A stretch of 64,000 nt of DNA, from contig JAJDUK010000064.1 in assembly GCA_022826665.1 (NCBI GenBank), positions 1 to 64,000 of the forward strand, read 5' to 3'. Numbering within the stretch: position 1 is the stretch's first letter; every line of letters starts with the position of its first letter. Below the pieces are notes generated by a model. That model saw only the letters and a program-made list of their open reading frames with translations, was not told where the DNA came from and searched no databases. A program made the translations under genes and the position numbers. Below, in pieces: positions 1 through 64,000 of the stretch. Source of the DNA: Alphaproteobacteria bacterium. GTDB taxonomy: Bacteria; Pseudomonadota; Alphaproteobacteria; UBA828.

Positions 1-150
1 GACACAGCCTGCCAGTGCCGCAGATCGACGTTCCAGCGATCGCCCCAACCCCATCCTCGCCGCCTCATCCAACGTCAACCGTGCCGCCGGCAGACCAAAG
101 CCAGATCGTTCATGACCAAAATCCGACCCTAAAGTCCGACAGACTGCTAA
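1..150. other. Window edge without a recognised gene
   Basis: No gene could be identified here. On the minus strand one frame stays open to the window edge and contains LDEAARMGLGRSLERR, which looks protein-like, but there is no supported start and no family I recognise. It could be the start of a gene that continues outside the window, or a decayed fragment next to the inverted-repeat element at 151-412. Confidence 0.25.
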
Positions 151-412
151 CCCGGATTTCTCATCAGGGCCACGGCCTGCGTCGCACCCAGGCGTTCGAT
201 CCGATAGGAGCAGGCCGAAAAGCGTATCAGGGAATACGGTTGAGGGCCGCGACGCCGCGGGCGGGCGCCTGGCGCGACCCGGAGGGCGACGCTCTCCGGC
301 CCACAGTGTACGTCAAGCTGCTTGCCCGATGCCCCACATCGCGCTACGCAGCTTTCCTGCCCTGTGGGCCGGAGAGCGCCGCGCAGACCATGACCGTGGT
401 GAGAAATGCGGG
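151..412. repeat. MITE-like inverted-repeat element
   Basis: The element is bounded by imperfect 31-bp terminal inverted repeats. Positions 151-181 match the reverse complement of 382-412 at 25 of 31 positions, both beginning CCCG and sharing ATTTCTCA. Inside lies a second, perfect 16-bp inverted pair (291-306 with 362-377). There is no transposase. I see no clear target-site duplication. The right end falls exactly where the neighbouring glycosylase protein loses family similarity (residue 143), so the element appears to have inserted there. A non-autonomous mobile element (MITE) is the best reading; an ancient palindromic repeat family is the alternative. Confidence 0.55.
291..377. other. 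Three-tier hairpin inside the repeat element
   Basis: Three nested stems are visible: GCTCTCCGGCCCACAG (291-306) with its perfect complement 362-377, AAGCTGC (315-321) with GCAGCTT (348-354), and CGATG (327-331) with CATCG (337-341). The stop codon of the minus-strand glycosylase gene (313-315) lies inside it. There is no T-tract, so it is not a classical intrinsic terminator, but it could stop transcription or form a cruciform. Confidence 0.6.
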
Positions 413-840
413 CAAGGCTGTTCCCAGTCCGCGATGCCGCCGGGGACCGTCCGGAACAGCGGGTGCGGCGCCGGCGGATCGGGCGTGCCCAGCGCCTCGC
501 GCCATGCGGGCGCCCGTGCCTCAAGTTTCACCACCAGATGGTGCCACTCGAAGTCGAGCTGGCCCTGCGGCACATCGATCAGGGGCGCCTTGCTGCCCGG
601 CGCGATCCGGCCCGCGTCAAAGCGATAGCCCCGTTCGGCCGCCTCTTCGTGAACAGCGCGCAGGTAGGCGGCGATGGCGGAGACCGGCGACGGCTGCGCG
701 CGGAAGCGCTGCAGCTGGGGATGGTTCCGGTATCCCTTGGTCTGGCCCTTGAGCACCGCCTGGGCGAGCAGGGCTTCGCGCCAGAGCGCAACAAGTCCCT
801 TCCGATCGAGATACTTGGGGTGGAGGCTCCAGAGGCGCAT
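313..840 (-). CDS. Pyrimidine dimer DNA glycosylase / endonuclease V-like protein with an acquired tail
   Basis: The protein begins MRLWSLHPKYLDRKGLVALW and continues with GYRNHPQLQRF. This is the signature of the T4 endonuclease V-like (Pyr_excise) family, which removes UV-induced pyrimidine dimers by glycosylase/AP-lyase action. The chosen ATG gives 175 residues, and the family usually ends near residue 140-145, just after a motif like HPLFR..PGG...WE, here at 126-140. Residues 143-175 (basic, beginning CPHFSPRSW) are encoded by the inverted-repeat element and have no family counterpart. The gene is divergent from parE. The fold should be intact; whether the extra tail is tolerated is unknown. 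Confidence 0.8.
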   Translation of the reverse strand: MRLWSLHPKYLDRKGLVALWREALLAQAVLKGQTKGYRNHPQLQRFRAQPSPVSAIAAYLRAVHEEAAERGYRFDAGRIAPGSKAPLIDVPQGQLDFEWHHLVVKLEARAPAWREALGTPDPPAPHPLFRTVPGGIADWEQPCPHFSPRSWSARRSPAHRAGKLRSAMWGIGQAA

Positions 841-928
841 CCCTTGACAATTGGGCCCGGCCGCCGGCCCCGCAAGCAACCATTTGTGGTAGAAGGGTGC
901 CAAGCACCCACAACATGTCGCGGGATCG

Positions 929-957
929 TTGGCAGGCGCCCGGACGCTCCCTATAGT
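929..957 (+). promoter_or_regulatory. Sigma-70-type promoter for parE
   Basis: TTGGCA (929-934) and TATAGT (952-957) are separated by exactly 17 bp, close to the consensus. The -10 box ends 37 bp before the parE ATG, predicting a short leader of about 30 nt. Confidence 0.6.
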
Positions 958-994
958 ATGTTCCGGCGTCACCACCCGACCGCTGCACCGCTCC

Positions 995-3082
995 ATGGCC
1001 GATAACCTCGATCTCTTCGCCGGGCTCGACGAGACCGCCCCAGCCAAGAAGGGCAAGCCGGCGCGCAAGGCCGCCAAGAGGGCGCCGCGCGCCCCCGGCC
1101 GGCGGACCAAGGCGAGAGCGCCGGCGCCCCAGCCCGCGCCGCCCGCCAACGGCGATTACACCGCGCACGACATCGAGATTCTGGAGGGGCTGGAGCCGGT
1201 GCGCCGCCGGCCCGGCATGTACGTCGGCGGCACCGACCAGCGGGCGCTGCACCACCTGCTGGCAGAGCTTATCGACAACGCGATGGACGAAGCGATCGCC
1301 GGCCACGCCAGCCGGATCGAGATCGCGCTCCACGGCGACGGCTCGGCCTCGGTCGAGGACAACGGCCGGGGCATCCCCGTCGACCCCCACCCCAAGTACG
1401 AGAACGTCTCGGCGCTGCAGGTGATCCTGACCACACTGCACTCGGGCGGGAAGTTCGGCGATAAGGTTTACGCGACCTCGGGCGGCCTGCACGGGGTCGG
1501 CCTCTCCGTGGTCAACGCGCTCTCGAACGCGCTGACGGTCGAGGTCGCGCGCGACAGGCGGCTCTGGCGGCAGTCCTATGCACGGGGGCTGCCTGCCGGT
1601 CCGCTGAAGGACGCGGGCCCCGTGACCAACCGGCGCGGCACGCTCGTGCGTTTCCACCCCGACCCCGAGATCTTCGGCGACGGCGTCCGCTTCGGGCCGG
1701 GGCCGCTTTTCGAGATGGCGCGTACCCGCGCGTACCTCTACCGCGGGGTCGAGATCCGCTGGTCGTGCGACGCGGCGCTGCTCACCGGCGGCAGCGCGGT
1801 GCCGGAGACCGCGGTCCTGCACTATCCGGGCGGGCTGGTCGATTACCTGAGCGCGACGCTCGGCAAGCGCCACACGCTGACGCCCGAGCCCTTCGCGGGC
1901 CAGGGCACGCTCAACGGCGATTCCGGGCGCATCGAGTGGGCGCTGGCCTGGCCGGAGGACGAGGAGGGCTTCGTCGCCTCCCACTGCAACACCGTGCCCA
2001 CCAGCCAGGGCGGCAGCCACGAGGCTGGGATGCGGTCCGCTCTCGTGCGCGGGCTCAAGGGCTACGGCGCGCTCGTGGGCAACAAGCGCGCGGCGCAGCT
2101 CACCGCGGACGACGCGACCGGCGGCGCCTGCGCGCTGCTCTCTGTGTTCCTGCGCGACCCGCAGTTCCAGGGGCAGACCAAGGAGCGGCTCGCCTCGCCC
2201 GAGGCGGGTCGCTTGGTGGAGAACGCCCTCGGCGATCACTTCGACCACTGGCTCTCGGCCGATCCCACCGCCGCCAACCTCTTGCTCGAGCGCGTGGTCG
2301 AGCGAGCCGAGGAGCGGCTCCGGCGCCGGAAGGACCGCGAGGTCGCCCGCAAGCGTGCGGCGCGCAAGACCCGGCTGCCGGGCAAGCTCGCCGATTGCGC
2401 GCGGGAGGCGGCGGACGGCACCGAGATCTTTCTGGTCGAGGGCGATTCGGCCGGCGGCTCCGCCAAGCAGGCGCGCAACCGCGAAACCCAGGCCGTGCTG
2501 CCGCTACGCGGCAAGATCCTCAATGTGGCGAGCGCGAGCGCCGACAAGCTGCGGGGCAACAAGGAGCTAGACGATCTGGTCCAGGCGCTTGGTTGCGGCA
2601 CCGGCGCGCGCTTCGACGCAGGCGCGCTCCGGTACGAGCGCGTCGTCATCATGACCGATGCGGACGTGGACGGCGCCCACATCGCTGCGCTCTTGATGAC
2701 GTTCTTTTACCGGCAGATGCCGGGGCTGATCGACGCCGGGCATCTTTTCCTGGCGCAGCCGCCGCTCTATCGCCTGGCGCGCGGCGGCACGACCCGCTAT
2801 GCGCGCGACGATGCCGACCGCGACCGGCTGCTCGCCAGCGACTTCGCCGGCGCCGGCAAGGTCGAGATCAGCCGCTTCAAGGGGCTGGGCGAGATGCCGC
2901 CGGCCCAGCTGAAGGAGACCACCATGGACCCGGCGCGGCGCACGCTGCTGCGCGTCGAGGTCGCCGAGGACGCGGGCACGGCCACGGCGCGCCGCGTCGA
3001 GGAGCTGATGGGCCGCCGGCCCGAATCCCGCCTCGCCTTCATCCAGACCCACGCCGACCGGGTGACCGCGCTCGACCTGTGA
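995..3082 (+). CDS. parE: DNA topoisomerase IV subunit B
   Basis: This 695-residue protein is the ATPase subunit of topoisomerase IV, which decatenates daughter chromosomes together with ParC (not in this window). The GHKL ATPase motifs are ELIDNAMDEA, DNGRGIPV and GGLHGVGLSVVNAL. The TOPRIM segment has EGDSAGGSAKQARNR and PLRGKILNV, followed by the Mg-binding DADVDGAHI. The start MADNLDLF at 995 is favoured over an upstream in-frame start because it follows a consensus promoter and matches the family. A Lys/Arg/Pro/Ala-rich N-terminal extension of about 50 residues precedes the ATPase domain. The length and the C-terminal end (RLAFIQTHADRV) favour ParE over GyrB. Confidence 0.93.
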   Translation: MADNLDLFAGLDETAPAKKGKPARKAAKRAPRAPGRRTKARAPAPQPAPPANGDYTAHDIEILEGLEPVRRRPGMYVGGTDQRALHHLLAELIDNAMDEAIAGHASRIEIALHGDGSASVEDNGRGIPVDPHPKYENVSALQVILTTLHSGGKFGDKVYATSGGLHGVGLSVVNALSNALTVEVARDRRLWRQSYARGLPAGPLKDAGPVTNRRGTLVRFHPDPEIFGDGVRFGPGPLFEMARTRAYLYRGVEIRWSCDAALLTGGSAVPETAVLHYPGGLVDYLSATLGKRHTLTPEPFAGQGTLNGDSGRIEWALAWPEDEEGFVASHCNTVPTSQGGSHEAGMRSALVRGLKGYGALVGNKRAAQLTADDATGGACALLSVFLRDPQFQGQTKERLASPEAGRLVENALGDHFDHWLSADPTAANLLLERVVERAEERLRRRKDREVARKRAARKTRLPGKLADCAREAADGTEIFLVEGDSAGGSAKQARNRETQAVLPLRGKILNVASASADKLRGNKELDDLVQALGCGTGARFDAGALRYERVVIMTDADVDGAHIAALLMTFFYRQMPGLIDAGHLFLAQPPLYRLARGGTTRYARDDADRDRLLASDFAGAGKVEISRFKGLGEMPPAQLKETTMDPARRTLLRVEVAEDAGTATARRVEELMGRRPESRLAFIQTHADRVTALDL

Positions 3083-3118
3083 GGGCGGAAGTACGCGCCT
3101 GTCTTATCGCTCACGGCA

Positions 3119-3209
3119 GCCGGCCTTTGGCCGGCGCCTCCGCGAGGGCGCCGCTTCAGCGGCGGGCCGCGGTCGCGGCCTGTCGCGCGTTCGTCAGCGA
3201 CGAACGCGC
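3119..3209. repeat. Train of five adjacent hairpins between convergent genes
   Basis: Five consecutive palindromes lie between the stops of parE and the epimerase gene. They are GCCGGCC/GGCCGGC (3119-3135), GGCGCCTC/GAGGGCGCC (3133-3152, one bulge), GCCGC/GCGGC (3150-3163), GGCCGCG/CGCGGCC (3165-3180) and the 11-bp stem GCGCGTTCGTC/GACGAACGCGC (3185-3209). Together they may act as a bidirectional transcription block. The density of perfect stems also resembles REP/BIME-type palindrome clusters. Confidence 0.6.
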
Positions 3210-3226
3210 TCCACGCTCGGGCTGGG

Positions 3227-4201
3227 TCAGAAGTCGGCAGTGACGCGGCCGTCCAGAAGCAGCACCTGGAACGCGTGGAACGTCTCGGCCGTGCCCTCTT
3301 CGAGGGAGATCGCGCCGTAGTCGCCGATATGCGCGCGGAGCAGCGCGTCCTCGTCTTCCATGGGGAAGGGCAGGGGATCGCCGCTCGCCCGCACCCGCGC
3401 GCCGGGAGCAAGCCGTCGGATCGCCTCCAGCCCATTCTCGATCGGGGTGACGGTCCCGTTACAGTCGAAGGCGGGCGCGCCATCGCCGTCCCGCGCGAGG
3501 GCCTGGAGGAAGGCCGCCGCAACCTCGCCCGCGTAGAGATATGAGATCGACCCGGTGAAGGGCACCTCGTAGTCGCGCCCGGCGGCTGCCGCCAGGATCG
3601 CGACCGTGGTCTTCGACGTCATGCCCTGGTCGCGGCCGACGCCGTAAACGATGCCGGGGCGCAGCCCGATGCTCGGCACCTCCCAGTCCAGCCAATAGGT
3701 CCGGGCGATGGCCTCGTCGCAGGCCTTGTAGGCGCCGTAGAGGGTGGAGGCGTAGCCGCTCTCCGCCGGCGCGCCGTGGGCGGCGATGGAGCTCGCGTAG
3801 GCGAGGCGGCGCACGCCGTGGCGTCGGGCCGCCTCGAACACGGCCACCGTGCCGACCACGTTGACGCGAGCGCCTGCGACGGGGTCCGCCTTGCAGAAGG
3901 GCACCTGCAGGGCCGCGAGGTGAAGGATCGCCCCGATCCCGTTCTCATCGACCACCCGATCGACGGCCTCGGCATCGGCAATATCCCCCTCCACCCAGGT
4001 TACTTGTGCGAGCTCTTCCTCCGACATCAAGAGTCCCGGCCGGCGGCGGCTCGAGTCGAGGTCGAAGGAGACGGCGGGCACGCCGGCGCGCACCAGGATC
4101 GCGAGCGCCCAGCTCCCGATGCAGCCGCTGGAGCCGGTCACCAGCACCGGCCGGTCGAAATCCTCTTTGCACACGGTGAAGCGGCTGTTCAGCGAGTCCA
4201 T
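3227..4201 (-). CDS. NAD-dependent epimerase/dehydratase family protein
   Basis: An extended SDR-type enzyme of 324 residues. The Rossmann motif GSSGCIGSW near the N-terminus binds NAD(P), and the active-site region has Y-G-A-Y-K-A-C-D, fitting the family YxxxK pair. The sequence also contains LHLAALQVPFCKADP and RPGIVYG, both typical of NDP-sugar epimerase/dehydratases. The substrate cannot be told from sequence, and no sugar-pathway genes are near. The ATG at 4201 is chosen over a GTG at 4210 because it is preceded by a GAG-rich ribosome-binding region. It is transcribed toward parE. Confidence 0.82.
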   Translation of the reverse strand: MDSLNSRFTVCKEDFDRPVLVTGSSGCIGSWALAILVRAGVPAVSFDLDSSRRRPGLLMSEEELAQVTWVEGDIADAEAVDRVVDENGIGAILHLAALQVPFCKADPVAGARVNVVGTVAVFEAARRHGVRRLAYASSIAAHGAPAESGYASTLYGAYKACDEAIARTYWLDWEVPSIGLRPGIVYGVGRDQGMTSKTTVAILAAAAGRDYEVPFTGSISYLYAGEVAAAFLQALARDGDGAPAFDCNGTVTPIENGLEAIRRLAPGARVRASGDPLPFPMEDEDALLRAHIGDYGAISLEEGTAETFHAFQVLLLDGRVTADF

Positions 4202-4362
4202 GGCTCTCACTCAGTGGTGTGGAGGGGTCTGATGACGAGGCGCGGAGTCTCGCACGCGATGGGGACCGCGGCCAACGGCCGGCCGTGTGGGTCTGTTTCC
4301 TCGGGTTGCCCGTGGCTATCATCGCGCGGCTTGGGCGTTGGGCCCGAGAGCGGAGCACAATC

Positions 4363-5289
4363 ATGACGGAACATGCAGCGGCGCGGCGCAAGACGATCGT
4401 CCTCCTCGACGGCGGTGTCGGGCAGGAACTCTATCGCCGGAGCACGCGGCCAGCGGCGCCGCTCTGGTCCGTCCAGGTGATGATGGACGAGCCGCACCTC
4501 GTCGAGGCCGTGCATCTCGACTTCATCGAGGCCGGAGCGCGAATCATCACGGTCAACACCTACACGGCGACGCCCCACAGGCTCACCCGCGAGGGCTTGC
4601 CCGACAAGTTCGAGGCCCTGCAGGCCGCCGCCTTCGCCGCAGCGGCCTCCGCCCGCGAGAAGAGCGGTCAGGCGGTCAGGATCGCCGGCTGTCTGCCGCC
4701 GCTGGTCGGGAGCTACAGGGCGGATCTGACGCCGCCGGAGGACGAATGCCTCGCGAACTACCGCAGAATCGTCGCGGTGCAGGCCGACCACGTGGACCTG
4801 TTTCTGTGCGAAACCATGCTGTCCGCAGCGGAGGCACGCGCGGCGACGGTGGCCGCGGCCGAAAGCGGCAAGTCCGTCTGGACGGCGCTCTCGGTCGACG
4901 ATGCCGACGGCTCCGTGCTGCGCTCGGGCGAGGGTGTTGCCGAAGGAGCAAGGGCCGCCGTGGATGCGGGTGCAGACGCAGTGCTGATCAACTGCTCCAG
5001 CCCTGAAGCGGTTGCCACCGCCATGCGGCTGCTGGCCGGCATCGGCGTTCCCTTCGGCGGCTACGCCAACGGCTTCGTCTCCATAGCCGCGATGCAGCCG
5101 GGCGGAACGGTGGAGGCGTTGGAGGCGCGGGATGATCTGGGTCCTGCGACCTACGCCGACCACGCGATGGGCTGGATCGCGTCGGGTGCTGCCATCGTCG
5201 GCGGCTGCTGCGAGATCGGGCCTGGCCATATCGCCGCACTCGGCCAGCGGCTCGCGGCGGAAGGGCACGACGTGGCAGCCGCGCCTTAA
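4363..5289 (+). CDS. Homocysteine S-methyltransferase family protein
   Basis: A 308-residue barrel enzyme of the homocysteine S-methyltransferase (MmuM/BHMT-like) family. Such enzymes transfer a methyl group from S-methylmethionine, SAM or a betaine to homocysteine to form methionine. The start of the fold is [14 protein letters not shown]. The zinc-binding cysteines are in INCSSPEA and in GGCCEIGP near the C-terminus, so the metal site is complete. The ATG at 4363 is chosen because upstream in-frame sequence lacks family features. Its stop shares the tetranucleotide TTAA with the convergent oxidoreductase gene. The methyl donor is not predictable. Confidence 0.85.
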
Positions 5290-6278
5290 CCCAAGTTAGT
5301 GCTCGCAGCAGCCGTGATTTCGTAGGAGCGCAGACGGGCCGCGTGATCGTGAATGTTCGACGTCACCATGATCTCGTCGACGCCGGTGTGCTTCGCGAAC
5401 GTCGCGAGGCGATCCGCCACCAGATCCGGCGTGCCCGAGGCTGAACAGGTGAACCAGCGTTTCAGGATGGACTGTTCCTGAGCATCCAGTCCGGCCTCGA
5501 AGTCTCGCACCGGACGGGGCAGGGGGCCCGGCACACCCCGATGCAGGTTGAGCACCGATTGTTGGGCCGAGCTTCGCACGTAAGCCGCCTCCTCGTCGCT
5601 ATCGGCGGCGAAAACATTGAACCCCGCCATCACGTAGGGCGCGTCGCACTGCTCCGAGGGGCGGAACTGCTCGTGGTAGACTTCGATCGCCTGCATCAGC
5701 GCGGCGGGCGCGAAGTGCGACGCGAAGCCGTAGGGCAGCCCCAGCGCAGCGGCGAGCTGGGCGCCGAAGAGGCTTGAGCCCAGGATCCAGATCGGCACGT
5801 TGAGGCCCGCCCCCGGTACCGCCCGCACCCGCCGCCCCGGCTCCGATGGCTGGAAGTAGCTCTGCAGCTCCACCACGTCCCGCGGGAAGTCGTTGACGTC
5901 CCCGGTGAGCGTCCGCCTGAGCGCGTGGGACGTCATCTGATCGGTTCCCGGCGCACGCCCGATGCCCAGGTCGATCCGCCCCGGATAGAGCGATTCCAGG
6001 GTGCCGAACTGCTCGGCGATCACCAGCGGCGCGTGGTTGGGCAGCATGATGCCGCCGGCGCCGACGCGAATGGTCTCGGTGGCGCCCGCGACGTGGCCGA
6101 TCAGCACCGCCGTCGCGGCGCTGCCGATCCCGGCCATGTTGTGATGCTCTGCCAGCCAATAGCGGCGGAATCCCAGGGGCTCGACGTGGCGTGCGAGCTC
6201 CACCGTGTTACGGAAGGCCTGTGCAGCATCCGCGCCTTCGGGGATCGGCGAAAGATCGAGGACCGAGAGTGCGACCAT
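5286..6278 (-). CDS. LLM-class flavin-dependent oxidoreductase
   Basis: A 330-residue bacterial-luciferase-like monooxygenase. It has an early [12 protein letters not shown], the segment [10 protein letters not shown], and [20 protein letters not shown] followed by [10 protein letters not shown], all typical of the MsnO8-like subgroup using FMN. The reaction is unknown. The start MVALSVLDL at 6278 lies 22 bp after the uvrB stop, so the two genes are probably co-transcribed. Longer upstream starts would run into uvrB and lack similarity. Confidence 0.85.
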
Positions 6279-6300
6279 GGACCGGGCGTCTTGCCTCGCT

Positions 6301-8463
<2,163 letters not shown>

Positions 8464-8582
8464 GGCGCACTATATGGCTGCCCCAAGCCCGGACGCCAGA
8501 GGGCGCTTTTGAGGGTCCTGCCGTTCTGGACAAACGCCATTGTCGGGCCGATAGTGCGGGCCGATTGCCCCGGAGGATGTGG

Positions 8583-8975
8583 ATGTATCAGAAGGAAACG
8601 CGCGCCATTGAAATCACGGTCAAGCCGTTCTATCTGGAGGAGCAGTCCGAGCCCGACGACAGCCACTTCGTATTCGCCTATCACATCCGGATCCAGAACA
8701 ACGGCGGGGACGTGGTTCAGCTCTTGAACCGCTATTGGCAGATCACCGACGGCCTCGGCCGCATCCAGGAGGTGCGGGGGCCCGGAGTCGTCGGCGAGCA
8801 GCCGGTGCTGCGGCCGGGGGAGGCATTCGAGTACACGAGCGGATGCCCGCTCAACACCGCGACCGGCATCATGGTCGGCACCTACGAGATGGAAACGCTG
8901 GACGGCGAGCGCTTCGATGTGGATATTCCCGCGTTCTCGCTCGACGCGCCGGATGCGCCCGTGCGGCTCAACTGA
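8583..8975 (+). CDS. apaG: ApaG/DUF525 family protein
   Basis: A 130-residue beta-sandwich protein with the ApaG hallmarks [41 protein letters not shown] and YTSGCPL. ApaG is linked genetically to Co2+ resistance and Ap4A metabolism, but its biochemical role is not settled. The ATG at 8583 has GGAGG six bases upstream. Two in-frame ATG/GTG-type starts just upstream are rejected because the Shine-Dalgarno sequence would abut or overlap them. Confidence 0.92.
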
Positions 8976-9086
8976 GGCCGCGCAGCCGCCGGCACGCTGA
9001 CCAGACAGCCGAACGCCGCCGAGACCGCCCCGCTGCGGTCTCGCAGTACCGTACAGCCGGCCCGGAGCCGGAGAAGGAGACTGCCT

Positions 9087-9737
9087 GTGGACGACAGCCA
9101 GCCCGCGCCCCTAACCGGCGCCGATGACGACACGACCCAGGGAACGGGCGCACGACCGACGAGGGACGAGGCCGAGCAGGCGGTGCGCGTCCTGCTCCGC
9201 TGGGCCGGCGATGACCCCGAGCGCGAGGGGCTGCTCGACACGCCCAAGCGGGTCGCGCGCGCCTACGAGGAGTATTTCCGGGGCTACAGCCAGGACCCCT
9301 ATGCGATCCTGCGCCGCACTTTCGAGGAGACTAACGGCTACGACGAGATGGTCGTTCTCCGCGACATCGATTTCCGCTCGCACTGCGAGCATCACGTGGC
9401 GCCGATCGTCGGCCGCGCCCACATCGGTTACTTGCCGGACCACCGCGTAATCGGCATCAGCAAGCTCGCGCGCGTGGTCGACGTCTACGCCCGGCGTCTG
9501 CAGATTCAGGAGAAGCTGACCGCCGAGATCGCCGACGCGATCGAGACGGTCCTGCAACCGCGCGGCGTCGGAGTCGTGATCGAGGCCGCGCACCACTGCA
9601 TGACGACCCGAGGCGTGTCCAAGGAGGGAGTCCTCATGGTGACGAGCCGGATGCTCGGCACGTTTCGTACGGATCCGAAGACCCGCCGTGAGTTTCTCAG
9701 CATGATCGGGAACCCGGCGTCCTCGGTGCCGCGCTAG
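9087..9737 (+). CDS. folE: GTP cyclohydrolase I, type IA
   Basis: Converts GTP to 7,8-dihydroneopterin triphosphate, the first step to folate/tetrahydrobiopterin and queuosine precursors. The 216-residue protein has Zn ligands C100 and H103 in [13 protein letters not shown] and C171 in [15 protein letters not shown]. The decamer core ends with [11 protein letters not shown]. The start is GTG, preceded by GGAGAAGGAGA. The N-terminal 30 residues (Thr/Asp/Pro-rich) are less conserved. No other folate gene is adjacent. Confidence 0.95.
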
Positions 9738-9791
9738 GACGCCCGGCCCGGCTGAGCCGCCGGGCAGCCGCCAGGGCTCACGAGCCGCCCG

Positions 9792-11249
9792 ATGGGCTCC
9801 GTCAGGGACTTCCGGCCGGTTCTCTTCGTGGTCGGCATCCTGCTGATCACGCTCTCGCTGGCGATGGCATTACCGGCCATCGCCGACGCAGTCACGGGCA
9901 ATCCCCACTGGCGGGTCTTTCTCGCCGCGAGCGTCTTCACGCTCTTCATCGGTACCTGCCTGGTGCTTTCCAACAGGATGCGGGAGCCGCGGCTGACGGT
10001 GCGTCAGGCCTTCGTGCTCACCACCTTGAGCTGGGTTATCGTGGCCGCCTTCGCCGCGCTGCCGTTCGCCTTCTCCGACCTCAACCTGAGCTACACCGAC
10101 GGCTATTTCGAGGCGATGTCGGGGCTCACCACGACCGGGTCCACGGTCATCGTCGGGCTCGACGATGCGCCGGCCGGCATTCTGCTGTGGCGCGCGCTGC
10201 TGCAGTGGCTCGGCGGCATCGGCATCATCGTCACGGCCATCGCGATCCTGCCGATGCTGCGGGTCGGCGGCATGCAGCTCTTTCACACGGAGTCTTCGGA
10301 CAGCTCCGAGAAGGTGCTGCCCCGCGCCGCCCAGCTCGCCGGCGCCATCGGCATGGTCTACCTCGGGCTCACGATCAGCAACGGAATCGCCTACTGGGCC
10401 GCCGGCATGACGCCGTTCGAGGCGGTGTGCCATGCGATGACGACCATCGCCACCGGCGGCTTCTCGACTTCGGACGCCTCGCTCGGCCACTTCAACAACG
10501 ATGCCATCGAGGGCATAGCCACCGTCTACATGGTGCTGGGCTCGCTCCCCTTCGTGCTCTACCTGCAGGCCGTGCGCGGCGGCTGGGGTGCGCTCGCGCG
10601 CGACACGCAGGTGCGCTGGTTTTTCGGGCTGATTCTGTTCGCACTGCTCTCGCTCGCGGGCTGGCTGATGGTGGCCAACGACGCCGCGCCGACCGATGCG
10701 TTTCGCGAGGCGGCCTTCAACGGCATCTCGATACTGACGGGCACCGGCTATTCCACCGCCGACTTCTCCGCCTGGGGCACCTTCGCGCTTCCCGTCTTTA
10801 CGCTCCTCATGTTTATCGGCGGTTGTACCGGCTCGACCACGGGCGGTGTGAAAGTCTTCCGAATTCAGGTTCTCGCGTCCACGTCCTTGTCGCAGATCCG
10901 CCAGCTCATCCAGCCCCACGGCGTTTTCATCAGCAAGTTCAACAGGCGGCCGATTCCGGAAAGCGTGTCGCCGGCGGTGATGGGCTTCTTCTTCCTGTTC
11001 ATGGTCAGCTTCGGGCTGATCGCCATGGGGCTGGCGCTGATGGACCTCGACTACGTGACCAGCATCAGCGGCGCGGCCACGGCGATCGCCAATGTCGGTC
11101 CCGGCCTGGGCGAGACCATCGGCCCTGCCGGCTCCTTCCAGCCCCTGCCGGAGCCGGCGAAGTGGCTGCTATCGGCCGCCATGCTGCTCGGCCGACTTGA
11201 GCTGTTCACGGTGCTGGTGCTGTTCGTGCCCCGCTTCTGGCGGGATTGA
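9792..11249 (+). CDS. trkH: TrkH-family potassium uptake protein
   Basis: An inner-membrane K+ channel-like subunit of 485 residues with about ten hydrophobic segments. The four pore loops can be followed: MSGLTTTGSTV, MTTIATGGFSTSD, ILTGTGYSTADFSAWG and GGCTGSTTGGVKVFRI. The GGCTGSTTGG loop is diagnostic for TrkH/TrkG. It needs the cytosolic NAD-binding protein TrkA, which is not in this window. It is convergent with the SDR gene that follows. Confidence 0.93.
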   Translation: MGSVRDFRPVLFVVGILLITLSLAMALPAIADAVTGNPHWRVFLAASVFTLFIGTCLVLSNRMREPRLTVRQAFVLTTLSWVIVAAFAALPFAFSDLNLSYTDGYFEAMSGLTTTGSTVIVGLDDAPAGILLWRALLQWLGGIGIIVTAIAILPMLRVGGMQLFHTESSDSSEKVLPRAAQLAGAIGMVYLGLTISNGIAYWAAGMTPFEAVCHAMTTIATGGFSTSDASLGHFNNDAIEGIATVYMVLGSLPFVLYLQAVRGGWGALARDTQVRWFFGLILFALLSLAGWLMVANDAAPTDAFREAAFNGISILTGTGYSTADFSAWGTFALPVFTLLMFIGGCTGSTTGGVKVFRIQVLASTSLSQIRQLIQPHGVFISKFNRRPIPESVSPAVMGFFFLFMVSFGLIAMGLALMDLDYVTSISGAATAIANVGPGLGETIGPAGSFQPLPEPAKWLLSAAMLLGRLELFTVLVLFVPRFWRD

Positions 11250-11262
11250 GACGGCCGACGAC

Positions 11263-12015
11263 CTAACCTTTTTCCGCCAGCATGCCGCCATCGACCGGCA
11301 GCACGTGGCCGGTGACGAAGCTCGCTTTGTCCGAGAGCAGCCAGACGACCGCGTCGGCGACCTCCTCGGGCCGGCCGATCCGCCCCATCGGCACGCGGCC
11401 GGAGGCATTGGTGGGGTCGTTGTTCCAGCCGCGCAGGAGGAGGGGGGTCAGAATCGGCCCCGGTGCCACCGCGTTCACCCGGATGCCGTCCTTGGCATAG
11501 TCCAGTGCCGCCGCCCTGGTCATGCCGGAGACCGCGTGCTTCGCGGTCATGTAGGGCGACCACAGCGGGTAGGCCGCCAAACCCCACATGGAGCCCGCGT
11601 TGACGATGGAGCCGCCGCCCGACTCCAGCATCGCCGGAATCTCCGCCTGCATGCAGAGATAGACGCCCTCGATCATGACCGCGAAGACGTGCTGCACCGC
11701 GGCCATGTCCTGCTCCGCCAGCAACGCCTGGGGGCCTTCGATGCCGGCGTTGTTGTAGGCGAGGTCGAGCCGGCCGAACTCGCTGAGCGCCCGGTCGATG
11801 AGAGCCTCGACCTGGCCCGCCTCGGCCACGTCCACGCGCATGAAGGCCGCTTTGCCGCCCGCGTCGCGAACCTCTGCCGCCACCGCCTCGCCGCCTTCCT
11901 CGTCAATGTCGGAGACCAGCACCGCAGCTCCCTCGGTAGCGAGTGCCACCACCGTCGCCTGCCCGATGCCTGAGCCGCCACCAGTCACGATCGCCGCGCG
12001 TCCGTCGAATAGCAT
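11263..12015 (-). CDS. SDR family oxidoreductase
   Basis: A classical short-chain dehydrogenase/reductase of 250 residues. The cofactor motif is TGGGSGIGQA, followed by NNAGIEG, a serine in NAGSMWG and the catalytic YMTAK. The C-terminus VDGGMLAEKG is typical. The start MLFDGRAAIVTG at 12015 has a very strong Shine-Dalgarno (GGGAGGAGGAGG). It lies just downstream of the hydroxyacid dehydrogenase gene (28-bp gap), so the two may work on the same small molecule; the substrate is unknown. Confidence 0.88.
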   Translation of the reverse strand: MLFDGRAAIVTGGGSGIGQATVVALATEGAAVLVSDIDEEGGEAVAAEVRDAGGKAAFMRVDVAEAGQVEALIDRALSEFGRLDLAYNNAGIEGPQALLAEQDMAAVQHVFAVMIEGVYLCMQAEIPAMLESGGGSIVNAGSMWGLAAYPLWSPYMTAKHAVSGMTRAAALDYAKDGIRVNAVAPGPILTPLLLRGWNNDPTNASGRVPMGRIGRPEEVADAVVWLLSDKASFVTGHVLPVDGGMLAEKG

Positions 12016-12043
12016 CGTTTCCTCCTCCTCCCGGAGTTTCCGA

Positions 12044-13033
12044 TCAGTCCCCGGGATCGATGACTCGATCGGGCGGGTTGTGCCCGTCGGCAAAGGTCTG
12101 GATGTTGATCAACACCTTCTCGCCCATGTCGCGGCGCCCTTCGATCGTGGCCGAGCCGATGTGCGGCAGCGCCACCACGTTGTCGAGGGTGAGCAGCTTC
12201 GGCGAGACCACCGGCTCGTTCTCGTAGACGTCGAGCCCGGCGCCCGCGATCTTGCCGGCCTCCAGCAGTCGCACCAGGGCCGCCTCGTCGATGGCATGGC
12301 CGCGCGATGTGTTAATGACATAGGCTTGCGGACGCAGCAGACCGAGCCGACGCGCCGAGAGCAGGTGATAGGTCGCCGGCGTGCTCGGGCAGTGAATGGA
12401 GACGAAATCCATGTGCGCCAGCATCTGGTCGAGGCTTTGCCACCAGGTGGCGTCGAGTTCGGCTTCGGTCTCCTCGTCGAGGCGGTTCCGGTTGTGATAG
12501 TGGATCGCGAGCCCAAAGCCGCGCGCCCGGCGGGCAACCGCCTGGCCGATCCGCCCCATGCCGATGATGCCGAGCCGCTTGCCCCAGATTCGGTGGCCCA
12601 GCATGGTGGTCGGCGCCCAGCCCTGCCAGTCGCCGCCGCGCAGCAGGCGCTCGCCCTCGGAGAGCCGGCGCGGCACCGCGAGGATCAGCGCCATGGTCAT
12701 GTCCGCCGTGTCCTCGGTCAGCACGCCCGGCGTGTTGGTCACGAGAATGCCGCGCTTCCCCGCCGCAGCGAGGTCGATGTGATCGACGCCGGTGCCGAAG
12801 CTCGCGATCAGCTTCAGGTCAGGGCCAGACTGGCCGATCAGGTCGCCGTCGATGGTATCCGTCACGGTCGGCACGAGCACGTCAGCCTCTGCCACAGCCT
12901 TCGCCATGGCCTCGCGGTCGAGCGGCCAATCGTCCTCGTTGAGTCGGGTGTCGAAAAGCTCCATCATGCGCGCCTCGATCTCCCGGGGGAGACGCCGCGT
13001 CACGATCACCTTGAGCTTTCTGCCAGGCCTCAT
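12044..13033 (-). CDS. D-2-hydroxyacid dehydrogenase (glyoxylate/hydroxypyruvate reductase-like)
   Basis: A 329-residue NAD(P)-dependent dehydrogenase. The dinucleotide-binding motif is GIIGMGRIGQAVARRA, and IASFGTGVDHIDL and NTPGVLTEDTADMTMALIL are characteristic. The catalytic Arg is in INTSRG, the Glu in DVYENEP and the His in LPHIGSAT. The overall pattern is closest to the GyaR/GRHPR-type reductases that interconvert glyoxylate and glycolate or hydroxypyruvate and glycerate. The start MRPGRKLKVIVTRRLP has a GGAGGG upstream. It is divergent from the SH3-like gene. Confidence 0.87.
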   Translation of the reverse strand: MRPGRKLKVIVTRRLPREIEARMMELFDTRLNEDDWPLDREAMAKAVAEADVLVPTVTDTIDGDLIGQSGPDLKLIASFGTGVDHIDLAAAGKRGILVTNTPGVLTEDTADMTMALILAVPRRLSEGERLLRGGDWQGWAPTTMLGHRIWGKRLGIIGMGRIGQAVARRARGFGLAIHYHNRNRLDEETEAELDATWWQSLDQMLAHMDFVSIHCPSTPATYHLLSARRLGLLRPQAYVINTSRGHAIDEAALVRLLEAGKIAGAGLDVYENEPVVSPKLLTLDNVVALPHIGSATIEGRRDMGEKVLINIQTFADGHNPPDRVIDPGD

Positions 13034-13101
13034 CGACCCTCCGCGCGCGGCTCGGTGGGCGCGATCCGAGCGCAACCGGCAGCCTGTTTAGCAAACGCCC
13101 C

Positions 13102-13704
13102 ATGGCGACTCAAACCGCAGGGCGGGATTCGGCGCCCGCCATGAGTGCTGATCGAAGCCGCCGCCGCGGGCAATGTGCGCCGCAGCACACCCTTCGCACG
13201 CCTGCGCGCCTGTTTGCAGCCGGCCGCGCGCTCGCGCTGGCGGCCGCGCTCGCGGCTATGGTCACCACCGTCGCCGCGGCTCTTGGGCCGCAAGTCCGCG
13301 CCCAGGAGGGGCCGCGCTTCGTCTCGCTGAAGGCGGAGGTCGCCAACCTTCGGGTCGGCCCCGGCCGGCGCTATCCCATCGAGTGGGTCTACCAGCGGCG
13401 CGGCCTGCCGCTGCTGGTGGTCGCACACTTCGATCAATGGCGCTGGGTGCTCGACCACGAGGGGACGAAGGGCTGGATGCACAAGTCATTGCTCACAACC
13501 CACCGCACCGTCGTCATCATGGGCGGGGTACAGACCATCCGGGAGCGTCCGTTGACAGGCTCGCCGGCAATCCTGCGGGCGGAAGCCGGGGTCATCGCCG
13601 AACTGCTCGGTTGCGAGGACGGCTGGTGCCGCATCGGGCTGGCCGGCGAGGAAGGCTGGCTGCCCGAAAGCGCCCTCTGGGGTGTCAAGCCGCCCGCGCA
13701 GTAA
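13102..13704 (+). CDS. Exported SH3-domain protein
   Basis: A protein of about 200 residues with a hydrophobic, Ala-rich N-terminal segment (ALALAAALAAMVTTVAAAL) ending near VRAQ, consistent with a Sec signal peptide. The mature part has two bacterial SH3-like repeats: one from VANLRVGPGRRYPIEWVY to WMHKSLL, and one from RPLTGSPAILRAEAGV to WLPESALWG. This is the SH3_4-type periplasmic family found in alphaproteobacteria, role unknown but probably in the cell wall. A second in-frame ATG at 13141 would give a more usual signal peptide length. Confidence 0.78.
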   Translation: MATQTAGRDSAPAMSADRSRRRGQCAPQHTLRTPARLFAAGRALALAAALAAMVTTVAAALGPQVRAQEGPRFVSLKAEVANLRVGPGRRYPIEWVYQRRGLPLLVVAHFDQWRWVLDHEGTKGWMHKSLLTTHRTVVIMGGVQTIRERPLTGSPAILRAEAGVIAELLGCEDGWCRIGLAGEEGWLPESALWGVKPPAQ

Positions 13705-13800
13705 CCCGCAAGTCGCGCCGCAGTTGCGGCCTGCATCGACAGTGTAGAGCACGTCCGTCCTCCAGGGCGGCGTCTCGGGATTCAGCAGAATTTGATTCTC

Positions 13801-13890
13801 TTGCGGCCTATTCCGGCCTACTCCGGCCCAAAGCGGCCCAAGGTGGCCCAAGGTGGACCAAAGCCAGCGGTCCAAGGTGGACCAAAGCGG
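13801..13890. repeat. 10-bp tandem repeat array in a gene-free gap
   Basis: The gap 13705-14094 between two convergent genes holds no gene I can support. Its centre carries six in-phase 10-bp units of the form NNNNGGCCYA (last unit GGACCA) from 13801 to 13860: TTGCGGCCTA, TTCCGGCCTA, CTCCGGCCCA, AAGCGGCCCA, AGGTGGCCCA, AGGTGGACCA. A degenerate continuation (CCAAGGTGGACCAAAG) runs to about 13890. The period equals one DNA turn, so a protein could bind all units on one face. Simple slippage expansion is the alternative. The rest of the gap shows no further structure. Confidence 0.7.
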
Positions 13891-14094
13891 CGACCGTCCC
13901 TCGTTGCGACGCCGACAACGGTGCGGACTGCTTGAACGTCCTTCCGCCCACCGCGGCCCGCTCGCTGTCGTGCTGAATGAACTTGCTCCTCATGGCGCGA
14001 TGCTGGCGCAACCACCGCGCTCTGTGCACCGCACCATGGTCCGGTGACTCGGACAGGAAGGGGCTCAGCGCAGGAATGTGGTGAGAAGTCCCGC

Positions 14095-14703
14095 TCAGGC
14101 GCCGCCGTCGTCCAGGTCCTCGGCGAGGGCGGCGCGGGTCTCCTCTGGCATGACGGCGAGGTGGCCATAAGCCGGGTGCTCGATGCCGAGCAGCACGCGT
14201 GTCCCCGACGTGCGGAACTGCGTGGCTGCTTTCGGTGCGAAGGGGAAGCGGAGGAAATGGATCGAGGAGGTCTTGCCGTCTTCGGTGGTGCGCGCGACTT
14301 CGTCCTCGATCGGCCGGGCGACGACAGTGGAACCGCCGACCTTCAGCTGGATGGTGTCCTCGATGCCGGCCAGGCGGTAGAGCTCGCGCTCTCTGCGCGC
14401 CGGATCGTCGATCTCCAGCATCATGGTTGCGATCAGGGCGTCGCCGCGTGGAATCAGCGGGTTGTAGGCCTCCAGCTCGCCCGCGATCTGCTCCTCGCCG
14501 CCGCGCTCGATGTGGAGCATCTCGTGGACCTGCATCCACATGGTCTCGAAGCACTCGAAATGGAAGGTGGCGAAGGGGCCGACGGCAAGCCGGCGATGGC
14601 GCTTCAGCGCCGTGATCGCGGCGCGGCGTTCCTTGCGGACCTTCGCGTAGTCCGCCATGTCCATGATGTCGGCGCGGGTGAGCGCGCGGCGCGGCTGGCT
14701 CAT
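14095..14703 (-). CDS. DUF3501 family protein
   Basis: A 202-residue soluble protein of the DUF3501 family, recognised by its N-terminal RADIMDMADYAKVRKERRA, then FHFECFETMWMQVHEML and YNPLIPRGDALIATMMLEID. Function is unknown. The family is usually encoded beside a CCG-domain iron-sulfur protein and often a rubrerythrin, suggesting a link to oxidative stress or electron transfer. Here the iron-sulfur gene ends four bases upstream of this ATG, so co-translation is likely. No rubrerythrin is present nearby. Confidence 0.85.
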   Translation of the reverse strand: MSQPRRALTRADIMDMADYAKVRKERRAAITALKRHRRLAVGPFATFHFECFETMWMQVHEMLHIERGGEEQIAGELEAYNPLIPRGDALIATMMLEIDDPARRERELYRLAGIEDTIQLKVGGSTVVARPIEDEVARTTEDGKTSSIHFLRFPFAPKAATQFRTSGTRVLLGIEHPAYGHLAVMPEETRAALAEDLDDGGA

Positions 14704-14707
14704 CGTC

Positions 14708-16066
14708 TCAGGCGAGGCCGTAGGCGCGGGCCAGCAGCTCGATCGGGTGATGGGCGCGACCGGCGGCAGGCGCACCGGCGGCGGGATCGCCGTCCTTGGC
14801 CGCCTGGCGGGCCATCCCGTTCACGATGTGGGCGCCGGCGAGCGGGCATTCCGAGGCGAGATAGGGGTTCGCCGCCTCGCGCGCCCGGCGCGCGGTGGTG
14901 CGGCCGACCTTCAGCGCGGTCTCGTGGAAGCCCTTGGTGACGCCGATGGAGCCGCCGTGGCCGGAGCAGCGCTCGATGATGGAGACCTCGGTGTCCGGCA
15001 CGAGGGCCAGCATGTCCGCCGACTTGCGCCCGACGTTCTGGGCCCGCTCATGGCAAGGCAGGTGGAGCGTGATGCCGCCGTCGATGGGGGCAAGGCCCGG
15101 AGCCAGCCCGTCCGACCGGGAGATGCCGACAACGTATTCGCAAATGTCATAGCTGTGCTCGGCGAGCCGCTTGACCGCCGGGTCTTCCGGCAGGATCAGC
15201 GGCCATTCGAGCTTGAGCATGAGCGCGCAGCTCGCGACCAGGGCTATAACGTCGTAGCCCTTGTCGATCCACTCGCCGAGCGCCCCCGCTACATGCCGCG
15301 CATTGTCGGCGACGCGCTCGATATCGCCCTCTTCCAGCTGCGGCATGCCGCAGCAGCGGGGATAGACCACGACTGTCTCGACCCCATTGTGCGCCAGCAC
15401 CTTGCGGGCCGCCGCACCGACCTCCGGCTGGTTGTAGTTGGCGAAGCAGGTCGCGTAGATCACCGCCTTGCGCCCGTTTGCCGGCGCCTGCCGGTTGACC
15501 GCCGGCCCCCCCTTGGCCGCGCGGTCGAGCATGGTGCGACGTTGGTAGCGTGGCAGCGGCGCGTCCCTGTGGACGCCGGCGACGGCCTCCATCAACGGCC
15601 GGGTGAGGCGGTTGTCGCGGGCCGAGCCCCAGTTCATGACCGGCGCGAAGGTACGGGCCAAACGGCCGTTTCGGTCGGTCTCCGCAAGCCGTTTGGATGC
15701 CGTGGTATGGCGCCGGCCCGCGCGGCGGTCGGCGGCGCGGTGGCGCAGCATGAGATGGGGAAAATCGACGTCCCACTCGTGCGGCGGCGTGTAGGGGCAC
15801 ATGGTCATGAAGCACATGTCGCAGAGCGTGCAGGCGTCCACGACCGACTTGAAGCCGGAGGAATCGACGGAATCGAGCTCGCCCGTCTCGGATTCGTCGA
15901 TCAGGTCGAAGAGCCGCGGGAAGGAATCGCAGAGGCTGAAGCAGCGCCGGCAGCCGTGACAAATGTCGAAGACCCGGCGCGTTTCCCGCTCCAGGGCCTC
16001 ACCGTCGTAGAACTCGGGGTTTCGCCAGTCTATGGGATGGCGGAAGGGCGCGCCCTCGTCGGCCAT
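14708..16066 (-). CDS. Iron-sulfur (GlpC/heterodisulfide reductase-like) protein with two CCG domains
   Basis: A 452-residue protein with two N-terminal [4Fe-4S] ferredoxin motifs: C36-X2-C39-X2-C42-X3-C46 and C79-X2-C82-X2-C85-X4-C90. Two CCG-type domains follow; the first contains PRCCGMPQLEEGD, while the second has CSGHGG in place of a CCG pair. This layout is that of GlpC/HdrD-like electron-transfer subunits. It has no transmembrane segment and no catalytic partner here. It sits between a small Zn-ribbon gene (13-bp gap) and the DUF3501 gene (4-bp gap), forming a compact operon. Likely role: passing electrons from a quinone or thiol pool to an unknown acceptor. Confidence 0.85.
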   Translation of the reverse strand: MADEGAPFRHPIDWRNPEFYDGEALERETRRVFDICHGCRRCFSLCDSFPRLFDLIDESETGELDSVDSSGFKSVVDACTLCDMCFMTMCPYTPPHEWDVDFPHLMLRHRAADRRAGRRHTTASKRLAETDRNGRLARTFAPVMNWGSARDNRLTRPLMEAVAGVHRDAPLPRYQRRTMLDRAAKGGPAVNRQAPANGRKAVIYATCFANYNQPEVGAAARKVLAHNGVETVVVYPRCCGMPQLEEGDIERVADNARHVAGALGEWIDKGYDVIALVASCALMLKLEWPLILPEDPAVKRLAEHSYDICEYVVGISRSDGLAPGLAPIDGGITLHLPCHERAQNVGRKSADMLALVPDTEVSIIERCSGHGGSIGVTKGFHETALKVGRTTARRAREAANPYLASECPLAGAHIVNGMARQAAKDGDPAAGAPAAGRAHHPIELLARAYGLA

Positions 16067-16079
16067 GCGGACGGTGAAA

Positions 16080-16292
16080 CTACCGGCACGAACCGCAGAG
16101 CCGGTTGCCCGGCCCCGCGCTATCGAAGAGTCGGCCGCAGCGCAGGCAGCGGCGTTGGCTCTCTTGCGCCTCCAGGCGATCGAGCTCCGCGAGTTCGTCG
16201 GAGAGCGAGATCATCCCCGGTCCGCGATCCACATTTCTGGCGGCTTCACGCCGCGCATCCCATTTGGTCCGTCGTTGAGGCGCGAGCGACAT
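16080..16292 (-). CDS. Small Zn-ribbon protein
   Basis: A short protein (70 residues from the ATG at 16292) that ends in RRCLRCGRLFDSAGPGNRLC and GSCR, a compact CxxC-X14-CxxC zinc-ribbon. The spacing and the GPGNRLC segment are like small Zn-finger proteins annotated as hypothetical in proteobacteria. A shorter start at 16214 (MISLSDELAEL) and a longer one at 16346 are possible; no start has a strong ribosome-binding site. It lies 13 bp upstream of the iron-sulfur gene, in the position where a rubrerythrin is often found in this cassette. It may bind DNA, RNA or a protein. Confidence 0.6.
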   Translation of the reverse strand: MSLAPQRRTKWDARREAARNVDRGPGMISLSDELAELDRLEAQESQRRCLRCGRLFDSAGPGNRLCGSCR

Positions 16293-16426
16293 CGTTTGGC
16301 GCGAGTTCCCTGGCGAGGTTGTCGGTGGGTAGTCCGGTAGGACCATTGTAGCGGAACTCGGCGCTCGATCTAAGCCAAATCTTCATATCGAACGCCCAAA
16401 ATGGGCACCCCGGCCGGCCGCAGGGG

Positions 16427-17506
16427 CTATTCGGCCGCCTCGGTGCTGCCGGCAGGCGTGCGGAACGCCGGAATCACCGCCTCGGCGAATAGCCGTAGGC
16501 TTTTCAATAGATTATCCGCCCCATAGTAGGGCGGATAATGGAGCAGCAGGGAATCTAGGCCGGTGGCGGCGCGCAGCGCCCGAATGCGGGCGATCACGGT
16601 CTCGGGCGAGCCGTGGACCAAGGTGGTCTCCAGCAGCGTGTCGTAGTCGAACGCCGCAGCGCTTTCCTTCTCCGAGACGTTGCCGAGATAGCCCGCGGTC
16701 TTCTTGCCGAGGAACGCTTCGAGATGGCGGACGATGCCGCCCTCGCTCTCCTCCCGCGCCTTGGCGTCGGTCTCGGCCACATAGACCCAGCGGGCAATAT
16801 TGATGGAGCCGAAGGCAGGATTGGCGTTCCAGGGCGCCGGGGCGTGGGCCATGGTCTCGCGATAGAGGGCGATCTGCCCGGCGAGGGTTTCGAACGACGG
16901 CAGGGTGGAAAGCATCAGGCCGAAGCCGTGGCGCGCGGCGACCTCGATGGAGCGGGTGGTGCCGGCAGCCATGTAGAACGGCGGATGCGGCTGCTGCACG
17001 CTCACCGGGTAGATCTCGTAGTCGCCTTCGACCTGGTGCTGGAAATGGGCGCCCTCGTGGCTGACCTTCCGCGTATGAAAGGCATCCAGAATCAAGGGGA
17101 TGGCCTCTTCCTGGATGTCGTGGCGGGCGTCGAACGGGATCCCGAAGCCCTCGTACTCGTAGGGCCGGTAGCCGGAGCCGAGACCGAGGCTCAGCCGCCC
17201 GTCGCTCAGAATGTCCACGAAGGCTGCGTTCTCGACGATCCGCATCGGATTGTGCAGCGGCAGCGTCATCACCGCCGTGCCGAGCCCGATTTTGGTGGTC
17301 TTGGGCGCGAGATAGCCCAGGTAGACGAAGGGGTCCGGCAGCACGCCGTACTGGTTGGAGAAGTGGTGCTCGGCGATCCATGCCGTGTCGTAGCCCAGCC
17401 GGTCCGCCTCCACGATTTCGCGTGTTACCCGCGCGTGCACGGCGCGGTGCGGGTAGGGCTCCACGTCCAGATTGGGCTGCGAGGTAACGAGAACGCCGAA
17501 CTTCAT
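16427..17506 (-). CDS. LLM-class flavin-dependent oxidoreductase
   Basis: A 359-residue luciferase-like monooxygenase. It begins MKFGVLVTSQPN, has TAWIAEHHFSNQYGVLPDPFV, then MTLPLHNPMRIVE and GRLSLGLGSGYRPYEYEGFG. These mark the FMN/F420-type TIM-barrel family. It is distinct in sequence from the paralog at 5286-6278. The start has GGAGAGA upstream. It follows the mla genes on the same strand, 37 bp after the small lipoprotein gene, and could be part of that transcript. Substrate unknown. Confidence 0.86.
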   Translation of the reverse strand: MKFGVLVTSQPNLDVEPYPHRAVHARVTREIVEADRLGYDTAWIAEHHFSNQYGVLPDPFVYLGYLAPKTTKIGLGTAVMTLPLHNPMRIVENAAFVDILSDGRLSLGLGSGYRPYEYEGFGIPFDARHDIQEEAIPLILDAFHTRKVSHEGAHFQHQVEGDYEIYPVSVQQPHPPFYMAAGTTRSIEVAARHGFGLMLSTLPSFETLAGQIALYRETMAHAPAPWNANPAFGSINIARWVYVAETDAKAREESEGGIVRHLEAFLGKKTAGYLGNVSEKESAAAFDYDTLLETTLVHGSPETVIARIRALRAATGLDSLLLHYPPYYGADNLLKSLRLFAEAVIPAFRTPAGSTEAAE

Positions 17507-17543
17507 TCTTCTCTCCACGGACCGCCCCCAAGGGTAGCGGCTC

Positions 17544-17747
17544 CTATTCGCTGTAGATTGTCCACTCGCCGTCTTCTCCGGTCAGGAGACCTTCGCCCGG
17601 CGGAATCTCGTCCGGATCGTCCTTCCACATGCTGGGATGGAGCGGCTCGCCGCAGGCCGCGAGACCGATAACCGCTGCGATGGCCAGGACCGGGACGATG
17701 AGTACGGTCGCGCCGCGCAAGCGCGCCTCACCCAGGACAAGGGGCAC
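17544..17747 (-). CDS. Small lipoprotein
   Basis: A 67-residue protein starting at a GTG. A hydrophobic segment (VLIVPVLAIAAVIGLAAC) ends in the lipobox LAAC, predicting lipid attachment on that cysteine. The mature part (GEPLHPSMWKDDPDEIPPGE) is short, acidic and Pro-rich. It starts 20 bp after the mlaC stop, so it is probably co-expressed with the Mla phospholipid-transport genes and may be an accessory. I do not recognise a family. Confidence 0.65.
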   Translation of the reverse strand: MPLVLGEARLRGATVLIVPVLAIAAVIGLAACGEPLHPSMWKDDPDEIPPGEGLLTGEDGEWTIYSE

Positions 17748-17767
17748 AACTTGGTTTCCATGTTGGG

Positions 17768-18409
17768 CTATTCCGCAGCGCCTTCGACCGGTGCCTCGAC
17801 GCGCGCCCGGAGGTCGCCCAGCAGGCCGTCGATTCCCTTGCGATTGACGACCGAGGCGAACTCGACCCGGTGGGTATGCAGCATGCTGATACCTTCGACG
17901 CTCACGTCGATGACCTTGTAGCCCTCGTCGCGCTTGCGCACGCGGAAATCGACCCCGATGGGATCGCCGCCGGCGGGCCGCACGATCTGCGCCCGCACGA
18001 TCTTGTCGCCACTCTCGTCATTGATCACCGAGCGTGCCGTAAACAGCTCGCCACCGTAAGAATCGAAGCGGCTGGCGTATACGCGGACGATGAAGTCGAC
18101 GAATATCCTCCGGTATTCCTTGCGCTGTTCCTTGCCCGCAGTCTTCCAATAACGCCCGAGCACGAAGCGGCTGACGATCGGAATGTCGAAGCCTTCCACC
18201 ATGACCTCGCGGAAGGCGGCCTCCCGCTCCTCGAACGTCGTGTTGGCCTTGTCCTTGAGGACCGAGATGGCCTGGTCCCCAAGGCCCTGAATGAACGTGA
18301 GCGCCGGGTCGTCGGATGCGGCGGCGCGCTGCGCGCCGAGCGCGGATAGCAATACGGCCGCAGCGAAGGCGGCGGCCGCGAGAGAGCGTCGAGAGATGAG
18401 AATGCTCAT
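17768..18409 (-). CDS. mlaC: MlaC-like phospholipid-binding protein (ABC transporter substrate-binding, Ttg2 type)
   Basis: A 213-residue periplasmic shuttle of the MlaC/toluene-tolerance Ttg2 family that carries phospholipids between the outer-membrane MlaA complex and the inner-membrane MlaFED transporter. A signal peptide is visible (AAAAFAAAVLLSALG, cleavage after AAAS). Family features are FDIPIVSRFVLGRYWKTAGKEQ, the Arg-rich YRRIFVDFIVRVYASRF, and YKVIDVSVEGISM. It follows mlaA on the same strand. The mlaF, mlaE and mlaD genes are not in this window. Confidence 0.88.
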   Translation of the reverse strand: MSILISRRSLAAAAFAAAVLLSALGAQRAAASDDPALTFIQGLGDQAISVLKDKANTTFEEREAAFREVMVEGFDIPIVSRFVLGRYWKTAGKEQRKEYRRIFVDFIVRVYASRFDSYGGELFTARSVINDESGDKIVRAQIVRPAGGDPIGVDFRVRKRDEGYKVIDVSVEGISMLHTHRVEFASVVNRKGIDGLLGDLRARVEAPVEGAAE

Positions 18410-18463
18410 GGGATGTCTGCCCTGTCTCATCCAGGCGTGCCGCGCGGTGTGCTCTTCCCCGGA

Positions 18464-19279
18464 TCACTCCTCATCGAAGTCCTCGTCGAAATCCTCATCG
18501 AAGTCGAAGTCGGGGATCTCCATCGCGGGCGGCGGCGCACCGTCCCTGATCTCCGTGGCCCGATACTGCCGGTATAGCTCACGCAATGCAGCATAAAAGT
18601 CGACCGACGTGCTTTCCAGCGTTTCCAGTTCTTCAAGGTATTGGGCGCGCTGAGAGACCCCGCTGGTGACGCCGCGGGCGAGGCCGGCCTCGGCCGGCAG
18701 GAGATAACCAAAGGGATCCGCGAACCAATCGACCCCGAAGGCCGCCGCGTCGCGGGGATTGGTAGGCCCCAGCAGCGGCAGCATGAGGAACGGCTCGCCA
18801 CCCACGCCCCATGTCGCAAGAGTCTGCCCGAAGTCCTCAGGCGTGCGCTCGTATCCCCACTCCGCGGCCACATCGAAGATGCCGCCGACGCCGATGGTGG
18901 TGTTGACCGTGAAGCGCATGAGCGTCGAGCCCGCCCGTTCGAACTTGCCCTGGGCCGCGTTGTTCACAAGGTTGAGCGGTTCCGCCAGATTGCCCAGAAC
19001 ATTGGCAATTCTGTGGCGCACTTCATTTGGAAGGATGAACACGTAGGCCTCGGCGATCGGCTTCAACAGGAAGCGGTCGATCGTCTGGTTGACCTCGAAC
19101 ATCGCCCGGTTGAAGTCTTCGAGCGGATCGTTCGCGTCGAAGGGGTCCTGAGCGCGGCCGTCTGCGGCGATACAGAGCAGCGCGCCGGCGAGCAGCAGGA
19201 TCGCCAGAAGGCGCTGCGGGGCGGCGAATGGGCCGATGGCTCGGCGCGGAGCGGGCTGTCGCGGAAGGCTCTCGCTCAT
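18464..19279 (-). CDS. mlaA: MlaA-like (VacJ) outer-membrane phospholipid transport protein with an acidic tail
   Basis: A 271-residue VacJ/MlaA protein. The core is recognised by DPLEDFNRAMFEVNQTIDRF, KPIAEAYVFILPNEVRHRI, EPLNLVNNAAQGKF and the Gly/Pro-rich FGQTLATWGVGGEPFLMLPL. It removes misplaced phospholipids from the outer leaflet of the outer membrane. The N-terminal hydrophobic stretch has one cysteine (GALLC), but Leu at -1 is a poor lipobox, and SPase I cleavage after GRAQ is an alternative. The C-terminus is extraordinarily acidic, with three DFDE repeats encoded by a 12-bp tandem repeat. It starts 8 bp after the EF-G-like stop. Confidence 0.88.
   Translation of the reverse strand: MSESLPRQPAPRRAIGPFAAPQRLLAILLLAGALLCIAADGRAQDPFDANDPLEDFNRAMFEVNQTIDRFLLKPIAEAYVFILPNEVRHRIANVLGNLAEPLNLVNNAAQGKFERAGSTLMRFTVNTTIGVGGIFDVAAEWGYERTPEDFGQTLATWGVGGEPFLMLPLLGPTNPRDAAAFGVDWFADPFGYLLPAEAGLARGVTSGVSQRAQYLEELETLESTSVDFYAALRELYRQYRATEIRDGAPPPAMEIPDFDFDEDFDEDFDEE
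18468..18503 (-). repeat. 12-bp tandem repeat encoding (DFDE)3
   Basis: Three 12-bp units (TCCTCATCGAAG, TCCTCGTCGAAA, TCCTCATCGAAG) plus a partial fourth lie at the 3' end of the mlaA gene. In the protein they give three DFDE repeats just before the stop. Changes in copy number would keep the frame. Confidence 0.8.
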
Positions 19280-19287
19280 GCCGGCGG

Positions 19288-21315
19288 TCAGTCGTCCTCC
19301 TTCGCTGCGGCGAGCACGTCGTCGGCCAGCCGCCCGGTGAGCTCCTGCAGGCGGTCGAACTGGGCTTCGAAGGTGCCGACGCCCAGGGTGAGCGAGCGCA
19401 GCTCGATGATCAGGTCGTGCATCTCCGCCTGCGGCATCTGGCTCGTCACCTCGTCCCAGCCGGACCAGTCCTCGCGCGTCTGGAAACCCAATACCTGGCC
19501 GCGGCGGCCGGTCACCAGGCGCTGGACGTTGGGCGTGAACTCGCTCGGTATCGAGATCCTGACCTCGCAAATGGGCTCCAGCAGCACCGGGTTGCACTTG
19601 GGCAGCGCTTCGGCCATCGCCATGCGGCCGGCGGTCTTGAAGGCCATTTCCGAGCTGTCGACGGAATGGTGCTTGCCGTCGGTGAGCGTCACCGAGACAT
19701 CCACCACCGGGAAGCCGAGCGGCCCGCTGGTGAGAAAGTCGCGCACGCCGGCCTCCACCGCAGGGATGTACTGGCGCGGCACGGCGCCGCCGACCACCTT
19801 TTCCTGAAACTCGAAGCCGGTACCGCGCGGCAGCGGCTTCACGTCGATATGCACGTCGCCGAACTGGCCGTGGCCGCCGGTCTGCTTCTTGAAGCGCGCG
19901 TGCTGGGAGACCGGCTTTCGGATCGCCTCCTTGTAGGCGACCTTCGGCCGCTCGGTCTGCAAACTGAGCCCGTACTTGCCGGCGAGGCGATCGAGCGCGA
20001 CCTTCAGGTGCATCTCGCCCTGGCCCCAGAGCACCGCCTCCTGGGTGTCGGGATTGGGCTGGAAGCTGAGCGACGGGTCTTCCTGGGCCAGGCGGCTCAT
20101 CGCGCCCGAGACCTTGACCTCGTCCTCACGCCGGCTGGCCCGCACGGCATAGGCATAGACCGAGGACGGCAGGTTCGCCCGCGGCATGGGCTCGACCTCG
20201 GGCCCGTCGGCGGGAGCGACGGTATCGCCGGTGGAGATGGATTCGAGCCGCCCGAGTCCGACGATCTCGCCGGCTTGCGCCTTGTCGATCTTGTTCTGCT
20301 GTTGGCCCTGCATCCGGTACATCCCGCCGATGCGCTGGCCGTCGTTGAGCGTCATGCCGTCTTCGATAGTGCCTGCCCAGACCCGCGCGAGCGATACCTT
20401 GCCGCCGTGCTGGGTCATGTAGGTTTTGACGACCTGTGCGATCGAGGCGCCGTCAGCATCGGCCGGCAGCCGCCGCGACGCGAGCGCGTCGCCGGGCGCG
20501 AAGTCGATCAGGGATTCCAGCAGGCGGCGCACGCCCCAATCCCGCTCCGCAGACCCCATCATCACAGGCACCACAGCCGCATCCGCCAGCACGCCGCGCA
20601 GGTAGGCCTGAATCTCCTCGGGCTCTGGAATTTCGTCCTCGAGCAGGCGTTCCAGGAGCGTGTCGTCGAAGTCCGCCAGGCTCTCGAGTAGCTGCGTGCG
20701 CGCGTCCTCCCGGCGTTCCAAAACCTCATCCGGCGCGTCGACGCCAACGGCACCGTCCTGGTCGCGATATTCGTAGGCCTTGCCGGTAATCAAGTCGACA
20801 TAGCCCTTGACGCTGTCGCCGTCGCGGATTGCAACCTGGCAGGGCACCAGCGGTCGGTCGCTGACCGGCTGCACCGCCTCGATCAACTCCGCGACCCGCA
20901 CCGCCGTCTCGTCCATCCTGTTGGTGAACACGACGTGCGGAATCTCATGCTGAGCCAGGTACTTGAAGAGCCGTCCCATGGTCCAGACCCGGTTCGTGTC
21001 GGGCGTGCACACGATGACGGCGAGATCGACGCCCATGAGCGCATTGGCGGTCTCGGCGAAGAACTCGATCGAGCCCGGACAGTCCAGGATCGTGAAGTGG
21101 CGGTCTCGGTACTCGAACGAGGCGGCGTTGACCTCTACGCTCGACTGGCGCCCGCGCGCCTCGTCGGACCAGTCGCCGACCGTATTGCCGTCCGTGACCT
21201 TGCCCTTGCGGCCGATTGCACCGGCCACGAACAACATGCTTTCCAGTAGCGTGGTCTTGCCGCTCGTGTAGGGGCCGACAAGCGCAATGTTCAGCGCCCC
21301 GGTCGAATCACTCAT
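19288..21315 (-). CDS. Elongation factor G-like translational GTPase
   Basis: A 675-residue homolog of EF-G, missing some conserved GTPase residues. G1 is GPYTSGKT (14-21) where EF-G has a form like AHIDAGKT. Switch II is DCPGS (78-82), with Ser82 in the place of the catalytic His of DTPGH. G4 is NRMD (132-135). Downstream are the beta-barrel domain II, domain III and domain IV (KQTGGHGQFGDVHIDVKP), and domain V ending in ITSQ-like sequence. This matches the EF-G-like subfamily common in alphaproteobacteria, whose function is unclear. It is not the housekeeping fusA. The start MSDSTGALNIALVG is preferred to an ATG 51 bp upstream. Confidence 0.87.
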   Translation of the reverse strand: MSDSTGALNIALVGPYTSGKTTLLESMLFVAGAIGRKGKVTDGNTVGDWSDEARGRQSSVEVNAASFEYRDRHFTILDCPGSIEFFAETANALMGVDLAVIVCTPDTNRVWTMGRLFKYLAQHEIPHVVFTNRMDETAVRVAELIEAVQPVSDRPLVPCQVAIRDGDSVKGYVDLITGKAYEYRDQDGAVGVDAPDEVLERREDARTQLLESLADFDDTLLERLLEDEIPEPEEIQAYLRGVLADAAVVPVMMGSAERDWGVRRLLESLIDFAPGDALASRRLPADADGASIAQVVKTYMTQHGGKVSLARVWAGTIEDGMTLNDGQRIGGMYRMQGQQQNKIDKAQAGEIVGLGRLESISTGDTVAPADGPEVEPMPRANLPSSVYAYAVRASRREDEVKVSGAMSRLAQEDPSLSFQPNPDTQEAVLWGQGEMHLKVALDRLAGKYGLSLQTERPKVAYKEAIRKPVSQHARFKKQTGGHGQFGDVHIDVKPLPRGTGFEFQEKVVGGAVPRQYIPAVEAGVRDFLTSGPLGFPVVDVSVTLTDGKHHSVDSSEMAFKTAGRMAMAEALPKCNPVLLEPICEVRISIPSEFTPNVQRLVTGRRGQVLGFQTREDWSGWDEVTSQMPQAEMHDLIIELRSLTLGVGTFEAQFDRLQELTGRLADDVLAAAKEDD

Positions 21316-21516
21316 GCTATCTCCCTTTACCCAGAACCGCGCCGGCGGGCTTCGTTCCGCGGTCACGGGGCGGGCATGTTTCCAGTGCCCCGGCCGGAAT
21401 GCAACCGCGATTAGCGCTCGATCCGCAACGAGAGAGCGGGCCGGCCGGCCCAGTCTGGCGTGGCCAGGGTGGGGCGGCTATGGTGCCTGCGGTTTGGCTG
21501 CGAGGATGGGTTTCGG

Positions 21517-22260
21517 TTGAGCATCTGGGGCAAGATCATCGGAGGCGCCGCGGGGTTCGCGCTGGGCGGCCCCATCGGCGCGATTCTCGGCGTGGCCGCC
21601 GGCCATTTCGTGGACCGCATGGCCACGGGCCGCCGCGTCCGGCGCATCGGCGCGGGCGATCAGGAGACCAAGCAGGCCGCAGTCTCGATCGCGTTGGTGG
21701 TTCTCGCTGCCAAGATGGCGAAGGCCGACGGCCGCGTCACCCGCGAGGAGATCGACGCGTTCAAGCGGGTCTTCGCCGTTCCCCAAGCCCACGCCGCTGC
21801 GATCGGGCGGATCTGGGACGAGGCGCGGCGCGAGGCGACCGGCTTCGAGCCCTACGCTGAGCAAATCGTGCAGATCTTCCCGCACGACACCACCATGCGG
21901 GAGGAAATGCTCGGCGCACTCTTCCAGATCGCCATGGCCGACGGCGAGCTGCACGAAGGGGAGCGCGCCTACCTGACCCGCGTTGCCCAAATCTTCGGCT
22001 TCGACGAGCGCAGCTTCGCGCAGATCATGTCGCGCCACATGGGTGGCGGCGAGGCCGACCCCTATCAGGTGCTCGGCGTCGAGCCCAGCGCCTCGGACGA
22101 CGAGATCAAGCAGACCTACCGCCGGCTGATCCGCGAGCATCACCCCGACAAGCTCATCGCCGAGGGCATGCCGGAGGAGATGGTCCAGGTTGCGAACGAG
22201 CAGATGGCCGCGATCAACGCGGCCTATGACAGGATCGCCAAGCTTCGCGGGCTGCGCTGA
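21517..22260 (+). CDS. TerB-like / DnaJ-domain membrane-associated protein (DjlA type)
   Basis: A protein of 247 residues from a TTG start. The N-terminus SIWGKIIGGAAGFALGGPIG is a Gly/Ala-rich membrane helix typical of DjlA-like proteins. A TerB-type helical domain follows (AAKMAKADGRVTREE, and AMADGELHEGERAYL). The C-terminal J domain is complete (DPYQVLGVEPSASDDEIK, with the HPD motif in REHHPDKL), so it should stimulate DnaK. The TTG at 21517 is chosen because the family begins with this motif; GAGGA lies ten bases upstream. Confidence 0.86.
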   Translation: MSIWGKIIGGAAGFALGGPIGAILGVAAGHFVDRMATGRRVRRIGAGDQETKQAAVSIALVVLAAKMAKADGRVTREEIDAFKRVFAVPQAHAAAIGRIWDEARREATGFEPYAEQIVQIFPHDTTMREEMLGALFQIAMADGELHEGERAYLTRVAQIFGFDERSFAQIMSRHMGGGEADPYQVLGVEPSASDDEIKQTYRRLIREHHPDKLIAEGMPEEMVQVANEQMAAINAAYDRIAKLRGLR

Positions 22261-22328
22261 TCGCGCTTGCCGCGCCCTGAGCGCGCCCGCGCCGCCGTTA
22301 CGCCCGCTTCCGCTGCGCCCGCTGCCCA

Positions 22329-23201
22329 ATGCCGCCGAGTCATATTGCAATCGCGCTCGGCACGGCCCTGCTCTGGGGCTTCGGCTTCGTGACCAGCAAG
22401 TACGGCGCGGACCACATGCCGCCGCTGTTCTTCCTGGCGCTGCGCTTCGCGCTGATGGCGCTGATGCTGCTCTGGTTCGTGCGCCCGCCTGCCGGCCGCT
22501 GGCTCGCCGTGAGCCTCTTCGCGCTGACCATGGGCGCCGGCCACTTCGGCCTGTTCTATATCGCGCTCAACATCGGGGTGGAGGCCTCGACCGCGGCGAT
22601 CATCTGGATCACGCAGGTTCCCCTCAGCGCTTTGCTGGCGGGAATCGTCCTGCGCGAGCGTCCGGGCTGGATGGCGCTCCTGGGCATCGCCATCGCGTTC
22701 GGCGGCGCCGTGCTGCTGGTCGGCGAGCCACGCCATACCGGCAACGCGGCGGGCATCGCGCTCATGTTCGGCTCCAGCATTGCATGGGCGGTGGCCAACG
22801 TGCAGGTCAAGCGCCTCACCGACATTTCGCCGCTGGCGCTGAACGGCTGGATGTCGGCGATCTCTGCCCTGCTCCTGTTCCCTCTCTCCTTCGCCCTGGA
22901 GGAAGGGCAGATCGCGAGCCTGCTGCAGCCCGACTGGCGCCTGCACAGCTCACTGGTCTACCAGGTCGTGGGCTCCACCCTGCTGGCCTACTGGGCCTGG
23001 TACTATCTGCTCGCGTACAACAAGGTGGCGACAGTGGCCGGCTTCATGTTGCTGGTGCCGGTGGTGGGCGTGATCTTCGGCGTCTTCATCCTGGGCGATC
23101 CGATCACCTGGCAGACCCTTGTGGGCGGCGCGATCATCGTCTCCGGCGTGGCCCTCATCGTCCTCAAGCGCACACCGGAGCCAGCGGTGACGAGCCGATG
23201 A
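22329..23201 (+). CDS. EamA/DMT-family transporter
   Basis: An inner-membrane protein of 290 residues with ten predicted hydrophobic segments arranged as two EamA repeats. The first repeat starts ALGTALLWGFGFVTSKYG and the second starts GIALMFGSSIAWAVANVQVK. Members export amino acids or metabolites; the substrate is not predictable. It lies 68 bp after the DnaJ-type gene and 40 bp before the amidase gene. The three plus-strand genes may form one unit. Confidence 0.86.
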   Translation: MPPSHIAIALGTALLWGFGFVTSKYGADHMPPLFFLALRFALMALMLLWFVRPPAGRWLAVSLFALTMGAGHFGLFYIALNIGVEASTAAIIWITQVPLSALLAGIVLRERPGWMALLGIAIAFGGAVLLVGEPRHTGNAAGIALMFGSSIAWAVANVQVKRLTDISPLALNGWMSAISALLLFPLSFALEEGQIASLLQPDWRLHSSLVYQVVGSTLLAYWAWYYLLAYNKVATVAGFMLLVPVVGVIFGVFILGDPITWQTLVGGAIIVSGVALIVLKRTPEPAVTSR

Positions 23202-23241
23202 TGCTGAATTCGGGATCGTCCGCAGCGAGGGAGGCCGGAGC

Positions 23242-24012
23242 GTGAGCGAAGAGAGTGTCGCCCGGCGTGCCGTGGTCGACATGCCTTCGCCCAACTGGGA
23301 CGAGCGGCCTACGGCTGCCGGGTCGGTCGATACGCTGGTGCTGCACTACACGGGCATGGTCTCGGCCGAGGCCGCGCTCGCGCGGATGTCGGACCCTGCG
23401 GCGAAGGTCAGTGCACACTGGTGCATCGGCGAGGACGGTACTCTCTGGCGGCTGGTGCCCGAGGGACGCCGCGCTTGGCACGCCGGGGTGAGCGAATGGC
23501 GCGGCCGCCGCGCGGTGAACGATTTCTCGATCGGGATCGAGCTGGTCAATCCCGGCCACGAGCACGGATACCGTCCGTTCCCGGAGGCCCAGATGGATGC
23601 CTTGCTCGATCTCGCCCGCGCCATCGTCGCGCGCCAGACCATCGACCCCTGCAACGTGGTGGCGCATTCCGATATCGCGCCGACGCGCCGGCAGGACCCC
23701 GGCGAGCTCTTCGACTGGGCGCGTCTCGCCCAGGCGGGCATCGGCGTCTGGCCCAGGAGTGAGGCCGAACCCGTGCGGAAGGATTCGCGGCTTCGCCTCG
23801 GCGATCGTGGCGCTGCCGTGCGACTGCACCAGGAGCGCCTGCGCGCAATCGGCTACGGCATCGTGGCCGACGGCGATTTCGGCGCGACAACCGCAGCCGT
23901 CGTGCGCGCCTTTCAACGGCACTTCCGCCAGGCCTGCGTCGATGGCGCGATCGATGCCAGTACGGCCGCCGTCATCGGCCAGGTGCATGCGCTCGCGATC
24001 GCGCAGGCCTGA
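23242..24012 (+). CDS. N-acetylmuramoyl-L-alanine amidase (AmpD-like) with a peptidoglycan-binding domain
   Basis: A 256-residue Amidase_2 enzyme that cleaves the MurNAc-L-Ala bond and takes part in muropeptide recycling. The Zn-binding residues are in LHYTGMVS and in AHSDIAPTRRQDPGELFDW; the latter is diagnostic for AmpD. A PG_binding_1-like domain occupies the C-terminal third (LGDRGAAVRLHQERLRAIGYG). There is no signal peptide, fitting a cytosolic role. The start is GTG. It lies just upstream of rnpB. Confidence 0.9.
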   Translation: MSEESVARRAVVDMPSPNWDERPTAAGSVDTLVLHYTGMVSAEAALARMSDPAAKVSAHWCIGEDGTLWRLVPEGRRAWHAGVSEWRGRRAVNDFSIGIELVNPGHEHGYRPFPEAQMDALLDLARAIVARQTIDPCNVVAHSDIAPTRRQDPGELFDWARLAQAGIGVWPRSEAEPVRKDSRLRLGDRGAAVRLHQERLRAIGYGIVADGDFGATTAAVVRAFQRHFRQACVDGAIDASTAAVIGQVHALAIAQA

Positions 24013-24051
24013 GACGGGCTTGACCGGGTCCGAGCGCGCGCGTAGTCAGGG

Positions 24052-24461
<410 letters not shown>

Positions 24462-24465
24462 TTCT

Positions 24466-24494
24466 CTCCCCACGGACCCCAATATGTGGGGGAG
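24466..24494 (+). terminator. Possible rnpB terminator hairpin
   Basis: CTCCCCAC (24466-24473) can pair with GTGGGGGAG (24486-24494) with one bulged G, five bases after rnpB P1. No T-tract follows, so this would be an atypical terminator or a stem that protects the RNA end. Confidence 0.35.
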
Positions 24495-24728
24495 TCTGAA
24501 TACCGGTACACTAGATATTCCCTCATCGACTGTTGTCTTGGCGGTCGCTTCCAGTACTGATAATAGAACATAAAGAGAACATATAGTTGATATCGGCCGA
24601 GACTTGATTCCTCTCTCCCGGTAACTGGCGCTCTAGCCTTGGTCTCAGGCCTTCCTCCCAAATCAGATCAGAGTGGTCGGGCCGCTGTTCTTGCGTGTTC
24701 GCCGGAACACTTGAAATTTTGTCTTGCA
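24495..24728 (+). promoter_or_regulatory. AT-rich leader upstream of mraZ
   Basis: This stretch has no gene and is clearly more AT-rich than the rest of the window. It contains TTGGCG (24538-24543) with GATAAT or TAATAG 15-17 bp further, a possible promoter. An 11-bp-spaced direct repeat AGAACATA lies at 24565-24572 and 24576-24583. A perfect palindrome, GTGTTC-GCCG-GAACAC, lies at 24695-24710, directly before TTGAAA. These look like binding sites for unidentified regulators of the division operon. Confidence 0.45.
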
Positions 24729-24770
24729 TCCATGATTTCCCATGAGATACCATGTTATCCCATAGCATCC
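24729..24770 (+). promoter_or_regulatory. MraZ operator: five phased boxes
   Basis: The 10-bp periodic series is TCCATGATTT, CCCATGAGAT, ACCATGTTAT, CCCATAGCAT, CCCGG. On the other strand this reads as TGGG-type boxes spaced by one helical turn, which is the known recognition pattern of MraZ. Three boxes suffice in other bacteria; here four are good and a fifth is partial. The site lies about 80 bp upstream of the mraZ start, so MraZ probably represses its own operon. Confidence 0.75.
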
Positions 24771-24847
24771 CGGATCAGAGCGGGAACAGACGAAGACGGA
24801 AACGAGCGACGGCACGGCGAACAGGGCTCGCGCCCGAGGAGCAGGCG

Positions 24848-25294
24848 GTGGCTGTCTTTGCCAATACGTTCGTTAACAAGGTGGATCGGAAGGGACGGGT
24901 CTCCGTCCCCGCCTCCTTCCGCAACGAGCTGGGCCGGCAGTCCTCCCTCGGAATCGCGGTCTACCCCTCCGTCGACAAGAGCCCGTCTCTGACCGGCTGT
25001 GGCGAGGATCGTCTCAGAAGCATGAGTGACGCCCTGGGCGGCGATGATCCATTCGACACCGAATCCGTCAGCAAGCGCATGAGGCTTTTCCCCGCCGTCC
25101 AGCGCCTTCCGCTCGATGCGGACGGTCGGGTGCTCCTGCCGCGCGACCTGTTGGACCATGCCGGGATCACCACCCATGCCGCATTCGCGGGCATGGGCCG
25201 CGACTTCCGAATTTGGGAACCCGAGACCCTCGAAGCCGCCCGGAAGGCGGAAGAGGAGCAAACCTCCGAGCCGGAACCGGGAGGCGATCGATGA
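24848..25294 (+). CDS. mraZ: Transcriptional regulator MraZ
   Basis: A DNA-binding protein of 148 residues with two SpoVT-AbrB-like repeats: NKVDRKGRVSVPASFRNEL near the start and LPLDADGRVLLPRDLLDHAG in the second half. MraZ binds TGGG boxes and regulates the dcw operon. The GTG at 24848 has GAGGAG six bases upstream and starts the conserved FANTFVNKVD, so a longer upstream ATG is rejected. Its stop overlaps the rsmH ATG (ATGA). Confidence 0.93.
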   Translation: MAVFANTFVNKVDRKGRVSVPASFRNELGRQSSLGIAVYPSVDKSPSLTGCGEDRLRSMSDALGGDDPFDTESVSKRMRLFPAVQRLPLDADGRVLLPRDLLDHAGITTHAAFAGMGRDFRIWEPETLEAARKAEEEQTSEPEPGGDR

Positions 25295-26262
25295 GCGTCT
25301 CGCCCGGTCACGTCCCGGTCATGAAGGACGCGATGCTCTCCCTCATCGCGCCCCAGGACGGTGGCGTCTACGTGGACGGCACCTTCGGCGGCGGCGGCTA
25401 CAGCCGGGCCCTGCTGGAGGCTGCCTCCTGCGTGGTCTACGGGATCGACCGCGATGCCGACGCTCTGCGTGCAGGCGACGCGCTTTCGGTCCGGTTCGGG
25501 GGGAGGCTGATCCTGCTCCACGGCCGCTTTTCCGAGATGGCGACCCTGCTCGCGCCCTACCGCGTGAGCGCGGTGGACGGGATCGCCCTTGATCTCGGCC
25601 TCTCCTCGCGCCAGCTCGACGACGGCGCGCGGGGCTTCTCGTTCCGTTTCGACGGCCCCCTCGATATGAAGATGGACCGGGACGATCCGGGGCCGACGGC
25701 GGCCGACCTGGTCAACGACGAGTCCGAGGCCGAGCTGGCCGCGATCATCGCCGGCTTCGGCGAGGAGCGCCGCGCCCGCGCCATCGCGCGGGCCATCGTC
25801 GCCGCCCGGGCCGAAGGCCCGATCACCAGCACCGGCCGGCTTGCCGAGATCGTCCGGCGCGCGGTGGCGCGGCGGCCGCAGGGCGGGATCGACGTGGCTA
25901 CGCGCACCTTTCAGGCTCTCCGCCTCCGCGTTAACGACGAAATCGGCGAGATCGAGCGGGGGCTTCGCCAGATCGAACGGCTCCTGCGGCCGGGTGGGCG
26001 CGCCATCGTGGTGTCCTTTCACTCCCTTGAGGACCGCCCGGTGAAGCGCTTCTTCCGTGAGCGCAGTGGTGGGCGGCAGCCCAATCGTCACGAGCCGCCC
26101 GCTGCCACGAAATCGCCCGATCCCACCTTCAGACTGTTGACCCGCCGGGCGCGCAAGCCCGACAGCGCGGAGGTTTCGGCCAACCCCCGCGCCCGTTCGG
26201 CACGCCTGCGCGCGGCGGAGCGGACCGCCGCGCCGCCGTGGCACGAGAGGCTCGTCGCATGA
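25291..26262 (+). CDS. rsmH: 16S rRNA (cytosine(1402)-N4)-methyltransferase
   Basis: A SAM-dependent enzyme of 323 residues that methylates N4 of C1402 in the ribosomal P site. It has HVPVMKDAMLSLI, the SAM-binding VDGTFGGGGYSRALLE, IALDLGLSSRQLDD and the C-terminal VSFHSLEDRPVKRFF. The start overlaps mraZ by four bases and its stop overlaps ftsL (ATGA). Confidence 0.95.
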   Translation: MSVSPGHVPVMKDAMLSLIAPQDGGVYVDGTFGGGGYSRALLEAASCVVYGIDRDADALRAGDALSVRFGGRLILLHGRFSEMATLLAPYRVSAVDGIALDLGLSSRQLDDGARGFSFRFDGPLDMKMDRDDPGPTAADLVNDESEAELAAIIAGFGEERRARAIARAIVAARAEGPITSTGRLAEIVRRAVARRPQGGIDVATRTFQALRLRVNDEIGEIERGLRQIERLLRPGGRAIVVSFHSLEDRPVKRFFRERSGGRQPNRHEPPAATKSPDPTFRLLTRRARKPDSAEVSANPRARSARLRAAERTAAPPWHERLVA

Positions 26263-26576
26263 TGCGGCACCTGGTCCTCATATCGATCGCAGCGTTCGTC
26301 GTCGCGATGCTCGCCCTCTTCCTCGTGAAGCACGAGGTGAGGGGGCTGGAGCACGAGCTCGCGGCGCTCGAGCACGAGCGTCAGAGTCACGTCGAGGCGA
26401 TCCGTGTGCTCCGCTCCGAGTGGAGCTACCTGACCCGCCCCTCCAGGCTCGCGGCCTTGGCCGAGCGCCACCTCCCGCTTGAGCCGGTAGCGCCCGCGCA
26501 GGTCCGCTGGCTGCCCCAGCGGCCGTCCGGGGCTTCCGCATTTGTCACGCCCATCGGCGGCGAGAGGGAGCTGTGA
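26259..26576 (+). CDS. ftsL: Cell division protein FtsL-like
   Basis: A bitopic protein of 105 residues with one N-terminal membrane helix (LVLISIAAFVVAMLALFLV) followed by a heptad-like coiled coil (EVRGLEHELAALEHERQS) and YLTRPSRLAALAERHL. This is the expected layout of FtsL, which forms the FtsQLB complex and activates FtsWI. Identity rests on position between rsmH and ftsI and on topology, because FtsL sequences vary widely. Two consecutive ATGs open the gene. Confidence 0.88.
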   Translation: MMRHLVLISIAAFVVAMLALFLVKHEVRGLEHELAALEHERQSHVEAIRVLRSEWSYLTRPSRLAALAERHLPLEPVAPAQVRWLPQRPSGASAFVTPIGGEREL

Positions 26577-28312
26577 GGGACCTCGCGACCCGGCGCTGGT
26601 GGCGCCGCGGATCGACCTCCCGCCGTGAGGACGCGGCGGCGCAAGCACAGCCCGCGCTGCTGGAGCGCGCCCGTGGCCGCCTGCTGGTGACCGGCGTGAT
26701 CTTCCTGCTCTGCTTCGGTGCGCTGGTGGTTCGCACCCTCGACGTGGCGGTGATCGGCGCACCCGTCGACATCAGCACCGCCGGAGATGCGAGCGCCTTC
26801 GACCCCGCCGCTCGGGCCGACATCGTGGACCGCCACGGCGTCCTGCTGGCGTCGAACCTGCCTACGCATGCCCTCTACGTCGAGCCCGGCAAGATCTTCG
26901 ATCGTGAGGAGGCCGTGGCCGCGCTCGGTCGCCTGTTCCCCGATCTCGACCCGGAGCGCACGGCCTCTCTCATCGCGTCCGGCAAGAAGAGCGCCCTCCT
27001 GCGGCACGACCTCACGCCCGAGCAGGCGCACTCCATCAACCGGCTCGGCATCCCCGGCCTCTGGCTGGAACGCCAGGAGCAGCGCGTCTATCCACAAGGG
27101 CGCCTTTTCGCCCACGCGGTCGGGTTCACGGACGTGGACAATCGCGGTCTCGCCGGCGTCGAAAAGGCCGCCGACGCGGAGCTGCGGCGGCGTGCCGAAG
27201 CGCACAGCGGCCCGCTCGCGCTCTCGCTCGACATCCGGGTCCAGCACGCTCTCGCCCAGGCGCTTCAGGACACCATGACCGCCCATCGCGCACTCGGCGC
27301 CGCCGGCATGGTGATGGACGTCGAGACCGGTGAGCTGTTGGCCCTGGTCAGCCTCCCTTCGTTCGATCCCAAGGCGCCGGATCGCAGCCCTGCAGAGACC
27401 CTCTTCAACCGCGCCACGCTGGGCACTTACGAGCTCGGCTCCACCTTCAAGCCCTTCACCGTGGCTGCGGCTCTCGACCTCGGCATCGCCGGCATCGAGG
27501 ACAGCTACGACGCCACCGAGCCTATCAGGGTCTCGCGCTATCTGATCCGCGACCACCATCCCGAGAACCGCTGGCTGACGGTGCCGGAGATCCTCATCCA
27601 CTCCTCCAACATCGGGGCGGCGCGGATGGCAGTGGAGGTGGGCGCGGAGCGCCAGCGGACCTTCCTCGACGCGCTAGGCATGTTCGAGCGGATGCCCCTG
27701 GAGACGTCCGAGCGCGGCCGGCCCCTCGCGCCCCGGCGCTGGTCCGAGCACACCACGATGACGGTGAGCTACGGCCACGGGCTCGCGGTGACGCCGCTGC
27801 ACCTGCTCGCGAACTACGCTGCGCTGGTCAACGGCGGCATCGCGGTGACGCCGACGCTGCTGAAGCGCGAGCCGGGTGAGCAAATGGTGCAGCGGCGGGT
27901 CATCAGCGCGGAGACCTCTGCCGTCATGCGGATGCTGCTCTACGCCGTGGTGGCCGAGGGTACCGGCAAGAATGCCGCGGTTCCCGGTTACCTCGTGGGT
28001 GGCAAGACCGGCACCGCCGAGAAGGCCATCGGCGGCAGGTACAAGCGCGACAGCATGATCACCAACTTCGTCGGCGTCTTCCCCATCGACCGGCCCCGCT
28101 ACGCGGTGCTCACGATGATGGACGAGCCCAAGGGGACCAAGGAGACCTACGGCTTCGCGACGGCGGGCTGGACTGCAGCGCCGGTCGCCGGCGCCGTCAT
28201 CGAGCGCATCGCGCCGCTTCTCGGCGTGCCGGCCATCGTCGAGCCCGATGAGACCGAAGAGGAGCCCGCGTTCGCCCGTTGGGACGGCGCGGGACGTCAT
28301 GCGTCTTACTAG
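26573..28312 (+). CDS. ftsI: Peptidoglycan D,D-transpeptidase FtsI (PBP3)
   Basis: The septal transpeptidase that cross-links peptidoglycan, 579 residues. After a basic N-terminus, one membrane helix (LLVTGVIFLLCFGALVV) anchors it. The catalytic motifs are S290-TFK in GSTFKPFT, S344-SN in HSSNIGAARMA, and K478-TG in GGKTGTAEK. All are intact. It starts at a GTG overlapping the ftsL stop (GTGA). Its end overlaps murE by 14 bp. Confidence 0.95.
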   Translation: MRDLATRRWWRRGSTSRREDAAAQAQPALLERARGRLLVTGVIFLLCFGALVVRTLDVAVIGAPVDISTAGDASAFDPAARADIVDRHGVLLASNLPTHALYVEPGKIFDREEAVAALGRLFPDLDPERTASLIASGKKSALLRHDLTPEQAHSINRLGIPGLWLERQEQRVYPQGRLFAHAVGFTDVDNRGLAGVEKAADAELRRRAEAHSGPLALSLDIRVQHALAQALQDTMTAHRALGAAGMVMDVETGELLALVSLPSFDPKAPDRSPAETLFNRATLGTYELGSTFKPFTVAAALDLGIAGIEDSYDATEPIRVSRYLIRDHHPENRWLTVPEILIHSSNIGAARMAVEVGAERQRTFLDALGMFERMPLETSERGRPLAPRRWSEHTTMTVSYGHGLAVTPLHLLANYAALVNGGIAVTPTLLKREPGEQMVQRRVISAETSAVMRMLLYAVVAEGTGKNAAVPGYLVGGKTGTAEKAIGGRYKRDSMITNFVGVFPIDRPRYAVLTMMDEPKGTKETYGFATAGWTAAPVAGAVIERIAPLLGVPAIVEPDETEEEPAFARWDGAGRHASY

Positions 28313-29750
28313 CCTGATCCCCGAGGCGCCGGCAGACGTGGAGATCACGGGGCTCGCTTCGGATTCGCGCGACGTGCAACCCGGCTACCTGTTCGCGGCG
28401 CTGGTTGGCAGTCAGGCCCACGGGGCCGATTTCATTCCCGATGCCGTGGGGCGCGGCGCGGCCGCGGTGCTGGCGCCGGAAGGCACCGACCAGGCGCTCG
28501 CGCAAGGGATCGCCCTGGTGACCGACCCCAACCCGCGTCTCCGGCTCGCAGTCGCGGCAGCGCGTTACTTCGGCCCTCAACCGGAAGTCGTGGTCTGCGT
28601 CACCGGCACCAACGGCAAGACCTCGGTAGCGGATTTCACCCGCCAGATCTGGCGGGCCTCGGGCCGCAACGCTGCCTCCCTCGGGACCCTCGGCATCTGC
28701 ACGGAGGGCGAATGGCAGCCGCTCCGGCACACGACGCCGGACCCGATCGAGCTGCACCGCGTGCTCGCCGAGCTTGCGGAAGACGGCATCGACCATCTGG
28801 CGCTGGAAGCATCCAGTCATGGTCTCGCGCAGTACCGGCTGGATGGCGTCCGCGTCGCCGCGGCGGCGTTCACCAACGTCTCCCGCGACCACATGGACTA
28901 CCACCCGGACGCCGACGCCTACTTCGCCGCCAAGGCAGGCCTCTTCGAGCGGGTCATGGCGGCGGACGGGACCGCTGTGCTCAACGCCGATGACGAGCGC
29001 GTGGCAGGACTCACGGCGCGCTGCCGGGCGCGCGGACAAAGGGTGCTCACCTTCGGTACCGGCGAGGCGGACATTCGGCTCCTGGCGCGGCACGACACCG
29101 AGGCGGGGCAGCGGCTCAGCATCGCCGCCGCCGGCGCGGTGCACGAGGTCGCCCTGCCGCTCCCCGGTGCATTCCAGGCCCTGAACGCGCTCGCCGCTCT
29201 CGGCCTCGCGTTGGCGACCGGTGTGGACGCGGCGGACGCAATCCGAGCGCTCCACGGCATCGACGGCGTGCCGGGCAGGCTGCAACGGGTGGCGGGCCAT
29301 CCGGCCGGGGCCGCCGTCTTCGTCGACTACGCACACACGCCGGACGCGCTGGCCACGGCGCTCACCTCCGTGCGCCCGTTGGTTCCCGGCACGCTGGTGG
29401 TGGTCTTCGGCTGCGGCGGCGAGCGGGACGTCGGCAAGCGGCGCGAGATGGGCGAGATCGCCGCGCGTCTCGCCGATCGGGTCGTCGTCACCGACGACAA
29501 TCCTCGCCGCGAGGACCCGGCCTCGATCCGCCAGGCGATCCTCGACGCCTGCCCCGGTGCCGAGGAGATCGGCGACAGGGCGCGGGCCATCCGCACCGCC
29601 ATCGAAGGGCTGGGCGCGAACGACGGCTTGCTCATCGCTGGCAAGGGGCATGAACGGGAGCAGATCGTGGGCGAGCGCGCCATCGCGTTCGACGATGTCG
29701 GCGTCGCTCGCTGCGCCGTGGCCGGGATCGCCGGCGGGCGGGCGGCATGA
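28299..29750 (+). CDS. murE: UDP-MurNAc-L-Ala-D-Glu:meso-2,6-diaminopimelate ligase
   Basis: Adds the third amino acid of the stem peptide; 483 residues. The ATP-binding loop is TGTNGKTSV, and the carbamylated-lysine and family region is LEASSHGLAQYRLDG. The substrate-recognition motif DNPR (in VTDDNPRREDP) indicates meso-diaminopimelate, not lysine. This agrees with the presence of lysA, which acts on the same compound. It overlaps ftsI upstream and murF downstream. Confidence 0.95.
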   Translation: MRLTSLIPEAPADVEITGLASDSRDVQPGYLFAALVGSQAHGADFIPDAVGRGAAAVLAPEGTDQALAQGIALVTDPNPRLRLAVAAARYFGPQPEVVVCVTGTNGKTSVADFTRQIWRASGRNAASLGTLGICTEGEWQPLRHTTPDPIELHRVLAELAEDGIDHLALEASSHGLAQYRLDGVRVAAAAFTNVSRDHMDYHPDADAYFAAKAGLFERVMAADGTAVLNADDERVAGLTARCRARGQRVLTFGTGEADIRLLARHDTEAGQRLSIAAAGAVHEVALPLPGAFQALNALAALGLALATGVDAADAIRALHGIDGVPGRLQRVAGHPAGAAVFVDYAHTPDALATALTSVRPLVPGTLVVVFGCGGERDVGKRREMGEIAARLADRVVVTDDNPRREDPASIRQAILDACPGAEEIGDRARAIRTAIEGLGANDGLLIAGKGHEREQIVGERAIAFDDVGVARCAVAGIAGGRAA

Positions 29751-31177
29751 GCCGGCCCCTCCATAACGTCCCGCTGTGGACCTCGGCGGAGGCTGCCGCC
29801 GCCACCGGCGGTCAGGCGCCCGAGCCCTGGAGCGCGACCGGCGTCTCCATCGACAGCCGCAGCGTCGAGGCGGGCGATCTGTTCGTTGCCCTCGCCGGCC
29901 CCAACCATGACGGCCATGACTTCGTGCAGGCGGCGTTCGAGCGTGCGGCGGCGGCGGCGATGGTGAGCCGCCCGCCGGAGGCGCAGCCCGAGGGCGCGCC
30001 GCTGCTGCTGGTCGTGGATACCTACGACGGGCTTCGCACCCTGGCCGCCTGTGCGCGGGAGCGGAGCACGGCCCACGTCGTCGCGATCACCGGCAGCGTG
30101 GGCAAGACCGGGACCAAGGAGCTGCTGGCCGGCGCGCTCGCAGGCTGTGGCCCCACGCTCGCGAGCGCGGGCAACCTCAACAACCATATCGGCGCCCCTC
30201 TCAGCCTCGCCCGGCTACCGCAGAGCGCCGCCTACGGCGTGTTCGAGCTGGGCATGAACCACGCGGGCGAGATCGCCCCGCTCTCGCGCCTGGTTCGTCC
30301 GCACACCGCACTGATCACCACCATCGCACCCGCCCATACCGAGGCGTTCCCCAGCCTCGATGCCGTCGCCGACGCCAAAGCCGAGATCTTCGAGGGCCTT
30401 GAGCCCGGCGGCACCGCCGTACTGAACCGGGACAACACTTATTTCGAGCGGTTGGCCACTGCGGCGTGCACCGCCGGTGCGGGAAGCATCGTGTCGTTCG
30501 GTGAGAGCGCCGATGCCGATGCGCGTCTCCTCGCCTGGCACCCCGCTGCCTCCGGCGGCATCGTGACCGCAACGATTGACGGGGACGAGATCGACTACGA
30601 GATCGCCTTCTCCGGCCGGCACTGGGCGTTGAACAGCGTGGCGGTGCTGGCCTGCGTCCAGGCTGCCGGCGCGTCGGTGAAGCAAGCTGCCCTCTCATTG
30701 CGCACGGTCGCGCCCGTGGCGGGCCGGGGCGTGCGCCACTGTCTCCCGGTCCAGGGTGGCGCCTACGAGCTGATCGACGAGAGCTACAACGCGAGCCCGG
30801 CGGCTGTGCGCGCCGCGATCGCGACGCTCGCCGAGACGACCCCGTCCACCTCCGGCGGCAGGCGGATCGCGGTCCTCGGCGACATGCTCGAGCTCGGTGA
30901 TGAGGGGCCGCGCTGGCACGCCGAACTCGCCGACGACCTGGAAGCGGCGGCAATCGACCTCGTCTTCACCGCAGGCCCGTTGATGGCCCACCTCCACCGC
31001 GCCCTGGACGCCGCCCGCCGCGGCGCCCACGCGCCCGAGTCCGAAAGCCTGACCGACATCCTGCGCGCGGAAATCCGTGCCGGCGACGTGGTGCTGGTCA
31101 AGGGCTCGCTCGGCAGTCGCATGGGGCCGATCGTGCGGCGTCTCGTCGCCGACGCGTCGGCCGCTCGCCGGCCATGA
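29747..31177 (+). CDS. murF: UDP-MurNAc-tripeptide:D-alanyl-D-alanine ligase
   Basis: Joins D-Ala-D-Ala to the tripeptide precursor; 476 residues. It has the N-terminal SIDSRSVEAGDLFVALAG, the P-loop ITGSVGKTGTKELL, NNHIGAPLSLARL, and FELGMNHAGEI. The C-terminal domain contains ESYNASPAAVRAAI. The start overlaps the murE stop. It pairs with the Ddl enzyme encoded 8 kb downstream, which supplies the dipeptide. Confidence 0.94.
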   Translation: MSRPLHNVPLWTSAEAAAATGGQAPEPWSATGVSIDSRSVEAGDLFVALAGPNHDGHDFVQAAFERAAAAAMVSRPPEAQPEGAPLLLVVDTYDGLRTLAACARERSTAHVVAITGSVGKTGTKELLAGALAGCGPTLASAGNLNNHIGAPLSLARLPQSAAYGVFELGMNHAGEIAPLSRLVRPHTALITTIAPAHTEAFPSLDAVADAKAEIFEGLEPGGTAVLNRDNTYFERLATAACTAGAGSIVSFGESADADARLLAWHPAASGGIVTATIDGDEIDYEIAFSGRHWALNSVAVLACVQAAGASVKQAALSLRTVAPVAGRGVRHCLPVQGGAYELIDESYNASPAAVRAAIATLAETTPSTSGGRRIAVLGDMLELGDEGPRWHAELADDLEAAAIDLVFTAGPLMAHLHRALDAARRGAHAPESESLTDILRAEIRAGDVVLVKGSLGSRMGPIVRRLVADASAARRP

Positions 31178-31198
31178 CGGGGAAAGGCGCGCCGAGCG

Positions 31199-32284
31199 AT
31201 GTTCTTCAACCTGCTGTATCCGCTCTCGGACTCGATCGGCATCTTCAACGTTTTCCAATACCTGACGTTCCGCACCGGCGCGGCGGTTCTCACCTCTTTG
31301 CTCATCAGCTTCGCCTTCGGTCCGCCGCTGATCCGCATGCTGCGCGCGCGTCAGGAACACGGGCAGCCGATCCGGAGCGACGGGCCGGAGAGCCACGCGG
31401 CCAAGGCGGGGACGCCCACCATGGGCGGAGTGATCATTCTCCTCGCCGTCACGGTCTCGACACTGCTCTGGGCCGACATGACCAATCCGCTCATCTGGGT
31501 GCTGCTGGTGGTCACGATCGGCTTCGGTGCCATCGGCTTCACCGACGACGCGATGAAGCTGCTGAACCGCAGCCATCGCGGCCTGAACATGCGCATCAAG
31601 GTTGCGGCCGAGCTGGTGCTCGCGGTGGGGGCCGTCTTCTGGGTCACGATGATCCTGGAGGCGCCGCTCGATCACGGGCTCGCGCTGCCGTTCGTCAAGT
31701 CGGTCCTGCTCGACATCGGTTGGTTCACGGTGCCCTTCGCCGCCTTCGTGGTCATTGGCTCGTCCAATGCCGTCAACCTGACCGACGGCCTCGACGGTCT
31801 CGCAATCGTGCCGATCATGATTGCCGCCGCCTGCTTCGCGCTGATCGCCTACGTGGTGGGCAATACCGTGTTCACGGAATACCTCCAGGTCCACCACGTG
31901 CCCGGCACCGGCGAGCTTTCGGTCTTCTGTGGCGCCCTGGTCGGCGCGGGGCTGGGCTTCCTCTGGTTCAACGCGCCGCCGGCGATGGTTTTCATGGGCG
32001 ACACCGGCTCGCTCTCCACCGGTGCGGCGCTCGGCATCATCGCGGTCATGACCAAGCACGAGATCGTGCTCGCCATCGTGGGGGGCTTGTTCGTGCTGGA
32101 GGCGGTGTCGGTGATCGTGCAGGTCGCCTCGTTCAAGCTCCTGGGACGGCGGGTCTTCGCGATGGCGCCTCTGCACCATCACTTCGAGCAGAAGGGGGTC
32201 GCGGAGCCCACCATCGTTATCCGCTTCTGGGTGATCGCCGTGATCCTCGCCCTGATCGGGCTCTCGACGCTGAAGCTGAGGTAA
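31199..32284 (+). CDS. mraY: Phospho-N-acetylmuramoyl-pentapeptide transferase
   Basis: The integral inner-membrane enzyme that makes lipid I from UDP-MurNAc-pentapeptide and undecaprenyl phosphate; 361 residues with ten membrane helices. Conserved cytosolic residues are in [38 protein letters not shown] and HHHFEQKG. There is a 21-bp gap after murF and a 4-bp gap before murD. Confidence 0.96.
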
Positions 32285-32288
32285 GCCG

Positions 32289-33668
32289 GTGATTCGGGTC
32301 CCGCTCTATCGCAATCGCACGGTCGCCGTGCTCGGGCTTGCGCGCTCCGGCCTCGCCGCGGCGCGGGCGCTCAGTGCCGGCGGTGCTCGCGTGCTCTGCT
32401 GGGACGATGCGCCGGATACGCGGGCGGCGGCGCGCGATCAGGGCTTCGAGGTCCGCCCCGCCGGGCCCGAGGACGGGATCGCAGCCCTGGTGCCGAGCCC
32501 CGGCGTCCCGCTTTCACACCCGATGATCGCTGCCGCGCATGACGCCGGCGTCGAGGTGATCGGCGATATCGAGCTTTTGTGGCGCATACTGCCGGAGCCC
32601 CGCTACATTGCCGTCACCGGCACCAACGGCAAGTCGACGACGACGGCGCTCATCGGCCACCTGCTGCATTCGGCCGGGGCCCGCCACATCCGCGTCGGCG
32701 GCAATCTGGGGACGCCGGCGCTCGATCTGACGCCGGTGCCGGGCGAGGGGACCATCGTCCTGGAGCTCTCCTCCTATCAGCTCGACCTCACCGTCGAGGC
32801 GACCTTCGACGTCGCCGTGTTGCTCAACGTTGCCCCCGACCATCTCGAACGTCACGGCACCATGGCGGCCTACGTCGACGCAAAGCGCCAGGTCTTCCGT
32901 CCCGGCCGGCTCGGAACCGCCGTCGTCGGCATGGACGATCCGATTTCGCGCAGCATCGGCGACGCGCTCGTGGCGCGAGACCAGCTCCAGGTGGTGCCGG
33001 TGACCGTGGGAGCCAGGTCGCGCGAGGGCGTTTCCGTTGTGGAAGGCCTCCTTCACGAGGACGGCGAGCCGGTCTGCGACCTCACGCACGCGAGGGCGCT
33101 GCCCGGCAGGCACAACTGGCAGAACGCGGCAGCGGCTTACGCGGCGGCGCGCGCCTGTGGGCTCGCACCCGAGAGTCTGGTGCCGGCGCTTCTCGATTTC
33201 CCCGGCTTGCCCCACCGCATGGAGAAGATCGGCAGCGTCAGCGGCATCCCGGTCATCAACGACAGCAAGGCCACGAACGCCGAAGCAGCGGCGCGGGCCA
33301 TCGCCTGCTTCGATAACGTCTACTGGATCGCCGGCGGGCGGCCCAAGGAGGGCGGGCTCGACGCCATCGCGCCTCTCTTCTCCCATATCGCCCATGCCTT
33401 CCTCATCGGCGAGGCGGAAGACGGCTTCGCCGCCACGCTCGAAGGCCAGCTGCCGGTGACCCGCTGCGGCACGCTTGACCGTGCAGTGGCGGCCGCCCTC
33501 GATGCCGCGTGCAGCAACGGGCGCTCGGGCACCGTGGTGCTGTTTTCGCCCGCCTGTGCGTCGTTCGACCAGTTTCGCGATTTCGAGCAGCGTGGCGATC
33601 GGTTCCGGGCGCTGGTTCCCGTCGAGCCGCCCGCCGCGTCGGAGGAGGCTGCGCCGTGGACCAGGTGA
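32289..33668 (+). CDS. murD: UDP-MurNAc-L-alanine:D-glutamate ligase
   Basis: Adds D-Glu to UDP-MurNAc-L-Ala; 459 residues from a GTG start. It shows the Rossmann opening VLGLARSGLAAARAL, the ATP loop VTGTNGKSTTTALIG, ELSSYQLD and NVAPDHLERHGTM. The C-terminal domain has NDSKATNAEAAARAI. It overlaps ftsW by 13 bp. Confidence 0.95.
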   Translation: MIRVPLYRNRTVAVLGLARSGLAAARALSAGGARVLCWDDAPDTRAAARDQGFEVRPAGPEDGIAALVPSPGVPLSHPMIAAAHDAGVEVIGDIELLWRILPEPRYIAVTGTNGKSTTTALIGHLLHSAGARHIRVGGNLGTPALDLTPVPGEGTIVLELSSYQLDLTVEATFDVAVLLNVAPDHLERHGTMAAYVDAKRQVFRPGRLGTAVVGMDDPISRSIGDALVARDQLQVVPVTVGARSREGVSVVEGLLHEDGEPVCDLTHARALPGRHNWQNAAAAYAAARACGLAPESLVPALLDFPGLPHRMEKIGSVSGIPVINDSKATNAEAAARAIACFDNVYWIAGGRPKEGGLDAIAPLFSHIAHAFLIGEAEDGFAATLEGQLPVTRCGTLDRAVAAALDAACSNGRSGTVVLFSPACASFDQFRDFEQRGDRFRALVPVEPPAASEEAAPWTR

Positions 33669-34792
33669 CGCCCTTCTCCCGCACGGATACCAGCGTCGTC
33701 GGCCGCTGGTGGTGGACAGTCGACCGCTGGATGCTGACGGCCGTCCTGCTGCTCATGCTGCTGGGCGCGGCCCTGGCGCTGGCCTCGAGCCCCGCGGCGG
33801 CCGAGCGGATCGGCCTCGACCCGTTCCACTTCGCCCGGCAGCAGCTGCTCTTCCTGCCGGTTGCGCTGGTCGTGATGATCGCCGTCTCGCTGCTCTCCCG
33901 CACTGGCGTTCAGCGCATCGGCACCACCGGCACCGTGCTTGGCATCGCTCTGCTCGCGCTCACCCTCATGGTCGGCGTGGAGTTGAACGGCGCGCAGCGC
34001 TGGCTGTCGCTGGGCGGCTTCCATCTGCAGCCGTCGGAGTTCGTGAAACCCTGCCTCGCGGTGTTCCTGGCCGCAGTCCTGACGCGGCCGCGGGACGACA
34101 AGCTGCCCTACGGCATGCTTCTGGCTTCGCTGCCCGTGGTAGTCGCGGCGCTCCTCCTCGTCCTGCAGCCCGATATCGGGATGGCGGTGACGGTGGCCGC
34201 CGTCTGGTTCGTGCAGATGTTCGTGGTCGGCATGCCGATCGTCCTTGCCGTGTTGGGCGGGGTGGCGACGGCAGGCGGCCTCGTGTTCGCCTATCACAAC
34301 CTGACGCACGTCAAGGCGCGCATCGACCAGTTCATCGACCCCACGACCGGCGACACCTATCAGGTCGACACCTCGCTCCGTGCCTTCGAGGCCGGCGGGC
34401 TCTTCGGTCGGGGGCCCGGCGAGGGGGTCGTCAAGCACGTGCTGCCCGATGCCCACACCGACTTCATCTTCGCCGTTGCCGCCGAGGAGTTCGGCGTCAT
34501 CGCCTGCATCGTGATCATCGGGCTGTTCGGCTTCATCGTCGTCCGCGGCTTCGCCCGCGCCATGCGCGGGCGCGACCTGTTCGCGGTGGTCGCGGTCTCC
34601 GGCCTGCTCGCCCAATTCGGCTTTCAGGCCCTGATCAATATGGGAGTCGCCATCAGGCTCCTGCCCGCCAAGGGGATGACCCTTCCGTTCCTGAGCTACG
34701 GAGGCTCGTCGGCGATGGCGACGGCCATCGGCCTCGGGATGGTGCTCGCGCTGACCCGCGAGCGGTGGAGTGATGAAGGATACGAACTTTGA
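33656..34792 (+). CDS. ftsW: Peptidoglycan glycosyltransferase FtsW
   Basis: A SEDS-family polymerase for septal glycan strands, 378 residues with about ten membrane helices. Signature segments are LNGAQRWLSLGGFHLQPSEF, the extracellular loop with QVDTSLRAFEAGGLFGRGPG, and AEEFGVIACI. The acid residue needed by SEDS enzymes lies within DAHTDFIFAVAAEE. It starts with a GTG inside murD, with GGAGGAGG upstream. It works with FtsI. Confidence 0.94.
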   Translation: MDQVTPFSRTDTSVVGRWWWTVDRWMLTAVLLLMLLGAALALASSPAAAERIGLDPFHFARQQLLFLPVALVVMIAVSLLSRTGVQRIGTTGTVLGIALLALTLMVGVELNGAQRWLSLGGFHLQPSEFVKPCLAVFLAAVLTRPRDDKLPYGMLLASLPVVVAALLLVLQPDIGMAVTVAAVWFVQMFVVGMPIVLAVLGGVATAGGLVFAYHNLTHVKARIDQFIDPTTGDTYQVDTSLRAFEAGGLFGRGPGEGVVKHVLPDAHTDFIFAVAAEEFGVIACIVIIGLFGFIVVRGFARAMRGRDLFAVVAVSGLLAQFGFQALINMGVAIRLLPAKGMTLPFLSYGGSSAMATAIGLGMVLALTRERWSDEGYEL

Positions 34793-35943
34793 GAACGCCT
34801 GCGCCCAACCCTCCCATTCTCCTCGCAGCAGGCGGAACTGGCGGCCACGTGTTCCCGGCGGAAGCTCTCGCGGTGGAACTGGAGGCACGTGGCCGTCGTC
34901 TTGTTCTTATGACGGATCGGAGGGGCGTCGCCTTCGGCGACGTTCTCGGGCGCATCGAACGCCACGCCATCGCGGCCCGCAGCCCAAGCGTGCGCGGACC
35001 CCTGGCACGCGCCATCGCCGTGCTCGGGCTCGCGCGAGCAGTCATGCAGGCGGTGCGCGTGCTGCGCCGGATTCGGCCGGCTGCCGCCGTAGGCTTCGGC
35101 GGCTACCCGTCGGTGCCGCCGCTGGTGGCGAGCGGGCGGCTCGGCATTCCAAGCGTGCTGCACGAGCAGAATGCGGTGCTGGGCCGGGCCAACCGGATGC
35201 TGGCGCGCCGCGCCTCGGCCATCGCCACCTCGTTCCCCGAGACCGCGCGCATCCCCCGCAACCGGGCAGCCCTCGTCACCCACGTGGGCAACCCGGTTCG
35301 CGCTGCCATCGCGGCGCTGCGCGGGGCGGACTACGACCCGCCCGCGCCGGGCGGGCCATTCCGGCTGCTGGTCACGGGCGGGAGTCAGGGCGCGCGCATC
35401 TTCGCGGAGGTGGTGCCGGCCGCCATCGCGGCGCTGCCGCAGGCTTTGCGCGAGCGAATTGAGATCAGCCAGCAGTGCCGCCCCGAGGACCTCGCCGACG
35501 TTGAGCGTGCCTACGCTGAGGCAGGGGTGGAGGCGAGGCTCGCGCCCTTCTTCGACGATATCCCGGCGCGTCTCGGCGAATCCCACCTCGTGATCTGTCG
35601 GGCGGGTGCGTCGACCATCGCAGAGCTCGCGGCGGCGGGACGCCCGGCGATCCTGGTGCCGCTGCCGATCGCTGCCGACGACCACCAGAGTGCGAACGGC
35701 CGCGCCCTGGTCGCGGCCGGCGCGGCAACCATGATCGCGCAAAAGGAGTTCACGGCCGAGCGGCTGGCTCTGGAGCTCACGATGCTGATCGGCGAGCCCG
35801 CGCAGCTGGTGCAGCAGGCCGCCGCCGCGGCAAACTTCGCGCGGCCCGATGCGGCGCACGCGCTGGCGGATCTCATCGAGGGACTGATCAACGGGTCACT
35901 CCCAGGACATCCGGTGCCCGAGCACGCGGGGGGCACGGCATGA
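34789..35943 (+). CDS. murG: UDP-GlcNAc:lipid I N-acetylglucosaminyltransferase
   Basis: Converts lipid I to lipid II on the cytosolic face; 384 residues. It has the [13 protein letters not shown] loop, [37 protein letters not shown] and the donor-binding [20 protein letters not shown]. The start is a TTG overlapping the ftsW stop (TTGA), an unusual start supported by the immediate family match [19 protein letters not shown]. Confidence 0.95.
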
Positions 35944-37385
35944 AGGCGATGCCCTTCGCCATCGGCACGATTCATTTCGTCGGCATCGGCGGGATCGGAA
36001 TGAGCGGCATCGCCGAGGTCATGCACAACCTCGGTTACCGTATCCAGGGCAGCGACATTGCCGAGAGCGCGACGGTGCGCCGCCTGCGTGGACTGGGAAT
36101 CCCGATTGCTCGCGGCCACGGCGCCGAAACCATCGGCGACGTAGCGGTGGTGGTCGTCTCCTCGGCCATCGGCGAGGACAACGTCGAGGTCGTGGCTGCG
36201 CGCGAGCGCCACATTCCCGTCGTGCGCCGGGCCGAGATGCTCGCCGAGCTGATGCGCCTCAAGTGGTCGGTGGCGGTTGCCGGCACCCACGGCAAGACGA
36301 CCACGACCTCCATCATCGCGGCTATGCTCGATAGCGCCGGGTTCGATCCGACCGTCATCAACGGCGGCATCATCAACGCCTACGGCACCAACGCGCGGCT
36401 CGGCGAAGGCGAGTGGATGGTGGTCGAGGCCGACGAATCCGACGGCAGCTTCGTCAAGCTGCCGGCCATCGCCGCCGTCATCACCAACATCGACCGCGAG
36501 CACATGGAGTTCTACGGCGACTTCGATGCCGTGCGCTGGGCCTACCAGTCCTTTGTCGAGAACATCCCATTCTACGGCGTCGCCGCGCTCTGCATCGACC
36601 ATCCCGAGGTGCAGGCCCTGATCGGACGCATCGAGGACCGGCGCACCGTGACGTACGGCATGAGCCCTCAGGCCGAGGTGCGGGCGGTCAACGTCGCGGG
36701 CGACCCGCTGGGCTCGAGCTTCGACGTCGTCATCTCCGGTTATGTCCACGAGCGCCACGGCACCATGGAGGGCGTGCGGCTGCCGATGCTCGGCGCGCAC
36801 AATGTGCAGAACGCGCTTGCGGCGATCGCCATCGGCCGCGAGATGGGCTTCTCCGACACCGTGATCCGCCGCGCGCTCGCGGATTTCAAGGGCGTCGAGC
36901 GCCGCTTCACCAAGGTCGGCGTCGTCGGCGGGGTCACGGTGATCGACGACTACGGACACCACCCGGTCGAGATCGCGGCCGTCCTCGGCGCCGCCCGCAG
37001 CGCTTACAACCGACGGATCGTCGCCGTCGTGCAGCCCCACCGCTATACCCGCCTGCGCGACCTGTTCGAGGAATTCTGCTCCTGCTTCAACGACGCCGAC
37101 ACGGTGGTCGTTGCCGACGTTCATCCCGCCGGCGAGGAGCCTATCGAGGGGATTGACCGCGAGGCGCTGGTCGAGGGCCTCTGGCGCCACGGCCATCGTC
37201 ACGTGCTGCCGCTGGAGGCGCCCGACGCCCTGCCGGCACTGATCGACACTCTGGTGGAGCCCGGCGACCTCGTTGTCTGCCTGGGCGCCGGCAGCATTAC
37301 CCACTGGGCACGGGCGCTCCCCGAGGCTCTGGAAGAGCTACAGGGCGGCGCGCAGGCGGCGAGCCCGGCGGGGCAGACATCATGA
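35940..37385 (+). CDS. murC: UDP-N-acetylmuramate:L-alanine ligase
   Basis: First ligase of the stem peptide, 481 residues. It has [17 protein letters not shown], the ATP loop [37 protein letters not shown], and the C-terminal [15 protein letters not shown]. It overlaps murG and murB by four bases each. Confidence 0.95.
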
Positions 37386-38344
37386 TCGCGCGCTCCAAGA
37401 TGGCGGACTGGATCGAACGGCTGCCTGCGGTACGGGGTCGCTACGCCATTGACGTCGACCTCTCCCGCACCGTCTGGTTCCGCGCCGGCGGCCGTGCGGA
37501 CGTCGTGTATCGACCGGCGGATATCGACGACCTGGCGCACTTCCTCGCAACCCGGCCCGCCGAGGTGCCGGTGACGGTGGTCGGCCTCGGCTCCAACGTG
37601 CTGGTGCGCGACGGCGGCGTGGAAGGCGTCGTCATCCGTCTGCGCCAAGGCTTTCGCGATACGAGCATCCGTTGGGAAGGCGAGCGCGCGCTGGTCGACG
37701 TTGGCGCCGGCGCTCTCGACATGAACGTCGCCCGCTACTGCCGCGACCAGGGGGTGGACGGACTGGCCTTCCTGAGCGGTATCCCCGGCACCGTCGGCGG
37801 CGCGCTCCGCATGAATGCCGGCGCCTACGGGTACGAGATGGCGGATGTCCTCGTCGAGGCGAAGGCGCTGGACGGTGGCGGCGCCCTGCACGTGCTCACG
37901 CCGGATGAGATGGGCTTTTCCTACCGCCACTCGGCGGTGCCGGAGGATTGGATCTTCGTCTCTGCGGTGCTGGCCGGGCGGCGCGGTGAGCCCGCCACCA
38001 TCGCCCGCCACATGGAAGAGATCAATGCCCAGCGCGAGGCGAGCCAGCCGATCCGCGCGCGCACCGGCGGCAGCACCTTCACCAACCCCGCGGGGCATTC
38101 GGCCTGGGAACTGATCGACGAGGCCGGCTGCCGCGGGCTCACGCGCGGCGGCGCACAAATCTCGGAGCAGCACTGCAACTTCATCGTCAACGCCGGCGGC
38201 GCGACGGCCTCGGACATCGAGGGGCTGGGCGAGGAGGTCCGCCGCCGGGTCGAGGAGAAGACCGGCCTCTCGCTGCAGTGGGAAATCCGCAGGATCGGCC
38301 GCCACGGCCGCTGGCCGCAGGACGGCGGGGAGAAGGCGGAATGA
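37382..38344 (+). CDS. murB: UDP-N-acetylenolpyruvoylglucosamine reductase
   Basis: FAD enzyme that reduces enolpyruvyl-UDP-GlcNAc to UDP-MurNAc; 320 residues. It has [40 protein letters not shown], the FAD-binding [28 protein letters not shown] and [20 protein letters not shown]. This is the type II (shorter) form usual in alphaproteobacteria. Confidence 0.95.
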
Positions 38345-39261
38345 GCGCCGCAGGCAAGCACGTCGCCGTGCTGATGGGCGGGTGGTCCGCCGAGCGCGAG
38401 GTGTCGCTGGTTTCCGGCGCCGCCGTGGAGCGTGCGCTTTCCGGGAGCGGCTATCGCGTCACCGGTATAGACGTGACGCGCGGCCTGCCGACGACGCTGG
38501 CGGAGGTCCGGCCGGACGTCGTGTTCAACGCCCTGCACGGCTCCATCGGCGAAGACGGCTGCGTCCAGGGTCTGCTCGAGGTCATGGGCCTGCCCTACAC
38601 CCACTCGGGCGTGCTGGCTTCGGCTCTGGCGATGGACAAGCCCGCGGCGAAGCGGCTCTTCGCCGGTGCCGGGCTCACCTGCCCCGAGGGCCAGGTGATG
38701 TGCCGCGCCGATATCGCCGCCGGTGCCGCAGGCGAGCCCCCCTACGTGATCAAGCCGCTCGACCAGGGCTCCAGCGTGGGCGTCCACCTGGTCTTCAGCG
38801 GCGACAACGCGGCGCTCCCCAACGGCGACTGGCCCTACGGCGAGCAGGTGCTGGTCGAGCGCTACATCCCCGGTCGCGAGATCCAGGTCGCAGTGATGGG
38901 AGAGCGCGCTTTGGGCGCCATCGAGATCAGGCCGAAGGGGCGCTTCTACGACTACGAAGCGAAATATACCGAAGGCTATGCCGACCACCACATGCCAGCG
39001 CCCATTCACCCGGATGCTTACGCCGAGGTGCTGAAGATCGCGCTCACCGCCCACCGGGCGCTCGGCTGCCGCGGCGTGACCCGCGCCGACCTGCGCTACG
39101 ACGACACGGCCGGCGAGCCGGGACAGTTCTATCTGCTGGAAATCAACACCCAGCCGGGCATGACGCCGCTCTCGCTCGTGCCCGAAATCGCCGCCGACGT
39201 CGGCATCAGCTTCGAAGAGCTCGTCTGTTGGCTCGTGGAGAACGCCGCATGCGACAGCTGA
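38341..39261 (+). CDS. ddl: D-alanine:D-alanine ligase
   Basis: ATP-grasp enzyme of 306 residues making D-Ala-D-Ala. It has VLMGGWSAEREVSLVSG, ALHGSIGEDGCVQGLLE, YTHSGVLASALAMDK, IKPLDQGSSVGV and the C-terminal metal-binding region LEINTQPGMTPLSLVPE. The start overlaps the murB stop (ATGA) and its end overlaps ftsQ by 13 bp. Confidence 0.95.
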   Translation: MSAAGKHVAVLMGGWSAEREVSLVSGAAVERALSGSGYRVTGIDVTRGLPTTLAEVRPDVVFNALHGSIGEDGCVQGLLEVMGLPYTHSGVLASALAMDKPAAKRLFAGAGLTCPEGQVMCRADIAAGAAGEPPYVIKPLDQGSSVGVHLVFSGDNAALPNGDWPYGEQVLVERYIPGREIQVAVMGERALGAIEIRPKGRFYDYEAKYTEGYADHHMPAPIHPDAYAEVLKIALTAHRALGCRGVTRADLRYDDTAGEPGQFYLLEINTQPGMTPLSLVPEIAADVGISFEELVCWLVENAACDS

Positions 39262-40094
39262 GCCTCTTCGGCACGCAAAAGCGCGATGCGCAGCCCGCGC
39301 CGCGCCCGGTCGCGTCCCGCCTCGTCTCGCGGCGCGCGCTCAGGTGGGGGACGTGCGCTCTCTTGGGCGGCGTGGCGGTCGCTGCCGCCATCTGGGTCGT
39401 GCAGCCAGGCACGCTCGCAGCCGTGGGCGAGGACATACGGGCCGGGTTCGTGTCGGCCACGGCCGGCGCGGGCATGACGGTGCAGCGGATCGATACGTCG
39501 GGAAGCGAGCGCACCTCGGCCCAGGCGGTCCGCACGGCCACCAGTGTCGAGATCGGCACGCCCATCTTCGCGGTCGATCTCGCTGCCGCGCGGGGCCGGG
39601 TCGAGGCTATCGACTGGGTCGAGAGCGCGACGGTCGAGCGGCGTCTGCCGTCCACGCTCCACGTGCACATCGTCGAGCGCGAACCAGTGGCGCTCTGGCA
39701 GCGCAACCAGCGGCTGGTCATGGTCGACCGCGCCGGAACGGAGATCGGCGCGGAGCCGATCGGCCGCTTCGCCCATCTGCCGATCGTGGTGGGCGATGGC
39801 GCGCTCCCGCACATGCCGGCGCTGCTCGACGCAATGGCAACCGATCCGGCTCTGTCGAGGCGGGTTCAGGCGGCCACCTGGATCGGCGGGCGGCGCTGGA
39901 CGATCCACTTCCACAACGGCCTCGAGGCCAAGCTGCCGGAGCGCGAAATCGGCGCGGCCTGGGCTCGGCTCGTCAGGGAGATCGGCGAACACCGCCTCTT
40001 CGACGAGCCGATTGCCGTGGTCGACCTGCGCCTCCCCGACCGGACCATCGTCCGCATCCGGCCGCCCGAGCCTCCGGCCGACAACCGGACATGA
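39249..40094 (+). CDS. ftsQ: Cell division protein FtsQ
   Basis: A bitopic protein of 281 residues: short cytosolic segment, one membrane helix (WGTCALLGGVAVAAAIWVV), a POTRA domain (region of SVEIGTPIFAVDLAAARGRV and WVESATVERRLPSTLHVHIV) and a beta-rich C-terminal domain that contacts FtsL/FtsB. The ATG at 39249 lies inside ddl. A long frame upstream is only the shadow of ddl. Confidence 0.9.
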   Translation: MRQLSLFGTQKRDAQPAPRPVASRLVSRRALRWGTCALLGGVAVAAAIWVVQPGTLAAVGEDIRAGFVSATAGAGMTVQRIDTSGSERTSAQAVRTATSVEIGTPIFAVDLAAARGRVEAIDWVESATVERRLPSTLHVHIVEREPVALWQRNQRLVMVDRAGTEIGAEPIGRFAHLPIVVGDGALPHMPALLDAMATDPALSRRVQAATWIGGRRWTIHFHNGLEAKLPEREIGAAWARLVREIGEHRLFDEPIAVVDLRLPDRTIVRIRPPEPPADNRT

Positions 40095-40116
40095 CGAGAC
40101 AGGGAGCGAACGCAAC

Positions 40117-41379
40117 GTGATCGCCGCCCTCGACATCGGCACGACCAAGGTGGCCTGCCTCCTCGCCCACCGCGACGCCGAAGGCACGCTCGCCGTCGTC
40201 GGCAGCGGTCAGGAGGTCGCCGCCGGTATGCACGCCGGCCGGGTCGTCGACATGGAGGCGGCGGAGGGTGCGATCCGCACTGCCGTCCATCGGGCGGAGC
40301 GGATGGCCGGCGAGAACGTCCGCAGCGTCTTCGTCGGCACGTCAGGCGGCGCGCCCAGCTCCAGCTTCGCCAATGTCGAGGTCGAGATCGGCGGGCGTGA
40401 GGTCGCGGAGCACGACATCCAGCGCGCGTTCGACCAGCTCCACGTGTCGGACGAGGGGGGCGAGCGCGACATCGTGCACGCCGTGCCCATCGACTACGCC
40501 CTCGACGGAGCGCCCGGAATCAGGGACCCGCGCGGCATGTACGCAGACAGCCTCCAGGTGCGCTTGCACATGGTGAGCGTCGCCCACGGGAGCCTGCGCA
40601 ACCTGCTCTCCTGCGTCTCCCGCTGCGATCTGCAGGTCGCTGCGCCGGTGGCCGCCGGCTACGCCTCAGGCCTCGCGTGCCTGGTCTCCGACGAGTTCGA
40701 TTTGGGTGCCACCTGCATCGATATCGGCGGCGGCACAACCAAGCTCGCGATCTTCGGCGGCGGCAATTTGATGTGGACCGAGACGCTCCCCATCGGCGGG
40801 GATCACGTCACCAACGACATCGCGCAGGGGCTCTCGACACCGATCGCAAGCGCGGAGCGCATGAAGCGGCTGCACGGGAGCGCGGCGGACGATTCGGCGG
40901 ACGGCAACGACAGCATCGAGGTGCCGGAGATCGGTCCTGAGAACGGCCAATCCGGCTCCGTCCACCATGTGCCGCGCTCGATGCTCACGCGAATCGTGCG
41001 CGCCCGCATGGAAGAGATCCTCGAATTCGCCCGCGCCCGCATCGAGGCGAGCGGGCTCGACAAGTGGTCGGGGAACCGCGTCTTCATCAGCGGCGGCGCA
41101 AGCCAGAGCTTCGCCATGACCGAGCTCGCGAGCCGCATCCTCGACAAGCAGGTGCGGCTCGCTCGCCCGCTCTCACTCCCCGGTCTGGCGCAAGCCGTCT
41201 CGGGGCCCGAGTTCGCAACCTGTGCCGGCCTGCTCGCCTACGCAATGCGCAAGCACGCGGAGCCGAGGGCCAGATCCGCCCGCGACGAGTCGGTCGGGCG
41301 CTTCACGAACACCCTGTCGCACCTCGGCCGCTGGCTGAGGGGCAACTTCTCGGAACACACGGTTCAAAGAACACCGTAA
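40117..41379 (+). CDS. ftsA: Cell division protein FtsA
   Basis: An actin-like protein of 420 residues that tethers FtsZ to the membrane. It opens with [17 protein letters not shown], and has [17 protein letters not shown] and [20 protein letters not shown]. The C-terminus has an amphipathic stretch ([12 protein letters not shown]) fitting its membrane-targeting helix. It starts at a GTG 22 bp after ftsQ; no in-frame ATG lies close upstream. Confidence 0.93.
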
Positions 41380-41386
41380 AGGAGGG
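41380..41386 (+). promoter_or_regulatory. Strong ftsZ ribosome-binding site
   Basis: AGGAGGG follows directly after the ftsA stop and lies four bases before the ftsZ ATG. It is the best Shine-Dalgarno sequence in the cluster, in line with FtsZ being needed in far higher amounts than its coupled neighbours. Confidence 0.75.
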
Positions 41387-41390
41387 TACC

Positions 41391-43358
41391 ATGACCATCG
41401 ATTTCATGCCGGAGCGGCAACCGGAAAACCGACCCCGCATCACGGTCTTCGGAGTCGGCGGCGCTGGTGGCAATGCCGTCAACAACATGATCGCCGGCGA
41501 GCTGGAGGGCGTCGACTTCGTCGCCGCCAACACCGACGCGCAGTCGCTCTTCCAATCGCTGTGCGAGAATCGGGTCCGCCTCGGTGTCAACATCACCCAG
41601 GGGCTGGGCGCCGGCGCACGTGCCGATATCGGCAAGGTGGCCGCGGAGGAAGCCCTCGACGATATCCAGAGCTACCTGCAAGGGAACAACATGGTGTTCA
41701 TCGCCGCCGGCATGGGCGGCGGCACCGGCACGGGCGCCGCACCCGTGATCGCCAGCGCAGCGCGGGAGCACGGCATCCTCACCGTGGGCGTCGTCACCAA
41801 GCCCTTCCACTTCGAAGGCTCGCAGCGCATGCGGATCGCGGAGCGCGGCATCCAGGAGCTCCACCAGTACGTGGACACGCTGATCGTCATCCCCAACCAG
41901 AACTTGTTCTGCGTGGCAAGCGAGGACACCACATTCGCGGACGCCTTCGGCATGGCCGACGACGTGCTGCACGCGGGCGTGCGTGGGGTCACCGATCTGA
42001 TGGTCAATCCCGGCCTCATCAACCTCGATTTCGCCGACATCCGCACGGTGATGGGCACCATGGGCAAGGCGATGATGGGCACCGGGGAGGCCGAGGGCGA
42101 GAACCGCGCCACCGAAGCGGCCGAGGCGGCGATCAACAACCCGCTGCTCGATAATGCGTCGATCGAAGGGGCGCGTGGCGTGCTCATCAACGTCACCGGC
42201 GGCACCGATGTCACGCTCCACGAAGTGGACACGGCAGCATCGCGCATCTGCAAGCAGGTCGACGAGGAAGCCACCATCATCTTCGGCACCAGCCTCGATC
42301 AGAAGATGGACGGATATATGCGCGTTGCCGTGATCGCCACGGGAATCGATTCCGACGAGGTTCGCGCGCCGATCCCCGACTCCACCGACAACATTCACGT
42401 CCTCGGTTTCACCGACCGCAAGGGCGCGAGCGGCGGTGGCTCCACGATGTCGGCGGCTGAGCCCGAAAAGGAAGCGGCTGAACCGGCAGCGGCACCGCCC
42501 TCCGCAGCGACCGGAACGGACGAGTCCGACCTCGTCATCCCGGTGGCCGAGGCGGTCGCGGAGTCGGCGGCGGCCGTGGGCGGCGGAGCGCAATCCGCGC
42601 CGGCAGTGTCCACCACGCCGCAGCCGTCGGCTTCTCCCAGCGCTCAGACCCCCGCGCCCGCCGAATCGCGGGCACGGCAGGAGCACAGGGCGGTGGCGGC
42701 GAGCGCTTCCGGCGCCGTCGCGGCCCGAGCGACCGTCGCGGCTGTGGAAGCGAAAGCCGAGCGACCGGCGGCGCGGTTCACGCCGCCGGAAGCCAGAACG
42801 CCCGAGAAGAAGCCCAGCCTGCCGCTTGACCGCCCGGCAACCGATCGCCAGCGGACCGAGCGTCCGGCAATCGAGCGTCCGGCGCCCTCACCCCGCCGTG
42901 TGGAAGGAAGCGATGCCACGCCGTCCGGCAGGCCCTCGCTCTTCGAGCGGATGACCGGCACCGGGCGGGCACGCCGGAATGGCGTCGAGGGTGAAACGCC
43001 TTCGACCGGCACGGCACCGCGCACGCCCACGTCGGCAGAGGCGAAGCCGGGTGGCCCGCAGAAGAGCGGTCCGGAGGCCCGGCACCGTTCAGAACCGTCG
43101 TCGCGCACCGAAAAGGCGCCGGCGCCCGGCGGCGGGACGCCAAAGCCGACTGCCTCGGCGCCAACGCCCGCCCCGGCGCTGGGCGGTGAGACGAGCGGAG
43201 CACCGGCGCCGTCACCGACGCTGGGAAGCAATGCGCCCAAGGCCGCAGCGCCCACGCCCGGGCCGCTCCTCGACGGGTTCTCGCCCTCCAGCAGGGCGCC
43301 CGGCGGAACGGAGGACCCGCTTGACATTCCGGCGTTTCTCCGCCGTCAAGCCAACTGA
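41391..43358 (+). CDS. ftsZ: Cell division protein FtsZ with a very long C-terminal linker
   Basis: The tubulin-like GTPase that forms the Z-ring; 655 residues, against about 380 in E. coli. The GTPase core (about 1-340) has [16 protein letters not shown], the tubulin signature [11 protein letters not shown], and the T7 loop [16 protein letters not shown]. Residues of roughly 345-640 are a low-complexity linker rich in Ala, Pro, Glu and Arg. The C-terminal conserved peptide [14 protein letters not shown] is intact and should bind FtsA. The ATG at 41391 is fixed by the AGGAGGG site; a longer in-frame start inside ftsA is rejected. Confidence 0.96.
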
Positions 43359-43430
43359 ACGGGGCGTTAGGCCAGATGAACAGAAGAATAAGGACTGTAA
43401 CATCTCGTAACAAACAGTGATTTGCTCGCT

Positions 43431-43516
43431 TGTGGCGCGTTTGTCAGGATCGATCCCGACCGAGATCGCCGCTTCCTCTCGCGGCTAGGTCGGGCCCGGC
43501 TGGCAGACGCGCCACA
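43431..43516. other. Long multi-stem hairpin between ftsZ and lpxC
   Basis: TGTGGCGCGT (43431-43440) pairs perfectly with ACGCGCCACA (43507-43516), and six more pairs continue inward if G-U is allowed. CCCGACC (43455-43461) pairs with GGTCGGG (43488-43494), and GCCGC (43468-43472) with GCGGC (43481-43485). No T-tract follows. It could be a terminator of the dcw transcript, an attenuator for lpxC or a small RNA. Confidence 0.6.
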
Positions 43517-43601
43517 TGCCTTGGCAAGACCGGCAAGACGAAGGGGCGGCGACGCGGCGTGAATAGCCAAGGGAGCGCCCCGCGCCCATAACAATAGACT
43601 G

Positions 43602-44516
43602 ATGATCCCACAGCAAACCCTCAAATCGGCTATTCACTGCGCCGGCATCGGCGTCCACGGCAACCGCAAGGTGCGCATGGAGTTGCGCCCGGCGCCGCCC
43701 GGCACCGGCATCGTCTTCTGCCGCACCGACCGGCCGGCGGGCTCCGATCGGACGATCGAGGCGGTTTACGGCAACGTCGTCGACGCGGCGCTCTGCACGG
43801 CAATCGGCAACGGCACGGTCTCGGTCCGGACCATCGAACACCTCATGGCCGCCTTCGCCGGCTGCGGCATCGACAATGCGGTGGTCGAGCTCGACGGCGA
43901 GGAGGTTCCCGCGATGGACGGGAGCGCAGCGCCGTTCGTCTTTCTTATCGAGTGCGCCGGTATCGTCGAGCAATGCGCGCCCAGGCGCATGATCGAAGTT
44001 CTCAAGCCGGTCAGTCTCGGCGACGACAACCGGCATATCAGCGTGATTCCATCGGATACGTTCTCCATTCGCTGCGATATCGACTTCGACCATCCAGCGC
44101 TGGGCTATCAGTCGGTGGTCTTCGATCCGCTGCACACCAGCTTCCGCACCGAGCTCGCACGGGCCCGGACCTTCTGCCGGGAGTCGGACGTGGCGGGCAT
44201 CCTCGCCGCCGGCATGGGCCAGGGCGGCTCTCTGGAGAACACCGTTGTCATCGGTGAGGACGGCCCCCTCAACGAGGACGGGCTGCGCTATGACGACGAG
44301 TGCGCGCGCCACAAGGCGCTCGACCTCATCGGCGACCTTTACCTCGCTGGCGCGCCGATCATCGGCCATGTCCGCTGTCTGCGCTCTGGCCACGGCATGA
44401 ACCACGCACTCCTCTCCGCCCTGCTCGACGATCCCTGCGCGTGGCGCCTCGTCGGTGATGAGGGGAATGCGGCTTACGGAGAACCGGACCGCGAACCGGT
44501 TGCCGCCATCGCGTGA
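43602..44516 (+). CDS. lpxC: UDP-3-O-acyl-N-acetylglucosamine deacetylase
   Basis: Zn-dependent deacetylase for the committed step of lipid A synthesis; 304 residues. Zn ligands are His80 (RTIEHLMAA), His237 and Asp241 (HKALDLIGDL). Other conserved segments are AIHCAGIGVHGNRKV, LDGEEVPAMDGSAAPFV and SGHGMNHALLSALL. It lies 243 bp after ftsZ on the same strand. Confidence 0.95.
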   Translation: MIPQQTLKSAIHCAGIGVHGNRKVRMELRPAPPGTGIVFCRTDRPAGSDRTIEAVYGNVVDAALCTAIGNGTVSVRTIEHLMAAFAGCGIDNAVVELDGEEVPAMDGSAAPFVFLIECAGIVEQCAPRRMIEVLKPVSLGDDNRHISVIPSDTFSIRCDIDFDHPALGYQSVVFDPLHTSFRTELARARTFCRESDVAGILAAGMGQGGSLENTVVIGEDGPLNEDGLRYDDECARHKALDLIGDLYLAGAPIIGHVRCLRSGHGMNHALLSALLDDPCAWRLVGDEGNAAYGEPDREPVAAIA

Positions 44517-44665
44517 CGCCGGGCCGCTCGAATGGCGGCGCTGCACGGTTAATTCCACTCCCGACATTCGACATTAGTATTGAGACTCCAACGCGCGCGA
44601 CCTGCGCCCGCGGGTGGGGGGCGTTCGCCACCAACACGCGAAAGCCAACGGATGGAGGAGCGACG

Positions 44666-45673
44666 GTGAGAGCCTGGGAGCTCGGCGAGAAACAGGGCAG
44701 CGTGGACAGCCTGCGGATGGTCGAACGGCCCGATCCCGAACCGGCAGCGGGCGAGGCCCTGGTCAGGATTCGTGCGAGCGCGCTCAACTACCGCGATCAC
44801 ATGATCCTCAACCTGATCGACAGCGCGCCCAAGCCCGCGCACCGGATCCCGCTGAGCGACGGCGCCGGCGAGGTCGTGGCGGTGGGCGCTGGCGTGGATT
44901 GGGTCAAGCCCGGCGACCGGGTAATGGTGAGCCTCTTCACGAGCTGGCTCGACGGCCCGCTGCAGCCTTCGCACTTCGGCAGCGACCTCGGCGGCGGGTG
45001 CGACGGGACACTGGCGGAGCTTGCCGCCTTTCCGGCATCGTCGCTCGTCTCGGTCCCCGACTCGCTCAGCGACGAAGAGGCAGCCTGCCTCCCCTGCGCT
45101 GCGCTTACCGCCTGGGTCTCGCTGGTCGAGTTCGGGCAGATGAAGGCGGACGACACGGTGCTGCTGCTCGGCACCGGCGGCGTCTCCATCTTCGGCCTCC
45201 AGATCGCGCGGATGATGGGGGCGGACGCGGTCATCACCTCGTCGAGCGACGAAAAACTCGCCCGCGCTCGCGCGCTGGGCGCGACCCACGGCATCAACTA
45301 CGTGGACGATCCCAACTGGGGCCGGACCGTCGCCGAACTCACCGGCGGCGCCGATCTCATCATCGAGACCGGTGGCGCCGCCACGCTCGCCCAGAGCATC
45401 GAGGCTGCCGCCTTCCAGGCGCGCATCGCGCTGATCGGCATGCTGGGCGGGGTCGGTATCGAGAACGACCCGCTCGCGCTGATCTGGAAGAACGTCCACC
45501 TCAAGGGCATCCTGGTGGGCAACCGGCGCGAATTGGATGAGATGACCAGGGCGATTGATCGCAACGGGCTCAAGCCCGTGATCGACCGGCGCTTCCCGTT
45601 CGCCGAGGCGCCCGCTGCCTACCGCTACCTCGCCTCAGGCGCGCACTTCGGCAAGATCGTGATTACCCACTAA
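44666..45673 (+). CDS. Zinc-type alcohol dehydrogenase-like / quinone oxidoreductase family protein
   Basis: A medium-chain dehydrogenase/reductase of 335 residues. It has ALNYRDHMILNL and SDGAGEVVAVGAGVDWVKPGDRV in the catalytic domain and the nucleotide-binding LLLGTGGVSIFGLQIARMMGA. The cysteine cluster of structural-zinc alcohol dehydrogenases is absent, pointing to a quinone/enone reductase-type activity. GTG start with GGAGGAG upstream. Substrate unknown. Confidence 0.85.
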   Translation: MRAWELGEKQGSVDSLRMVERPDPEPAAGEALVRIRASALNYRDHMILNLIDSAPKPAHRIPLSDGAGEVVAVGAGVDWVKPGDRVMVSLFTSWLDGPLQPSHFGSDLGGGCDGTLAELAAFPASSLVSVPDSLSDEEAACLPCAALTAWVSLVEFGQMKADDTVLLLGTGGVSIFGLQIARMMGADAVITSSSDEKLARARALGATHGINYVDDPNWGRTVAELTGGADLIIETGGAATLAQSIEAAAFQARIALIGMLGGVGIENDPLALIWKNVHLKGILVGNRRELDEMTRAIDRNGLKPVIDRRFPFAEAPAAYRYLASGAHFGKIVITH

Positions 45674-45701
45674 GGGAACCGGAGGCAGCCCCAGCGCTCC
45701 G

Positions 45702-46148
45702 TCAATATGTGTTCAGATTTTCGAGATTGGTCTTGCGCAGCTCGTCCTCGGTCAGGCCCAGATCGTAAGCCGGCGAGAGGATCATCTCGGCCGCCGTCAC
45801 GGCAATCCTCACGTAGGCGCCCATGCGGGGCCGATACGGGCCCCACGCGGCTTCGAAGGCGTCGTCGAGCGCGGCGTCGGCCTCGCCCCGGCGAACGATG
45901 GCGGCCGTGCCCGTCACGCGCACCGCCCTGCGGGTGACGACGTCGGTGAAGCAGACCTCTATCGCGGGATTGCGGCGCAGGTTCGCCACCGTTCCCGGCG
46001 AGCGGATATGGCCGAAGGCGAGGGTGCGGTCGTCCAGAATCACGAACGTTGCCTTGGGCGAGACCGCCGGCGTCCCGTCCGCGTTCACCGTCGCGACGGC
46101 ACCGGCGGAAAACTGCGTGATCAGCGTCTGCATCTCGTCGGTCAGCAT
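45702..46148 (-). CDS. Pyridoxamine 5'-phosphate oxidase family protein
   Basis: A flavin-binding split-barrel protein of 148 residues. Family features are VATVNADGTPAVSPKATFVI, LAFGHIRSPGTVANLRRNPA and RRAVRVTGTAAIV. Members bind FMN, F420 or heme and often reduce or oxidise small molecules; the specific role is unknown. The gene follows the VOC gene with a 23-bp gap on the same strand, so the two are probably co-expressed. Confidence 0.82.
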   Translation of the reverse strand: MLTDEMQTLITQFSAGAVATVNADGTPAVSPKATFVILDDRTLAFGHIRSPGTVANLRRNPAIEVCFTDVVTRRAVRVTGTAAIVRRGEADAALDDAFEAAWGPYRPRMGAYVRIAVTAAEMILSPAYDLGLTEDELRKTNLENLNTY

Positions 46149-46171
46149 CGCGGTCTCTCCACTGGCGGGAC

Positions 46172-46639
46172 CTACGGATTCGCGCCCCAATCGGGGTCGT
46201 CGCTGGGCGCGGCCGGGGCCTCGCCGGCGAGCAGGCCCTTGCCCGGAATATGGTTGATCTCCAGGCGGATTCCATCGGGGTCCTCGAAGACCACGAAGTA
46301 ATAGCCGGGCGCCCACTCCCGCTCCATCGGCCCTCGGTCGATCGCAGCCCCCATCGTGCGCAGTTTCGCCGCCGCCTTGTCGACGTCCTCGCGCGAACGC
46401 GCACGCAGACACAAATGGTGCAGACCCACCCGGCCCTGCACGAAGCGCTCACCCTTATGGTCCGGCGCCGCGCGCTGGATGCCGAGCGCGGTACGCCCGC
46501 CCACGTGATAGACGAAGTGGTTGCCGTCGAAGACCTTGTGCATGCCGAGGTAGGGCAGCAGCTCGCAGTAGAACGCCCGCGCCTCGTCGAAGCGGCTCAC
46601 GGTAAGCACGACGTGGGCCATCCCGTTGATCTCGATCAT
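46172..46639 (-). CDS. VOC (glyoxalase/dioxygenase fold) family protein
   Basis: A 155-residue protein with the paired beta-alpha-beta-beta-beta units of the vicinal oxygen chelate family. Possible metal ligands are His9 (GMAHVVLTV), a His in VGLHHLCLRA, and the Glu in PDGIRLEIN. The pattern could be a glyoxalase, a dioxygenase or a resistance protein. I cannot choose between them. Confidence 0.82.
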   Translation of the reverse strand: MIEINGMAHVVLTVSRFDEARAFYCELLPYLGMHKVFDGNHFVYHVGGRTALGIQRAAPDHKGERFVQGRVGLHHLCLRARSREDVDKAAAKLRTMGAAIDRGPMEREWAPGYYFVVFEDPDGIRLEINHIPGKGLLAGEAPAAPSDDPDWGANP

Positions 46640-46718
46640 CGGGCTCCTCTGGATCGGCTATCGACGTGACGACCGGGACGGTCGGCACCGCTCAGCACCG
46701 CGATCACCGGTCTTTCGA

Positions 46719-47774
46719 TCAGGCGGCCTTGGAGCCGAGCGGTTGACCGCCGCCGAGGCGGTTGAAGACTGCGAGCGACTCCTCGATCAGCGCCCGTTCC
46801 AACCCGCGCACGATGAAGACCACGCGGGATTGACGGCTCTCGTCCGGCCAGGCGTCGAGATGCATCGGTGGGTGGATGATGTGCTGCACGCCGTTGATGA
46901 CCACCGGCGTGTCCACGCCCTCGACGTTCAATAGCCCCTTTACCCGCAAGATGTTCTCACCGTGAGTGTGCAGCAGCATGGTGAGCCAGATGCCGAAGGC
47001 GGTCCAATCCACCGGCTCGTCATGGATCAGGCAGAACGAGTAGATGCTGGCGTCGTGCCGGTTGACGTCGTGAACGTGGCCATGTGCGTGGGGGGCCGCC
47101 GTCTCCGCTTCGATCCAGCGCAGCACTTCCTGGCCCTTTTCGGCGGGGTCGTAAACATCGGCGCGGAGCACGTGCTCCACATCGACCTCGCCATGCCGCC
47201 CGATCAGGAATTCGGCGGACGGGTTGATCTGGTCGAGGCGCTGCCTCAACGTCTCGACCGCCTCCACCTCGGCGATGTCGGTCTTGGTCAGCACGATGCG
47301 ATCCGCCACCGCCGCCTGCTTGAGCGATTCCTCCTGGCGGTCGAGCTGATCGAGGCCGTTCACGGCATCGACCGTGGTGATGATCGTGCCGAGGCGATAG
47401 TGGTAGCGGAGCGACACGTCGTTCATCAGCGTGGCCAGGATCGGCGCAGGATCGGCGAGCCCGGTGGTCTCCACGATCATGCGCCGATAAGGCGGCACGA
47501 GGCCGCGCGCACGTTTGTCGTGGACCTCCGTGATCGCCTGCTTGAGGTCGTCGCGGATGGTGCAACAGAGGCAACCACTGGAGAGCAGAACCGTGCTCTC
47601 GTCTACGGTTTCGACGAGCTGGTGGTCGATGCCGATCTCGCCGAACTCGTTGATGAGGACCGCCGCGTCGTCGAGCGAGGGATGCTTCAAGAGCTGGTTG
47701 AGCAGCGTCGTCTTGCCGCTGCCCAAGAAGCCTGTCAGCACGATGATCGGCGTCAGTTCCGTGTAGGCGCTCAG
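46719..47774 (-). CDS. COG0523 (CobW/P47K) metal-trafficking GTPase
   Basis: A G3E-family GTPase of about 351 residues that probably inserts or delivers a metal. The P-loop is TGFLGSGKTTLL; the metal-binding GCLCCTIRDDL follows, with ETTGLADPAPIL and TKTDIAE. A His-rich patch (PHAHGHVHDVNRHD) lies before the C-terminal domain. The usual first beta-strand precedes the P-loop only if translation starts at a CTG (47774), which has AGGAGAG six bases upstream. The next candidate, a GTG at 47741, would cut this strand. The gene sits just after fdhD. Confidence 0.85.
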   Translation of the reverse strand: MSAYTELTPIIVLTGFLGSGKTTLLNQLLKHPSLDDAAVLINEFGEIGIDHQLVETVDESTVLLSSGCLCCTIRDDLKQAITEVHDKRARGLVPPYRRMIVETTGLADPAPILATLMNDVSLRYHYRLGTIITTVDAVNGLDQLDRQEESLKQAAVADRIVLTKTDIAEVEAVETLRQRLDQINPSAEFLIGRHGEVDVEHVLRADVYDPAEKGQEVLRWIEAETAAPHAHGHVHDVNRHDASIYSFCLIHDEPVDWTAFGIWLTMLLHTHGENILRVKGLLNVEGVDTPVVINGVQHIIHPPMHLDAWPDESRQSRVVFIVRGLERALIEESLAVFNRLGGGQPLGSKAA

Positions 47775-47819
47775 CGCGGTCTCTCCTGCATTGCGTCTGC
47801 TCCGGGGCGAGCGACCCGG

Positions 47820-48704
47820 TCAGGCCGCGTCTTCGGCGGCGACGCTGCCCTTGCGCCGGTGGCGCTTCGCCTCGTCGGCAACCGCCGACGCGTCGGCATC
47901 GTAGACAAGGCGGTCGGCGCCCGCGAGCGCGACGAAGCGCTTGCCGCGCGCACGCCCGATCAACGTGAGATTGGCCTGGCGGGCGAGCTCGACGCCCCAG
48001 GCGGTGAACCCCGAGCGCGAAATCAGAATCGGGATGCCCATGGTCACCGTCTTGATCACCATCTCGCTGGTGAGCCGGCCGGTGGTGTACATGATCTTGC
48101 CGGCAGCCCCGATGCCGTTCTGGAACATGTAGCCCGCGATCTTGTCGATGGCGTTGTGGCGGCCGACATCCTCCATATAGATGAGCGGCCGCGACTCTTC
48201 GCACAGCACGCAGCCGTGGATGGCGCCAGCCGCGAGGTAGAGGCTCGGCTGCATGTTGATGGCCCGGCTCAGCGCATAGAGCCAAGAGGTCTTGAGGCGC
48301 GCCTCCGGGTCCAGCACCGTCGCCTCGAAGCGCTCCATCAGGTCGCCGAACACCGTGCCCTGGGCGCAACCCGAGGTGAGCGTCTTCTTGCGCAGCGTCT
48401 CTTCGAAGTCGGTCTCGCGCCGGGTGCGAACGACGACCGTCTCGATGTCTTCGTCGTAGTCTATGCCTGTCACCTCGTCGTCGTGGCGCAGCATGTTCTG
48501 GTTGAGCAGATAACCCAAAGCCAGATACTCCGGGTAGTCGCGGATCGTCATCACCGTGACGATCTCCTGCCCGTTGAGGAAGAGCGTGAGCGGCCGTTCC
48601 TCGACGACGCGAGCTTCGATCGCCGCGCCCTCCTGATCGACGCCATCGAGCAAGCGCGTGAGGCGCCCGTCTTCGGGGTCCGGCTTGACCGTCAATGTTC
48701 GCAT
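47820..48704 (-). CDS. fdhD: Formate dehydrogenase accessory sulfurtransferase FdhD
   Basis: Transfers sulfur from a cysteine desulfurase to the molybdenum/tungsten cofactor of formate dehydrogenases; 294 residues. It has the N-terminal VVEERPLTLFLNGQEIVTVM, YPEYLALGYLLNQ, the active-site loop SGCAQGT, and MEDVGRHNAIDKIAGYM. The loop has only C113; the second Cys of the CxxC pair in E. coli FdhD is Gly here. No formate dehydrogenase gene is nearby. It is divergent from argH. Confidence 0.93.
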   Translation of the reverse strand: MRTLTVKPDPEDGRLTRLLDGVDQEGAAIEARVVEERPLTLFLNGQEIVTVMTIRDYPEYLALGYLLNQNMLRHDDEVTGIDYDEDIETVVVRTRRETDFEETLRKKTLTSGCAQGTVFGDLMERFEATVLDPEARLKTSWLYALSRAINMQPSLYLAAGAIHGCVLCEESRPLIYMEDVGRHNAIDKIAGYMFQNGIGAAGKIMYTTGRLTSEMVIKTVTMGIPILISRSGFTAWGVELARQANLTLIGRARGKRFVALAGADRLVYDADASAVADEAKRHRRKGSVAAEDAA

Positions 48705-48813
48705 AGGGCGCAGGGTGCCACGGCCTTGCGCCGGGTTCCAGAACCCTGCACCCGGCTCCTATTCCCGCAGGACTCTGCGATACTAGTCAGGATAGCGGTG
48801 GAGTCGCCGACTC

Positions 48814-50250
48814 ATGACACGCAAGACATCCCCGGCCGCATCGCCGGCGCCCGAGGCGGACGCGGCGAACGCGCCCAACCGCATGTGGGGCGGCCGGTTC
48901 GAGGCATCGCCCGACGAGGTGATGGAGGCAATCAACGCCTCCATTGACTTCGATCGCAGGCTCTATGCCGAGGACATCGCGGGCTCCATCGCGCACGTGA
49001 CCATGCTGGCCAAGCAGGGGATCGTCTCGCAGGAGGACGCGGACGCGATCGCGGACGGTCTGCGCCGGGTGCAGGCGGAAATCGAGGCCGGTGGCTTTCC
49101 CTTCGACCGCGCGCTCGAAGACATTCACATGAACATCGAGGCCCGGCTCGCCGCCTTGATCGGCCCGGCGGCCGGGCGCCTACACACCGCGCGCTCGCGC
49201 AACGACCAGGTCGCCACCGACCTGCGCCTCTGGCTGCGCGCGCGGCTGGACCAGGCCGACGCGGCATGCCACGCCCTTCAGGCCGCCCTCATCGACCGGG
49301 CGGAGGAGCACACGGCCACGGTCATGCCGGGCTTCACGCACCTTCAGGTGGCGCAGCCGGTCTCCTTCGGCCATCACCTCCTGGCCTATGTCGAGATGAT
49401 CGGGCGGGACCGCGGGCGCCTTGCCGACTGCCGCAAGCGGCTCAACGAATCGCCGCTCGGCGCCGCCGCGCTCGCCGGCACCTCGTTTCCCATCGACCGG
49501 GCCATGACCGCCGAGCTGCTCGGCTTCGACCGGCCGGCGGCCAACTCCATCGACGCGGTCTCGGATCGCGACTTCGTCGTGGAGGCGCTGGCGGCGGCAT
49601 CGCTGATCGCGATGCACCTCTCGCGCTTCGCGGAAGAGCTGGTGCTCTGGTCGAGCGCGCAGTTCGGCTTCATCGCGTTTTCGGACCGCTTCTCGACCGG
49701 CAGCTCGATCATGCCGCAGAAGCGCAACCCGGACGCCGCCGAGCTGGTGCGCGGCAAGAGCGGGCGCATCGTCGGCGCGCTGATCGCCTTGCTGACCATG
49801 ATGAAGGGCCTCGCGCTCACCTATTCGAAGGACATGCAGGAGGACAAGGAGCCTCTCTTCGATGCCTTCGATTCCCTCGCACTTTGCCTCGCGGCAGCGA
49901 CCGGCATGGTGCGTGACATGACCGTGAATGCGGACGCGATGGCCCGCGCCGCCGGGACCGGCCACGCGACCGCCACCGACCTCGCCGACTGGCTGGTGCA
50001 GGAGGCCGGCATTCCCTTCCGGGAGGCCCACGCGATCACCGGGCGGATTGTGCGGCTCGCCGACGAGAACGGCTGCGATCTCAAGAACTTGGCGCTCGTC
50101 GACCTGCAGGCTATCGAGCCGCGGATTACCGCCGACGTGGTGGCATTGCTCGACCCCGCCACGGCCATCGCGCGCCGCACCAGCGAGGGCGGCACCGCGC
50201 CCAGCGAGGTCGCGAAACAGGTTGCCCGCGCCCGGCAGCGTTTCCTATAG
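48814..50250 (+). CDS. argH: Argininosuccinate lyase
   Basis: Last enzyme of arginine synthesis, cleaving argininosuccinate to arginine and fumarate; 478 residues. It has [18 protein letters not shown], the [16 protein letters not shown] motif, [20 protein letters not shown], and the fumarase/ASL-family signature [16 protein letters not shown] with the catalytic Ser. It is the first gene of the argH-lptM-lysA unit. Confidence 0.96.
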
Positions 50251-50298
50251 AAGCGCGCCCCGGCCGGAGCGCCGGGGCCGCTCGGAGGGCCGGATCAC

Positions 50299-50451
50299 AT
50301 GATACGCAAGCTCAGCCTCCTGATGACGATCATCGCCGCGCTCGGCCTGGTCGTTGCGCTCTCGAGTTGCGGCAGGAAGGGACCCCTGGAGCCGCCGCCT
50401 GATGAGGCCCGAGCCGTGCCCCAGGCCGCGCCCGTGTCGGACCAGGCCTGA
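50299..50451 (+). CDS. lptM: LptM-type small lipoprotein
   Basis: A 50-residue lipoprotein: MIRKLSLLMTIIAALGLVVA, then the lipobox LSSC and GRKGPLEPPPDEA. The CGRKGPLEPP stretch and the place between argH and lysA match the LptM (YifL) family, which helps LptD mature in the LPS export machine. Start and stop lie three bases before lysA, so it is easy to miss. GGAGG lies upstream. Confidence 0.85.
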   Translation: MIRKLSLLMTIIAALGLVVALSSCGRKGPLEPPPDEARAVPQAAPVSDQA

Positions 50452-50454
50452 CGG

Positions 50455-51732
50455 ATGCCTGACGTGGATGCTTTCGTCTATCGGGAGGAGAATGGCAGTC
50501 GCGTTCTCCACGCCGAGGGGGTCTCGCTTCCCGCCATCGCGGCGCAGTTCGGCACGCCGACCTATTGCTACGCGAACGCGGTCCTCGTCGCCCGCTACCA
50601 AGCGCTCGCCGCGGCCACGCCGAACGCGCTGGTCTGCTACGCGGTCAAGGCCAACGACACCCTTGCGGTGATCCGCACGTTTGCCCGCCTCGGCGCCGGC
50701 GCCGATATCATCTCGGGTGGCGAGCTGCGCGGCGCGCTCCGGGCCGGCATCGCGCCGGACCGCCTGGTGTTCGCCGGGCCGGGCAAGACGCGGGGCGAGA
50801 TGGACTTGGCTCTAGCCAGCGGGGTCGGGCAATTCAACGTCGAGTCGCCCGCGGAGCTTGAGGCCCTCGACACAGCCGCCCGCGCCGCCGGCACACGTGC
50901 GCCTGTGGCGCTCCGGGTCAACCCGGACGTCGATGCCGAGACCCACGACAAGATCGCCACCGGCCGGCGGGGCGACAAGTTCGGGATCGACGACGCAGAG
51001 ATTCCGGTGCTCTACGCCAGAGCCGCCGCGCTAGAAGGCATCGAGCTGGTCGGCCTTGCCGTGCACATCGGCTCGCAACTCTCGCGGCTCGCGCCGTTCG
51101 AAGCCGCCTTCGATCGGCTCATCGCGCTGGTTGAGGGCCTGCGCGGGGCCGGCCACCCGGTGACCCGGCTCAATCTCGGCGGCGGCCTCGGCGTGCGCTA
51201 CCGGGACGAGACACCGCCCGATGTCGAGGCCTACGGCGCGCTGGTCGAGCGCGTCCGCCAGCGCCTCGGCGTAACGCTGGTGATCGAGCCCGGCCGCTGG
51301 CTGGTGGCGCCGGCAGGCGTCCTGCTTACCCGTGTGATCACGGTCAAGCAGGCCGGCGCGCGCTGCTGGGCCATTGTGGACGCCGCCATGAATGACCTGA
51401 TGCGGCCCGCGCTCTACGATGCCTGGCATGGCATCGTGCCGGTGGCGGAGCCCGCGCCGGGCGTCGGCACGGTCGAGACCGATGTCGCCGGGCCGGTCTG
51501 CGAAAGCGGAGACGTGCTGGGCCGCGGACGGCAGTTGCCGCCGCTGGCCGCCGGCGATCTGTTGGCGGTGCGGGATGTCGGCGCCTACGGCTCGGTCATG
51601 GCGTCGACCTACAACGGGCGGCCGCTGCCGGCCGAGATCATGGTGCGCGGCGACGCGCTTGCCTGCATCCGACAGCGCCAGGACCACGAGGCATTGCTCG
51701 CCCGCGACGAGGTTCCATCCTGGCTCGCTTGA
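50455..51732 (+). CDS. lysA: Diaminopimelate decarboxylase
   Basis: PLP enzyme converting meso-diaminopimelate to L-lysine; 425 residues. PLP binds Lys65 in CYAVKAND. Other motifs are SGGELRGALRAG, KFGIDDAEI, GLAVHIGSQL, NLGGGLGVRY, EPGRWLVAPAG, and the catalytic Cys in GPVCESGDVLG. It shares its substrate with MurE in this window. Confidence 0.95.
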   Translation: MPDVDAFVYREENGSRVLHAEGVSLPAIAAQFGTPTYCYANAVLVARYQALAAATPNALVCYAVKANDTLAVIRTFARLGAGADIISGGELRGALRAGIAPDRLVFAGPGKTRGEMDLALASGVGQFNVESPAELEALDTAARAAGTRAPVALRVNPDVDAETHDKIATGRRGDKFGIDDAEIPVLYARAAALEGIELVGLAVHIGSQLSRLAPFEAAFDRLIALVEGLRGAGHPVTRLNLGGGLGVRYRDETPPDVEAYGALVERVRQRLGVTLVIEPGRWLVAPAGVLLTRVITVKQAGARCWAIVDAAMNDLMRPALYDAWHGIVPVAEPAPGVGTVETDVAGPVCESGDVLGRGRQLPPLAAGDLLAVRDVGAYGSVMASTYNGRPLPAEIMVRGDALACIRQRQDHEALLARDEVPSWLA

Positions 51733-51758
51733 GCGCCATTCCGCCGCGGCGCGCCGCT

Positions 51759-52376
51759 CTAATCCTCACCATCGGCGACGAAGCCGACCGAAACTTTCGC
51801 CGCCCCTTCCGGCGGGTCTTCGAGCCAGCTCTCGAAGGGTGTCGATTGTCCGCCATCGAGAACCCGCGTCAGCGCCGCAACTGGCCACTGATGCAGCGCG
51901 GCGCCCGCTTCGTCTGCGAGCACCGCTCGGAGCGGCGGCAGCCGGCGGCCCTTCTCCGTGGTGTTCTCGACGAGCCCGCGCACCAGCAGGATGATCCTGT
52001 CGCCGTCCTTCACCCGTTCCGACTGCACGTCGACGATGCGCAGGCCCTGCGCCTGTGGGGCCTGGATCGGCAGGCCGACGGCATCGTAGATGCTGACCGT
52101 GCCCGGCCAGCTCGTGACGATCGCGTTGCGCGCGAGTGCAAGGCCTGCGAGGGCGGCAATCACGAAGAGCCCTGCCGCGGCCCAGCCCGCCCATGCCGGC
52201 GGACGGTCCAGCGGCACCGGAGCCACCCTCGAGTCGGATACGCCGGGCGCATCGGTGCCCGGCGTCTGGTGCCAGACATGGCCGCAGTTCGTACATCGCA
52301 CCCGGCGCCCCGCTTCGCCGAGGGCGGCCGGATCGACCAGGTAGCGGGTCCTGCAATTAGAGCAGCGTACGATCAT
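51759..52376 (-). CDS. MJ0042-type zinc-ribbon / DUF3426 membrane protein
   Basis: A 205-residue protein: N-terminal zinc ribbon (CSNCRTRYLVDPAALG and RCTNCGHVWHQ), one membrane helix (AGLFVIAALAGLALA) near residues 65-85, then a DUF3426-like periplasmic part with LVRGLVENTTEKGRRLPPL. Role unknown. It is convergent with lysA and divergent from ydcF. Confidence 0.85.
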   Translation of the reverse strand: MIVRCSNCRTRYLVDPAALGEAGRRVRCTNCGHVWHQTPGTDAPGVSDSRVAPVPLDRPPAWAGWAAAGLFVIAALAGLALARNAIVTSWPGTVSIYDAVGLPIQAPQAQGLRIVDVQSERVKDGDRIILLVRGLVENTTEKGRRLPPLRAVLADEAGAALHQWPVAALTRVLDGGQSTPFESWLEDPPEGAAKVSVGFVADGED

Positions 52377-52524
52377 GGGGAGCCGCGCGGGCGTCCTCTC
52401 TTCGAATCACGGCCTGTCACACGAGCATTCCGACCAAGTCACCTCGCGGCCCGCGCTGTCAAGCCCAGCGCTCAGTCGCGGCGCGAGCAAGTGCCGCGGC
52501 CCGGCGCCGCGGCGACGGCCGGTC

Positions 52525-53214
52525 ATGGAGTCTAAGCCGCTTCCGGGCGTTCGGCGATGGACGCGCCGAACCGCACGTGCGGTGCTCGTGGCGGTCGTGG
52601 CTCTCGCGCTGCTCTGGTCGGGCGGGCTGGCGTGGTTCGCCGACACGGCGGGCGAGGGGACCCAACAACCCGACCTTGCGACCCAGGCCATCGTCGTCCC
52701 GACCGGCGGCTCCGGCCGGCTGGAGGAGGGGCTCCGCCTGCTCGAAAGTGGTCTCGCGCAGGCGCTCTTCGTCACCGGCGTCGCGGAGGGGGTCGAGAGT
52801 GCGGAGTTGCGCGTGCGCCACGATCCGGCGCTCTGGGCCTGCTGCGTGGAGCTCGGCTACGAGGCCGAGGATACCGCCGCGAACGCGCAGGAAGCCGCGG
52901 CGTGGATGGCGGATCGCACCTTCACCAGCCTGCGCCTGGTCACGAGCGGTTACCACATGCCGCGCGCCATGATGGAGTTCCGAAGCGCCATGCCAAGTGC
53001 TACTCTCGTGGCACATCCTGTATTTCCGGAACACGTCAAGGTCGAGCATTGGTGGCGCTATCGCGGGACCGCGGCCCTGATCGCGAGCGAGTTCACCAAG
53101 TATCTGTGGGCACTGGCGCGCCGGACTCTCGGGTTTGGCAAACGCCGCCGCACACCCTTGGGAACACGCTCCGCTCGGTGCTCTGCACGGTCGCATTCTA
53201 CACCTGGGGGGTGA
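52525..53214 (+). CDS. YdcF/DUF218 family membrane-anchored protein
   Basis: A 229-residue protein with one N-terminal membrane helix (AVLVAVVALALLWSGGLAWF) and a DUF218 domain: IVVPTGGSGRLEEGLRLL, ALFVTGV, AEDTAANAQEAA and VTSGYHMPRAMMEF. The family includes proteins acting on envelope precursors and ElyC-like factors. Its last 36 residues (Arg/Ser-rich) overlap the acyltransferase gene and are probably non-essential. Confidence 0.82.
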   Translation: MESKPLPGVRRWTRRTARAVLVAVVALALLWSGGLAWFADTAGEGTQQPDLATQAIVVPTGGSGRLEEGLRLLESGLAQALFVTGVAEGVESAELRVRHDPALWACCVELGYEAEDTAANAQEAAAWMADRTFTSLRLVTSGYHMPRAMMEFRSAMPSATLVAHPVFPEHVKVEHWWRYRGTAALIASEFTKYLWALARRTLGFGKRRRTPLGTRSARCSARSHSTPGG

Positions 53215-53918
53215 TGATCGGCACCGTGATGGTGCCGATGCTGCTGACACCGCGCCCCCTGTTCCGCCGCTTCGTGGTCACATGGTCTGCCGGCAACGGC
53301 GTCCTACTCCGCATCATCGCCGGCGTCCATTCCGAGATTCGGAACCGCCAATACAGGCCCACGGGCCCGGCGATCATCGCGTCCAAGCATCAGTCGGAGT
53401 GGGAGGCCCACGTCTTCCTGCACGAACTCGACGACCCCGCCTACGTGATCAAGAAGGAGCTCTCTTACGTTCCGGGCTACGGCTGGTTCTCCGCCAAGGT
53501 GAACATGATCTTCGTCGACCGCGAAGGTGGCGGAAAATCGCTGCGGGCTCTGGTCAAGGGCGCGAAGAAAGCCGTGGCACGCGGCCGCCCGGTCGTGATC
53601 TTCCCCGAGGGCACGCGGGTGAAGCCGGGGGAGAAACTGCCCTACCGGCCCGGCGTCGCCGCGCTCTACGGCGCTCTCGACGTGCCGGTCGTGCCGGTGG
53701 TTCTCACCTCGGGCATGCACTGGCCCAAGGGCTCGATCAGGCGCTATCCCGGCACCATCGTCATGGAATATCTGCCGCCGATCCCGCCGGGACTGCCGCG
53801 GCGGGAATTCCTGGAACGGCTCGAGTCGTCGATGGAGGAGGCGTCGCAGAGGCTCTTTGCGGAGGCCTGTGGCGCCCCGCAGGAAGAGGCTTCCTCCTCA
53901 CAGTCCGACGCGGCCTGA
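53106..53918 (+). CDS. plsC: 1-acyl-sn-glycerol-3-phosphate acyltransferase family protein
   Basis: PlsC-type membrane enzyme making phosphatidic acid, about 270 residues. Motif I is KHQSEWEA (His and acidic residue), motif III FPEGTRVKPGEKLPYRPGV, and VPVVPVVLTSGMHWPKG is typical. An N-terminal membrane helix (LCTVAFYTWGVMIGTVMVPM) is kept with the GTG at 53106. A second GTG at 53178 is also possible. The first start overlaps ydcF by 109 bp. Confidence 0.85.
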   Translation: MGTGAPDSRVWQTPPHTLGNTLRSVLCTVAFYTWGVMIGTVMVPMLLTPRPLFRRFVVTWSAGNGVLLRIIAGVHSEIRNRQYRPTGPAIIASKHQSEWEAHVFLHELDDPAYVIKKELSYVPGYGWFSAKVNMIFVDREGGGKSLRALVKGAKKAVARGRPVVIFPEGTRVKPGEKLPYRPGVAALYGALDVPVVPVVLTSGMHWPKGSIRRYPGTIVMEYLPPIPPGLPRREFLERLESSMEEASQRLFAEACGAPQEEASSSQSDAA

Positions 53919-54072
53919 CCCACGCGCCCGTCTCGCCGATCGTATCGTCGCCGGCTCGCACTATATTGAATGAAGAGCCCAGTGCGGGTAGAGTGTGTGT
54001 TGTGGGAAACAAAGAAAGAACATTTGAGCGCTTCGAGCCGGTGAGCGTTCGCACGGCAGCGGCTGGCGCGTC
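53919..54072 (+). promoter_or_regulatory. Upstream region of nrdJ with a possible NrdR/-10 site
   Basis: An AT-richer spot, CACTATATTGAATG (around 53959-53972), resembles part of an NrdR box and also contains TATATT, a plausible -10 element. No good -35 box and no second NrdR half-site were found. No cobalamin riboswitch is visible in this short leader. Confidence 0.3.
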
Positions 54073-56448
54073 ATGACCGAGATGCTGCCGATCTCGTCCC
54101 GTATCTGGGACATGAAGTACCGCCTTAAGGCGGCCGACGGCACGCCCATCGACGGCACGATCGATGATAGCTGGCGGCGGGTGGCCCGCGCGCTCGCCTC
54201 GGTCGAGACGGAGCCTGCGCACTGGGAGCCGGAATTCCACAGCGCGCTTGAAGGGTTCAAGTTCCTGCCCGCCGGCCGCATCCTCGCCGGCGCCGGGGCG
54301 GAGCGGCAGGTCACGCTCTTCAACTGCTTCGTGATGGGCCGGATCGCGGACGACATGACCGCGATCTTCGAGCACCTGAAGGAAGCCGCGCTCACCATGC
54401 AGCAGGGCGGGGGCATCGGCTACGACTTCTCGACGCTCCGGCCCAAGGGAGCGCCGGTCAAGGGCGTCGGCGCCGATGCCTCGGGTCCGCTACCCTTCAT
54501 GGATTGCTGGGACGCGATGTGTCGCACCATCATGAGCGCGGGCTTCCGGCGTGGCGCAATGATGGGCTGCCTGCGTTGCGATCACCCGGACATCGAAGCC
54601 TTCATCGAGGCCAAGCGCGACCCCGGCCGGCTCCGCATGTTCAACCTCTCGGTGCTGGTGACCGATCCGTTCATGCAGGCGGTCAAGGACAATGCGCCGT
54701 GGGAGCTGCGCTTCGAGAGTGTCGTCTACAAAACTGTCTCCGCGCGCGCCCTGTGGGAGCGGATCATCCGCTCGACCTATGCCTATGCCGAGCCCGGCGT
54801 GATCTTCATTGACCGTATCAACCGGGCCAACAACCTCGCCTATTGCGAGGAGATTTTCGCGACCAATCCCTGCGGCGAGCAGCCGCTGCCGCCCTACGGC
54901 GCCTGCCTCCTGGGCTCGATCAACCTGGCGAGCCTGGTGCAGGACCCCTTCGAGCCGGGCGCGGCGCTCGACATGGCAGCGCTGGAAGCGCTCACCGCCA
55001 GCGCCGTCAGGATGCTCGACAACGCGATTGACTGCTCTCGCTTCCCCATCGCGGCACAGCACGAAGAGGCGCAGGCGAAGCGGCGCATCGGGCTCGGCGT
55101 CACCGGGCTCGCCGACGCGCTCATCATGTGCCGGGCGCGCTACGGCAGCGACGCGGCGGACGAGTTGATCGAGCAGTGGATGGGCGGTCTGCAGCGGGCG
55201 GCGTATCTCGCGTCCGCGCGGCTGGCCAGGGAGAAGGGGGCCTTCCCGCTCTATGACGCCGCACGCTATGCCGAGAGCCCGACCGTCCAGCGCCTCGACG
55301 ACGACGTGCGGGCGGCGATCGCCGCTTCGGGGGTCCGCAATGCGCTGCTCACCTCGGTGGCGCCGACGGGGACCATTTCGCTGCTGGCGGGCAACGTCTC
55401 CTCCGGCATCGAGCCCGTGTTCAGCTATTCCTATACGCGCAACGTGTTGATGCCGGACGGCACGCGCCGGGCGGAGTCGGTGGACGACCACGCCTACCTG
55501 CTGTTCAGGCGCCTCAAGGGCGACGCGGCGCAGCTACCCGATTACTTCGTCGATGCCCAGTCGCTGCGCCCGGCGGATCACCTCGCCGTCCAGGCGCGGG
55601 TCCAGGCCTTCGTCGACAGCTCCATCTCCAAGACCATCAACTGCCCGGAGGAGATGGAATTCGATGACTTCAAGGACGTTTACATGCGAGCCTACGACCT
55701 GGGCTGCAAGGGCTGCACTACCTATCGGCCCAACCCGGTGACCGGCGCGGTGCTCGAAAGTGCGTCCGGTGCGGAGGAGGGGGGCGACACCACGCCTGCA
55801 GCCGAGGGCGAGACCCGGCCGGTCTCGGCCGAGGTCCACGCCCTGCCGGCCGCACGGCAGAGCGAGCTGCCGCTGGAGCCGCCGCCGGCCCGGCCCGCGG
55901 ATGCCTTCGAGGCCGGCGCCGTGATCCAGATGACTCGCCCGCTGGAGCGGCCGGAGTCGTTGCACGGCAACACCTACAAGATCCGCTGGCCGGAGAGCGA
56001 CCACGCCATCTACATCACGATCAACGACATCGTGCGCGACGGTCGGCGGCAGCCCTTCGAGATCTTCATCAACTCCAAGAACACCGAGCACTATGCCTGG
56101 ACCGTGGCCCTGACACGGATGATCAGCGCCGTGTTCCGCCGGGGCGGCGACGTGTCCTTCATCGTCGAGGAGCTCAAGGCGGTCTTCGACCCGAGGGGCG
56201 GCCAGTGGATGGGCGGCCACTATGTGCCCTCCATTCTCGCCGCCATCGGCGGCGTGATCGAGCAGCACCTGGTGAGCATCGGCGCGCTCGCGCCGCCGGA
56301 GACCGCGCGGCTGGAACCGCCGTCGGCGGAAGACGGCGACGCGCCGGCACGGGTGGCGCGATTGTGCGGGCGCTGCGGGCAACCGGGCCTCCTGCATCGG
56401 GAGGGGTGCGATCTCTGTCCCTCCTGCGGTTATTCCAAGTGCGCATGA
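54073..56448 (+). CDS. nrdJ: Adenosylcobalamin-dependent (class II) ribonucleotide reductase
   Basis: Makes deoxyribonucleotides using B12 with no oxygen requirement; 791 residues. Catalytic residues lie in FNCFVMGRIADDM, NPCGEQPLPPYGACLLGSIN, and APTGTISLLAGNVSSGIEP. The C-terminal half is of the TSCPD-type extension; the very end has CGRCGQPGLL and CDLCPSCGYSKCA, a zinc-ribbon/thiol relay tail. No class I partner is in the window. Confidence 0.95.
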   Translation: MTEMLPISSRIWDMKYRLKAADGTPIDGTIDDSWRRVARALASVETEPAHWEPEFHSALEGFKFLPAGRILAGAGAERQVTLFNCFVMGRIADDMTAIFEHLKEAALTMQQGGGIGYDFSTLRPKGAPVKGVGADASGPLPFMDCWDAMCRTIMSAGFRRGAMMGCLRCDHPDIEAFIEAKRDPGRLRMFNLSVLVTDPFMQAVKDNAPWELRFESVVYKTVSARALWERIIRSTYAYAEPGVIFIDRINRANNLAYCEEIFATNPCGEQPLPPYGACLLGSINLASLVQDPFEPGAALDMAALEALTASAVRMLDNAIDCSRFPIAAQHEEAQAKRRIGLGVTGLADALIMCRARYGSDAADELIEQWMGGLQRAAYLASARLAREKGAFPLYDAARYAESPTVQRLDDDVRAAIAASGVRNALLTSVAPTGTISLLAGNVSSGIEPVFSYSYTRNVLMPDGTRRAESVDDHAYLLFRRLKGDAAQLPDYFVDAQSLRPADHLAVQARVQAFVDSSISKTINCPEEMEFDDFKDVYMRAYDLGCKGCTTYRPNPVTGAVLESASGAEEGGDTTPAAEGETRPVSAEVHALPAARQSELPLEPPPARPADAFEAGAVIQMTRPLERPESLHGNTYKIRWPESDHAIYITINDIVRDGRRQPFEIFINSKNTEHYAWTVALTRMISAVFRRGGDVSFIVEELKAVFDPRGGQWMGGHYVPSILAAIGGVIEQHLVSIGALAPPETARLEPPSAEDGDAPARVARLCGRCGQPGLLHREGCDLCPSCGYSKCA

Positions 56449-56513
56449 CAATAACGGCTAACGCTTGAACCCTTAGGGCGCTCTGATTACCGTTCTTCGG
56501 ACCGAGTCCGTCC

Positions 56514-57569
56514 ATGGGAAGTTCAATGAGGCGCGTCCTCTTGGTGGCGGCCGGTGTCGTCGGCACGATAGTGATCGCGGTCGCCGGATATACCGGCTAC
56601 TGGTTCATTGCCGCGGGCGAGATCGGGGACCGGATCGACGATTGGACCGAGAAGCAGCGGGCCCAAGGGCTCGAGATCGAGACCGGGGGAACGTTCGTAT
56701 CGGGCTTTCCCCTTCGCTTTGAGGTCACCCTGCGCGACCCGCGCATTCACGACACGCGGAACGGATGGCGCTGGGCCACCGATTCGCTGCGCGCCGAAGC
56801 CTCCTCCTGGGACTTCAGCGAGGTCACGGTCTATCCCGACCGCCGCAATGCGGTTCAGGTTCTTGTGGAAGGCGGAGAATGGCGCGCCATCGACGCGCGC
56901 ATCGGCGGCGGGCAGATGGTCGTCAGGCTGGACGACGACAGGCGCTTCAGGGAGGTCGCGCTCGATCTGCAGGGGCTTGAGGTCGCGGGCGTGTGGCCGG
57001 AGAGGGTTGCCGAGATCGGCAGCCTGCAGGCCAACGGGGTCGCTATCGACGACGACGGGAGCGGCGAGCAGGTCCTGAAGACCTCGATTGCCGTGCGCGA
57101 TGCCGTGCTCCCGAGCGACCTCGCCGAGGGGCTGGGCGAATCCCTCGACTTCCTCGACATCGACGCGAGCGTGGTGGGCTCGATCCCGAGCGAGCGCGGC
57201 ACCAACGAGGCGATCACCGCCTGGCGCGACGCCGGCGGCACGCTGGAGCTCAACGACTTCCGCGTGCGCTGGGGGCCGCTCGGAATCGAATCGGCCGGCA
57301 CCATCGCGCTCGACGGGGCGATGCGCCCCATCGCCGCGCTGACCGCCAACATCATCGGCTACGGCGATGTCATCGACGCGCTGATCATGAGCAACATGAT
57401 ACCCCTTGGCGATGCCTTCATCGCCAAGGTCGCGTTCAACATGCTGGCCGAGAAGCCTGAGGACGGCGGCCCGCCGGTGCTGCGGGGGGTGCCGGTGACG
57501 GCGCAGGACGGCACGCTGACCGTCGCGACGATCAAGGTCGCGGAGCTGCCCCCGCTGCCTTTGGAATAG
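56514..57569 (+). CDS. DUF2125 family protein
   Basis: A 351-residue envelope protein with an N-terminal anchor (VLLVAAGVVGTIVIAVAGYTGYWF) and a beta-rich domain: RAQGLEIETGGTFVSGFPLR and WDFSEVTVYPDR are typical of DUF2125. Role unknown; AsmA-like proteins have a related layout. An in-frame second ATG at 56526 is an alternative start. Confidence 0.8.
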   Translation: MGSSMRRVLLVAAGVVGTIVIAVAGYTGYWFIAAGEIGDRIDDWTEKQRAQGLEIETGGTFVSGFPLRFEVTLRDPRIHDTRNGWRWATDSLRAEASSWDFSEVTVYPDRRNAVQVLVEGGEWRAIDARIGGGQMVVRLDDDRRFREVALDLQGLEVAGVWPERVAEIGSLQANGVAIDDDGSGEQVLKTSIAVRDAVLPSDLAEGLGESLDFLDIDASVVGSIPSERGTNEAITAWRDAGGTLELNDFRVRWGPLGIESAGTIALDGAMRPIAALTANIIGYGDVIDALIMSNMIPLGDAFIAKVAFNMLAEKPEDGGPPVLRGVPVTAQDGTLTVATIKVAELPPLPLE

Positions 57570-57603
57570 TTGGTGGCGCGAGGGGCCCGCGGCGGAGCCG
57601 CCT

Positions 57604-58359
57604 CTACGGCTTGGCCAAGACCCCGCCGTCGACGATCAGCTCGGTCCCGGTGACATAAGAGGCGGCGTCTGAGAGCAGGAAGAGCGTGGCGTTGGCCATG
57701 TCCCGCGTGGTGCCCACGCGTCCCAGGGGCACCGCCGCCTCCGTCGCCTCCATGAGCGCGGGGTTGTCGACCCAGCGTCGCTGCATCGGCGTTTCCGTGG
57801 GCCCCGGCAGAATAGTGTTGGAGCGGATGCCGTCGCCGGCGAACTGGATCGCGATGGACTTCGACATGGCGATCAGGCCGGCTTTGGAGGCTTGATAGGC
57901 GTCCTGCGGCGCATCGTCGCCGCGCACGCACTGGATGGTGGCGATGTGCACCATCGCGCCGCCGCCCGTCCGTTTCATCAGCGGCACGGCTTCGCGGGCA
58001 GCGAGCAGCGAGCCTTTGAGGTTGATGGCGAGCACGTCGTCCCACACGTCGAGGTCCATGTCGACCAGGGAACGATCGCGGCCCAGCAGGAGCACGCCGG
58101 CGGCATTCACCAGGTAGTCGAGACGGCCCGCCGCCTCGTAGCAGTCGGCCATCGCCTGGGCCACGTCGGTCGGAGAGCGCAGGTCGCCCTGCACGTAGTG
58201 CGCGCCTGCGGGCAGGTCGTCCGGCGCGGGCTTCACGTCGAAGAACGTCGCCTGGGCGCCGGCGCCGATCAGGTCCCGCGCGATTTGCAGCCCCATGCCG
58301 CTGCCGGCACCGGTCACGAAGCCGTTTCGGCCGCTGAAATCGGCCTTTATCTGGGTCAT
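57604..58359 (-). CDS. SDR family oxidoreductase
   Basis: A 251-residue classical SDR. It has TGAGSGMGLQIARDL for NAD(P), VNAAGVLLLGRDR, IATIQCV and the catalytic YQASKAGL. The ending VDGGVLAKP resembles the SDR at 11263-12015. Substrate unknown. It is convergent with DUF2125. Confidence 0.87.
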   Translation of the reverse strand: MTQIKADFSGRNGFVTGAGSGMGLQIARDLIGAGAQATFFDVKPAPDDLPAGAHYVQGDLRSPTDVAQAMADCYEAAGRLDYLVNAAGVLLLGRDRSLVDMDLDVWDDVLAINLKGSLLAAREAVPLMKRTGGGAMVHIATIQCVRGDDAPQDAYQASKAGLIAMSKSIAIQFAGDGIRSNTILPGPTETPMQRRWVDNPALMEATEAAVPLGRVGTTRDMANATLFLLSDAASYVTGTELIVDGGVLAKP

Positions 58360-58504
58360 CGATCCCTCCCTGGGTCAGGAGACGCTTTAGCCGCATTCTC
58401 GACCAACCCGCAAGCCGTCACTCGCTTTGGCGCTGTGGCGCGTATAGTGGAGCGGGTTCCGACGCCCGGCGATTGCGGAATATGAAGGGAGCGGCGGAGA
58501 ACAC

Positions 58505-59554
58505 GTGAGCGGTCTCGACCGCAGGCTGAGCGTCGCGCCAATGATGGCGCGGACCGATCGCCACTGCCGCTACCTGCTGCGGCTGGTCAGCGCGCGCACG
58601 CTCCTCTACAGCGAGATGATCCACGCCAACGCGGTTGTGCGAGGCGATGCCGACCGACTGCTCGCCTTCGACGACGCGGAGCATCCGGTGGGGCTCCAGC
58701 TTGGCGGCGCGGAACCCGACGCGCTCGCTCGCGCGGCTGCAATCGGCCAGGCCTTCGGCTACGACGAGATCAATCTCAATATCGGCTGCCCGAGCCCGCG
58801 GGTCCGCAAGGGCCGCTTCGGCGCCGCCCTGATGGAGGCGCCCGATCTGGTGGCGGACTGTGCCCGCGCGATGATCGGAGCCGTGGATGCTCCCGTGACG
58901 GTCAAGTGCCGCATCGGCATCGACGGGCGTGGCGCCTACGAGGACCTCAAGGCCTTCGTCGAGACCGCCGCCGCCGCCGGCGTAAAGAGCTTCGCCGTGC
59001 ACGCGCGGATTGCCGTGCTCGATGGCCTGAGCCCGGCAGAGAACCGCGAGATTCCGCCGCTTCGCTACGACGCGGTCTACCGCCTCAAGCAGGAATTGCC
59101 GGCGCTGGAGGTGGTCATCAACGGCGGCGTCGCCAGCCTTGACGAAGCGGACGCGCACCTTGAGCGAGTCGACGGCGCCATGATCGGGCGCGCGGCCTAT
59201 GCCGACCCCGCCATGCTGCGCGAAGCCGACCGCCGCATCTTCAGCGCACCGACACGCGCCGAGCCGAGCCGGCACGACATCGCCCGCGCCATGCTGCCCT
59301 ACGTGCGCCGGACGTGCGCAGACGGCGTGCCGCTGCACCACATCAGCCGGCACATGCTCGGGCTCTTCGCAGGACAGCCCGGCGGGCGCGCCTGGCGCCG
59401 CGCACTCGGCGAGGGCGGCCATCGCCCCGGCGCCGGCGCCGAGGTCATCGAGGAGGCGCTGACGCTGGTGCCGGAGCGTGCTGGGCGCGGGGATGCCGGG
59501 CGTCGGGACTCGGAACGCGCCCCAAGCGACCGCGCGATCGCCTCCCTTCGATAA
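58505..59554 (+). CDS. dusA: tRNA-dihydrouridine(20/20a) synthase
   Basis: FMN enzyme that reduces uridine in the tRNA D-loop; 349 residues. It has APMMARTDRHCRYLLRL, NIGCPSPRVRKGRFGAALM with the catalytic Cys, VKCRIGIDG, HARIAVLDGLSPAENRE and VINGGVASL. It starts at GTG. The C-terminal 25 residues (Arg-rich) look non-conserved. Confidence 0.93.
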   Translation: MSGLDRRLSVAPMMARTDRHCRYLLRLVSARTLLYSEMIHANAVVRGDADRLLAFDDAEHPVGLQLGGAEPDALARAAAIGQAFGYDEINLNIGCPSPRVRKGRFGAALMEAPDLVADCARAMIGAVDAPVTVKCRIGIDGRGAYEDLKAFVETAAAAGVKSFAVHARIAVLDGLSPAENREIPPLRYDAVYRLKQELPALEVVINGGVASLDEADAHLERVDGAMIGRAAYADPAMLREADRRIFSAPTRAEPSRHDIARAMLPYVRRTCADGVPLHHISRHMLGLFAGQPGGRAWRRALGEGGHRPGAGAEVIEEALTLVPERAGRGDAGRRDSERAPSDRAIASLR

Positions 59555-59574
59555 CGGGAATCACCCTTTTATCG
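59549..59574. repeat. Inverted repeat at the end of dusA
   Basis: CGATAACGGG (59549-59558) and CCCTTTTATCG (59564-59574) can pair with a small bulge, overlapping the dusA stop. It may terminate dusA transcription or be an operator for the hyuAB genes that start 73 bp later. Confidence 0.4.
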
Positions 59575-59647
59575 GGTCGTCCGACCGCTAAGATGGCGCG
59601 GCCGCGGCCGCACGCGCCGCGAATTGCATGTGTGGGGACAGGGGGCG

Positions 59648-61747
59648 ATGGCGAGAATCGGCGTCGATGTCGGGGGGACGTTCACCGACCTCATCCTGGA
59701 GACGGACGGCGCTGCGAACGGCGGCGGCCGGGTCTTCGTGCACAAGGTTCCGAGCACGCCGGAGGACCAGTCGCGCGGGGTCATCCAGGGCGTCCTCGAG
59801 ATCTGCGCCGAGGCCGGGGTCGGTCTGGGCGACATCGAGCAGATCGTGCATGGCACGACGATCGCGACGAACACGGTGATCGAGTATTCCGGCGCCGAGG
59901 TCGGCATGCTGACCACGCGGGGCTTCCGCGACATCCTGCACATGGCGCGGCACAAGCGGCCCCACAATTTCTCGGTGCAGTTCGACGTGCCCTGGCAGTC
60001 GCGACCGCTGGTCAAGCGGCGCAACCGCATTCCCATCACGGAGCGCATCCTGCCGCCGGACGGCCGCATCGAGGTTGCGCTTGACGAGGACGAGGTGCGC
60101 GCCGCCGCTGAGCTCCTGAAGTCGCGCGAGGTGGGCTCGGTCATCGTCTGCTTCCTGTTCGCCTTCCTGAACGACGCGCACGAGCTGCGCGCCAAGGAGA
60201 TCGTGAAGGAGGTAGTGCCGGACGCCTATGTCGGCTGCTCGTCCGAGGTGGTTGACGTGATCCGGGAGTACGAGCGGTTCTCGACGGCGGCGATGAACGC
60301 CTTCATCGGCCCGCGCACGTCCTACTACTTGAACAATCTGGCGACGGCGCTGCAGGAGAACGGGGTCGATGCCCAGATCCGCGTGATGCAGTCAAACGGC
60401 GGCGTGACCACGCTTGCCGGCGCCGCCGAGCGCCCGGTGACCATCCTCATGTCGGGCCCCGCCGGCGGTGTCGTCGGCGGGCAGTGGGCGGGCGACATGT
60501 CGGGCGTCCGCAACCTGATCACCGTCGATATCGGTGGCACCTCGGCCGACATCAGCGTGGTGCCGGACGGCAAGGTTCGCATCATGAATCCGCGGGATAC
60601 GCAGGTCGGCGGCTACCCGATCCTGGCTCCCATGATCGACCTCTCGACCATCGGCGCCGGTGGCGGCTCGATCGCCTACGTCGACGACGGCGGGGCCTTC
60701 CGCGTCGGGCCGCGCTCCGCTGGCGCGGAGCCAGGACCGGCCTGCTACGGCCGCGGCGGCACCGAGCCGACCGTGACCGACGCCCAGGTGGTGCTCGGCC
60801 GGCTCGACCCGGAGCAGTTCCTGGGCGGCGGGCTGGAGATCGACCCGGCGCGTTCGCGCAAGGCGCTGGAGGACAACCTGTGCGGCCGGCTCGACATGTC
60901 GCTCGAGGAGGCGGCGCTCGGCGTGATCCGGGTCATCAACTCCAACATGTCGCTCGCGATCCGCGCCAACTCCGTGGCCAAAGGCGTCGATCCGCGGGAT
61001 TACGCGCTGGTTGCCTTCGGCGGCGCCGGGCCGTTGCACGGCACCGCGCTCGCGCGCTCGGTCTTCGCGCGCGAGGTGATCGTGCCGCCGGCGCCGGGGA
61101 TCAACGCCGCGACCGGGCTGCTCGCCACCGACATGAGCTACGAGTTCACGCGCTCGGTGCTCTGCGTGCTGACCCAGGCCAGCCAGGACGAGATCGACAC
61201 GCTCAACGAGCAGACCGACGCCCTCGTGCGGCGCGCGCAGGAGGCATTGGCCGCAGACGGCGTCGCGCCCGAACACCAGCGGCTCGTCAAGATCGCGGAG
61301 TGCCGCTACCAGGGGCAGGGCTTCGAGCTGCGCGGCACCATGCCGGACGGCCCGCTAACTCTCGATAACCGGGCGGAGCTTCTCGCGAGCTTCCACGAGC
61401 GCCACCGGCAAGATTACGGCCACGCCTTCGAGGACCAGGAGGTCGAGGTCATCACGCTCCGGGTCGTCGCCTCCGCCGGCATCGGCGCGCTGAGCTGGCC
61501 CGAGGCGCCTCAAGGCGGCGGCCGCAATCCCGAGGACGCGCTGCTCTACCGCCGCGCGACCACCTTCGACGACGGCCGCACCTACGAGACCCCCCGCTTC
61601 GACCGCAGCAAGCTCAAGGCTGGCCAGCACATCGACGGCCCGGCCATCGTCATCCAGACCGATTCGACCACGCTGGTGCCGCCCGGCTACGAGGCGATGG
61701 TCGCGCCTTCGGGCAATCTTCACGTCAGGGAGGTCGCCGAGTCATGA
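59648..61747 (+). CDS. Hydantoinase/oxoprolinase subunit A (HyuA)
   Basis: A 699-residue ATP-dependent amide hydrolase subunit. It has GVDVGGTFTDLILETDG, HGTTIATNTVIE, RGFRDILHMARHKRP, VDIGGTSADISVVPDG and GAGGGSIAYVDDGG, all typical of the ASKHA-fold HyuA/5-oxoprolinase family. The real substrate (hydantoin, 5-oxoproline, N-methylhydantoin or acetone-type ketones) is not predictable. The ATG at 59648 is chosen over an ATG 24 bp upstream. Confidence 0.9.
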   Translation: MARIGVDVGGTFTDLILETDGAANGGGRVFVHKVPSTPEDQSRGVIQGVLEICAEAGVGLGDIEQIVHGTTIATNTVIEYSGAEVGMLTTRGFRDILHMARHKRPHNFSVQFDVPWQSRPLVKRRNRIPITERILPPDGRIEVALDEDEVRAAAELLKSREVGSVIVCFLFAFLNDAHELRAKEIVKEVVPDAYVGCSSEVVDVIREYERFSTAAMNAFIGPRTSYYLNNLATALQENGVDAQIRVMQSNGGVTTLAGAAERPVTILMSGPAGGVVGGQWAGDMSGVRNLITVDIGGTSADISVVPDGKVRIMNPRDTQVGGYPILAPMIDLSTIGAGGGSIAYVDDGGAFRVGPRSAGAEPGPACYGRGGTEPTVTDAQVVLGRLDPEQFLGGGLEIDPARSRKALEDNLCGRLDMSLEEAALGVIRVINSNMSLAIRANSVAKGVDPRDYALVAFGGAGPLHGTALARSVFAREVIVPPAPGINAATGLLATDMSYEFTRSVLCVLTQASQDEIDTLNEQTDALVRRAQEALAADGVAPEHQRLVKIAECRYQGQGFELRGTMPDGPLTLDNRAELLASFHERHRQDYGHAFEDQEVEVITLRVVASAGIGALSWPEAPQGGGRNPEDALLYRRATTFDDGRTYETPRFDRSKLKAGQHIDGPAIVIQTDSTTLVPPGYEAMVAPSGNLHVREVAES

Positions 61748-63516
61748 CCGCCAACAAGACCGAAGTCGACCCGATCACCCTCCAGGTGATCGGCGGCGCG
61801 CTGCACACGATCGCAAAGGAGATGGGGCATGTGCTCTACCGCATGTCCTATTCGTCGATCATCCGGGAGTCGGAGGATTTGGGCGCCGGGCTCTTCGATC
61901 GCAACTTCAACACGCTCTGCGAATCGGATTCGACGCCGATGCACATCGGCTCGATCCCGGCCTACCTGCGGGGGATCGACAAAACCCTGCACGACCCCTG
62001 GCAGCCCGGTGACATCGTGATCCACAACCACCCCTATTACGGCGCCAGCCACTCGCCGGACATCGCCGCCGTGGCGCCGGTCTTCTACGAGGGCGAGCTC
62101 GTCGGCTTCTCGGCCAACACGGCGCATCATGTGGATATCGGCGCCGCCACGCCCGGCCTCATCATCGACGTGCCGGACGTGTTCGCCGAGGGCATGCTGT
62201 TCAAGGGCGTGAAGCTCTATGAGGGCGGCGTGCTCAACCGCGCGCTCTGGCAGTTCATCGAGACCAACACACGGGTCCCCGGCCAGGTGATGGGCGACAT
62301 CGAGGCCCAGGTTGCCTCGGCCGAGCTTGGCGTGAAGCGCTTCGTCGAGCTGCTGGACCAGCACGGCAAGGACGTGGTGTTCGCGGCGACCGAACAGCTC
62401 ATGGACTATTCCGAGCGCATGCTGCGCCGCCAGATCGCGGCGATCCCCGACGGAGAATACCGGGCCGAGGGCTTCCTGGACGACGACGGGCGCAACCGGA
62501 AGGAGCCGCTCCCGGTCAAGGTCGCGGTGCGGATCGAGGGCGATTCGGCCGAGGTCGACCTCACCGGCTCCTCGCCGCAGGTGCCGACCGCCTTCAACGT
62601 GCCCTTCGAGGGCTCGACCAAGGTCGCCTGCTTCTTCGCCTTCCGCGCGCTGCTTCTCGATAGCGCGACGATTACCGAGCACGTGCCGCAGAACGAGGGC
62701 TCGTTCCGCCCCATCAAGGTCACCGCGCCCAAGGGCACGATCTTCAATCCCGAGTACCCGGCCGCGGCGGAGGCGCGCTTCAATCAGATCCAGCGCGTGG
62801 TGGACTGCATCGCAAAGGCGCTCTCGCCGGTGATTCCCGACAAGGTGACGGCGGGCTCGTCCGCCGACGTCTCGGCCATCGCCTATTCGGGGGTCAGGCC
62901 CGACGGCAACTACTGGGTCTTCATCGAGGTCAACGAGGGCGCCTGCGGCGGCAGGCCTTATTCCGACGGGCCGGACACGATCGAGGAGCTGATGCGCAAC
63001 ACGCGCAACAATCCCATCGAGGACCTCGGCATGCATTTGCCGCTGCTGTGCGACCGCTACGAGCTACGGGACGACGTGATGCCGGGCGCCGGTCGCCATC
63101 GCGGCGGCATCGGCGTGATCAAGGTGCAGCGCTACCTGACGCCGGGCTTCCTCACCCATGAGGCCGACCGGCACGACGACCCGCCCTGGGGATTCCGCGG
63201 CGGCACCACCGGCAAGGGCGGACGCCTCATCAAGTACAACGTCGCGGACCCGGAGCGGATCGAGGACCTGCCCGCAAAGATCCACGGGCTGCGCAACCAG
63301 ACCGGCGATTGTATCGGCTTTCTCGGCCCCTGCGGGGGCGGCTACGGGGATCCGCTTGAGCGGCCGGCGGAGCAGGTACGCGAGGACGTGCTCGACGACT
63401 TCTGCACCCGTGAGCACGCCTATCAGGCCTACGGCGTCGTGCTCACCGAGGCGCTGGAGATCGATCTGGCCGCCACCGAGGCACGGCGTGCCGAAATATC
63501 GAAGCAGGTGGCTTAG
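61744..63516 (+). CDS. Hydantoinase/oxoprolinase subunit B (HyuB)
   Basis: A 590-residue partner of HyuA, with DPITLQVIGGALHTIAKEMG, SYSSIIRESEDLGAGLFD, NHPYYGASHSPD, FNVPFEGSTKVACFFAF and a Gly-rich GGCGG-type end (FLGPCGGGYGDPLERP). It overlaps hyuA by four bases (ATGA), so the two subunits should be made in equal amounts. No transporter or regulator lies beside them. Confidence 0.9.
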   Translation: MTANKTEVDPITLQVIGGALHTIAKEMGHVLYRMSYSSIIRESEDLGAGLFDRNFNTLCESDSTPMHIGSIPAYLRGIDKTLHDPWQPGDIVIHNHPYYGASHSPDIAAVAPVFYEGELVGFSANTAHHVDIGAATPGLIIDVPDVFAEGMLFKGVKLYEGGVLNRALWQFIETNTRVPGQVMGDIEAQVASAELGVKRFVELLDQHGKDVVFAATEQLMDYSERMLRRQIAAIPDGEYRAEGFLDDDGRNRKEPLPVKVAVRIEGDSAEVDLTGSSPQVPTAFNVPFEGSTKVACFFAFRALLLDSATITEHVPQNEGSFRPIKVTAPKGTIFNPEYPAAAEARFNQIQRVVDCIAKALSPVIPDKVTAGSSADVSAIAYSGVRPDGNYWVFIEVNEGACGGRPYSDGPDTIEELMRNTRNNPIEDLGMHLPLLCDRYELRDDVMPGAGRHRGGIGVIKVQRYLTPGFLTHEADRHDDPPWGFRGGTTGKGGRLIKYNVADPERIEDLPAKIHGLRNQTGDCIGFLGPCGGGYGDPLERPAEQVREDVLDDFCTREHAYQAYGVVLTEALEIDLAATEARRAEISKQVA

Positions 63517-63531
63517 AGCGGGGAAGGTCGC

Positions 63532-64000
63532 CTAGAGGCGGAAGCGGTCGCCGAGGTAGACGCGCCGAACCTCATCGTGGGAGACGATGTCCGAGGGCGC
63601 GCCCTCCATCAGAAGGGCGCCCTCGTTGATGATGTAGGCGCGATCGCAGATGTCGAGCGCTTCCCGCACGTTGTGGTCCGTCAGCAGCACGCCGATGCCG
63701 CGGTCCTTGAGGTGAGCGACAAGATCGCGAATCTCCGCCACCGCAATCGGGTCGATCCCTGATAGCGGCTCGTCGAGCAGGACGAAGCGCGGCTTCGAGG
63801 CGAGAGAGCGGGCGATTTCGACGCGCCTGCGCTCGCCGCCCGAAAGCGCGAGCGAGGGCGTGCGCCGCAGATGGGTGATCGAAAACTCCGCGAGCAGCTC
63901 GTCGAGTACGAGCTCGCGCTCGTCGCGCGCCGGCACGGAAACCTCCAGCACGGCGCGGATGTTGTTCTCGACCGTGAGCCCGCGAAAGATCGAGGCCTCC
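63532..64000 (-). CDS. lptB: LPS export ABC transporter ATP-binding protein LptB (5' end beyond the window)
   Basis: The cytosolic ATPase that powers LPS export with LptFG. The visible part starts inside the gene with IFRGLTVENNIRAVLE at the edge. The ABC signature LSGGERRRVEIARSLASKP, Walker B FVLLDEPLSGIDP and the His of LLTDHNVREALDICDRAYII are all present. The C-terminus DIVSHDEVRRVYLGDRFRL is typical of LptB. The Walker A region is outside the window. Confidence 0.93.
   Translation of the reverse strand, partial: EASIFRGLTVENNIRAVLEVSVPARDERELVLDELLAEFSITHLRRTPSLALSGGERRRVEIARSLASKPRFVLLDEPLSGIDPIAVAEIRDLVAHLKDRGIGVLLTDHNVREALDICDRAYIINEGALLMEGAPSDIVSHDEVRRVYLGDRFRL

Follow-up and report, generated by a model that had tools for sequence, protein, structure and literature searches.

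An EFG II-type paralog of elongation factor G in an alphaproteobacterium carries serine in place of the switch II histidine

The EF-G-like gene in the window (the whole stretch of 64,000 nucleotides that was analyzed) encodes a protein that falls within a known subfamily, EFG II, in its alphaproteobacterial and cyanobacterial branch, and the missing switch II histidine is a trait of the whole sampled branch, not of the window gene alone. From the pattern of retained and altered residues we consider it likely, with some reservation, that the protein is a secondary, slower translocase in which ribosome-stimulated GTP hydrolysis is strongly reduced or absent, an EFG II copy present in addition to a separate canonical fusA.

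The gene and its place in the EFG II subfamily

The open reading frame runs from ATG to TGA without interruption in the translation, and Pfam matches were obtained to EF-G domains G, II, III, IV and V, with no additional domain detected by Pfam beyond these five. The earlier note had described a P-loop of the sequence GPYTSGKT, a serine at position 82 where a histidine activates the hydrolytic water in translational GTPases, and the retention of the other EF-G domains; the two motifs were read again in the 675-residue translation (Table 1), and the Pfam matches bear out the remainder. An annotation or frame artefact was ruled out, given the intact reading frame and the presence of DCPGS in all 13 loci L015-L027.

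Table 1. Coordinates of the EF-G-like gene, its motifs and its neighbors in the window
Feature	Position	Strand	Evidence
EF-G paralog (EFG II / EF-G2 type), 675 aa	19288..21315	-	ORF, translation, NCBIfam, Pfam, tree
P-loop G14-PYTSGK-T21; Thr17 corresponds to Asp of canonical AHIDAGKT	21253..21276	-	direct reading
Switch I R56-Q-S-S-V60 instead of RGITI; Ser59 corresponds to the Mg-ligand Thr	21136..21150	-	alignment to T. thermophilus EF-G
G3 / switch II D78-C-P-G-S82	21070..21084	-	direct reading
Ser82 codon, conserved His replaced	21070-21072	-	direct reading
G4 N132-R-M-D135, guanine recognition, kept	20911..20922	-	direct reading
Domain IV tip D546-GKHHSVDSS555; His550 corresponds to tip residue His573 in T. 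thermophilus EF-G	19651..19680	-	alignment
Gap from EF-G-like stop codon to mlaA start codon, 8 bp	19280..19287		sequence
mlaA, phospholipid-binding outer-membrane lipoprotein	18464..19279	-	PF04333, 232 bits
mlaC / HpnM-like periplasmic phospholipid-binding protein	17768..18430	-	PF05494, 141 bits

An AlphaFold model based on a 21-sequence alignment has a full-length EF-G fold (pLDDT 88, pTM 0.85), with residues 36-44, directly N-terminal to the switch I motif, falling below a pLDDT of 50. All 50 Foldseek rows listed are EF-Gs, including 1wdt (TM 0.87) and the EF-G2 of Bacteroides (0.86). Since canonical and mitochondrial EF-Gs score equally high (7pjv, 0.88; 6ydp, 0.89), fold similarity does not set EF-G2 apart from other EF-Gs.

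The subfamily was assigned from a tree of 57 proteins, in which the window protein lies inside an alphaproteobacterial and cyanobacterial clade (support 100) and EFG I forms a separate clade (100); the tree comes from a quick search, carries SH-aLRT support only and does not contain a full-length Bacteroides sequence. According to the text sections of Margus et al. 2011 (PMC3150367), the EFG II subfamily includes an alphaproteobacterial and cyanobacterial sub-subgroup with a relaxed G2 motif, R/HxM(S/G)V, is marked in the P-loop region by Gly16 and Leu25 (1WDT numbering), and is always accompanied by another EF-G. By alignment, these two marks correspond to G14 and L23 of the window protein, each of which is present in 109/109 loci listed, while a canonical copy (L154) has alanine and threonine at the two sites. 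The window protein thus resembles this sub-subgroup in its grouping, its glycine and leucine marks, the loss of RGITI, the presence of a companion EFG I and a location outside the fusA-tuf locus; it differs in the third residue of G2, which is serine (RQSSV) where the group has methionine. The companion is a separate canonical fusA (G000:C53:76451-78481), which adjoins an EF-Tu gene and whose product shares 34% identity with the EF-G-like protein. Canonical EF-G has the same five domains and the same tip histidine as the window protein, but differs from it in having AHIDAGKT, RGITI and DTPGH, in forming a clade of its own and in its EF-Tu neighbor.

Profile scores were compared with the curated cut-offs. 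The best NCBIfam match is the elongation factor G equivalog NF009379, with 949 bits against a cut-off of 513, a lax threshold by which the canonical fusA of the window genome also scores 523 bits; NF009891 (708 bits, cut-off 597) and NF009381 (610 bits, cut-off 583) were both passed as well. Membership was ruled out for canonical EF-G (EFG I, TIGR00484; 439 bits versus 659, together with Ser82 and RQSSV), for the Bacteroides EF-G2 model NF058620 (379 bits, cut-off 1000), for the EF-G2 model NF009377 (461 bits, cut-off 890) and for the Tet ribosome-protection family NF012153 (259 bits, cut-off 775).

To set EFG II apart from canonical EF-G among sampled genomes, we used an NF009379 score above 600 bits, which was reached in 110 of 289 genomes sampled from Alphaproteobacteria, all at least 90% complete; the cut-off itself was passed in 174 of them. 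The 110 were all found among the 189 larger genomes, with none among the 100 of up to 2.0 Mb, a comparison in which sizes are rounded to 0.1 Mb and ancestry is ignored. We also noted that an Acidobacteriota metagenome-assembled genome (titled Geothrix) has, on a contig of 6.6 kb, an EFG II gene (L088) whose product groups with those of Alphaproteobacteria, which may reflect either transfer or a binning error.

The mlaA neighborhood

The 8-bp spacing between the EF-G-like gene and mlaA given in the earlier note was found again (Table 1), and it is identical in all six loci of the window's genus (L014-L019, window included). However, constant adjacency of the two genes, which the note had proposed to test, did not hold in the wider sample. 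Downstream sequence of 1 kb or more was available for 101 loci, with 1-6 kb visible per locus. An mlaA start lay within 100 bp downstream in 7 of these (L014-L019, and L044, which seems to be the same genome as L018); those that are classified all belong to the window's genus. In another 4, mlaA was 0.6-1.2 kb away (L020, L021 and L024, from the window's family, and L045, which seems to be the same genome as L020). Searches by tblastn, or by phmmer and HMM on open reading frames, did not find mlaA in the other 90, which include the same-family loci L022, L023, L025 and L026. These counts rest on tblastn, because the search of open reading frames omitted those overlapping the EF-G-like gene. 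A general pairing of the EF-G-like gene with mlaA was accordingly ruled out.

Co-transcription into mlaA is what the 8-bp gap by itself would suggest. A consensus scan of positions 17600-21600 gave zero promoter-like sites and zero minus-strand terminator-like sites and was uninformative. The gene following mlaA has HpnM as its best NCBIfam match, at 122 bits, below the cut-off of 160. A functional link between translation and the envelope, in which the EF-G-like protein and the Mla pathway are co-expressed and act together, would fit the conserved gap in the six same-genus genomes and the presence of mlaC after mlaA; we nevertheless hold it to be highly improbable, given that mlaA lies within 100 bp in only 7 of the 101 loci and was not found in 90. 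The mlaA-mlaC neighborhood is best described as a local arrangement.

Elsewhere in the Alphaproteobacteria the surroundings of the gene are different. Among 110 loci, 100 of which have at least 1.2 kb of upstream sequence, and with each cluster name resting on one Pfam-named member, the commonest neighbor cluster was a class I/II aminotransferase located up to 5 kb upstream (35 loci). A molybdopterin-oxidoreductase-like gene forms a cluster of 21 EFG II loci and lies downstream in most members, and a ferritin-like, possibly Dps-like, gene neighbors EFG II in 10 loci (L029-L123 set).

GTPase and domain IV tip residues across the family

We compared the critical residues across 30 loci retained from 60 related genomes and the best 80 loci in a scan that covered named genomes. 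Of the resulting 110 loci, in which the window is included as L014, all except L041 reach residue 82. Some genomes were probably counted twice, because the bases after the EF-G-like stop codon are identical between L018 and L044 and between L020 and L045.

At position 82, the 109 loci listed from this alphaproteobacterial and cyanobacterial EFG II group carry serine in 105 cases, alanine in 3 and glycine in 1, and histidine in none, which rules out a unique or recent mutation in the window gene. The alignment that the earlier note had proposed at this residue therefore gave a non-histidine state common to every locus, and because this state is common to the sampled family, Ser82 is more than a chance substitution. 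By comparison, canonical EF-G from 20 alphaproteobacterial genomes, chosen among the matches in the 60 related genomes, has histidine in 20/20, and within the window genome the canonical EF-G, LepA-like, TypA-like and IF-2-like proteins (L001, L004, L005 and L007, names assigned from sequence) all read DTPGH.

Other parts of the GTPase center have changed in the same loci. The aspartate of the canonical P-loop is absent at position 17 in all 109; according to the text sections of Atkinson 2015 (PMC4342817), this residue of AHIDAGKT is a monovalent-cation ligand. In switch I, position 58 is methionine in 89 and serine in 15 of the loci listed, and position 59 (21139-21141) is serine in 82, glycine in 22 and threonine in 5. 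The 22 loci with glycine have no side-chain Mg ligand left at this site. G1 and G4 are kept by comparison: G1 Lys20 is invariant (109/109), as is Asn132 of G4, followed by lysine in 98 and arginine in 11, and Asp135 is present in 105 and replaced by glutamate in 4. Because Lys20 and Asn132 are invariant, GTP binding is probably retained; similarly, the presence of the tip histidine His550 in 109/109 loci listed indicates that the part of the protein concerned with translocation is retained.

In the sampled proteins, loss of the histidine tracks the EFG II side of the EF-G tree, and serine is not specific to the window. Twelve more EF-G paralogs with Leu25 were found in other Pseudomonadota, not counting the group with lysine replaced by glutamate described below, and have tyrosine (11) or leucine (1) at switch II; the 9 of these placed in the tree all fall on the EFG II side, although some of the 12 may represent another paralog group because Gly16 is present in only 4 of them. 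The remaining loci of the two samples from other Pseudomonadota, 28 of 30 and 2 of 20, have histidine. Among solved EFG II structures, the alignments give DAPGY in 1wdt, DTPGY in 9k0z and DCPGS in 7uvp and 8dmf, which are identical in sequence. In the tree of 57 proteins, two clades have serine at switch II, of which one is the sister of a group with tyrosine and leucine, and at least seven changes of state are needed. The switch II residue of EFG II is not discussed in the text sections of PMC3150367 and PMC4342817, figures lying outside this scope.

A separate group of nine EF-G paralogs (L194-L202, in part the same as L174-L181; family f160) was found among 60 genomes of another Pseudomonadota class. 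Their P-loop reads (D/G)HEGAGET, with lysine replaced by glutamate in 9/9, the G4 asparagine is threonine in 9/9, and switch II has serine in 8 and cysteine in 1, while the tip histidine is present in all 8 that cover the domain IV tip. Values of dN/dS in this group are 0.06-0.08 for three pairs that are near synonymous saturation (dS 1.2-1.7), and two more pairs are saturated. These paralogs look incapable of the usual binding of GTP, yet they are conserved, which would make them a candidate nucleotide-free EF-G.

Function of the EF-G-like protein

In the mechanism that we propose, the EFG II protein would bind GTP and the ribosome and would act as a secondary translocase that moves tRNA and mRNA more slowly, its ribosome-stimulated hydrolysis strongly reduced or absent as Ser82, Thr17 and Gln57/Ser59 replace the histidine, the aspartate and Gly-x-Thr, respectively; it may be used under conditions other than fast growth. 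The closest parallel is the EF-G2 of Bacteroides thetaiotaomicron (fusA2, BT_2167; 7uvp/8dmf), which has an identical DCPGS motif, full EF-G domains and the position of a second copy beside fusA, although the window protein falls far below the cut-off of its family model. The title of a study of this factor by Han et al. reportedly describes it as 'lacking GTPase activity'. GTP-independent translation is ascribed to it in part of PMC10294740, which cites Han et al., and a section of PMC6989115 reports that its gene is up under carbon limitation while fusA drops. Because three features of the GTPase center are altered jointly, and because a relative with DCPGS has been described as having no GTPase, reduced hydrolysis of GTP on the ribosome is plausible. 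The text sections of PMC4342817 add that EFG II can replace EF-G, working far more slowly.

What weighs most against a translocase of low hydrolysis is, in our assessment, EF-G-2 of Thermus thermophilus (1wdt/2dy1), which is also an EFG II protein of close fold (TM 0.87) and also has no switch II histidine, having tyrosine (DAPGY) where the window protein has serine, and which is nevertheless reported to be active. As stated in sections of PMC3150367, this factor hydrolyzes GTP, with an intrinsic GTPase greater than that of EF-G-1, and supports poly(Phe) synthesis, so that a missing histidine alone proves nothing. Likewise, for Escherichia coli EF-G the sections of PMC4532990 consulted report ribosome-stimulated hydrolysis that is seven-fold slower in H91A and H91R, about 100-fold slower in H91E and near normal in H91Q, with release of Pi hit harder than hydrolysis in all these mutants; no serine mutant is named there. 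Since H91A is just seven-fold slower and the T. thermophilus factor with tyrosine hydrolyzes GTP, the histidine is not strictly required. The window protein could therefore be a working GTPase, an ordinary back-up EF-G like that of T. thermophilus, in which another group or the ribosome supplies the role of the histidine, and the invariant lysine of G1 and asparagine of G4 would agree with this. We regard it as rather unlikely, since the residue is serine, as in Bacteroides EF-G2, and neither tyrosine nor glutamine, and since glycine takes the place of the switch I Mg ligand in a fifth of the family (22/109 loci listed). Tyrosine, moreover, does not guarantee activity: EF-G2 of Mycobacterium smegmatis (9k0z), which also has no histidine and differs from the window protein in having tyrosine (DTPGY), binds guanine nucleotides and shows no ribosome-dependent GTPase, as summarized in text of PMC3150367.

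The earlier note had suggested that slow hydrolysis would turn the protein into a ribosome-bound brake or rescue factor. The first part of this proposal, slow hydrolysis, stays plausible for the reasons given above. For the second part, a secondary translocase is the more likely alternative, because the domain IV tip is fully conserved and because at least two EFG II proteins, those of T. thermophilus and Bacteroides, are reported to support translation. A brake or rescue factor with slow hydrolysis could be read from the same residues, and the defect in Pi release of the E. coli H91 mutants (the part of PMC4532990 cited above) could lengthen its stay on the ribosome; the ferritin-like neighbor family in other alphaproteobacteria, possibly a stress gene, might also be thought to fit. 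We judge this role improbable, because the invariant tip histidine (109/109 loci listed) points to translocation, Pfam gave nothing beyond the five EF-G domains, and a rescue factor is absent among the four named neighbor families, most neighbor clusters being unnamed.

Decay of the paralog toward a pseudogene might likewise account for the strong divergence from EF-G, the eroded G motifs and the absence from small genomes, and in one relative from the same family (G009, L022) an in-frame TAG was flagged inside the open stretch. The chance that this is the explanation appears very small. The reading frame is intact, the tip residues are invariant across Alphaproteobacteria and Cyanobacteria, and dN/dS of the gene is 0.065-0.162 in five same-genus pairs (0.064-0.137 for fusA in four), values that indicate purifying selection and contradict a pseudogene. 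Given this low dN/dS and its distribution among genomes, the gene looks like a maintained accessory gene.

The secondary translocase with little hydrolysis that we favor may belong to a broader pattern. EFG II as a whole could be a radiation of translocases that do not hydrolyze GTP, in which GTP is at most structural in the alphaproteobacterial and cyanobacterial branch, handled there as in Bacteroides EF-G2, and the branch with lysine replaced by glutamate is free of nucleotide. We offer this only tentatively, as an extrapolation from the residues that is more doubtful than not. Among the literature matches listed, none was recognized as reporting activity, expression or phenotype for an EFG II protein from Alphaproteobacteria. 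For sll0830 of Synechocystis, which we take to be the cyanobacterial EFG II copy, the literature searched yielded only table rows and an entry among regulated proteins.

The standard example of a ribosomal motor driven by GTP is EF-G, and a widespread paralog that keeps the moving part while the residues for hydrolysis are lost raises the question of how far translocation depends on GTP hydrolysis. Such an EFG II paralog may support protein synthesis at a small cost in GTP, and its retention raises the possibility of a second, less costly motor that bacteria would use when conditions are poor.
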